Assembly (NCBI GenBank): GCA_035652535.1
Contig: DASRDP010000139.1
Span: 1 to 34,366 of the forward strand
Reading direction: 5' to 3'
Origin: Chloroflexota bacterium
GTDB taxonomy: Bacteria > Chloroflexota > UBA6077 > SHYK01
DNA length: 34,366 nt
Every line of letters begins with the position of its first letter. Within the stretch, counting starts at the first letter, position 1. Of this stretch, positions 1-34,366 are shown piece after piece. Both the position numbers and the translations under genes were made by a program. The notes below the pieces were generated by a model that made no database searches, was not told the DNA's origin, and saw only the letters and a program-made list of their open reading frames with translations.

Positions 1-46
1 TCGTCGAGAAGTCCGCGGCGTCGGCCGGAGAGATCTTCGTGATCAC
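1..46 (-). CDS. Start of an unidentified downstream gene (partial)
   Basis: A GTG codon at 44-46 overlaps the TGA stop of the alpha/beta hydrolase (GTGA overlap), and the frame stays open to the window edge, giving MITKISPADAADFST. Overlaps of this kind join other genes in this minus-strand run, so this is probably the next operon member. Fifteen residues are too few to name a family. Confidence 0.4.
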   Translation of the reverse strand, partial: MITKISPADAADFST

Positions 47-777
47 GTGTCGGCCACTTCTCCGAGGAACGCGTCCACGGCGCGATGCGCCCGCGGATCG
101 CCGAACGCGCCCATGTGGTCCAGGCCCGGCAGGAGCAGGAACCGACCGCCGGGCAGGCAGCTCGCCACGGCGCGCGTGTGCTCTGCACGGCGGTCGAGAT
201 CGCCCGCGAAGAGCAGCGCCTCCCCGCCGAAGACCGCTAGCTCGGCGCATGGCGGCGTCGGAAGCCCGGACTCGAGGCACGCGATCAGCGCGTCCAGCCC
301 GTCGGGGTTGGCTTTGAGCGCGTAGTCGCGATAGGTGCGTCCTCGCGCGCTGAGCGGCAGTTCGCCGCGGAGCTCGCGCGCAAGCGCCCGAGCCCCGTCC
401 GGACTTTCGCCGGTCACCCCGCCCGCGATGAGGGCTCTGACGCGGCCGGGATCGAGGACCGCGGTCCAGAGGGCGATGGCGGCGCCCATCGAATAGCCAA
501 AGAGGTCGAAGGTTGAAGCGCCGACCGCGTCGGCCAGCGCGATCACGTCCCGCGCCAGCTGATCCATCTCGTACGCGGCGGGCTCGAATGGCCGATCGCT
601 GGCGCCGTGTCCGCGCACGTCGGGAACGAGAAGACGTCGACCCCGCAGCGCTGCCAGCCAACCGTATTCGTCCCACTCCGCGCCGCTTGCGCCCCAGCCG
701 TGGACGAGGAGGAGCGGGAAGCCATCTCCCACTTCCCGAAAGTGAATCCGGACTTGCCCGCTGACGTAGCTGGCCAC
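43..777 (-). CDS. Alpha/beta hydrolase
   Basis: The 244-residue protein has the full alpha/beta-hydrolase pattern. HGWG near residue 26 is the oxyanion-hole region, GYSMG near residue 94 is the nucleophile elbow with the catalytic serine, AGDLD near residue 192 probably carries the acid, and GLDHMG near residue 219 gives the catalytic histidine. There is no signal peptide, so it should be cytoplasmic. The substrate cannot be read from the sequence; relatives include esterases, C-C bond hydrolases and haloperoxidase-like proteins. Translation starts at GTG, one base after the stop of the DsrE-like gene, so it is very probably cotranscribed with the suf genes. A direct role in Fe-S assembly is not implied. 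Confidence 0.85.
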   Translation of the reverse strand: MASYVSGQVRIHFREVGDGFPLLLVHGWGASGAEWDEYGWLAALRGRRLLVPDVRGHGASDRPFEPAAYEMDQLARDVIALADAVGASTFDLFGYSMGAAIALWTAVLDPGRVRALIAGGVTGESPDGARALARELRGELPLSARGRTYRDYALKANPDGLDALIACLESGLPTPPCAELAVFGGEALLFAGDLDRRAEHTRAVASCLPGGRFLLLPGLDHMGAFGDPRAHRAVDAFLGEVADT

Positions 778-778
778 C

Positions 779-1213
779 TCAAAAGCTCAGCAATGCCTCA
801 AAACGGGTGGCGCGCTCGTCGAACGACTCGGGCGACACCGCTCCGTCTAGAAGGGACGTGAGATCCGCGAGGCGGAGACCATCGGTTTCCATCGTTTGGG
901 ATGACGCCCAGAAGCGCACGTCGTCGCCGTGCTCCTTCGCATCCCGGAGGAACGACTCCATGCTCGTAAACTCGGCTGCCTTCAGCCGTTCTCGCAACTT
1001 TGGCTCGACTGCGGCGTAGGTGGCGGACCATTCGGGAACGTCGATCCGATCGTGCGAGAGCTTGGCGAGCGCCGAGTCGCGAAAGAGCACCTCCACGGAT
1101 GCGCCGAGAGCGGTGGCTGCGCGCACCAGCGTCGCCACCTGAAAGAGGTTGTTTGAGGATCCGCGCGTTGCGATGATGCCCAGCGATCGCAGGGGCGGCG
1201 GGTCGACCGTCAT
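779..1213 (-). CDS. DsrE/DsrF-like family protein lacking cysteine
   Basis: The 144-residue protein resembles the DsrE/DsrF-like (YchN-fold) family of small sulfur-relay proteins. The N-terminal strand LGIIATRGSSNN is followed by an alternating alpha/beta pattern and by VRFWASSQTMETDGL near residues 99-113. In sulfur-relay members the last segment usually carries the persulfide cysteine (pattern ACxxSM). Here serine occupies that place and the whole protein contains no cysteine. It therefore probably does not carry sulfur as a persulfide, and may be structural or regulatory. The start chosen is the ATG at 1211-1213, which overlaps the sufU stop (ATGA); a 164-residue version from 1273 would run deep into sufU. 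It is the second-last complete gene of the suf run. Confidence 0.7.
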   Translation of the reverse strand: MTVDPPPLRSLGIIATRGSSNNLFQVATLVRAATALGASVEVLFRDSALAKLSHDRIDVPEWSATYAAVEPKLRERLKAAEFTSMESFLRDAKEHGDDVRFWASSQTMETDGLRLADLTSLLDGAVSPESFDERATRFEALLSF

Positions 1214-1641
1214 GCGCGCCGTTCGTATGCGTCGATGCCGTTGCGTAGGGTCTCCCAGGCCATCATCGCGCACCGAATTCGCACCGGGAACTTCCGGACG
1301 CTGCGCAAAGCCTCGAGCTCGCCCAGATCGGCCACGTCATCGCTCCCGCCCACGAGCATCTCCTCGACGCGGGAGATCGCCTCTCTCGCTTCGACCAACG
1401 ATCTTCCGCGAACGACGTCGGCCATCATGTCGGCCGAGGCCTGGGAGATGGAGCAGCCGCGCGCGTGGAACGAAGCGTCCGCGATCGATCCGTCTGCACC
1501 GATGACGGCGAGGATCGTGATCTCGTCGCCGCACAGCGGATTGCTCGCCGACGCGGTCACGTCCGGGCTCTCGATTTCTCGTCGGTTCGCCGGCGACTGG
1601 TAGTGCTTCAGGATGACCTCTCGGTAGAGATCCTCAAGCAC
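1210..1641 (-). CDS. sufU: SufU-type Fe-S assembly protein, copy 1
   Basis: SufU proteins accept sulfur from SufS, using a zinc site, and pass it to the SufBCD scaffold. All expected ligands are present: NPLCGD (Cys and Asp), GCSISQAS (second Cys) and RIRCAMMAW (third Cys), at residues 46, 72 and 133 counted from an upstream GTG at 1668. The stretch of about 60 residues between the second and third cysteines is longer than in IscU, as in SufU. I prefer the GTG at 1639-1641, giving MLEDLYREVILKHY, because it overlaps sufS by only 8 bases and matches the usual SufU N-terminus; the 1668 start would overlap by 35. It lies directly downstream of its predicted partner sufS. A second full copy lies at 4512-4964. 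Confidence 0.92.
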   Translation of the reverse strand: MLEDLYREVILKHYQSPANRREIESPDVTASASNPLCGDEITILAVIGADGSIADASFHARGCSISQASADMMADVVRGRSLVEAREAISRVEEMLVGGSDDVADLGELEALRSVRKFPVRIRCAMMAWETLRNGIDAYERRA

Positions 1642-2875
1642 GATTCGTCCCAAATACGTCGCGGACACGGTCGAGGCTACTCACCAAGCGGTCGACGTCA
1701 TCGCGCGTGTTGTAGAGATAGAAGCTGGCGCGCGCGCTTCCGGCGATATCCAGCTTTCGCATGAGTGGCTGGCAGCAATGATGGCCGACGCGAATGCAGA
1801 CACCCTCCGCGTCGAGGATCGCTGCGACGTCGTGCGCGTGGATGTCGCCCAAATTGAAGGCGACGACGCCGCCCTTCTTGCGCACGTCGCGCGGTCCGTA
1901 CAGATCCACGTCGGGCTCTTCCCCGAGTCGTTCCAGCGCGTACTCGGTCAACTCGATCTCGTGCTGGCGGATCGATGGCATCCCGACGCGTTCGAGATAA
2001 TCGATGGCCGTGCCCCAGGCGATGGCGTCCGCGACGTTTGGGGTGCCCGCCTCGAATTTCCACGGGAGGTCGTTGTACGTCGCTCGATCGAGATAGACCT
2101 GCGCGATCATTTCGCCGCCGCCGAGGAATGGAGGCATGGCCTCGAGAATCTTCCGCCGCGCCCACAGCGCTCCCACGCCCGTTGGGCCGAGCATCTTGTG
2201 GGCGGAGAATGCCAGGAAATCGCAGTCGAGGTCGTCCACGGTGACACCCAGGTGTGGCACGCTCTGCGCTCCATCGACGAGCATCAGCGCCCCGTGCTCG
2301 TGCGCCATTGCGGCAATCTCCCGCACCGGATTGATGGTTCCCAGCACGTTCGACATGTGGACGACGCCCACGAGTTTCGTTCGATCCGTGATGAGGCCGC
2401 GCGCAGCGTCCATGTCGAGAAAGCCGTCCGGCCCAAAGGGGATGTGCTTCAGCACCGCGCCGGTCCGCTCGGCGAGGAGCAACCAGGGGATCAAGTTGCT
2501 GTGGTGCTCCATCTCGGTGAGCACGATTTCATCGCCCGCCCCGATATTTGCTTGTCCCCACGCGTAGGCGACGAGATTGATGGCTTCGGTGGTGTTGCGG
2601 GTGAACACGACGGTCGCGGAATCGGCCGCTCCGATGAACCGGGCGACTTTCGCGCGCGCGCTCTCGTAGGCTTGCGTCGCCTCCTCCGCGATGGAATAGA
2701 TGCCGCGATGGATGTTGGCGTTGTAGCTCCGGTAGTAGCTCTCGAGCGCTTGGATCACGTCTTTCGGCTTCTGCGACGTCGCCGCGCTGTCCAGATACAC
2801 CAGCGGCTTCCCGTGGACGAACCGCTGGAATATGGGGAAGTCCTCCCGGATCGCGGCGATCTCGCTCGTTGGCAA
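1634..2875 (-). CDS. sufS: Cysteine desulfurase SufS
   Basis: A group II PLP-dependent cysteine desulfurase of 413 residues, close to the family norm. It takes sulfur from L-cysteine for Fe-S assembly. Visible landmarks are MEHHSN (cofactor-stacking histidine region), DGAQSVPH, the PLP lysine in FSAHKMLGPTG at about residue 227, and RVGHHCCQP with the persulfide cysteine at about 367. The tandem cysteine (CC) replaces the more common CA or CT. The TTG at 2873-2875 is chosen as start because a GGAGGG ribosome site lies just before it, inside the last codons of moaA; an upstream TTG at 2887 would place that site within the coding region. It sits between moaA and the first sufU. Confidence 0.95.
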   Translation of the reverse strand: MPTSEIAAIREDFPIFQRFVHGKPLVYLDSAATSQKPKDVIQALESYYRSYNANIHRGIYSIAEEATQAYESARAKVARFIGAADSATVVFTRNTTEAINLVAYAWGQANIGAGDEIVLTEMEHHSNLIPWLLLAERTGAVLKHIPFGPDGFLDMDAARGLITDRTKLVGVVHMSNVLGTINPVREIAAMAHEHGALMLVDGAQSVPHLGVTVDDLDCDFLAFSAHKMLGPTGVGALWARRKILEAMPPFLGGGEMIAQVYLDRATYNDLPWKFEAGTPNVADAIAWGTAIDYLERVGMPSIRQHEIELTEYALERLGEEPDVDLYGPRDVRKKGGVVAFNLGDIHAHDVAAILDAEGVCIRVGHHCCQPLMRKLDIAGSARASFYLYNTRDDVDRLVSSLDRVRDVFGTNRA

Positions 2876-2876
2876 C

Positions 2877-3890
2877 CTACCCTCCAAGGGTGATCATCTC
2901 AATTTTTTGGTGCTGGGCCGGTTCGTAGCCGGAGCCGGAGTTGAGCGCCTCGAGCCGGTCCAGCGAGAACCGATCGATGCGCTTGCTCCACGTCGCGGAG
3001 ATGGCCTGCGTGACCTCCTCATCGGTGGCTCCGCCCCGCAGAAGCGCCTTCACGCTATAGCCCGTATTGGAGAACAAACAGGTGACGAGCTTCCCATCCG
3101 CGGTGAGCCGCGCACGCGTACACGTCGAGCAGAAGGGTTCGGTGACCGAGGCGATGACGCCCACGTCACCCGTGCCATCGGCAAAGCGATAGTCAACCGA
3201 CGGAGCACTTCCCTTGTCGCGCCCAACTTCGATGAGGGGCACGTGCGCGTCGATGACCTGCAGGATCTCGCGCTTCGAAACGACCTTCTCGAGCCTCCAT
3301 CCGTTGGCGTTCCCGACGTCCATGAACTCGATGAATCGAATCGCGAGGCCGTTGGTTCGGGCGAAGTCGACCAACGGGATGATGTCATCGTCGTTCACGC
3401 CCCGCTGGATGACGGCGTTTAGCTTGATGGGCGAGAGTCCGGCCTCCTGGGCGGCGGCGATTCCCTGGAGCACTTTCCCCAGGTCTCCGCGACGCCGAAT
3501 CCGCGCGAACTTCTCGGAGTCCAGCGTGTCGAGACTCACGTTGATACGGCTGAGCCCGGCCTGCTTCAGGGCTTCCGCTTTGTCGGCGAGCAGCGACCCG
3601 TTCGTGGTGAGGCACACCGCGTCGATGCCCTCGATGGCGGCGAGCGAGGATACGAGGTCCTCGACTCGCGCGCGCAGCAGGGGCTCGCCGCCGGTCAGGC
3701 GGATCTTCTCTACGCCAAGCCCCGCGAACACCCGGACGACGCGGGTGATCTCCTCGAAGGTCAGGCACTCGTCACTGGGCGTCCAGGGGTAGTCGTCAAA
3801 TGGCATGCAATAGGTGCACCGAAAATTACAGCGATCGGTGATCGAAATTCGTAGATCGCGGATCGGTCGATGCAGGAGGTCACGAACCAT
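2877..3890 (-). CDS. moaA: GTP 3',8-cyclase MoaA
   Basis: MoaA catalyses the first step of molybdenum cofactor synthesis, GTP to 3',8-cyclo-GTP. The 337-residue protein has the radical-SAM CxxxCxxC motif (CNFRCTYC, cysteines 21, 25 and 28), LTGGEPLLR for SAM binding, INVSLDTLD, the substrate-loop motif GRDKGSAPSVDYR, the C-terminal cluster cysteines in CSTCTRARL and LVTC, and the C-terminal GG tail that MoaA needs. ATG at 3888-3890 is preceded by GGAG six bases away; the TTG one codon upstream is less likely. It sits between sufT and sufS, and this radical-SAM enzyme needs two 4Fe-4S clusters. A three-subunit molybdenum hydroxylase about 27 kb away in this window would need its product. Confidence 0.96.
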   Translation of the reverse strand: MVRDLLHRPIRDLRISITDRCNFRCTYCMPFDDYPWTPSDECLTFEEITRVVRVFAGLGVEKIRLTGGEPLLRARVEDLVSSLAAIEGIDAVCLTTNGSLLADKAEALKQAGLSRINVSLDTLDSEKFARIRRRGDLGKVLQGIAAAQEAGLSPIKLNAVIQRGVNDDDIIPLVDFARTNGLAIRFIEFMDVGNANGWRLEKVVSKREILQVIDAHVPLIEVGRDKGSAPSVDYRFADGTGDVGVIASVTEPFCSTCTRARLTADGKLVTCLFSNTGYSVKALLRGGATDEEVTQAISATWSKRIDRFSLDRLEALNSGSGYEPAQHQKIEMITLGG

Positions 3891-3935
3891 CAACGACTCC
3901 GGGCTTTCACGGCGCTCGCTCGCATCATCGTTCCG

Positions 3936-4487
3936 TTACATCATCCCAAGCGTGAGTTTCGCGGCGTCGGGGATCATGCTGTAATCCCACGGCGGGTCGA
4001 GGACGAGCTGCACGTCAAGCTCCTTGACGCCGGGTAGGCCAGCAACCTTGGTCTCGATTTCGGCCTTGAGCACGTCCCCCATTCCGCAGGCTGGAGCCGT
4101 GAGCGTCATGTCGATCTCGACGCGGAAGTCGCCCTGCGGAAGCGGAGACACCTCGCATCGATAGACGAGCCCGAGATCGGCGATGTTGATCGGTATCTCG
4201 GGATCGTAACACGTTCGCAGCTCATCCCAGACCATCTCTTCCAATTCCTTCGGGTCGCTCGTCGCAGACCGCAGTCGCGCGGGCGATTCCGAGACGGGCT
4301 GACCAATCGCGTCGGCGTCGCGCCCTGTGACGCGAACCATCTCGCCGTTGGACGTGACGAGCGTGTACGTCCCGCCGAGGGCCTGCGTGATCAGGGCATT
4401 CGTTCCCTGACGCACCATCGTGCGGATGCCGCTGGGAATTTGAATCACCTCGCAGTCGCGGGTGAACTTCACATTTTCGTTTTCCAC
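3936..4487 (-). CDS. sufT: Fe-S maturation protein SufT (MIP18/DUF59 family)
   Basis: SufT is an accessory factor for maturation of Fe-S proteins. The N-terminal part has the SufT-specific segment IPSGIRTMVRQGT...ITQALGGTYT (residues about 17-42) and the GRDADAIG motif (55-62). The C-terminal MIP18 domain has DPEIPINIADLGLVY (95-109) and TAPACGMG, with the conserved cysteine at 134. The length of 183 residues fits SufT and exceeds a lone PaaD/MIP18 domain. The start is GTG at 4485-4487, six bases after GGAG. It lies 24 bases downstream of the second sufU. Confidence 0.93.
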   Translation of the reverse strand: MENENVKFTRDCEVIQIPSGIRTMVRQGTNALITQALGGTYTLVTSNGEMVRVTGRDADAIGQPVSESPARLRSATSDPKELEEMVWDELRTCYDPEIPINIADLGLVYRCEVSPLPQGDFRVEIDMTLTAPACGMGDVLKAEIETKVAGLPGVKELDVQLVLDPPWDYSMIPDAAKLTLGMM

Positions 4488-4511
4488 AGTGCGCTCCGAT
4501 TGGACCAGATC

Positions 4512-4964
4512 TTATTCTGTCGAGACCGGCCCGGTGTCCGCGTCGAGCGCCGCCTTGAGCGCGTGCCACCCGAGGCTGGCGCACTTCACGCGCACGGGAA
4601 ATTCGCGCACGCCGGATAGTGCCGCCAGACGCCCCAGCGTCTCGTCCTCGTCTTCGACGTCTCCACTGCCGGCCAGCATGGTGTGGACGCTCTGAAACAG
4701 TCTCTCCGCGTCGGCGATGGACTTGCCCTTGAGACTCATAGTCATCATCGAGGCTGAAGCTTTGGAGATGGCGCAGCCGCGCCCCTCGAAGCTGATGTCT
4801 TCGATCGTGTCGTCGTGGAGCCTGACGTAAACCTTGATCTCGTCGCCACACAGCGGGTTCCGTCCCTCGGCAGTTCGGGTGGCGTCCGCCATCGGATGGA
4901 AATTCCGCGGATTCTTGTTGTGGTCCAGAATGACCTGCTGGTAAAGCTCGCGCAGCTCAGACAC
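4512..4964 (-). CDS. sufU: SufU-type Fe-S assembly protein, copy 2
   Basis: A 150-residue SufU homologue with every metal/sulfur ligand: NPLCGD, GRGCAISKASASM and VKCASLGWH. The LYQQVILDHNKNPRN N-terminus is classic SufU. It starts at GTG four bases after the sufD stop and is followed by sufT. Compared with copy 1 (1210-1641) it has the same architecture but is clearly diverged, for example HNKNPRNF against HYQSPANR, so this is not a recent duplication. Gene order sufBCD-sufU-sufT suggests it is tied to the scaffold, while copy 1 follows sufS. Which one is the main sulfur acceptor for SufS cannot be told from sequence. Confidence 0.92.
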   Translation of the reverse strand: MSELRELYQQVILDHNKNPRNFHPMADATRTAEGRNPLCGDEIKVYVRLHDDTIEDISFEGRGCAISKASASMMTMSLKGKSIADAERLFQSVHTMLAGSGDVEDEDETLGRLAALSGVREFPVRVKCASLGWHALKAALDADTGPVSTE

Positions 4965-4968
4965 GTCT

Positions 4969-6345
4969 TCACACCTGGAACACGAAGTCGAGGGTCTCCG
5001 GAAGCGCGTCGGCTTCGCCAGACCGCACGCGTCGGGTGACGAGCCGGGCCAGATAGCGGCGGATCTCGGCGTGGGCGATGTCGCGTATCAGCTCGCTGGC
5101 AAATCCGTAGGTCAACAGAGTGCGCGCAGCATCTTCGCCAATGCCGCGGCTCTCGAGATAGAAGATCATCTCCGGATCGAGCTGTCCTACAGTGGCGCCG
5201 TGAGTGCACCGAACGTCGTCGGCGAAGATCTCGAGCTGCGGCTTGGTATCAACGGTTGCCTCACGCGACAGGAGGATGCTTTGGTTCGCCTGGCGCGCGT
5301 CGGTCCCATCGGCCCCAGGGCGAACGACGATCTTGCCGTTGAAAACCACGCGCGCGTGGTCGGCGAGGATGCCCTTGTAGAGCTGGCGGCTCACGCCGTG
5401 CGGGGCCGCGTGCTCGATCAGCGTGTGACTGTCCAGATGTTGCGATCCGCGGGCCAGGGTCAGGCCATTCAGCGTGCAGGTCGCTCCCGGTCCATCCAGA
5501 TGCACGGCCAGGTCGTGTCGGCCGAGGGCGGCCGAGGCGAAGACGGTCAACGATTCGTATGCGCCGTCCGAGCCCTGTCGGACCTCAGTGCGACCAATGT
5601 GTACTGTGCCTTCAGCCTCATCGACCACGCGGAAGTGCGATAGGGTCGCCCCTTCACCGACGACGATCTCCGCGACCGCGTTGGTGAACGCCTCCGGCGA
5701 ACCGAGCGACACGTAGGTCTCCACGATCGTCGCCGCGCTCGCGGCGCCCAGGACCACCAGCATCCGCGGGGCGATGGCGGCGTGGTCGAGGGCCGAGACG
5801 AACACCAGCTGAATCGGTTCGTCCAGTACGACGCCCCGCGGAACGACGATCACGCCACAGTCGGAAAGGAGGGCGGTGTTGAGGGCGGAAAAGATGTTGT
5901 CCGCCGTCGTCGCGAGTCGGCCAAGGTGCGCCTCGATCGTATCGGGATCGGCGTCGACGCCATGAGGCAGGGTCGCCACCATCTCGGCCGAGCCCGTGAC
6001 CGGACGCGACAGCTCCGCGACGTACCGTCCATCCACGAACACGAGGCGCGGTCCGTCCGTGTCGACAATCGTCTTCCCCACGTCATCATTGGAGACAGTC
6101 GCTGGCGCACCCCCGGGAGGGGAAGTGAAGGACCCGCGAAGGATCGGGGCGACGCTCGTATACTTCCACTCCTCGTCGTGAATCGTCGGGAAGCGCAGAC
6201 GGCGAAAGCGGTCAGCGGCGACGTTGCGAAGCCGTGCGAGCCACACCGGCTCAGCCGCGTCGCGCTGCCCCGCCAGCGTGGCGATGGCCTGCAGGTACTG
6301 GTCTTTCTCGGAGACTGGATGACGGGTGACCGGTGGCGCCGTCAT
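4969..6345 (-). CDS. sufD: Fe-S cluster assembly protein SufD
   Basis: SufD pairs with SufB and the ATPase SufC to form the Fe-S scaffold. The 458-residue protein has a helical N-terminal half, with the DEEWKYT motif near residue 60, and the beta-helix core typical of the SufB/SufD family. The signature DDVRCTHGATVGQLD near residue 380 includes the conserved Cys/His pair used in cluster formation and is followed by MIFYLESRGI. Translation starts at ATG overlapping the sufC stop (ATGA), showing tight coupling. The next gene, sufU copy 2, begins four bases after its stop. Confidence 0.95.
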   Translation of the reverse strand: MTAPPVTRHPVSEKDQYLQAIATLAGQRDAAEPVWLARLRNVAADRFRRLRFPTIHDEEWKYTSVAPILRGSFTSPPGGAPATVSNDDVGKTIVDTDGPRLVFVDGRYVAELSRPVTGSAEMVATLPHGVDADPDTIEAHLGRLATTADNIFSALNTALLSDCGVIVVPRGVVLDEPIQLVFVSALDHAAIAPRMLVVLGAASAATIVETYVSLGSPEAFTNAVAEIVVGEGATLSHFRVVDEAEGTVHIGRTEVRQGSDGAYESLTVFASAALGRHDLAVHLDGPGATCTLNGLTLARGSQHLDSHTLIEHAAPHGVSRQLYKGILADHARVVFNGKIVVRPGADGTDARQANQSILLSREATVDTKPQLEIFADDVRCTHGATVGQLDPEMIFYLESRGIGEDAARTLLTYGFASELIRDIAHAEIRRYLARLVTRRVRSGEADALPETLDFVFQV

Positions 6346-7097
6346 GCAGTCTCCTGCTTGAGCCAGTCGTAGCCTTTGGCCTCGAGCTCGAGGGCGAGCT
6401 CTTTTCCGCCCGAGCGCACGATTCTGCCGTCCATCAGGACGTGCACGTAGTCGGGCGTCACGTAGTTCAGCAGCCTCTGATAGTGGGTCACGAGGATCAT
6501 CGCGCGCGATGGATCCCGCAGCCGTTCGACACCCCCAGCAACGATCCTCAGGGCGTCGATGTCGAGCCCAGAGTCCGTCTCGTCCAGAATGGCCAGGCGC
6601 GGCTCGAGCACGGCCATCTGCAGGATCTCGTTTCGCTTCTTCTCGCCTCCGGAGAATCCCTCGTTGACGGCGCGGCTCATGAAGCTCTGGTCCATCTCGA
6701 CGAACTTGAGCCGCTGGCGCAGGTAACCCAGAAACTCCATCGCGTCCATCTCTTCCTGGCCCCGGTGGGCGCGAATCGCGTTGACCGCGGCCTTCAGAAA
6801 GTACGCGTTGGCCACGCCGGGGATCTCCACCGGGTACTGGAATGCGAGGAAGACGCCCTCTCGCGCCCGCTCCTCGGCGCTCATGGCCATCAGGTCGCGC
6901 CCGTCGTAGAGGACTTCTCCGCGGGTGACCGTGTAGGACGGGTGGCCCGCCAGAGCCTGCGCGAGGGTGCTCTTCCCAGACCCGTTGGGGCCCATCACGG
7001 CGTGGATCTCCCCAGCGGGAACGGTGAGATCGACGCCACGCAAGATCTCGGTGTCGTCGACGCTCACGTGGAGGTCGCGAATCTCAAGCAGCGCCAT
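6342..7097 (-). CDS. sufC: Fe-S assembly ATPase SufC
   Basis: SufC is the ABC-type ATPase that drives the SufBCD scaffold; it is cytoplasmic and not a transporter. The 251-residue protein has Walker A GPNGSGKST near residue 34, the SufC-specific signature FSGGEKKRNE, Walker B LAILDETDSGLD, and a switch histidine in LVTHYQRLL. The start used is the ATG at 7095-7097, which overlaps the sufB stop as TAATG and yields the standard [12 protein letters not shown]-terminus. The reading frame extends upstream to 7373, but that part is a shadow of sufB and has no SufC character. Confidence 0.97.
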   Translation of the reverse strand: MALLEIRDLHVSVDDTEILRGVDLTVPAGEIHAVMGPNGSGKSTLAQALAGHPSYTVTRGEVLYDGRDLMAMSAEERAREGVFLAFQYPVEIPGVANAYFLKAAVNAIRAHRGQEEMDAMEFLGYLRQRLKFVEMDQSFMSRAVNEGFSGGEKKRNEILQMAVLEPRLAILDETDSGLDIDALRIVAGGVERLRDPSRAMILVTHYQRLLNYVTPDYVHVLMDGRIVRSGGKELALELEAKGYDWLKQETA

Positions 7098-8554
7098 TAT
7101 CCTACGCTTCCCTCGAGGCTCACGCCCAGCAGCTTCGCCGCCTCGACGGCGAACTCCATGGGAAGCTCGCGGAACACCTCTTTGCAGAACCCGTTCACGA
7201 TCATCGACACGGCGTCCTCTTCGGAGATGCCGCGCTGCTTGCAGTAGAAGAGCTGGTCCTCGCCGATCTTCGACGTCGAGGCTTCGTGCTCCACCTGCGC
7301 CGTATCGTTCGCCACTTCGATGTATGGGAAGGTGTGCGCGCCGCAAGTGTCGCTCAGGAGGAGCGAGTCGCACTGCGAGTAGTTGCGCGCCCCAACTGCC
7401 CCCTTTTGAACCTTGACGAGCCCGCGGTAGGAGTTTTGCCCGTGCCCGGTCGAGATCCCCTTGGAGATGATCGTGCTGCGGGTATTCCTTCCGATGTGGG
7501 TCATCTTGGTCCCCGTATCTGCCTGCTGATAGTTATTCGTCACCGCGACCGAGTAGAACTCGCCCACCGAGTTGTTCCCCTGCAGAATCACGCTGGGGTA
7601 CTTCCAGGTGATCGCCGATCCGGTCTCAACCTGCGTCCACGAGATCTTCGAGTTATCCCCGAGGCACTTACCGCGCTTCGTGACGAAGTTGAAGATCCCA
7701 CCGCGGCCTTCCTTATCGCCGGCGTACCAGTTCTGGACCGTTGAGTACTTGATCTGGGCATCTTTATGTGCGATCAGCTCCACTACCGCCGCGTGGAGCT
7801 GGTTTTCGTCGCGCATCGGCGCGGTGCAACCCTCCAAATAGCTGACGTAGCTGCCCTCGTCCGCGATGATCAACGTGCGCTCGAACTGTCCCGTCTCCGC
7901 CGTATTGATGCGGAAATACGTCGACAGCTCCATCGGACAGCGGACGCCCTTCGGCACGTAACAGAAGGACCCGTCGCTGAAGACTGCGGAGTTCAGGGAT
8001 GCGAAGAAGTTGTCGGTGTAGGGGACGACCGAGCCCAGGTACTTCCGAACGAGGTCGGGGTGCTTCTGCACCGCTTCGGAGAATGAGCAGAAGATCACGC
8101 CAGCCTCAGCAAGTTTCTCCTTAAAGGTGGTCGCCACGGAGACGCTGTCGAAGACGGCATCGACGGCAACCCCGGTGAGCCGTTTCTGCTCCTCGAGAGG
8201 GATGCCGAGTTTCTCGAACGTTGCGATGAGCTCGGGATCGACTTCGTCGAGGCTGCCCGGTACGGATTTCTGCCGCGGCGCCGCGTAGTAGATGATGTCC
8301 TGGTAGTCGATCGAGGGGTAATGGACGTTCGCCCAGCGCGGCTCCGCCTCTGACTTCTCCAGCTTCGCCCAATGCCGATACGCCTTGAGGCGCCACTCCA
8401 GCATGAAATCGGGCTCATTCTTCTTCGCGGAAATGAGGCGAATAATGTCCTCGCTGAGACCACGCGGGACGGTATCGGCCTCGATATCGGTGACGAAGCC
8501 GTACTTGTACTCGCGCTCGGCGAGCGCCTCAATCGTTGTGGGTGTCTTCACCAT
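7097..8554 (-). CDS. sufB: Fe-S cluster assembly protein SufB
   Basis: SufB is the main scaffold subunit on which Fe-S clusters are built with SufC and SufD. The 485-residue protein is close to the normal 470-480. Landmarks are [11 protein letters not shown] near the N-terminus, the long conserved block around [19 protein letters not shown], and [18 protein letters not shown], followed by [16 protein letters not shown] near the C-terminus. ATG at 8552-8554 is chosen because it gives the family-typical start; an upstream extension to 8626 would overlap the regulator gene. It lies 14 bases after the stop of the Rrf2 regulator and is the first structural gene of the operon. Confidence 0.97.
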
Positions 8555-8568
8555 CGTTCTTTCGTTCC

Positions 8569-9096
8569 TCACAGTGGTGGCCCAACGTTCGTTTCTGGCG
8601 CGACGGCGGCCGACCCGACGGCGCACGGCTCAGACGGTACGGCACGGACCTGATCCGCCGGGACAAACGAGACGTCCGAGTCGACATCCGCGCACAGGTC
8701 CGCGAGGGTTATGGAGTCCAGTACCTGGTCGATGCTGTTCTTGAGCCGCCGCCAGACCGGACGCGACAAGCAGCCAATCTCGCGGTCGCACGACCCCGCC
8801 ACGTACTCGATGGCGAGGCACTCCACCGGCGCCACGGGCCCCTCGAGCGCCCGAACGACCGCTCCGACTGTGAGCTGCGCCGGCGGCCGCGCCAGCTCGT
8901 ATCCGCCGTGCGCGCCCCGCGTGCCCTCGATGAGGCCGGCGCGGCGCAAAGGCATCACGAGCTGCTCCAGGTACCCCGCCGGCAGGCGCTCGGCGTACGC
9001 GATCTCCGTCAGCGACAGTGGACCGCGGCCGTACGCCTTTGCCAGCTCCGTCATGGCGCGAAGGCCGTAATGAGCTCTCTGTGATACCTGCAGCAT
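8569..9096 (-). CDS. Rrf2-family transcriptional regulator, probable Fe-S sensor
   Basis: The 175-residue protein has the Rrf2 winged-helix fold: [10 protein letters not shown] (helix 1), [21 protein letters not shown] (recognition helices, residues 27-47), then [13 protein letters not shown] (wing, about 60-72). Three cysteines at 93, 103 and 109 (C-x9-C-x5-C) occupy the cluster-binding loop seen in IscR and other Fe-S sensing Rrf2 proteins. A C-terminal tail of about 40 residues is not conserved in the family and is low in helix-forming pattern. As first gene of the suf operon, with a palindrome overlapping its own promoter, it most likely adjusts suf expression to Fe-S supply by autoregulation. 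The start codon ATG follows GGGGTGA. Confidence 0.9.
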
Positions 9097-9113
9097 GGGC
9101 TCACCCCGGATTT

Positions 9114-9136
9114 CCTAGTCCCGCACTAGGATTATA
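9114..9136 (-). promoter_or_regulatory. suf operon promoter with candidate Rrf2 operator
   Basis: On the minus strand a perfect -10 hexamer TATAAT (9136-9131) is followed directly by the inverted repeat CCTAGT-N5-ACTAGG (9130-9114, six-base arms). The palindrome covers the expected transcription start, a good position for a repressor. A -35 element is weak (TGGATC with 17-base spacing). A leader of about 30 bases with GGGGTGA leads to the regulator ATG. That the regulator binds here is inference from position and symmetry. Confidence 0.65.
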
Positions 9137-9210
9137 TGCGCTTCGAGGCGACCGATCCACCCAAGAACGGCGGGCCGACACGGTCACTGTTCCGTTCGCG
9201 CGCCACTGTT

Positions 9211-9239
9211 TAGAATGCGGCGGCGAATAGCCGCGGAGG
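9211..9239 (+). promoter_or_regulatory. Candidate -10 and ribosome site for the aldolase/dehydrogenase gene
   Basis: TAGAAT at 9211-9216 is a good -10 match, but no clear -35 is seen 16-18 bases upstream. GGAGG at 9235-9239 lies six bases before the GTG at 9246 and supports that start. The region 9137-9210 separates two divergent promoters. Confidence 0.45.
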
Positions 9240-9245
9240 TCGCCG

Positions 9246-11300
9246 GTGCGGAACTGTTGGGTCGATGATGAGGCGGGGACCAGTCCGCTTCAACAGCTCG
9301 TGTATCTCTCACGCGTGATGGGCAGGGAGGAGGCGCTCGTCGTCTGGGGTGGCGGGAACACGTCGATCAAGGTCACCGAGCCTGACCTGCTGGGACGGCC
9401 CACGAACCTCCTCTTGATCAAAGGCACAGGGTCCGACATGAAGGCGGCCGAGCCGAAGGATTTTCCCGCCGTCCGCCTGGATGATATCCGAGCCAGCTTT
9501 GCCCGCGAAGCGATGACCGACGAGGAGATGGTCGCCTACTTCGCGCGCTGCATGGTCGATCCCTCGGCCCCGCGGCCTTCCATCGAGACGCTGCTCCACG
9601 GCTACCTCGATGCCACTGCCGTGGCCCACTCTCATGCCGATGCCATCCTGGCGCTGACCAACACGACTGGCCGCGAGGAGACGGTGAGCGAGGCGCTCGG
9701 CCGCGACGTCGCACTCGTGCCCTATCGACGACCGGGCTTTCAACTGGCGAAGGAGGTCGCGATCGCCGTGCGAAACAACCCGGATGCACGTGGCGTCGTG
9801 CTCATGAACCACGGGCTGATCACCTGGGGCGAAACGGCCAGGGAGGCGTACGACCGGCACATCGACCTCGTCAGTCGAGCGGAAGAAATCGTGTCCAGGC
9901 GCGCCCCGCATGCGTCCGCGGCGGCAGCGCATGGCGTTCAAGCTCTCCCCGCCCAAAAGCGCCGGGACCTCGCGGCGAGGCTCGCGCCGGTGCTGCGCGG
10001 ATTGTTGAGCCAACGGGCTCGGAAAATCCTTCGGTTCGACGACGGAGCCGACATCCTGGACTTCCTTGCAAGCCCCCGGTTGGCCGACGTCACCCGCGCC
10101 GGCGCCGCGACGCCCGACCACATGTTGAACACCAAGCGACGGCCCCTCGTCCTCGCCGCGCCCGATCCGTCCGACCTGGCGGGTATCACCGATGCGCTCC
10201 GCGAGTCCGTCGCGCGCTATTGCGAGGAGGAAGAAGCGCATTACGCGCGGTTTCGCACCGATGAGCCGCTCCTGGACTCTGCGCCGCGCGTCGTCCTGAT
10301 GCCTGGCATCGGGATGTGGACGTCTGGCCGTGACGCCCGCGGCGCGCTGATTCCAGCGGACATCTACCACCACACGGTTCGGGTGGTGACGGGCGCGGAG
10401 GCGATCGACCGCTATGCGTCGCTGAGCGAGCGCGACGCGTTCGACGCGGAGTACTGGCCGCTGGAGCTGTACAAGCTCAGCCTCGCGCCTCCCGACCGCG
10501 ACCTCGCCGGACGCATCGCCCTGGTGACCGGCGCCGCGGGCGCCATCGGCCGCGCCATCGCGCGGCGGCTCGCCGAAGAGGGGGCACACGTCGTGGTTTC
10601 CGACCTCGACGAGGAGGGTGCGGCTGAGGTCGCGGGCGCCATCGTCAAGCAGCGTGGCCACGCTCGGGCTGTGTCGGTGCGCCTCGACGTGACCGACGAG
10701 GCCTCGGTGGAGCGCGCGTTCGACTTTGCCCGGCTCACCTACGGCGGGCTCGACCTTCTCGTCTCGAACGCCGGCGTCGCCCACGTTGCGCCCGTGGAGG
10801 AGCTATCGCTGGCCGACTGGGAGCAAAGCCTCGCCATCAACGCCACCGGTCATTTCCTGGCGGCCCGCGCCGCCATGCGGCTGTTTCGGGAACAACGGAT
10901 CGGCGGGGCGATGGTGTTTGTCGCGACGAAAAACGTCACGGCCCCCGGGAAGGATTTTGGCGCCTACAGCGCGGCCAAGGCGGCGGAGGCGCAGCTCGCG
11001 CGGGTGCTCGCCATCGAGGGCGGCGAGTACGGCGTGCGCGTAAACATGGTAAATCCCGACGCCGTGTTCGCCGGGTCCGGGCTCTGGTCGAACGAGGTGC
11101 GCCAGCAGCGGGCCAGCTCCTACGGGATCCCGGTCGATGAGCTCGAGGCTCACTACAGCCAGAGAAATTTGCTCCGCGCCCGAATCACCGCCGAAGACGT
11201 GGCGGAGGCCGTTCTCTGGCTGGCGAGTGATCGCTCGGCGAAAACGACAGGGGCGATGATCCCCGTCGACGGAGGGCTCCGGGAAGCGTTCCCGCGATAG
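9246..11300 (+). CDS. Bifunctional aldolase/short-chain dehydrogenase
   Basis: A 684-residue fusion. The N-terminal class II aldolase/adducin domain (about 15-220) has GGGNTS (35-40), Glu114 and the zinc histidines 128, 130 (AHSHAD) and 189 (MNHGL). The C-terminal short-chain dehydrogenase (about 420-684) has the NAD site TGAAGAIG, SNAGV and the catalytic YSAAK (Tyr574, Lys578). This arrangement is known from RhaD/YuxG-type proteins, which split rhamnulose 1-phosphate and oxidise the resulting lactaldehyde. No rhamnose kinase, isomerase or transporter is adjacent, so the actual sugar or aldehyde substrate is uncertain. It is transcribed alone, divergent from the suf operon and convergent with the next genes. 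Confidence 0.9.
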   Translation: MRNCWVDDEAGTSPLQQLVYLSRVMGREEALVVWGGGNTSIKVTEPDLLGRPTNLLLIKGTGSDMKAAEPKDFPAVRLDDIRASFAREAMTDEEMVAYFARCMVDPSAPRPSIETLLHGYLDATAVAHSHADAILALTNTTGREETVSEALGRDVALVPYRRPGFQLAKEVAIAVRNNPDARGVVLMNHGLITWGETAREAYDRHIDLVSRAEEIVSRRAPHASAAAAHGVQALPAQKRRDLAARLAPVLRGLLSQRARKILRFDDGADILDFLASPRLADVTRAGAATPDHMLNTKRRPLVLAAPDPSDLAGITDALRESVARYCEEEEAHYARFRTDEPLLDSAPRVVLMPGIGMWTSGRDARGALIPADIYHHTVRVVTGAEAIDRYASLSERDAFDAEYWPLELYKLSLAPPDRDLAGRIALVTGAAGAIGRAIARRLAEEGAHVVVSDLDEEGAAEVAGAIVKQRGHARAVSVRLDVTDEASVERAFDFARLTYGGLDLLVSNAGVAHVAPVEELSLADWEQSLAINATGHFLAARAAMRLFREQRIGGAMVFVATKNVTAPGKDFGAYSAAKAAEAQLARVLAIEGGEYGVRVNMVNPDAVFAGSGLWSNEVRQQRASSYGIPVDELEAHYSQRNLLRARITAEDVAEAVLWLASDRSAKTTGAMIPVDGGLREAFPR

Positions 11301-11345
11301 GGCGGTGACCGGGGCGAGTGCGTGATGCTCGCGGGCGATGGGACT

Positions 11346-12323
11346 TTACGGCTGCGCGGCGCGGGCTCCGGCGCGCGTCCGCGCGCTGATCAGGAGAGTC
11401 AGCAGCTCGTTGAACGGCGTCGCGATGCCCAGGCGGTTCCCACGACGCCAGACCTCGCCGTTGATCGCGTCGATCTCCGTTTGGCGTCCGCGCTCTAGAT
11501 CCTGGAGCATCGAGCTGCGGTGAACGAAGGTCGCGGGCAGCAGCGACCCGTAAAAGTAGTCGCGATAAGCGGCCGCGGACGACCAGTCGAGCGGGACGTT
11601 CTCGGCGAGGGCGACGGCGAACGCCTCATCGATCACGCGGTCCATGATGGCCCTCAGAGCCGAGTCCTCTCCCAGGGCGCCGTAGTGGAGGTTGAGGAGC
11701 GCGCCCACGGCATTGAGCGGAGCGTTGTAGAGGACCTTTGCCCACAGGTATGAGACGATCGAGTCAGTCGCCCTGCAATCGATCCGTGCCCGCCGGAATG
11801 TGTCCGCGAGCCCGCGTGCCCGGCCCATTGCTCCGGTGGCCCGAGCGTCGAGCGGGCCAAAGACGACCGGAGCTGCCTGGACCGTCACGGTGACGCAGCC
11901 TGGCCTGGGAATGCGCGCGCCAACCAGCACGCTTGCGCCCAGGCTGCGCGCGGGACCGAAGGCGCGGGCCAGCGCCTCTAGGTTCCCCAACCCGTTCTGC
12001 AGCGATAGCACGTCGCCCGCTGGCGCGACGCGGTCAGCGATGGATGCCACCATGGACTCGGTGTCGTACGCCTTCACGCACAATAGGACGAGGTCGAAGG
12101 GGCTGTGCAGCTCGGATGGCTGCTCCGCGAGGTGAAATCCCGAGACGTGGTGCTCGCCCCAGATACCGTCGATTCGCAGCCCGTGGCTGGCGATGGCATC
12201 GAGGTGCCAGGGTCGCCCCAGCAACGTCACCTCGTGGCCGCTGTACCGCAGCAACCCGCCGAAGACGGAGCCGATGGCGCCGCATCCTGCGACGAGGACT
12301 CGCCTGCAGACGATCTCGGTCAC
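11346..12323 (-). CDS. Ketopantoate reductase (ApbA/PanE) family protein
   Basis: A 325-residue NADP-dependent reductase of the ApbA/PanE family. The Rossmann motif GCGAIG lies at 13-18, followed by VKAYDT (84-88), LQNGLGN (108-114), the active-site helix WAKVLYNAPLNAVGALL with Lys196, Asn200 and Asn204, and the C-terminal substrate segment SMLQDLERGRQTEIDAINGEV. All catalytic positions seem kept. True PanE makes pantoate for CoA, but many homologues act on other 2-keto acids. Its GTG start overlaps the stop of the upstream aldehyde dehydrogenase gene by GTGA, so a role linked to amino-acid or keto-acid breakdown is at least as likely as pantothenate synthesis. Confidence 0.88.
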   Translation of the reverse strand: MTEIVCRRVLVAGCGAIGSVFGGLLRYSGHEVTLLGRPWHLDAIASHGLRIDGIWGEHHVSGFHLAEQPSELHSPFDLVLLCVKAYDTESMVASIADRVAPAGDVLSLQNGLGNLEALARAFGPARSLGASVLVGARIPRPGCVTVTVQAAPVVFGPLDARATGAMGRARGLADTFRRARIDCRATDSIVSYLWAKVLYNAPLNAVGALLNLHYGALGEDSALRAIMDRVIDEAFAVALAENVPLDWSSAAAYRDYFYGSLLPATFVHRSSMLQDLERGRQTEIDAINGEVWRRGNRLGIATPFNELLTLLISARTRAGARAAQP

Positions 12324-13870
12324 AGGCGTTCCGAGATGACTTTCGCCTCGAGGAAGTACTTTAGGTAGTCTGGCCCGCCCGCCTTCGCGTCCGTTCCGCT
12401 CAACTTGAACCCACCGAAAGGTTCCACGCCGACCAGCGCACCGGTGATCTTCCGATTGAAGTAAAGGTTTCCGACATGGAACTCGCGACGGGCGAGATCG
12501 AGCTTCGCCGGGTCGCGTGCGAAGACCCCGCCCGTTAAGCCGTACTGGGTGCCATTGGCGATCGCCAGCGCATCCACGAAGTCCCGGGACTTGGTGATCG
12601 CCACGACCGGGCCAAAGATCTCCTCCTGCATGATGGACGCTGTTGGAGGCACGTCGGCAAAGACGGTCGGATGAATGAAGTAGCCGATGGAATCATCCCG
12701 CTCGCCGCCGGCGACGAGGCGTCCCTCCCCGCGGCCGGCCTCGATGTATCCGGCGATCTTTCGAAACTGGGAGCCGTCGGCAACCGGCCCCATGTCGGAT
12801 TCGATCTCTTTCGCAGGCCCGACGCGAAGCGCCTCGGCGCCCGAGGCCACCCGAGCGACGACTTCATCGTAGACCGATCCGTCGGCGATGACCCGCGAGC
12901 ACGCCGAGCACTTCTGACCCTGGAAGCCGAATGCTGACGCGAGGATGCCAGAAACCGCGAGATCGAGGTCACCGCTCGGGTCCACGATGATCGCATTTTT
13001 GCCGCCCATCTCCGCGATTACGCGCTTGATCCACAGTTGGCCATCGCCGATGCGGCCGGCCACCGAGCTGATCCGCACGCCCACGTCTCGGGAGCCCGTG
13101 AAATTGATGAAGCGCACGCGCGGATGCGCCACGAGAAAGTCGCCAACTGAGTCGCCAGGCCCCGGCACGAAATTAACGACCCCGGGCGGCGCGCCGGCTT
13201 CATCGAGGACCTCGACGATCTTGGCGCCGACGACCGGAGCCAAGCTCGACGGTTTGAAGATGACAGTGTTCCCGGTGAGGATGGCGCTGCTGACGAGCCC
13301 CATCGCGATTGCCAGCGGAAAGTTCCACGGCGGAATCGCAACGCCAACGCCGATTGGCACGTACCTTAGGTCGCTGGCTGTGCCTTTGATCGGGATCACC
13401 GGATGCGCACCGTCGAGAGCGAGCGCCTCTCGCGCGTAGTACTCGAGGAAGTCGATGGCTTCGGCGGTGTCGGCGTCCGCTTCGGGCCAGGTCTTCCCCA
13501 CCTCGAGCACCATCGTGGCTGAAAGCTCGTGGCGCCGGCGGCGCATGATAGACGCCGCGCGCAGACCGAGCGCAGCTCGCTCGATCGCGGGGGTTCTCGA
13601 CCATCCCGGGTATGCGCCTTCGGCGGCGCGGACCGCGTCTTCCGCGTCGTGGGTGCTCGCCTTCGCCACGCGCCCCACGATACGCTGATGGTCGCTTGGG
13701 TCGCGGGATTCGATCCAGGAGCCGGTCATGCGTGGCGCCCCGCCGATGACCAGCGGACGCTCGCGGGCGTGTTCCGCCTCGACCAGGGCAATGGCGCGCT
13801 CGAATCCGTCGCGCTCCTGGGGGTTTGAAAAATCTGTGAGGGGCTGGTTGGTAAATGGCGGAAGCGTCAT
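12320..13870 (-). CDS. pruA: L-glutamate gamma-semialdehyde dehydrogenase (P5C dehydrogenase)
   Basis: A 516-residue aldehyde dehydrogenase of the 1-pyrroline-5-carboxylate dehydrogenase type, which oxidises glutamate semialdehyde to glutamate in proline and arginine breakdown. The catalytic set is intact: PPWNFP (Asn183), general base Glu287 in AEMGGKN, nucleophile Cys321 in GQKCSACSR, and EEIFGPVV and PFGGFKLSG near the C-terminus. ATG at 13868-13870 is preceded by GGGAGGATCG, which fixes the start; six extra residues upstream are possible but lack support. No proline dehydrogenase gene is in the window. It is cotranscribed with the ketopantoate-reductase-like gene. Confidence 0.92.
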   Translation of the reverse strand: MTLPPFTNQPLTDFSNPQERDGFERAIALVEAEHARERPLVIGGAPRMTGSWIESRDPSDHQRIVGRVAKASTHDAEDAVRAAEGAYPGWSRTPAIERAALGLRAASIMRRRRHELSATMVLEVGKTWPEADADTAEAIDFLEYYAREALALDGAHPVIPIKGTASDLRYVPIGVGVAIPPWNFPLAIAMGLVSSAILTGNTVIFKPSSLAPVVGAKIVEVLDEAGAPPGVVNFVPGPGDSVGDFLVAHPRVRFINFTGSRDVGVRISSVAGRIGDGQLWIKRVIAEMGGKNAIIVDPSGDLDLAVSGILASAFGFQGQKCSACSRVIADGSVYDEVVARVASGAEALRVGPAKEIESDMGPVADGSQFRKIAGYIEAGRGEGRLVAGGERDDSIGYFIHPTVFADVPPTASIMQEEIFGPVVAITKSRDFVDALAIANGTQYGLTGGVFARDPAKLDLARREFHVGNLYFNRKITGALVGVEPFGGFKLSGTDAKAGGPDYLKYFLEAKVISERL

Positions 13871-13919
13871 CGATCCTCCCAGGTCCACTCCGTCCCGTGC
13901 GACTCCATCAGTTCGTGGC

Positions 13920-13936
13920 TCGCCATCGCGTGGCGA
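13920..13936. promoter_or_regulatory. 17-bp palindrome between divergent promoters
   Basis: TCGCCA-N5-TGGCGA is a perfect inverted repeat in the gap between the dehydrogenase gene (minus) and rpsF (plus). It falls about 20 bases upstream of the rpsF -10, in the -35 zone, and could be a regulator site. The regulator is unknown. Confidence 0.35.
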
Positions 13937-13953
13937 TTGCCGCTACGCTGACA

Positions 13954-13962
13954 TGATATAGT
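13954..13962 (+). promoter_or_regulatory. Extended -10 promoter for rpsF-ssb-rpsR
   Basis: TGATATAGT contains an extended -10 (TGn followed by TATAGT). No good -35 exists at normal spacing, which is common for extended -10 promoters. It implies a leader of roughly 80 bases before the proposed rpsF start. Confidence 0.5.
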
Positions 13963-13992
13963 CCATGCGTCAGTTTGCCGTGTTATGGAAAA

Positions 13993-14021
13993 GCGCGTGT
14001 CCCCGCGGATGGGCCACGCGT
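13993..14021 (+). promoter_or_regulatory. rpsF leader hairpin
   Basis: The arms CGCGTG (13994-13999) and CACGCG (14015-14020) pair perfectly. After one mismatch, CCC (14001-14003) pairs with GGG (14011-14013) around a seven-base loop containing CCG. rpsF leaders in many bacteria carry an RNA bound by the S6:S18 pair, with a conserved CCG. Whether this is such an element is unproven. Confidence 0.4.
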
Positions 14022-14050
14022 GCGTTGATAGTCGAAAAGGAGGGAGAAGG

Positions 14051-14335
14051 CTGCGAGATTACGAGATCCTCTTCATCCTACCGCCCGACCTCGAGGAGGA
14101 GGAGGCCACCGCTACCACAGAGCGAGTTCGGGCATCCGTGGTGTCGCGCGGCGGTGAGGTCAAGAGCCTGGAGGTGTGGGGGAGACGCAGACTCGCGTAT
14201 CCCATCCAGCGCTACCAGGAGGGCGTGTATCACATCGGTCGGTTTTCGCTTGGTCCAGAACAAGAGGTGGATCTGGATCGAAGCCTTCGTCTCAGCGAAC
14301 AGATCTTGCGGCACTTGATTCTGAAGATTGAGTGA
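14051..14335 (+). CDS. rpsF: Small ribosomal subunit protein bS6
   Basis: bS6 binds the central domain of 16S rRNA together with bS18. The 94-residue product from CTG at 14051 begins (M)RDYEILFILPPDL, continues with the family motif WGRRRLAYPIQRYQEGVYH and ends ILRHLILKIE, exactly the normal length and N-terminus. The frame is open upstream to an ATG at 13985 (116 residues) with another ATG at 14009. However, that extension has no bS6 character, overlaps a leader hairpin, and contains the strong ribosome site AGGAGGGAG (14038-14046) only five to seven bases before the CTG. CTG initiation is rare, so this start is a deduction. ssb follows 54 bases downstream. Confidence 0.9.
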   Translation: MRDYEILFILPPDLEEEEATATTERVRASVVSRGGEVKSLEVWGRRRLAYPIQRYQEGVYHIGRFSLGPEQEVDLDRSLRLSEQILRHLILKIE

Positions 14336-14389
14336 CGATGCGTCCAGCATTCTCGCACGTCGTTTGGGCGATGGGAGAGGGAGCAACCA

Positions 14390-14791
14390 ATGGCGGGCCT
14401 CTGTAAAGCAGTGATCATCGGAAACCTGGGTGGCGACCCCGAGATGCGGTATTCCGCCGCTGGGCGACCGTTCACAACGTTTAGCGTCGCGTGCAACCGC
14501 AATTACACTGGCCCCGATGGTGAGCGCCGCGAGGAGACCGAGTGGTTCCGCGTGACGGCAAATGGCAAGCTGGCCGAGGTGTGCAGTCAGTACCTGAGCA
14601 AGGGGCGGCGAGTCTACGTGGAAGGTCGGCTCTCGTCCCGAAGCTGGGAGGGCCCCGACGGCCAACGCCGATTCACACTCCAGATCAACGCGAACGAGAT
14701 GCAGATCCTCGACACCCGCCCGCGCGACGAAGTGCACGAGCACCAGATGGAGCCGGATGATGCGGGCGATCTCGACTCAATACCTTTTTAG
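14390..14791 (+). CDS. ssb: Single-stranded DNA-binding protein
   Basis: A 133-residue SSB with an OB-fold domain (about 1-108). Landmarks are the KAVIIGNLGGDPEMRY start, FSVACNRNY, ETEWFRV, and YLSKGRRVYVEGRL. A very short linker leads to the acidic tip DAGDLDSIPF, the peptide that recruits replication and repair proteins. The linker is much shorter than in most SSBs (about 170 residues). It lies between rpsF and rpsR, the classic bacterial order, with a GGGAG ribosome site before the ATG. Confidence 0.96.
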   Translation: MAGLCKAVIIGNLGGDPEMRYSAAGRPFTTFSVACNRNYTGPDGERREETEWFRVTANGKLAEVCSQYLSKGRRVYVEGRLSSRSWEGPDGQRRFTLQINANEMQILDTRPRDEVHEHQMEPDDAGDLDSIPF

Positions 14792-14806
14792 CATTCGAGG
14801 CGATTG

Positions 14807-15190
14807 ATGACGGAAGAAGTCCAGGCGCCAGCTGAACCGGCTGTCGCCCAGCCGGCCCCGGCGCCCGAGGCCGGCGCGCCCCGCCCAGCCGCCGGGACGG
14901 CGCCAGGTCCGCGCCCGGCCGCCCGGCGAGGTCCGCGCGGGCGATACCCGCCGCGCCGGCGCGTCTGCCAGTTTTGCGTCGACAAGGTCGACCACATCGA
15001 CTACAAAGACGTCGCACGGCTACGGCGGTATCTCTCGGACCGTGCAAAGATCGAGCCCCGGAGAAAGACCGGGACCTGCGCGCGGCACCAGCGTGGGCTG
15101 GCGGAGGCGCTGAAGCGAGCGCGATTCATGGCCCTCTTGCCGTACACCGCGGATCACATCCGCATCAGCGGCATCGTCTTGCGCGGTTGA
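14807..15190 (+). CDS. rpsR: Small ribosomal subunit protein bS18, N-terminally extended
   Basis: The C-terminal 75 residues are standard bS18: [38 protein letters not shown] and [12 protein letters not shown]. Cys54, Cys57, Cys91 and His94 form the zinc-binding set of the C+ type. In front lies an unusual run of about 50 residues that is almost only Ala, Pro, Gly, Arg and Glu and is probably disordered. ATG at 14807 follows GAGG by six bases; the TTG just before it is less likely. The product is 127 residues against the usual 75-90. The gene for L9, often next, is absent here. Confidence 0.95.
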
Positions 15191-15319
15191 CGCGGCCAGA
15201 AGCTGCGCGACCATCTCCAGCGAGTGACCCCGTCTCCTGCCGCCGCGACCGATGTGTGCCGTCGGACCGTTGCGGTGTGACAGCGCGTCCCGAGCGAACG
15301 TGACACAAAGAGGAGGAAC

Positions 15320-16684
15320 GTGAGCGAAGAGCGTCGTCCGCCAGGCCGCGCTCGCGACCGCCGCAGAAGCGACGCGGTGCGCGCGGCGGCCGCGCGTCCC
15401 TCCGCTCGCTCGCTCTCGCGTGCGGCGCGCGAGCGGCGCAGTCAGCGCTTGATTCTTCTGACCGTTCTTGCTGTGGCGGCCGCGGCGCTCCTGATTGTCG
15501 GGTTTGGCACCTACCGCGAGCTGGTCGGTTTCCCCGGCGAGCCCGTCGCCGTCGTGACCGGCCAAAAGGTCACCTTGCGCACCTTTACCGACGACTTGTC
15601 CGACGAGATGCGGAACCTTCAGTCCCAGATCGCGGCGGGCAGTAAGGACGCGTCGAATCCCCAGGCTGCCAGTTCGAACGTCCAGAAGCTCATTGAATCG
15701 CAAGAGCGGCTGCCCGAAGAAGTTCTGGAGAAGGACATTGAGAATGCCGCGATCCGGCAGGAGGCCGCGGCGCGGGGCATCATCGTCGGCTCCGGTGAGA
15801 TAGACGCCAAGATCAATGAGTTCCTCTCGATTCAGCGTGATCTGTTGAACCAGCCGACGCCCACACCGACCCCGACCAGCACGCCGCGGCCGACGGCGAC
15901 GGAGACGCCGGACGGGTACGTGCCGCCGCCCTCCCCCACGCCCACGGAGACGCCGAACCCGGCCACTCCCTCGCCTACGTTAAACCCGCTGACGCCGACG
16001 GCAACGCGCACGCCGTTCCCCACCCGACCGACGGCCACGCCCGTCGTCACCCCGACGATCCCTCCGACGATGGAGCCGCAGGACTTCGTGAAGGCGTACG
16101 ACCAGCTCAAGTCGAGCTTGAAGAACGAGGCGCGCTACCGCGCTGGCGTCGAGCTGCAGCTCCTGCGCGACAAGCTCCAGAAATCGTTCCAGACCGGCCA
16201 GCCCACCTCTGGCCCCGCTGCGCACGTGCTTCGCCTGTCGACGTCAACGCGCGACGAGGCGTTGGTGGCGCGCATCCAGCTCCTGCAGTTCGACTACCCG
16301 TTCGAGGAGGTTGTGGCGCAAGCCGGCGATCGGCCAGCGGGGTCCCAGGGCGGAAAGAGCGGCGATCTGGGCTGGGTTGCCCTCGGTGCGCAGTCACGCG
16401 AATTCGACAACGTCGTCTTTTCGCCCAACACGCCCCTCAATGAGTGGACCGAGCCGTTCTCAGTGGGCAACCACTTCGAAATGGTGATGGTGCTCGACCG
16501 CCAGGACGACGCCACGTACGATAAGGATCAGATCCAGCAGATGGGTGACCGGGCGTTCAACGAGTGGCTCACGGCGAAGAAGGCCTCACCGGATATCGTG
16601 CGCGACCTCAGCGCGCAGGAACGTCAATGGGCGGTGGATCGGGCGTCAAAGGGCATCATCGAAACGACCCAGGGGCCCGCGTAG
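15320..16684 (+). CDS. Membrane-anchored parvulin-like (SurA/PrsA-type) protein with Pro/Thr linker
   Basis: The 454-residue protein has an Arg-rich cytoplasmic tail (1-42), one transmembrane helix (about 44-63) and a SurA-N-like helical region (about 75-175). A 75-residue linker follows, almost entirely Pro and Thr (about 179-252, TPTPTPT-type). After it come a helix (255-290) and a PpiC-type parvulin domain (about 300-395) with HVLRLSTSTRDEA, GGKSGDLGWV and EPFSVGNHFEMVMV. The topology puts the domain outside the cell, so it probably helps exported proteins fold. The linker interrupts the helical chaperone domain instead of separating it from the parvulin domain. GTG at 15320 follows AGGAGG. 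It lies 129 bases after rpsR. Confidence 0.82.
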   Translation: MSEERRPPGRARDRRRSDAVRAAAARPSARSLSRAARERRSQRLILLTVLAVAAAALLIVGFGTYRELVGFPGEPVAVVTGQKVTLRTFTDDLSDEMRNLQSQIAAGSKDASNPQAASSNVQKLIESQERLPEEVLEKDIENAAIRQEAAARGIIVGSGEIDAKINEFLSIQRDLLNQPTPTPTPTSTPRPTATETPDGYVPPPSPTPTETPNPATPSPTLNPLTPTATRTPFPTRPTATPVVTPTIPPTMEPQDFVKAYDQLKSSLKNEARYRAGVELQLLRDKLQKSFQTGQPTSGPAAHVLRLSTSTRDEALVARIQLLQFDYPFEEVVAQAGDRPAGSQGGKSGDLGWVALGAQSREFDNVVFSPNTPLNEWTEPFSVGNHFEMVMVLDRQDDATYDKDQIQQMGDRAFNEWLTAKKASPDIVRDLSAQERQWAVDRASKGIIETTQGPA

Positions 16685-16763
16685 GAGCCGCGCCGGCCAG
16701 GTGCGGGCAAACTCGACCCCGGTCAGCTCGCTCGGATTCCGTGACCGCCGATGGACAACCGCC

Positions 16764-17060
16764 GTGCCCAGACGCCGATTGAAGGGCCGCGACCTGAGCG
16801 GCGCCGGCTTGGGGCTCTCCGCTGTCCTGATCGCCGTCGGCCTCGCCCTCACGTTGATCGGGTTCCGCGCCGCGAGCGTCCTCGCCGCGTTGGGGTTCCT
16901 CCTCCTCGTTGTGCTCGCCTGGATCTGCGCTCGCCCGCACTCCGCAGGCGTCCAGCCAGAGATTTACGCGCCGTGGCCCTGGGGGCCGCATCGGGACCTG
17001 GTGGAGTTCAGCCACCAGCTGGAGCGCGATCGGATAGAGCCAAATGGCAACGACCGGTAG
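16764..17060 (+). CDS. Small two-helix membrane protein, function unknown
   Basis: Starting at GTG 16764 the frame encodes 98 residues: a basic N-terminus (RRRLKGRD), two predicted transmembrane helices (about 12-33 and 36-54) joined by GFRAA, and a polar tail with IYAPWPWGPHRDLVEF. I do not recognise a family. The frame is open further upstream to 16545, inside the parvulin gene, but that part is a basic shadow sequence. The ribosome site is poor, so the start is uncertain. It follows the parvulin gene by 79 bases and may be cotranscribed. Confidence 0.55.
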   Translation: MPRRRLKGRDLSGAGLGLSAVLIAVGLALTLIGFRAASVLAALGFLLLVVLAWICARPHSAGVQPEIYAPWPWGPHRDLVEFSHQLERDRIEPNGNDR

Positions 17061-17071
17061 CTCCAGCGCAG

Positions 17072-17106
17072 AAAAAAGGAGACGCCTCGGACGAGACCGA
17101 GGCGTC
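17072..17106 (-). terminator. Intrinsic terminator of the Tyr-rich protein gene
   Basis: A perfect 10-bp stem GACGCCTCGG / CCGAGGCGTC (17081-17090 and 17097-17106) with a six-base loop is followed, on the minus strand, by TCC and six T residues (17077-17072). It lies 24 bases after the stop of the minus-strand gene. From the other side it also lies 20 bases after the plus-strand membrane protein, but without a T run in that direction. Confidence 0.85.
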
Positions 17107-17129
17107 CCCGTCGGATGCGATGACGGGAA

Positions 17130-17597
17130 TCAGCAGGGGAAGCAGTAGGAGTTGTCCCCCGAGTAGTAGGGGTAGAAGCCGCCATACCACAGAGGATACG
17201 CATAGCCGGCGCCAAACGGCGTGTAGTAGCTGGAAAACGGCGAGCCCCAGTAGCCGTAGTTACCGTAGTACCCGCCCCAGTATGGATAGGCGTACGCATA
17301 CCATGGATAGCTGTAATACGAGTAGGGATAGTAGAAACCGTAGTACCAGGGGTTGCCGTAGTATGGTGAGTACGTGCTGGCGTAGTAGTTATAGAAGTAC
17401 GGGAAGCTATAGGAGTACGGGTACCCGGTGAGACTGCTGTAGCAGCCGTTGAGGGTGCTGTAGTAAAGTCCGCCTCCGCAGCCGTTGAAGTACTGTGCGC
17501 TGGCCGGTTGTACCTTGGCGCCGGCGATCGTGACGATGACGAACACGGAAAGCGCAACCGCGACCCGGGCCGCCGGCGAAAATATCCCGCCCCGCAT
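17130..17597 (-). CDS. Secreted tyrosine-rich protein, function unknown
   Basis: The 155-residue protein has a clear signal peptide: basic start, hydrophobic core VAVALSVFVIVTIAGA and cleavage site ASA|Q at 34/35. By my count 39 of the 121 mature residues are tyrosine, the rest mostly Gly, Pro, Ser, Phe, Trp and Asn, in loose repeats such as YPYSYSFPYFY. Four cysteines frame it, two near each end (40, 52, 152 and 155), suggesting disulfides. Lys and Arg are absent from the mature part and it has one acidic residue. A GGAGGGG ribosome site precedes the ATG, and a strong terminator follows. The composition suggests a structural, adhesive or crosslinkable surface protein; no family is recognised. 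Confidence 0.75.
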   Translation of the reverse strand: MRGGIFSPAARVAVALSVFVIVTIAGAKVQPASAQYFNGCGGGLYYSTLNGCYSSLTGYPYSYSFPYFYNYYASTYSPYYGNPWYYGFYYPYSYYSYPWYAYAYPYWGGYYGNYGYWGSPFSSYYTPFGAGYAYPLWYGGFYPYYSGDNSYCFPC

Positions 17598-17663
17598 GGA
17601 TCCCCTCCGCTTACATGATGTCTGGCCACTGGGGTTTTAGCAAGTCCGGTGGAATGCGTCCAT

Positions 17664-17677
17664 CGCGCGCGCGCGCG
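17664..17677. repeat. (CG)7 dinucleotide tract
   Basis: Fourteen bases of strictly alternating C and G lie between the divergent Tyr-rich and sunset-domain genes. Such tracts can adopt left-handed DNA under supercoiling; no function is shown. The rest of 17598-17884 has no gene I can support. On the minus strand TTGCTA and CATCAT with a 17-base spacer (about 17642-17613) form a weak promoter candidate for the Tyr-rich gene. Confidence 0.5.
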
Positions 17678-17884
17678 TCTGACGACTCGTGACGTGTTAG
17701 TGATCAGCGTCGCAGAGTGTTGACGCAGCATTGTCGCGAGATGCGAGGCGTCGCGCCCTGGACGGCTTTCGCCCGACCGCTGGCCGGTACGTCGCAGCTC
17801 CCGCCCGGGGTGTATAGGATCTGTCGGTCCCCGCACAAGGACCGCTTGCCGCGCTACACGGGCCCCTCGTACATTGTGCACTTA

Positions 17885-18160
17885 ATGGGACGGCTGCTGT
17901 GGGTGGCGCTACTGATCACGGCCATCATCGGTGTCGGCCTGTGCAGCCAGCTCGGCCTGGGGACCGTGCCCACCGCCGGGGGGCGCGCGGTTGCCCCCTC
18001 GAGCCAGCATGATTGCCCACCTACCCACCCGGTGAAGGGCACATTCAACCGACGCTATCACATGCCGAACGACCTCTTCTACGCCCAGACGGATCCGGTT
18101 GCATGCTTCATGACCGCCGCGGACGCCACCGCGGCCGGGTATCGGGCTGCCAGCCACTGA
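17885..18160 (+). CDS. Small membrane-anchored sunset-domain protein
   Basis: From ATG 17885 the product is 91 residues: a short transmembrane or signal segment (LLWVALLITAIIGVGLC) and a C-terminal domain with CPPTHPVKGTFN...YHMPNDLFYAQTDPVACF and the tail AADATAAGYRAA. This matches the small 'sunset' domain often found after nucleases and at surface-protein ends (pattern CPIKGN...YH.PGG.FY..T.PE.CF...AEA.AAGYR). Its function is unknown. The cysteine in IGVGLC could be a lipidation site or simply part of the helix. The frame opens upstream to 17717, and GTG at 17810 is another possible start; no ribosome site settles it. Confidence 0.65.
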   Translation: MGRLLWVALLITAIIGVGLCSQLGLGTVPTAGGRAVAPSSQHDCPPTHPVKGTFNRRYHMPNDLFYAQTDPVACFMTAADATAAGYRAASH

Positions 18161-18211
18161 CGGATCCATCGCTGACTGCGTGATAAGCTTGCGGTGAAGG
18201 AGTGCCGCGAG

Positions 18212-19381
18212 ATGGATGCAAAAGCAGGCGCGCGCACGGCGATCGAGCGCGTCGAAGATCGCCTGATCAATCTGAGCCACCGAATCCACGCCGAGCCAGA
18301 GCTGGGCTTCGAGGAGCTGCGGGCGAGCGCGTGGCTGACCGACGCCCTCACGGACTTCGGGTTTACGGTGGAGACGGGCGTGGGCGATCTGCCGACGGCG
18401 TTCATTGCGCGGCGCGGCGACGGGCCGCTTCACGTTGCGATCTGCGCCGAGTACGACGCGCTACCGGGCATTGGCCACGCGTGCGGGCACAACGTGATCG
18501 CGGCGAGCGCGCTCGGCGCGGCGGTCGGTGCAGCGGCCGTCGCGGATGACGTCGGGCTGACCGTCTCGGTCATCGGGACTCCTGCCGAGGAGGGCGGAGG
18601 GGGAAAGATCTTCCTCCTCGAACGGGGCGCGTTCGACGGTCAGCACCTCGCCATGATGGCTCATCCCGCGCCGTACGACATCATCGATCCGGTCATCATC
18701 GCCGCGGTGACCATGGACGTGCGCTACACCGGCAAGGAGTCTCATGCCGCGGCGGCCCCCGAGCTGGGCATCAACGCCGCGGACGCGCTGACCGTTGCGC
18801 AAACGGCGATCGGGCTGCTGCGTCAGCACATCCGCGCGAGTGACCGCGTGCACGGGATCATCACCCGCGGCGGCGACGCCCCGAACATCGTGCCCGCGCA
18901 CACCGAGGCGCGCTACATGGCGCGCGCCGAAACGCTGGAGTCGCTGGGCGACATCCAGACCCGTGTGCTCCGCTGCTTCGAGGCGGGCGCGCTGGCCACA
19001 GGGGCGACCCTCGAGGTGGCCAACGTGCACCCCCCATACGCCCACATGGTGCACGACCGCGCCCTCGCGGCGGCGTATCGCGCCAATGCAGAGGCCGTCG
19101 GGCGCAAGTTCTCCGACCTGGGCGCGGAACGCGCGCGGTTCGCGGCATCCACGGACATGGGCAATGTCTCCCTGGCCCTCCCCGCAATCCATCCCATGGT
19201 AGGAATCGGGTCGCTGCCCGCGGTGAATCACCAGCCGGAGTTCGCTGCCCACTGTGTGACATCGGAGGCGGATCGGGCATTGATGGACAGCGCCATCGCC
19301 CTGGCGTGGACGGCTATTGACGGCGCCACCGACGCCGCGCTGCGCGATCGGCTGATGAGGCCCACGGGCGGGCGCCGATAG
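18212..19381 (+). CDS. M20-family amidohydrolase (M20D type)
   Basis: A 389-residue metal-dependent hydrolase of the M20 group that includes aminobenzoyl-glutamate hydrolase AbgB and N-acyl amino acid hydrolases. It shows HRIHAEPELGFEE, AEYDALPGIGHACGHN with metal ligands Cys and His, GTPAEEGGGGK with the catalytic and metal-binding glutamates, the dimerisation domain (YTGKESHAAAAPELGINAADAL), and TDMGNVS and HQPEFA at the C-terminus. These proteins cleave amide bonds of N-acyl or peptide-like amino acids in the cytoplasm. ATG 18212 is chosen because AAGGAG lies about nine bases before it; GTG at 18194 would include that site. chrA follows after 13 bases. Confidence 0.9.
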   Translation: MDAKAGARTAIERVEDRLINLSHRIHAEPELGFEELRASAWLTDALTDFGFTVETGVGDLPTAFIARRGDGPLHVAICAEYDALPGIGHACGHNVIAASALGAAVGAAAVADDVGLTVSVIGTPAEEGGGGKIFLLERGAFDGQHLAMMAHPAPYDIIDPVIIAAVTMDVRYTGKESHAAAAPELGINAADALTVAQTAIGLLRQHIRASDRVHGIITRGGDAPNIVPAHTEARYMARAETLESLGDIQTRVLRCFEAGALATGATLEVANVHPPYAHMVHDRALAAAYRANAEAVGRKFSDLGAERARFAASTDMGNVSLALPAIHPMVGIGSLPAVNHQPEFAAHCVTSEADRALMDSAIALAWTAIDGATDAALRDRLMRPTGGRR

Positions 19382-19394
19382 CCGACGCGAGTCC

Positions 19395-20582
19395 ATGGAT
19401 CCGCGAATCGATTCCCCGTCACCCGTCGATGCGACCGTTGCGCCGCCTTCAATCCGAGAGGTAGTGGCCGTCTTCCTCAAGCTCGGGTGCATCGCGTTCG
19501 GGGGGCCCGCGGCCCACATCGCCATGATGCGCGATGAGATCGTGCGGCGGCGCCGGTGGGTGACCGATCAGGAATTTCTCGACCTGTTGGGAGCCGCCAA
19601 CCTCATCCCGGGCCCCAGCTCAACCGAGCTGGCCATCTTTCTCGGCTATCGGCGCATTGGAATCGTCGGGCTCCTCTTGGCCGGCGTCTGTTTCATCCTG
19701 CCGGCGATGCTGCTCGTTCTGTCAATCGCCTGGGTGTACGTCCGGGTGGGCGCGACACCGCAAGCGCAGTGGCTGCTCTATGGGATCAAACCCGTCATCG
19801 TCGCGATCATCGTGCAGGCGCTATGGGCCTTGGGCAAGACCGCGGTGAAGAGCCTGCCCCTCGCGGTGATCGGCGGCGCGGTTCTCGCGCTGTACATCGC
19901 CGGCGCGAACGCGATCGCGCTGCTTGTCGGAAGCGGCATCGGGTATCTGGCGCTCCAGCAGCGGTTCCGCTCATCGGCGTTCGTCGCGCTTCCAGTGCCC
20001 GTTTCGACGGCGCTGCTCCAGCAGCCCGTGCCATCCGGAGCGGGGCCCGTTGGCCTCGTTCTCCTCTTCTTTAGCTTCTTGAAGCTCGGCGCCGTTGTTT
20101 TCGGGAGCGGCTACGTCCTTCTCGCATTCCTGCGGTCCGAATTCGTCAGCGGTCTCCGGTGGCTCACGGACCAGCAGATTCTGGACGCGGTGGCGGTGGG
20201 CCAATTTACGCCCGGACCGGTCTTTACCACAGCGACGTTTCTCGGCTACCTTCTGGCGGGTCTACCCGGCGCGGTCCTTGCAACCATTGGAATCTTCTTG
20301 CCGGGATTTCTCCTGGTCGGCCTCATCTACCCGCTGGTTCCGCGGGTCCGCGGCTCCGGGTGGGCGCGCGCGTTTCTCGACGGCGTGAACGTCGCTGCCA
20401 TCGGGCTGATGATCGGCGTCACCTGGGACCTCGGTCGGGCGTCCCTGGTGGACCCAGTCACCGTCGGCCTCGCGCTCGCCGCGGCGGCCGTCCTGATCCG
20501 CTTCCGCGTCAATTCCGCGTGGCTCGTGGCCTCGGGCGGCGGCGTGGGGGTCGTGAGCCACCTCCTCTTCCTCGGTCACTGA
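19395..20582 (+). CDS. chrA: Chromate transporter ChrA (long-chain CHR)
   Basis: A 395-residue integral membrane protein with two homologous CHR halves. The first half has FLKLGCIAFGGPAAHIAMM, WVTDQEFLDLLGAANLIPGPSS and TELAIFLGYRR. The second has LKLGAVVFGSGYVLLAFLRSEFV, WLTDQQILDAVAVGQFTPGPV and FTTATFLGY. Both PGP motifs are intact. The family exports chromate, though many environmental members are annotated only by homology. About ten hydrophobic helices are visible. It lies 13 bases after the M20 gene; the functional link is unclear and no chromate reductase or ChrB regulator is present. Confidence 0.92.
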   Translation: MDPRIDSPSPVDATVAPPSIREVVAVFLKLGCIAFGGPAAHIAMMRDEIVRRRRWVTDQEFLDLLGAANLIPGPSSTELAIFLGYRRIGIVGLLLAGVCFILPAMLLVLSIAWVYVRVGATPQAQWLLYGIKPVIVAIIVQALWALGKTAVKSLPLAVIGGAVLALYIAGANAIALLVGSGIGYLALQQRFRSSAFVALPVPVSTALLQQPVPSGAGPVGLVLLFFSFLKLGAVVFGSGYVLLAFLRSEFVSGLRWLTDQQILDAVAVGQFTPGPVFTTATFLGYLLAGLPGAVLATIGIFLPGFLLVGLIYPLVPRVRGSGWARAFLDGVNVAAIGLMIGVTWDLGRASLVDPVTVGLALAAAAVLIRFRVNSAWLVASGGGVGVVSHLLFLGH

Positions 20583-20633
20583 CCCGCATCACGTGTCGTG
20601 GGGCGTGCGGCTGGTCTCGATCTTGATCGCGGA

Positions 20634-20639
20634 TATACT
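20634..20639 (+). promoter_or_regulatory. Candidate -10 for the luciferase-like gene
   Basis: TATACT lies 45 bases before the GTG start of the flavin monooxygenase gene in a 101-base gap. No convincing -35 is seen, so this is only a candidate. Confidence 0.3.
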
Positions 20640-20683
20640 CGCGCCAAAGCTGCGGCGATACTCCCTGGGATCGGGCGAGGGCC

Positions 20684-21715
20684 GTGAAGTTCGACTACTA
20701 CGTGCTGAACACCTACGTGCCGTCGGTGGACGGCGATGGCCCGGACATCTATGCGAAGTGGCTCGAGCAGGTGGTCATGGCGGAGGATCTGGGTTTCGAA
20801 TGCGCGTGGTTCACCGAGCACCACTTCGGTCGTTTTGGCGGAATGCTGCCAAGCCCCGGGCTCTTGATTTCGTCGCTTGCCCAGCGAACGGTTCGCATGA
20901 GACTGGGGACCGCGGTCGTTCTCCTGCCTGTTCATCACCCCGTGCACGTCGCGGAGGAGCTAGCGGAGCTGGACATCTTGACCGCGGGACGGCTGAACGT
21001 TGGTGTGGGGCGGGGGATGGCGTCGCAGCCGTACCGCGTCTTCGGCACCGATCCCGCCCTTGCGCAGGAGAAGCTCGAGGAGCAGGTGGAAATTCTCCTC
21101 GGCGCCTGGACCACCACGCCGTTTCGTTGGCTTGGCAAGTACTACCAGGTCCCGGATCCCATCACCGTGCGTCCGACCCCGCTTCAAAAACCGCATCCAC
21201 CATTGTGGATGCCGGCCAGCTCGGATGTGGAGCACGCCCGCTGGATTGGGCGCCACGGCGCAAACCTGATGACGCTCCCCTGGCTCCAGGGCTTCGACGT
21301 GACCCGCCGCGTGATCGACGCGTACCGCGCCGGACTGAGCGAAGGAGGCGTCGGAACGCGGGAACGCCAGGTGCTGAGCTACCTGCCGATCTATGTCGGC
21401 GCGACCGAACGAGCAGCCGCCGAGGAATCGGAACGCTTCTGGCGCGGATTCAGCGAGGTTGCCGACGAAGAGCGCGGCAGACCGGCGCCAAATCCAATGT
21501 CGTTCGCACATCTCGTCGCCGAGAGCCGCCTGATCTTCGGCGACTCTGTCCACTGCCGCGATCACATCGCGCGAATCGCGGCGGAGCTGTCGGTTGATCG
21601 TCTGGCCCTCATGTTCCATTTCGGAGGGATGCCGCAGCCGCTGGCTCTCGCATCGATGCGGCGTTTCGCGTCCGAGGTCGCACCGGCCTTTTCCGGCAGC
21701 TCATCGGAGAGCTAA
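20684..21715 (+). CDS. Luciferase-like flavin-dependent monooxygenase
   Basis: A 343-residue TIM-barrel protein of the bacterial luciferase-like monooxygenase family, which uses FMNH2 or F420 with a small-molecule substrate. Landmarks are AEDLGFECAWFTEHHF near residue 33, RLGTAVVLLPVHHPVHVAEELAELD near 73, GRLNVGVGRG near 102 and PPLWMPASS near 168. The substrate is not predictable. The start is GTG at 20684, following GAGG. No flavin reductase gene is adjacent. The diguanylate cyclase gene begins five bases after its stop, so the two are likely cotranscribed. Confidence 0.88.
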   Translation: MKFDYYVLNTYVPSVDGDGPDIYAKWLEQVVMAEDLGFECAWFTEHHFGRFGGMLPSPGLLISSLAQRTVRMRLGTAVVLLPVHHPVHVAEELAELDILTAGRLNVGVGRGMASQPYRVFGTDPALAQEKLEEQVEILLGAWTTTPFRWLGKYYQVPDPITVRPTPLQKPHPPLWMPASSDVEHARWIGRHGANLMTLPWLQGFDVTRRVIDAYRAGLSEGGVGTRERQVLSYLPIYVGATERAAAEESERFWRGFSEVADEERGRPAPNPMSFAHLVAESRLIFGDSVHCRDHIARIAAELSVDRLALMFHFGGMPQPLALASMRRFASEVAPAFSGSSSES

Positions 21716-21720
21716 TCGGC

Positions 21721-23079
21721 ATGTCGGATGAGCTTTGGCGCCAGATCCTGCTGCTCTGCGGCGAGGGGGTGGTCATCGTGGCCGCCCTGCTCCTCATGTT
21801 CCACCTCCGCGCCCTATTCGGACTGGTTCCCGTCTACATTGCCGTTGCGACCATTTATCAGCTCGCCAACTTGACCGCATCGTCGGTGTACATCCAGATC
21901 CGACCCGATTTGGTGCTCAGCCCGGGCTCAGTGGTCATCTTCCCCGCAGTCCTCGTGGTGGTGCTGCTCCTGTACATCCGGGAGGACGCGGAGGAGGCCA
22001 GGAAGCTGATCTACGGGCTTCTGGCTGGCGATCTGGTCGCCGCTCTCCTGGGCCTCCTCATCGCCCAACACTTTCACAGCTCGCTGTTCGTCAATCCTCA
22101 GGCTGTTCCCATGGGCGTGTTCCTTCAGCAGCCACGGATCCTCATCGTCGGCACACTCGCTCTGTTCGCCGATACGGTCCTCATCATCCTCGTGTACGAG
22201 TCCCTATCGCGGACGGTCTTTCGGTCGATGTTCGTTCAGATTTCGGCTTCCCTGGTCATCGTGCTGCTGTTCGATACGGTGCTCTTCGTCACCGGGACCT
22301 TCGTCGAGACTCCGAGCTACGTCCCGATCTTGGTGTCCGATGCGATCGGAAAGGCCGCGGCGGGAGTGTTCTACGCGGTCCCGGTGACCCTGTACGTCCG
22401 TCACTTCGAGCCGGCCGCGCGCAGCGCCGCCACGATCCGCCTCAGTCTCGTCGATCTGTTCGAGCGTCTTACCTATCGACAGCGGTACGAAGCGTTACGG
22501 GTCGAGCTGACGCGCGACTGGCTGACTGGCGTGTACAACCGCGCGTTCTTCGACGATACATCGGAGCTCCTCGCAGCGGGCTCGCGGCGGTCGGGCCGAC
22601 CGTTCGCGATCCTCATGATCGACGTGGACGACTTCAAGCAGATCAACGACACGTTTGGGCATCGAACAGGCGACCGGGTGCTCCAGAGCGTCGCGGCCAG
22701 CATTCGCGCCAATTGCCGCCCGTCCGATCTCGTTTGCCGCTATGGCGGGGAGGAATTCACCGTGCTCCTGCCGGACGCCAACCTGGCCGATGGGATTAGC
22801 ATCGCGGGGCGGCTGGGGCCGGCAGTCACATCGGCGTTGGCGAACGACGACGAGCGCTGGGTGGCTCGGCCGGTGACGGTCACCGTGGGCATCGCGTGTT
22901 TTCCCGCCGATGCCAGCACGGTGGAAGAAGTTCTGCAAATCGCCGACCGACGGATGTACGAGGGCAAACAGCTGGGGCGCAATCGCATCGTCCCCGAGCG
23001 TCCGGTGACCGCTCCGACGGCACAGCGCGAAATTGACCAGATCCACGGCGACGCCACGCAGCCGAAACCGCACCACTGA
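21721..23079 (+). CDS. Membrane diguanylate cyclase (GGDEF)
   Basis: The 452-residue protein makes cyclic di-GMP from GTP. Seven hydrophobic segments occupy residues 10-225 (about 10-27, 33-50, 70-86, 97-115, 139-160, 170-192 and 203-226) and form a membrane sensor of unknown ligand. It is not a recognised MASE or 7TMR domain; I note only a loose look of VUT/YhhQ-type transporters, which is unproven. The GGDEF domain (about 265-435) has DWLTGVYNR, DVDDFKQINDTFGH and an active GGEEF (342-346). It also has an inhibitory RxxD site (Arg333-Asp336) at the canonical five-residue spacing. It should therefore be an active, product-inhibited cyclase. Confidence 0.93.
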   Translation: MSDELWRQILLLCGEGVVIVAALLLMFHLRALFGLVPVYIAVATIYQLANLTASSVYIQIRPDLVLSPGSVVIFPAVLVVVLLLYIREDAEEARKLIYGLLAGDLVAALLGLLIAQHFHSSLFVNPQAVPMGVFLQQPRILIVGTLALFADTVLIILVYESLSRTVFRSMFVQISASLVIVLLFDTVLFVTGTFVETPSYVPILVSDAIGKAAAGVFYAVPVTLYVRHFEPAARSAATIRLSLVDLFERLTYRQRYEALRVELTRDWLTGVYNRAFFDDTSELLAAGSRRSGRPFAILMIDVDDFKQINDTFGHRTGDRVLQSVAASIRANCRPSDLVCRYGGEEFTVLLPDANLADGISIAGRLGPAVTSALANDDERWVARPVTVTVGIACFPADASTVEEVLQIADRRMYEGKQLGRNRIVPERPVTAPTAQREIDQIHGDATQPKPHH

Positions 23080-23205
23080 CGGGGAGCCTGTCCCGAGCTT
23101 CCGCGGACGGGGCTTACGGCCCCCCGGCTGGAGTCGGCTGCACGCCCCACCAGCCTGGATGCGACGCGATTGAAGCGGGTACAACCAAGGGCGACCGGAG
23201 GGGCG

Positions 23206-23673
23206 ATGTTTCCCATTGACGAGATCCAGGCCGTGTACGGCGCGATCGGCGACGAGGGCTTTCGCGCGCTCGTCGAGGCGTTTTATCGGCGTGTGGAGAA
23301 CGATCCGCTCCTACGTCAGATATTCCCCGCCGACCTCGCCGAGGGGCGCGAGCGGCAGTATCTCTTTCTCCGCCAGTACTTCGGGGGTCCCGCCGAGTAT
23401 TCGGCGCGTTATGGACACCCGCAGCTCCGGCGGCGCCACCTCCCGTTCGCCATCACACGCGCGGCTCGCGACGTGTGGCTCGGCCACATGCTGGCGGCGA
23501 TCGATGAAGTCGCGATTCCTGAACCGCACGCGAGTCTCATGCGCCGTTACTTCGAGCGGTTCTCGCTTGACATGATCAATCGGGACGACGCCGGAGCGGT
23601 CGCGCCCCTCACAGCCGGTCCCGCCATGATCGGTGTCCTCGGAAGGAACCATCAGGGCGATCGAATCGAGTAA
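23206..23673 (+). CDS. Group II truncated haemoglobin
   Basis: A 155-residue globin of the trHbO group. FYRRVENDPLLRQIFP carries the B10 tyrosine (Tyr27). YLFLRQYFGGPAEYSARYGHP is the group II signature. The proximal F8 histidine is His78 in RRRHLPF, and the G8 tryptophan is Trp91 in WLGHM, typical of groups II and III. Such proteins bind O2, NO or peroxide; the role here is unknown. The C-terminal tail of about 25 residues is extra. ATG 23206 follows CGGAGGGG. It ends 12 bases from the convergent channel gene. Confidence 0.93.
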   Translation: MFPIDEIQAVYGAIGDEGFRALVEAFYRRVENDPLLRQIFPADLAEGRERQYLFLRQYFGGPAEYSARYGHPQLRRRHLPFAITRAARDVWLGHMLAAIDEVAIPEPHASLMRRYFERFSLDMINRDDAGAVAPLTAGPAMIGVLGRNHQGDRIE

Positions 23674-23685
23674 TCGACCGCCCGG

Positions 23686-24777
23686 CTAGCTGCTCGGCTT
23701 CCCGCCCTCGCCGCCGAACCATCGGGTCAGCAAACGGTCGTACGTGCCATTTTCCCGCAGCCGGAGGAGCGCCTCGTTGACGGGCTTTCGCAACGGACTC
23801 GCGTTGGGAAAGAGGATCCCGTAGCTCTCCTTGCGGAAGACGGACCCCGCCACCTGCACTTTGCCATTGCCCTCGTGGGATGCGTAATACTGCAGGATCG
23901 GAGCGTCGTACACAATCGCCTCGGCGTCCCCCCGTTCGAGCGTTTGAATCGCCTCGTCGACCGTCGCGAATTCGCTGGCTGTAATGTTGTGCAGCTTTAG
24001 GTACTCCGCCGAGGTGCTTCCCGCGACCGTCGCGACGCGCTTGCCCGGCAGATCGTCGGGCCCCTGGATGTCCGTCCGGAGCTGCGAGACGGTGAGGGAG
24101 GACGTGACCGACGCGGTGAAGTAGGCGATGAACACGACCGCGACGAACATCCACAGGGCAGACACGACGCGGGCGACCGCGCTTTTCGGCCATAGCTCGG
24201 CCTGGGTCGCGAGGGCCGAGATGGACCAAAAGATCGCGTCGAAGATGGCGGGGAAGTAGCGTCGGCCCGAAAATACGCCGTCCTCCCTCCGCCGCTCGAA
24301 GAACCAGACGATGTTCCCAGACACCAGGACGCCGGCCACGACGAACGCCAGGATCGCGAGAAACTCGGGTGTGAAGATGGCGTCGACGATCCGGAGGACG
24401 CCTCCCGCGGCGTGCCCTTGCTGTGGGACAAGGATCTGCAGGCCAGCGTCGAACATGGGCTGAGAGAAGTCCCAGGCGCGCTCGCGATCTTCCGTGATGG
24501 AAATCGCGGAGATCGCCAGGTCGGCCTCCCCATCTTGCGTGGCCTCGAGCAGGTCGTTGACCGTTGGTTTCGTGATGTATTCCGTGCGAGCACCGAGCTG
24601 GCCGGCGATCTCCTGCCACAGGTCGATGCTGAATCCGGTGAGGCTCCCCCCCTCTTCATAAACGAACGGCTTCACCACGCGGGTCGCGACGCGCAGCGTT
24701 TGCGGCTGCGACTGCGCGTGGATCTGCGCGGGAATGAGGACGAAAAGGAGCACGGTCGCGGCGGCAATCCATTTCAC
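23686..24777 (-). CDS. Ionotropic glutamate-receptor-like ligand-gated channel with non-canonical pore
   Basis: The 363-residue protein has the full bacterial iGluR layout. A signal peptide (1-21) is followed by ligand-binding lobe S1 (about 28-120, with ISITEDRERAWDFSQP and the ligand arginine), TM1 (138-160), a re-entrant pore segment (178-198), TM2 (203-230) and lobe S2 (about 235-355, GPDDLPGKRVATVAGST and EAIVYDAP). The gating helix AYFTASVTSSLTV corresponds to the SYTANLAAFLTV motif of eukaryotic receptors. The pore reads ISALATQAELWPKS, without the TVGYG potassium filter of GluR0. It is more than a transporter binding protein because of the two helices and pore inside the binding domain. 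GTG start; the bicupin gene lies upstream on the same strand. Confidence 0.85.
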   Translation of the reverse strand: MKWIAAATVLLFVLIPAQIHAQSQPQTLRVATRVVKPFVYEEGGSLTGFSIDLWQEIAGQLGARTEYITKPTVNDLLEATQDGEADLAISAISITEDRERAWDFSQPMFDAGLQILVPQQGHAAGGVLRIVDAIFTPEFLAILAFVVAGVLVSGNIVWFFERRREDGVFSGRRYFPAIFDAIFWSISALATQAELWPKSAVARVVSALWMFVAVVFIAYFTASVTSSLTVSQLRTDIQGPDDLPGKRVATVAGSTSAEYLKLHNITASEFATVDEAIQTLERGDAEAIVYDAPILQYYASHEGNGKVQVAGSVFRKESYGILFPNASPLRKPVNEALLRLRENGTYDRLLTRWFGGEGGKPSS

Positions 24778-24836
24778 CGGCTGGACGTCCTCTCTGCAGG
24801 ATGGTTCCGCGGCGCGGCGTTGTGCCCGGTGGATCT

Positions 24837-24859
24837 GGCCATAACGGATCCGGATGGCC
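24837..24859. repeat. Inverted repeat in the 152-bp gap before the channel gene
   Basis: GGCCAT (24837-24842) and ATGGCC (24854-24859) are perfect six-base arms around 11 bases that include GGATCC. It is 60 bases upstream of the channel gene start and could be an operator. No other support. Confidence 0.3.
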
Positions 24860-24888
24860 CGATTCCACGTCCCCTGCCCAGCAGGAGA

Positions 24889-24918
24889 CCAGCATTCGCG
24901 CGCGGGTGCCGATGCTGG
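24889..24918 (-). terminator. Possible hairpin terminator after the bicupin gene
   Basis: CCAGCAT (24889-24895) and ATGCTGG (24912-24918) form a seven-base stem with a 16-base loop, starting 11 bases after the bicupin stop on the minus strand. There is no T run, so it may be a weak terminator, an RNA-stabilising structure or chance. Confidence 0.3.
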
Positions 24919-24929
24919 ACGCTCGCGGG

Positions 24930-26063
24930 TCAGGATGCTTCGCGGGCCGCGATCGCCTCGTTATACAGAACTCGCACCTGGGGGTCTTCCAGGTCGTAGT
25001 CCAGCTGATGTCCGCCTTCCTCGCGCACGCTGGTGTAGACGAGCGCGCGCCCGTCGGCCCTCGTCGCGGGCAATCCGGGCCCCGTCGGGATGTACCGGAC
25101 CGGCACGTTACCGGTATTGAAGTGCTGGTGCCACCAGCCGCTTGGTGGCGAGTAGACGGTCCCCTCGGTGAAGTCGACGCGAGCAACGCGGTCGGCCTTT
25201 CCGTCGGCCCACGGGTGCCAGCCCAGCTCCGGGGGCCACATGAGGGTGAATCCTTGGCCCTGCGCAATGTAGATCTGGACGCCGCCCTCGTGCCAGTGGG
25301 CGGTCGTGTACGTGCCCACGGGATATTCGGCGGCAAAGGTGAGCATGCGGTTACGCCCGAGTCGGAGGTAGCGGCGCGCGAATCCCTCTCCTCTGCTGGC
25401 TCCTGCCGGCGGCAGATCGAGGCTGATGGCTTTGAAGTCGGGAATGAAGTTGTTCTGGTACACGATCTCGCCATACGGAAGCTGCGCTGGCCTCGGAGCG
25501 GTGCTGAAGTAGTCCGCTTCCGACATGTAGCGGTCACGAAAGGCGAATCGCTCGCCGTAGACGAACTCGGTGCTCTGAAAGAGGTTGATGATGAGCGGCG
25601 CGTTGGTGACGGCGAAGTAGCGCGCCGGTTCGTCGGACAGGTTCACGAAGCGGTGCCACACACTGAGCGGCAGGACCAGCATGCTATCGGGCTGCCATTC
25701 GACGACGCGCCGCTGCTCGCCCGTGCGCCAAAACTCCGTACAGCCGTGGCCCGACAGGATGTACACGACAGCCTCGAAGAGGTGCACCTCGGGCTGGAGC
25801 GTGCCGCGGGCGGGAATCTCGCACACGTAGGATCCCGTTTGGTCTTCCGCGCCCCGCAGTCGGAGGTACGCGCCCTCTCCGCCAAGGCGCGCCCATGGCC
25901 CAAGCTCCACCCGGCGAACATCCTGCACGAAGAGGCCGGTGTGAACGGGCACGCCTTCCTGGACGAGCCACGAGGAGTAGCTTTCGCGCGGAGCTTCTGT
26001 CGGTATCCCGGACGGCTGTCTCGCTCCGTTCTCCTGGCTGGCGTTGTCGGTCTGCAGCTCCAC
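24930..26063 (-). CDS. Bicupin protein, gentisate-dioxygenase-like
   Basis: The 377-residue protein has two cupin domains, like gentisate 1,2-dioxygenases. Cupin 1 (about 80-155) has PEVHLFEAVVYILSGHG and WHRFVN. Cupin 2 (about 240-330) has AHWHEGGVQIYIAQGQG (His256, His258) and WWHQHF (His312, His314). The fuller histidine set is in cupin 2, whereas classical gentisate dioxygenases bind iron in the first. A ring-cleaving role is likely from its place opposite the Rieske gene, but not certain; cupins also act as isomerases or regulators. GTG 26063 is chosen because GGAGGAGG lies just upstream; an ATG at 26096 is less likely. Confidence 0.75.
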   Translation of the reverse strand: MELQTDNASQENGARQPSGIPTEAPRESYSSWLVQEGVPVHTGLFVQDVRRVELGPWARLGGEGAYLRLRGAEDQTGSYVCEIPARGTLQPEVHLFEAVVYILSGHGCTEFWRTGEQRRVVEWQPDSMLVLPLSVWHRFVNLSDEPARYFAVTNAPLIINLFQSTEFVYGERFAFRDRYMSEADYFSTAPRPAQLPYGEIVYQNNFIPDFKAISLDLPPAGASRGEGFARRYLRLGRNRMLTFAAEYPVGTYTTAHWHEGGVQIYIAQGQGFTLMWPPELGWHPWADGKADRVARVDFTEGTVYSPPSGWWHQHFNTGNVPVRYIPTGPGLPATRADGRALVYTSVREEGGHQLDYDLEDPQVRVLYNEAIAAREAS

Positions 26064-26091
26064 GGTTCCTCCTCCGTCTCGGCGTCTCCCC

Positions 26092-26097
26092 ATCATA
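26092..26097 (-). promoter_or_regulatory. Candidate -10 for the bicupin gene
   Basis: TATGAT on the minus strand lies 28 bases upstream of the GTG start, directly before the GGAGGAGG ribosome site region. No good -35 is visible. It would be divergent from the Rieske gene promoter. Confidence 0.35.
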
Positions 26098-26133
26098 CCC
26101 GGGACGACTCGATGGCAGGCTCGTCACGCGGTG

Positions 26134-26154
26134 GGCACCCGACCCAAGGGTGCC
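26134..26154. promoter_or_regulatory. 21-bp palindrome, candidate operator
   Basis: GGCACCC (26134-26140) and GGGTGCC (26148-26154) are perfect seven-base arms around a seven-base spacer. It overlaps the -35 zone of the plus-strand promoter and lies between two divergent -10 elements, a classic place for a catabolic regulator. No regulator gene is adjacent. Confidence 0.5.
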
Positions 26155-26162
26155 GGACAGGC

Positions 26163-26168
26163 TACAAT
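26163..26168 (+). promoter_or_regulatory. Promoter -10 of the Rieske-UbiD-hydroxylase cluster
   Basis: TACAAT is a five-of-six -10 match. A poor -35 (CGACCC or CCGACC) lies 17-18 bases upstream inside the palindrome, consistent with an activator-dependent or repressed promoter. It implies a leader of about 90 bases before the Rieske ATG. Confidence 0.5.
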
Positions 26169-26221
26169 GCGGTGACGTGCCAGGATCCGGGCCACCGCGC
26201 GACGCGCGCATTGCCGTGGCG

Positions 26222-26242
26222 CGCCGGGCCTTTTGGCCGGCG
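26222..26242 (+). promoter_or_regulatory. Leader hairpin before the Rieske oxygenase gene
   Basis: CGCCGGGCC and GGCCGGCG form an eight-base-pair stem with one bulged G and a TTTT loop. It ends 14 bases before the GAGGGGTG ribosome site and could affect translation or RNA stability. Confidence 0.45.
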
Positions 26243-26267
26243 ATCTCGCTGAATGAGGGGTGAACCA

Positions 26268-27533
26268 ATGCTCACGCGTGAGGAAAATGACCTGCTCACT
26301 CGCGTTGGCCCCGGTACTCCCATGGGAGACCTGCTCCGCCGGTACTGGCAGCCCGTGTGCGTGGCCGGCGAGCTCACAGCCGATCACCCGGTCAAGCGCG
26401 TGCAGGTGCTGGGCGAAGAGCTCGTGGCTTTTCGTGACTCTACTGGCCGGTACGGGCTCCTCGGTGAGCACTGCTCTCACCGCGGAACGTCGCTGTACTA
26501 TGGGTTCCTCGAGGACGGGGGTCTCCGTTGCCCCTACCACGGCTGGCTCTACGACGCGAGTGGACGGTGCATCGAGCAGCCGTTCGAGCCAGCGCAGTCC
26601 ATGATGAAGCACACGATCCGGCATCCCGCCTACCCGGTGGAGACGCTCGGCGGACTCTTGTTCGCCTACATGGGGCCGCCTGAGACGAAGCCGCTGCTCC
26701 CCCGCTGGGACGTGCTCGTGTGGGAGGACGGCCAACGAACGATCCGCCTGCAAGAGACGCTCGAGTGCAACTGGCTGCAAGCCCAGGAGAACTCGGCAGA
26801 TGTTACGCACACGTATTTCCTGCATGCCCATACGCTGAAGTTGAGGGGTCTCAAAGGAGGCGACTATTTCTATCGCCCCTTTGAGCAATATGGGTTCCAG
26901 CCGTTCGAGTTCGGGCTGATCAAGACGTGGCGCTACGCGGCGGACGGGCGTCTCAGCGCCGAAGTGGGTGGAGGGAACCCGCTGATCTTCCCCAATATCC
27001 TTCGTCAGCAATCCGGTGCCTGGCACAACATGCATTGGCGCGTGCCCATCGACGACACCCGCACGAACATCATCGTGGTGAATTTCCGACGCAACGTGGA
27101 CGGGCATCGAGAGGAACAACCAGAATTCCCGCCGGTCGAGTTTACGCCCGAGACGTTGCCGAACGGCGAGTACGCCATGGACTCCTTCTTTGGACAGGAC
27201 AAGATGGCGTGGGAAACGCAAGGCCGCATCGTGGACCGCAGCGCCGAGCATATCGGAGCGTCGGACCACGGCATCGCCCTCGTCCGCCGGATGCTGCTGG
27301 AACAGATCAAGGTGGTCCAGCAGGGCGGCGATCCGATGGGCACCATTCGCGATCCCGAGCGGAACCGGATCGTGGAGCTGCCCGGCTGGTTCGTGATGGA
27401 CAGCCAGGACATCCTGGAGGGGCGAAGCGCCACAGGGCGCGAGCTGGTCTCGAGCGACGGGGTTTTTGACGATCGGTACGTGGCATATGACGTGCCCGTG
27501 GGAGCCGCCCGTGTCCCGCGAGCGGGATCATGA
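26268..27533 (+). CDS. Rieske-type aromatic ring-hydroxylating oxygenase, alpha subunit
   Basis: A 421-residue non-haem iron oxygenase of the phthalate-oxygenase-like class. The Rieske 2Fe-2S site is intact: CSH (Cys69, His71) and CPYHGW (Cys88, His91). The catalytic iron site has NSADVTHTYFLH with His181 and His186. These enzymes use O2 and electrons to hydroxylate rings or demethylate aryl ethers. The reductase and ferredoxin that supply electrons are not in this window. ATG 26268 is preferred because GAGGGGTG lies just before it; ATG 26253 would absorb that site. It heads the plus-strand cluster, divergent from the bicupin gene. Confidence 0.93.
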   Translation: MLTREENDLLTRVGPGTPMGDLLRRYWQPVCVAGELTADHPVKRVQVLGEELVAFRDSTGRYGLLGEHCSHRGTSLYYGFLEDGGLRCPYHGWLYDASGRCIEQPFEPAQSMMKHTIRHPAYPVETLGGLLFAYMGPPETKPLLPRWDVLVWEDGQRTIRLQETLECNWLQAQENSADVTHTYFLHAHTLKLRGLKGGDYFYRPFEQYGFQPFEFGLIKTWRYAADGRLSAEVGGGNPLIFPNILRQQSGAWHNMHWRVPIDDTRTNIIVVNFRRNVDGHREEQPEFPPVEFTPETLPNGEYAMDSFFGQDKMAWETQGRIVDRSAEHIGASDHGIALVRRMLLEQIKVVQQGGDPMGTIRDPERNRIVELPGWFVMDSQDILEGRSATGRELVSSDGVFDDRYVAYDVPVGAARVPRAGS

Positions 27534-27581
27534 GGACCGCCACCTTGGAATGGTCCGATCCGGCATTGGGCGGCGCTACCC

Positions 27582-28271
27582 ATGCGTGACTGGGAAACTC
27601 AGCTCACCTCCGCCGACCGCGAGCTGTACCAGCGGAACCTCTATGGAGCGCGGCAGCAATTCCGGTCTCGCCCGGCCCTGCTGGTCGTCGACGTCACCCG
27701 GTCCTTCGTCGGCAGCGGCAGGATGCCGATCCTTGAGGCTGTTGAGGAGTATCCGACGAGCTGCGGGGAGCGGGGCTGGGACGCGCTCCCGCGAATCCGG
27801 GACCTGCTCGACTCTGCACGCCGAGCCCATATCCCGATCATTTACACGCGGGCGGCCGATTTTTTGCGTCCCTTCGCCGCAAGCACCACCAAAAGCGTGA
27901 ACCCTGAGGCGCAGTACACGGACGAGCACGCGCAGGACTTTCCGGAGCTGATTGCGCCGCGGGCAAGCGATCTCGTGATCGACAAGGCGAAGGCGAGCGC
28001 CTTTTTTGGCACTCCATTGGAGATATGCCTGCGGCATATGGGCGTCGATTCCCTGCTCGTGGCGGGCACCACGACGTCGGGGTGCGTGCGGGCATCCGTC
28101 GTCGATGCGCACTCGTTTGGGTTCACCGTCTTCGTCGTCGAGGAGTGCTGCTTCGACCGCTTCGAGAGCGCCCACCGGGCAAACCTCTTCGATATGAACG
28201 CCAAATACGCGACGGTCATTGGCTTGCGCGAGGCGATCGAATACCTCGACACGGTGCTTGAACGCGCCTGA
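27582..28271 (+). CDS. Isochorismatase-family cysteine amidohydrolase
   Basis: The 229-residue protein has the Asp-Lys-Cys triad of the family: Asp37 in LLVVDVT, Lys135 in IDKAKASAFFGT, and Cys168 in TTSGCVRAS, with the cis-peptide region just before it. The SAFFGT and GCVRASVVDA motifs fit the N-carbamoylsarcosine amidase/maleamate amidohydrolase branch better than isochorismatase itself. In N-heteroaromatic breakdown such enzymes release ammonia from maleamate-like ring-cleavage products. It lies 48 bases after the Rieske gene. The exact substrate is not known. Confidence 0.88.
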   Translation: MRDWETQLTSADRELYQRNLYGARQQFRSRPALLVVDVTRSFVGSGRMPILEAVEEYPTSCGERGWDALPRIRDLLDSARRAHIPIIYTRAADFLRPFAASTTKSVNPEAQYTDEHAQDFPELIAPRASDLVIDKAKASAFFGTPLEICLRHMGVDSLLVAGTTTSGCVRASVVDAHSFGFTVFVVEECCFDRFESAHRANLFDMNAKYATVIGLREAIEYLDTVLERA

Positions 28272-28309
28272 GAAGTATCTGTATGCTGACGCCGAGCCGG
28301 CGTCTCGGC
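28258..28309 (+). promoter_or_regulatory. Internal promoter candidate and overlapping hairpins before the UbiD gene
   Basis: TTGAAC (28258-28263), an 18-base spacer and TATGCT (28282-28287) form a moderate promoter. Directly after it, GACGCCG/CGGCGTC (28288-28294, 28298-28304) forms a seven-base stem with a three-base loop. GCCGAG/CTCGGC (28291-28296, 28304-28309) forms an alternative stem that uses the same bases. The two exclude each other and end just before the UbiD GTG at 28320. No T run is present. Confidence 0.4.
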
Positions 28310-28319
28310 CTGGGGTTCG

Positions 28320-29990
28320 GTGCTGCAAACGACGCATGTTGCGCCCTATTCGGACCTGCGTGAGTTCATAGCTGCCCTTGACGCCCACGGCAAGCTGTAC
28401 CGCGTGGATCGGGCCATCGATAAAGACCGAGAGCTGCACCCGCTCGTCCGCTGGCAGTATCGGGGCGGGATCCCCGAGGGCGAACGTCGCGCATTCCTCT
28501 TTCGCAACGTCGTCGATGCAACGGGTCGACGGTATCGGGGCTCCGTGCTCGTCGGTGGTCTCGCGGGGTCTTCGGAGATCTACGCGATCGGGCTGCAGTG
28601 CCGACCAGACGAGGTCGCGGATCGGTGGAACGCGGCGATGAGTCGCCCGATTGCGCCGGAATTGGCGCCTTCCGGCCCGGTCCAGGAGGAGGTCCACGCC
28701 GGCGACGGCCTACTCGGCCACGGCGGCCTCCTGGAGTTTCCCGTCCCCATTTCTACGCCCGGTTACGACATCGGCGCGTACATTACGGCCGGCCATTGGG
28801 TCACGAAGGACCCCGACACCGGGCAGCGCAACGTCGGGAATTATCGCGGCCTCATCAAAGGACCAAGCCTGTGCGGGCTTTTCGTTGGAAATCCACAGGA
28901 TCTCGCGCGCCACTGGGAGAAGTGCCGCAAGCGCGGCGCGCCCCTTGAAGTCGCGGTCGTCGTCGGCGCCGTACCGGCTCTGTCGTACACCGCTGCCCAA
29001 AAAGTGCCGCCGGACATGGACGAGCTCTCGCTGGCAGGCGGGCTCATGGGTGAGCCGATCCCGATCGTCAAATGCCAAACCGTCGATCTCGAGGTGCCCG
29101 CGACGGCTGAGATCGTGCTGGAGGGCCGCGTCTCGACCGAATACCTGGAGGAAGAAGGCCCGTTCGGCGAGTCGATGGGCTACGTCGACCTCCGCACACT
29201 CAGCCCATTTATGGAGCTGACCGCGGTGACCCACCGGCGTGATCCCGTCTGGGTTTCCATCCTGAGCCAGGTGACGCCGAGCGAAAGCTCGAAGATCAAG
29301 GGAATGAGCATGCCCACGCTCATCCATCGCTATCTGACGAATCGATTGCCACGGGCCGGTGTGCTCGAGGTCTCCCTGATGGAGCCTTTAGTCAACCTTC
29401 GTCCGTACGTGGTCGTGCGCATGCAAAAACAGACCGATGATGACCCGTGGGACGTGCTCACCGCGATTCTCGACTATGGAGACCGCGTTGGGAAGTTCGT
29501 CGTGGCGGTCGACGAAGATATCAACCCGCACGATCCGGTCGCGGTGACGTGGGCCATCACGCACCGATCACAGCCGCATCGCGACGTGCGCATCGTAAAG
29601 GACCGACCGTTTGGGGCGACGCCTATTGGGACGGTGCTGAGTCACCCGTCGAGTAGGTACGATAGCCAGGAGTCGTCCCTTCTCATCGACGCGACGCGCA
29701 AAGCAGACTTCCCACCGGTGTCGCTCCCCAAGCGGGAATACATGGAGCGTGCACGCGAGATTTGGGACGAGCTTGGTCTCCCGCAGGTGTCCCCAGAACC
29801 GCCCTGGCACGGCTATTCCCTCGGCCTATGGCCCGAGGAGCTGGACGAAGAGGCCGCGCGGGCAGCCGCGGGCGCGCACGAACAGGTCGCGCAAGAGTTG
29901 CGGTCCACGCGCGTTCGTCTCGCGCCGGATCAGACGCTGGCCGACGCTCGCCGCGCGTGGGCGCGTACGCACCAGGGACGCGCCGGGTAG
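28320..29990 (+). CDS. UbiD-family prenylated-FMN decarboxylase
   Basis: The 556-residue protein belongs to the UbiD family of reversible decarboxylases for aromatic, heteroaromatic or unsaturated acids, using prenylated FMN, Mn and K. The signature positions are present: GNYRG (Asn174, Arg176), HWEKC (His198), MGEPI (Glu245) and EEGPFGESMGY, whose two glutamates (279 and 284) have the five-residue spacing of the catalytic pair. DEDINPHDPVAV lies near residue 400, as in other UbiD proteins. The C-terminal tail of about 55 residues is charged and helical. The cofactor synthase UbiX is not seen nearby. GTG start at 28320. It sits between the amidohydrolase and the hydroxylase genes. Confidence 0.92.
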   Translation: MLQTTHVAPYSDLREFIAALDAHGKLYRVDRAIDKDRELHPLVRWQYRGGIPEGERRAFLFRNVVDATGRRYRGSVLVGGLAGSSEIYAIGLQCRPDEVADRWNAAMSRPIAPELAPSGPVQEEVHAGDGLLGHGGLLEFPVPISTPGYDIGAYITAGHWVTKDPDTGQRNVGNYRGLIKGPSLCGLFVGNPQDLARHWEKCRKRGAPLEVAVVVGAVPALSYTAAQKVPPDMDELSLAGGLMGEPIPIVKCQTVDLEVPATAEIVLEGRVSTEYLEEEGPFGESMGYVDLRTLSPFMELTAVTHRRDPVWVSILSQVTPSESSKIKGMSMPTLIHRYLTNRLPRAGVLEVSLMEPLVNLRPYVVVRMQKQTDDDPWDVLTAILDYGDRVGKFVVAVDEDINPHDPVAVTWAITHRSQPHRDVRIVKDRPFGATPIGTVLSHPSSRYDSQESSLLIDATRKADFPPVSLPKREYMERAREIWDELGLPQVSPEPPWHGYSLGLWPEELDEEAARAAAGAHEQVAQELRSTRVRLAPDQTLADARRAWARTHQGRAG

Positions 29991-30055
29991 ATCCTCGGGA
30001 CGGGCGGCGCGGGGTACCGCTGCCAGGGCCCCATCAGCGCGATCAAGGAGAATGC

Positions 30056-30544
30056 ATGAAGCACACCGTCCGGTTGACCGTCAACCGGCGTCCATTCGAG
30101 GAAGAGGCCGACAGCCGCCAGCTCCTCGTGCACTTCATCCGCGAGACGCTCGGGCTCACGGGGACGCACGTCGGCTGCGTCATCGGTGAATGTGGGGCCT
30201 GCTCCGTGTTGCTCGACGGCAAGGTGGTGAAGTCCTGTCTCATGCTCGCCGCGCAGGCTGATGGCTGCGAGCTCACGACGATTGAGGGACTGGAGCAGGA
30301 CGGGACGATCCATCCGCTTCAGGCGGCGTTCATCGCGGCGTACGGTGTCCAGTGCGGCTATTGCACGCCGGGGATGATCCTCGCAGGCCTCGATCTTTTG
30401 TCCCGAAATCCCCAGCCGACCGAGGGTGAGATCAGGAAGGCGCTGGAGGGGAACCTCTGCATGTGCACCGGATACACGCAGATCGTGCGAGCGATTCAGC
30501 AGGCGGCCGCCACGATGGCCGCCACGAGCGGGGGAACGCAATGA
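30056..30544 (+). CDS. Molybdenum hydroxylase small subunit, 2Fe-2S
   Basis: A 162-residue electron-transfer subunit of the xanthine oxidase family with two 2Fe-2S clusters. The plant-ferredoxin-like cluster uses Cys41, Cys46, Cys49 and Cys61 (GCVIGECGACSVLL...KSC). The second uses Cys100, Cys103, Cys135 and Cys137 (QCGYCTPG and LCMCTGY). Gln99 before the second cluster is the usual contact near the molybdenum cofactor. AAGGAG lies five bases before the ATG at 30056; the frame opens upstream to 29762 but that part is shadow. The large subunit starts in an ATGA overlap with its stop. Confidence 0.96.
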   Translation: MKHTVRLTVNRRPFEEEADSRQLLVHFIRETLGLTGTHVGCVIGECGACSVLLDGKVVKSCLMLAAQADGCELTTIEGLEQDGTIHPLQAAFIAAYGVQCGYCTPGMILAGLDLLSRNPQPTEGEIRKALEGNLCMCTGYTQIVRAIQQAAATMAATSGGTQ

Positions 30545-32991
30545 CGGCGCGTGAGGAGCGCCCGCTCGCCTTCGTGGGCCAGCGCGTTCGGAGTCACGAG
30601 GCTCCGCGCCACGCGACCGGACGCGGGCGGTTCGTCGACGATTTCCGCGTGGCCGGCATGCTCTATGGCGGCGTGCTCCGGAGCAGCTTCCCCCACGCCC
30701 GCATCGTCAGCGTGAACGCGGACGAGGCGCGCAAGCTGCCCGGCGTCGTCGCGGTCTTGACGCCTGCCGACTTCCGCGAAATGACGCATCCCTTCGCGCC
30801 CGGGCGCTATGCCGCGGGGCTCCGCGCGCCCATCATGGAATATCCGACGGCCGTGGACAAGGTGCGCTACATGGGGGAGCCGGTCGCGGCCGTGGCCGCC
30901 CGCGATGCCGCGACGGCCGAGGATGCGCTTGACCTGATCGAGGTGGAGTACGATCCGCTGCCCGCGGTGGTCGATCCCTTCGATGCCGCCCGACCCGAAT
31001 CCGCGCTGCTGTACGAGGAGCTGGGCACGAACGTGCCGTGGCAGGGAGCCATCCGCTACGGAGACGTCGAGCGCGCGTTCCGCGAAGCTGACGTGGTCGT
31101 TCGCCACCATCTGAAGATGCACCGGTACAGCTCGATCCCGCTCGAGCCCTTCGCCATGATCGCCTCCGCGGACCCGACGCGCCAGTCCGTGACGATGTGG
31201 ATCAACGCGCAGGTGCCCGACGTGATCGACGACGCGCTTCGGGAGGCCCTCGGTCTCCAGGATGTCCGAATCTACATCCCTGACGTCGGCGGCGGCTTCG
31301 GCCAAAAGATCCACCTGATCCGAAAGTACGCCGTCATCACTGCGCTCCTCTCCCTCCGCAGCGGGCGGCCCGTGAAGTGGGTCGAGGACCGCACCGGTCA
31401 CATGATGGCTGGCGGCCAAACGTGCCTGCAGCATTGGGACGTCGAGGCCGCCGTGAAGAAGGACGGCACCGTGCTTGGCCTGCGCGTGCACGAGGTGGAC
31501 GACGTCGGCGGCTCAATCAGCACGCTCACCATCCACTTCACCAACAAGCTCAACAATCTGACGAACGTCTATACGACCCGGCACATCGCGCTCGAAGGCA
31601 GCTCGGTTGTGACGAACAAGTGCCCGGTCGTGCCCAATCGCGGCATCGGGAAGCCGGGGATGTGCTTCATCTGGGAGCGCACCATAGACCGGATCGCCGA
31701 GCAGCTCGCGATGGATCCCGTCGAGCTGCGGCGCCGAAACCTGGTCCAGGCGAATCAGTTCCCCTACGAGACGCCCAATGGGAACATCTACGACAGCGGC
31801 GACTATCAGACCCTGCTCGACCGATGCCTTGCGGGGATCGGCTACGACGCGCTCCGCAAGGAACAGGCGCGGGCGCGGGAGGAAGGACGCTACCTGGGCG
31901 TGAGCGTTGTGATGGGGGTTGAGCCGGGCGGCCGGAACGCGGCGCGCGACCTGGCCATCTTCCCCGGCGCCAACGTGGCGGGGAGCGGCGGAGTGAACGG
32001 CGCAACGCTCCGGATCGAGCGCAGCGGGCAGGTCACCTTGTTCCTCGGGAGCCCCAACTGCGGGCAGGCCCACGAGACGACGACGGCCCAGGTCGTCGCC
32101 GACATCCTCGGCGTCACGCCCGACCAGGTCACCGTGATCTCGCCTTTCGACAGCGAATCGGCGCCCTGGGGAACGGCGGCGGCGAATAGCGGGAACAATT
32201 TCCACCTGTACGACATCGGCGCGGTCCACGGCGCCGCGACGACCCTGAAAGCCAAAGTCACCGAGCTGGCCAGCCACCTCCTCGACGCGGATCCGGAAGA
32301 GCTGGTGTTCGCCGGCGGAACCGTCGCCCGGGCCGACGGGAAGCGGATCACCTTCACCGAGCTTGGCCGCGTCGCGTACGGCAACCAGGCGCGCATCCCG
32401 CCCAGGATGGAGCCCGGGCTCCAGGCTACCCACTATTTCACCTTTCCGCACGCGCAGCCGTACCTCGTTCCCGACGAGCTGGGTCGCGTCCGCGCGCAAT
32501 TCTCCTTTTCGTCCGCCGCCCACGCCGCCGTCGTGGAGGTCGACGTGGAGACGGGGGACGTCAAAGTGCTTCGGTACCTGATCGTGAGCGACAACGGGAC
32601 GATCATCAATCCAGACGTTGTGGATGGGCAGATCTATGGCTCGGCCGCTCACGGTATTTCGGCCGCTCTGGGCGAGGGGTTCGTGTACGACGAGGAGGGA
32701 CGACTCCTCACCCTGACCCTCACCGACTATGGAAAGGCGACCGCCGAGGAGACGCCGCTGGTCGAGATTGACCACTATTCGGTCCCGTCACCCTTTACCA
32801 CGCTGGGACAAAAGGCCGCCGGCGAAGGGGCGTCGATCCCCGCTCCGGCCGCCATCGCGGGGGCAGTGGAGGACGCGCTGCGACCGTTTGGCGTGCGCGT
32901 CCATGAACTCCCGCTGACGAAAGAGGCCGTGTGGCGCCTGATCCAGGACGCCCGCTCGCAAGGGGGTTCCGTGTCGGGAGCGCGCTCGTGA
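30541..32991 (+). CDS. Molybdenum hydroxylase large (catalytic) subunit
   Basis: The 816-residue subunit binds molybdopterin cytosine dinucleotide. It has the N-terminal a/b-hammerhead (ATGRGRFVDDFRV, EYDPLPAVVDP), the cofactor motif GGGFGQK (250-256), and the catalytic glutamate Glu762 in GQKAAGEGAS. The active-site loop reads NRGIGKPGMCFIWER. This is neither the AYRCSFR loop of CO dehydrogenase nor AYRGAGR of form II proteins, so CO oxidation is unlikely. A hydroxylase for a heteroaromatic or aromatic compound is the likeliest role. It is translationally coupled to both other subunits. Confidence 0.93.
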   Translation: MTAREERPLAFVGQRVRSHEAPRHATGRGRFVDDFRVAGMLYGGVLRSSFPHARIVSVNADEARKLPGVVAVLTPADFREMTHPFAPGRYAAGLRAPIMEYPTAVDKVRYMGEPVAAVAARDAATAEDALDLIEVEYDPLPAVVDPFDAARPESALLYEELGTNVPWQGAIRYGDVERAFREADVVVRHHLKMHRYSSIPLEPFAMIASADPTRQSVTMWINAQVPDVIDDALREALGLQDVRIYIPDVGGGFGQKIHLIRKYAVITALLSLRSGRPVKWVEDRTGHMMAGGQTCLQHWDVEAAVKKDGTVLGLRVHEVDDVGGSISTLTIHFTNKLNNLTNVYTTRHIALEGSSVVTNKCPVVPNRGIGKPGMCFIWERTIDRIAEQLAMDPVELRRRNLVQANQFPYETPNGNIYDSGDYQTLLDRCLAGIGYDALRKEQARAREEGRYLGVSVVMGVEPGGRNAARDLAIFPGANVAGSGGVNGATLRIERSGQVTLFLGSPNCGQAHETTTAQVVADILGVTPDQVTVISPFDSESAPWGTAAANSGNNFHLYDIGAVHGAATTLKAKVTELASHLLDADPEELVFAGGTVARADGKRITFTELGRVAYGNQARIPPRMEPGLQATHYFTFPHAQPYLVPDELGRVRAQFSFSSAAHAAVVEVDVETGDVKVLRYLIVSDNGTIINPDVVDGQIYGSAAHGISAALGEGFVYDEEGRLLTLTLTDYGKATAEETPLVEIDHYSVPSPFTTLGQKAAGEGASIPAPAAIAGAVEDALRPFGVRVHELPLTKEAVWRLIQDARSQGGSVSGARS

Positions 32992-33869
32992 TCCCCTGCG
33001 CCTTCGATCTCCACCGGCCGACCTCGCTCGATGAGGCGCTCGCGCTCCTCGCGTCGGGTGGGGATGGAGCGAAGGTGCTGGCGGGCGGGCAGAGTTTGAT
33101 CCCTCTCATGAAGCTTCGGCTCGCCGCCCCGACGTCGCTCGTTGACCTGGCGCGCGTGCCCGGTCTCACCGGGATCAGCCAGGTTGCGACGAACGGCGGC
33201 TCGAATGCTGTGATTTCTATCGGGGCCATGACGGCCTACGATCAGATCGAAGAGTCGGCTCTGCTCGCCCGCACGTGCCCTCTTCTTCCCCAAACTGCGG
33301 CCGCCGTGGCCGACGTCCAGGTGCGCCATCGTGGCACGTTGGGCGGCAGCCTGGCGCACGCGGACCCCACAGCGGACATGGCGGCAGCGGCGCTAGCGCT
33401 CGACGCGGAGGTGCGGGTCGTGGGGCCGCGCGGTGAACGGTGGCTGCGCGTGGAGGATCTCATCACCGGCTTCTACACTACCGACCTGGCGCCGGACGAG
33501 ATTCTCACCGAGATCCGCGTGCGCCCGCTGCCCGGCTGGGCTAGCGCTTATGTCAAAGCCGCGCGAAAACAGGCGGGGTTCGCCATTGCAGGGGTCGCCG
33601 CTGCGGTACTGCAGGGCCCGGACGGGACATGTGAGGACATCCGGATCGGCTTGACCGGCGTCACGGACCGGCCGATCCGCGCGCGGAACGTGGAAGACGG
33701 ACTTCGAGGAGAACGGCTTTCGGACGCCGCCATCGAAGCAGCGGCAGCCACCGTCACAGAGGGCCTCTGGATCGCCGACGACTTCCGCGCCTCCTCCGCC
33801 TACCGCGAGCATTTGGCACGCGTATATACGGCGAGAGCGATCCGGGCGGCCAGGACCTTCGTGGCCTGA
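32988..33869 (+). CDS. Molybdenum hydroxylase FAD-binding (medium) subunit
   Basis: The 293-residue subunit carries electrons from the Fe-S clusters to the acceptor. The FAD motifs are LAGGQSLIP (31-39) and RGTLGGSLAHADPTAD (115-130), followed by the C-terminal CoxM/FAD-subunit domain with ARKQAGFAIAGVAA. GTG at 32988 overlaps the large-subunit stop as GTGA and gives the usual IPCAFDLHRPTSLDEAL start; a longer start at 32931 would overlap by 60 bases. Gene order is small-large-medium. No Mo-cofactor insertion chaperone (XdhC or CoxD type) follows in the window. Confidence 0.94.
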   Translation: MIPCAFDLHRPTSLDEALALLASGGDGAKVLAGGQSLIPLMKLRLAAPTSLVDLARVPGLTGISQVATNGGSNAVISIGAMTAYDQIEESALLARTCPLLPQTAAAVADVQVRHRGTLGGSLAHADPTADMAAAALALDAEVRVVGPRGERWLRVEDLITGFYTTDLAPDEILTEIRVRPLPGWASAYVKAARKQAGFAIAGVAAAVLQGPDGTCEDIRIGLTGVTDRPIRARNVEDGLRGERLSDAAIEAAAATVTEGLWIADDFRASSAYREHLARVYTARAIRAARTFVA

Positions 33870-34012
33870 GGCCCGATCGAGCGCCACTGCACCCCCTCCC
33901 GGGGTGGGATTGACCCGTCTGCCGGGGTGTGGCCCTGCGCCGCGTCTGTTCGGTAGGCTGGAAGCGAGAGCGGCGGTGGCAGCATGTCGCTCGCGGTGCA
34001 GGGCAGGACGAG

Positions 34013-34366
34013 ATGGTCTCGGCGGGGGCGCGTCAATTCCAGGCGAAGCAATCGTTGGTACGCCGTTCGGCCGCGCGGCGGCTCCGACTCGCCCGTGGGC
34101 TCGTGCTGGGCGCGGCGCTAGCGTTGGTCAGCTGTGCCCATCCAGCCGGTTCCGCCGGCTCGGGGCGCCAGGCCGCGATCTTCTCGGCCTCGAAGGCGCC
34201 GAGCCAAGAGCTCGCTCCCGAGTTCGTCAACGCCGCCGCGATCCTGCGGGTCACCATCGGTTTCCGGTCCGATCCTGGCCTCGTGACTCTTGACGGCGGG
34301 GTCCTTGCCAGCGCCATTCGAGCGAAAGACGGAGCCACGTATCAACTGCCGGGGGACGTTGACCCA
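34013..34366 (+). CDS. Lipoprotein, start of a possible transporter binding protein (partial)
   Basis: From ATG 34013 the frame stays open to the window end (118 codons). It has a basic start (VRRSAARRLRLAR), a hydrophobic core LVLGAALA and the lipobox LVSC with the cysteine near residue 41. An Ala/Ser-rich stretch follows, then ILRVTIGFRSDPG, which resembles the first strand of family 5 solute-binding proteins. AGGACGAG before the ATG is an acceptable ribosome site. If it is a substrate-binding lipoprotein, it could serve uptake for the upstream catabolic genes. The 143-base gap before it holds nothing clear. Confidence 0.6.
   Translation, partial: MVSAGARQFQAKQSLVRRSAARRLRLARGLVLGAALALVSCAHPAGSAGSGRQAAIFSASKAPSQELAPEFVNAAAILRVTIGFRSDPGLVTLDGGVLASAIRAKDGATYQLPGDVDP

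Follow-up and report, generated by a model that had tools for sequence, protein, structure and literature searches.

Why would a bacterium export a protein of which about one third is tyrosine, and is the frame that encodes it a real gene? The question arises from a window of 34,366 nucleotides, the whole stretch of DNA analysed here, from a Chloroflexota bacterium (contig DASRDP010000139.1). The locus has the following features:

17130 to 17597, minus strand: open reading frame of the Tyr-rich exported protein, 155 amino acids, ATG to TGA, with a codon-usage score of 18.0 that favours coding.
17602 to 17608, minus strand: ribosome-binding site GGAGGGG, read from the sequence, immediately 5' of the ATG.
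17068 to 17109, minus strand: intrinsic terminator 3' of the stop codon, a 13-bp stem followed by a T run (TTTTTT).
17598 to 17884, no strand: intergenic region common to the Tyr-rich gene and a divergent small gene at 17885.
17496 to 17597, minus strand: signal peptide, residues 1-34, MRGGIFSPAARVAVALSVFVIVTIAGAKVQPASA, with a predicted cut between ASA and QYF; supported by the sequence, an AlphaFold2 helix and likeness to the signal peptides of other Tyr-rich genes.
17133 to 17495, minus strand: mature low-complexity chain, 121 amino acids, 32% Tyr and essentially uncharged, judged by composition and pLDDT.
17442 to 17480, minus strand: N-terminal cysteine pair C40...C52.
17133 to 17150, minus strand: C-terminal SYCFPC (C152, C155), identical in a paralogue elsewhere in the genome (C116, L093:2670-3155).

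The gene is read on the minus strand (17597 to 17130), a detail absent from the initial annotation. That annotation had called it a real gene with a strong ribosome site and a terminator, and the elements listed above bear this out. The frame is open even though 9.2% of all single-base changes in its mature part would produce a stop, compared with 3.1% on average, and 7.4% at most, in the other genes of the window. Terminator-like sites were seen twice where 0.3 were expected; the hairpin and T run of the one behind this gene occupy 17109-17078. The gene contains neither a DNA tandem repeat nor an internal peptide repeat, its TAC:TAT ratio is 29:10 and its GC3 is 0.81, so its Tyr-richness is not an artefact of repeated DNA. 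In the intergenic region, neither a sigma-70 consensus site nor an Rfam family or other known RNA element was found. The divergent gene on its far side (17885-18160, plus strand) encodes a small protein whose N-terminus is hydrophobic and which carries an NCBIfam 'sunset' domain.

A recount of the 121 residues that follow A34 gave 39 Y, 18 G, 14 S, 12 P, 8 F, 5 W, 4 C and 1 D, and aromatic residues make up 43% of the chain. This agrees with the earlier hand count of tyrosines, with the reported lack of Lys and Arg (Glu and His are missing as well), with cysteines near each end (positions 40, 52, 152 and 155) and with the predicted signal peptide. Tyrosine accounts for only 2.4% of residues in 170 called genes of this genome. 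The binomial probability of at least 39 in 121 is thus about 1e-32, far beyond chance. An AlphaFold2 model, which carries little force because its input was a single sequence, is confident only in a helix at residues 8-25 of the signal peptide; pLDDT is below 50 nearly throughout the mature chain.

Homology searches found no relatives of the protein. There was no useful match in 40 relatives, no match in genome contigs, plasmids or viral contigs, and no Pfam or NCBIfam family in profile searches. The best PDB hit (7aih mL79, E = 0.23) is not meaningful. Tools of the BLAST and HMMER type are weak here, as they score low-complexity sequence poorly. The initial annotation had named conservation in related genomes as the point on which its reading could fall, and none of the four other same-family genomes holds an orthologue. 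All four keep the order of the rpsF-ssb-rpsR-SurA-like block of the window (S6-SSB-S18-SurA-like); beyond it they differ, and there is no Tyr-rich frame at that position.

A family within the genome itself supplies the evidence that conservation across genomes failed to give. We searched for the codon pattern TAYTAY-TAYTAY-TAYTAY with gaps of at most 18 bases (YY..YY..YY), using the reversed pattern as a control. The window's own genome has 71 matches at nine places and a single match to the control. A second pattern, YxYxYxY, added two further places (C36 and C116). Reading these loci yielded 12 Tyr-rich exported proteins on 10 contigs, the window gene and 11 dispersed others. For two of them (C84 and C115) the start codon is uncertain. 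Sets of this kind escape standard homology searches; the 11 further genes came to light through codon patterns alone.

Eight small members lack any recognised domain: the window gene (C139), C85, C104, C115, C116, C128, C152 and C163a, with the Pfam scan covering all of these except C115. Their mature chains contain 32-51% Tyr, the window protein being the least Tyr-rich. Across the whole set, dense stretches contain 26-52% Tyr, and those of the small members are almost free of K, R, D, E and H. The window gene fits the common plan, in which a signal peptide precedes a chain or stretch that carries no charge and is rich in Tyr, Gly, Ser, Pro and Asn. Cysteine pairs occur in several members, not in all. 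The C116 paralogue contains 40% Tyr and internal YGYYPYSSY repeats.

Since the low-complexity parts cannot be aligned, common descent of the members rests on their signal peptides and one C-terminus. Pairwise signal-peptide scores average 31.2 within the set and 22.5 against controls, which were 13 other signal peptides of this genome, chosen with a simple rule and with lipoproteins among them. The best pair within the set scores 71, the best with a control 41 (permutation p = 5e-5). The window signal peptide resembles the others only moderately: its best score, 41 with C128, lies inside the control range. The signal peptides of C85 and C163b are atypical. Gln directly follows the A-x-A cleavage motif in 10 of the 12 members. 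Within the set, SYCFPC ends only the window protein and C116. These two genes also account for both occurrences of YCFPC-stop in the genome, a doubling unique among 400 genomes; six of the 399 others have it once each, at about the level of the reversed control.

Contamination of the assembly was considered and ruled out. All Tyr-rich loci have a GC content of 0.65-0.67 and tetranucleotide correlations of 0.91-0.97 with the window (0.84-0.89 for same-family genomes), and genes of the window have family-level matches. Among 29 genomes of the class, this one alone carries the signal, the other 28 having 0-3 matches. Across 400 genomes of the phylum, in none of the others does the pattern exceed its control to a similar degree. 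Smaller excesses occur in G252 (9 against 0), G287 (33 against 11) and G379 (15 against 4), with some also in G391. In the genomes searched, these roughly a dozen genes, as judged from their sequences, are a genome-specific set.

The neighbouring genes differ at every locus and have no function in common. GC-rich hairpins follow the stop codon in most members; with neighbours that differ everywhere, this indicates that the genes are mostly single-gene units. Beyond weak hexamers, no upstream motif is common to the set. At one locus (C85, L045:6404-8256), directly downstream of the Tyr-rich gene and in the same orientation is a gene for a bactofilin-domain protein, whose N-terminus is hydrophobic.

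A set confined to one lineage and absent from its relatives could have arisen by drift of composition, in which export-targeted frames grew by TAY-rich slippage and have little or no function. The internal repeats of several members fit such an origin. The window gene has no repeat of either kind, however, and the repeats of the other members use different synonymous codons. Furthermore, TAY codons are one base away from stops, so undefended frames should break, whereas twelve intact frames keep their signal peptides. We give drift hardly any credence.

Four members join the Tyr-rich stretch to folded domains. C84 has two fibronectin III (fn3) domains, C36a a Big_7 and an fn3 domain, and C36b a Big_7 (bacterial Ig) domain. 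The C36 locus (L092:4447-8304) encodes two adjacent large exported proteins with Tyr/Gly/Asn-rich stretches and lies just upstream of gatC-, gatA- and gatB-like genes. The fourth, C163b (L051:7010-8110), is an exported protein that combines a type-1 copper domain with a 204-residue stretch containing 36% Tyr, and a LysM-glucosaminidase gene follows it. Its copper domain aligns with amicyanin over a C-TF-H-PR-M segment and an upstream His, and scores 41 bits against the NCBIfam amicyanin profile, below the cut-off of 110. It shares all four ligand residues (H, C, H, M) with amicyanin and plastocyanin-type cupredoxins (PF13473, PF00127; PDB 1sfd), which lack the Tyr-rich tail. A single-sequence structure model of the fusion is of low confidence.

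These fusions bear on two other explanations. The Tyr-rich stretch could be an anchor that binds wall or glycan, its aromatic residues stacking on sugars, and the proteins would then be retained at the surface rather than assemble into a material. Its junction to globular domains in four genes agrees with this, as do the LysM-glucosaminidase gene after the cupredoxin member and the bactofilin-domain gene after C85. Eight of the 12 members, however, have no other domain to anchor. The stretches also lack repeats of defined register, such as those that bind choline, and have no Pfam match. We regard an anchor as distinctly unlikely. Alternatively, closely spaced Tyr and Trp together with the type-1 copper protein could form a redox-active aromatic matrix that carries electrons or quenches radicals outside the cell. 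The amicyanin-like fusion is suggestive of this, but only one of the 12 members has a copper domain, and tests of the genes on both sides of it revealed no electron-transfer function. We regard a redox matrix as very improbable.

We favour a different account, in which about 12 dispersed genes supply exported, nearly uncharged, Tyr-rich low-complexity proteins that co-assemble into a surface coat or matrix to which the domain-bearing members contribute further functions (probability roughly 0.55). After export, the chains would stay unfolded and stick to one another through contacts of Tyr and other aromatic residues, spaced by Gly, Ser, Pro and Asn. At the cell surface, their co-assembly would produce an insoluble coat or matrix. 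Sticker-and-spacer assembly would agree with the lack of charge and with spacers of Gly, Ser, Pro and Asn, and the composition of the window protein fits that of phase-separating, prion-like low-complexity proteins. Disulphides between the terminal cysteines of some members could tie chains together, and would be optional because not all members have cysteine pairs. Found alone and beside folded domains, the Tyr-rich stretch would look like a module for self-association or retention. It may double as a retention tag by which the copper, fibronectin III and Ig domains become part of that material. The material could contain covalent Tyr-Tyr crosslinks but would not need them.

The initial annotation had proposed a secreted structural or surface material. 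This is strengthened by the 11 paralogue-like genes, the related signal peptides and the identical SYCFPC, whereas its adhesive, dityrosine-matrix and phase-separating variants stay suggestions. A dozen such exported proteins in one bacterial genome, some more than 50% Tyr and nearly chargeless, would offer aromatic protein materials from a simple genetic source, and a system in which to test sticker-and-spacer assembly outside the cell.

The best-known disordered structural proteins rich in Tyr come from animals, apicomplexans and diatoms. The diatom protein AC3362, which has been shown to belong to an insoluble organic matrix in the cell wall, and the cingulins are, like the set, exported, Tyr-rich and of low complexity, were found by composition and have no useful BLAST homologues; unlike the set, they are eukaryotic, Lys-rich and charged, and there is no sequence relation (PMC4220933). 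In named genomes, the matches listed place the motif YYPYxYYPY in many bacteria, including Paraburkholderia, Verrucomicrobia and Nitrospirae. Many of these Tyr-patch proteins and lipoproteins are likewise exported. Their patches are mostly shorter and contain Arg, His or Lys as well (the Paraburkholderia lipoproteins are an example), and none of those read among the matches listed is as uncharged and Tyr-rich throughout its mature chain. In the literature searched, no paper joined 'Chloroflexota' with 'tyrosine-rich', or 'Chloroflexi' with 'tyrosine-rich protein' and 'signal peptide'. Tyr-rich structural exoproteins are thus already known as a kind, and an uncharged multi-gene set in a bacterium is a new variant.

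Several known materials of this kind are cured by oxidation, and dityrosine is documented in insect resilin, Eimeria oocyst walls and Bacillus spore coats (PMC8746199). The proteins concerned are, like the set, Tyr-containing blocks of resistant extracellular or surface layers. Their crosslinking is documented, whereas in the set it is possible. Pfam and PDB searches found no sequence relation between the window protein and the dityrosine or Dopa proteins of resilin, oocyst walls or mussel feet, nor are the spore-coat proteins related to the set. Spore-coat proteins are, besides, deposited inside the mother cell and are not known to carry a Sec signal peptide.

Such precedents raise the possibility that dityrosine or Dopa chemistry links the chains covalently, yielding a resistant coat or adhesive comparable to resilin, the oocyst walls of coccidia, certain spore coats and mussel feet. 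In favour of this, the Tyr content of the set is far above that of known Dopa and dityrosine substrates (mussel FP-3/5, >10 mol-%; PMC4220933). Against it, Lys, the companion of Tyr in mussel glues, is absent. A DyP peroxidase was not found in the genome by a search whose control was positive, and a tyrosinase search gave no match, although its control was silent too. No oxidative-crosslinking enzyme adjoins the loci examined.

Two proteins of the multicopper-oxidase type were found. One gene (C13, L226:1079-2151) encodes a multicopper oxidase with a hydrophobic N-terminus, which would suit a crosslinking role, as would the type-1 copper domain fused to one member of the set. In this assembly, however, the oxidase gene is split over two overlapping frames, which reflects an error of assembly or else a genuine frameshift. 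The other protein (C5, L225:1057-2778) fuses a membrane domain to a NirK-like copper nitrite reductase domain. Because the enzyme side is thin, we prefer a mainly non-covalent coat or matrix, and consider oxidative curing possible but unlikely. We also entertain, as a long shot, a copper-doped Tyr material outside the cell, in which the dozen proteins co-assemble and the Tyr-tailed type-1 copper protein, held in the same phase, oxidises or wires the tyrosines.
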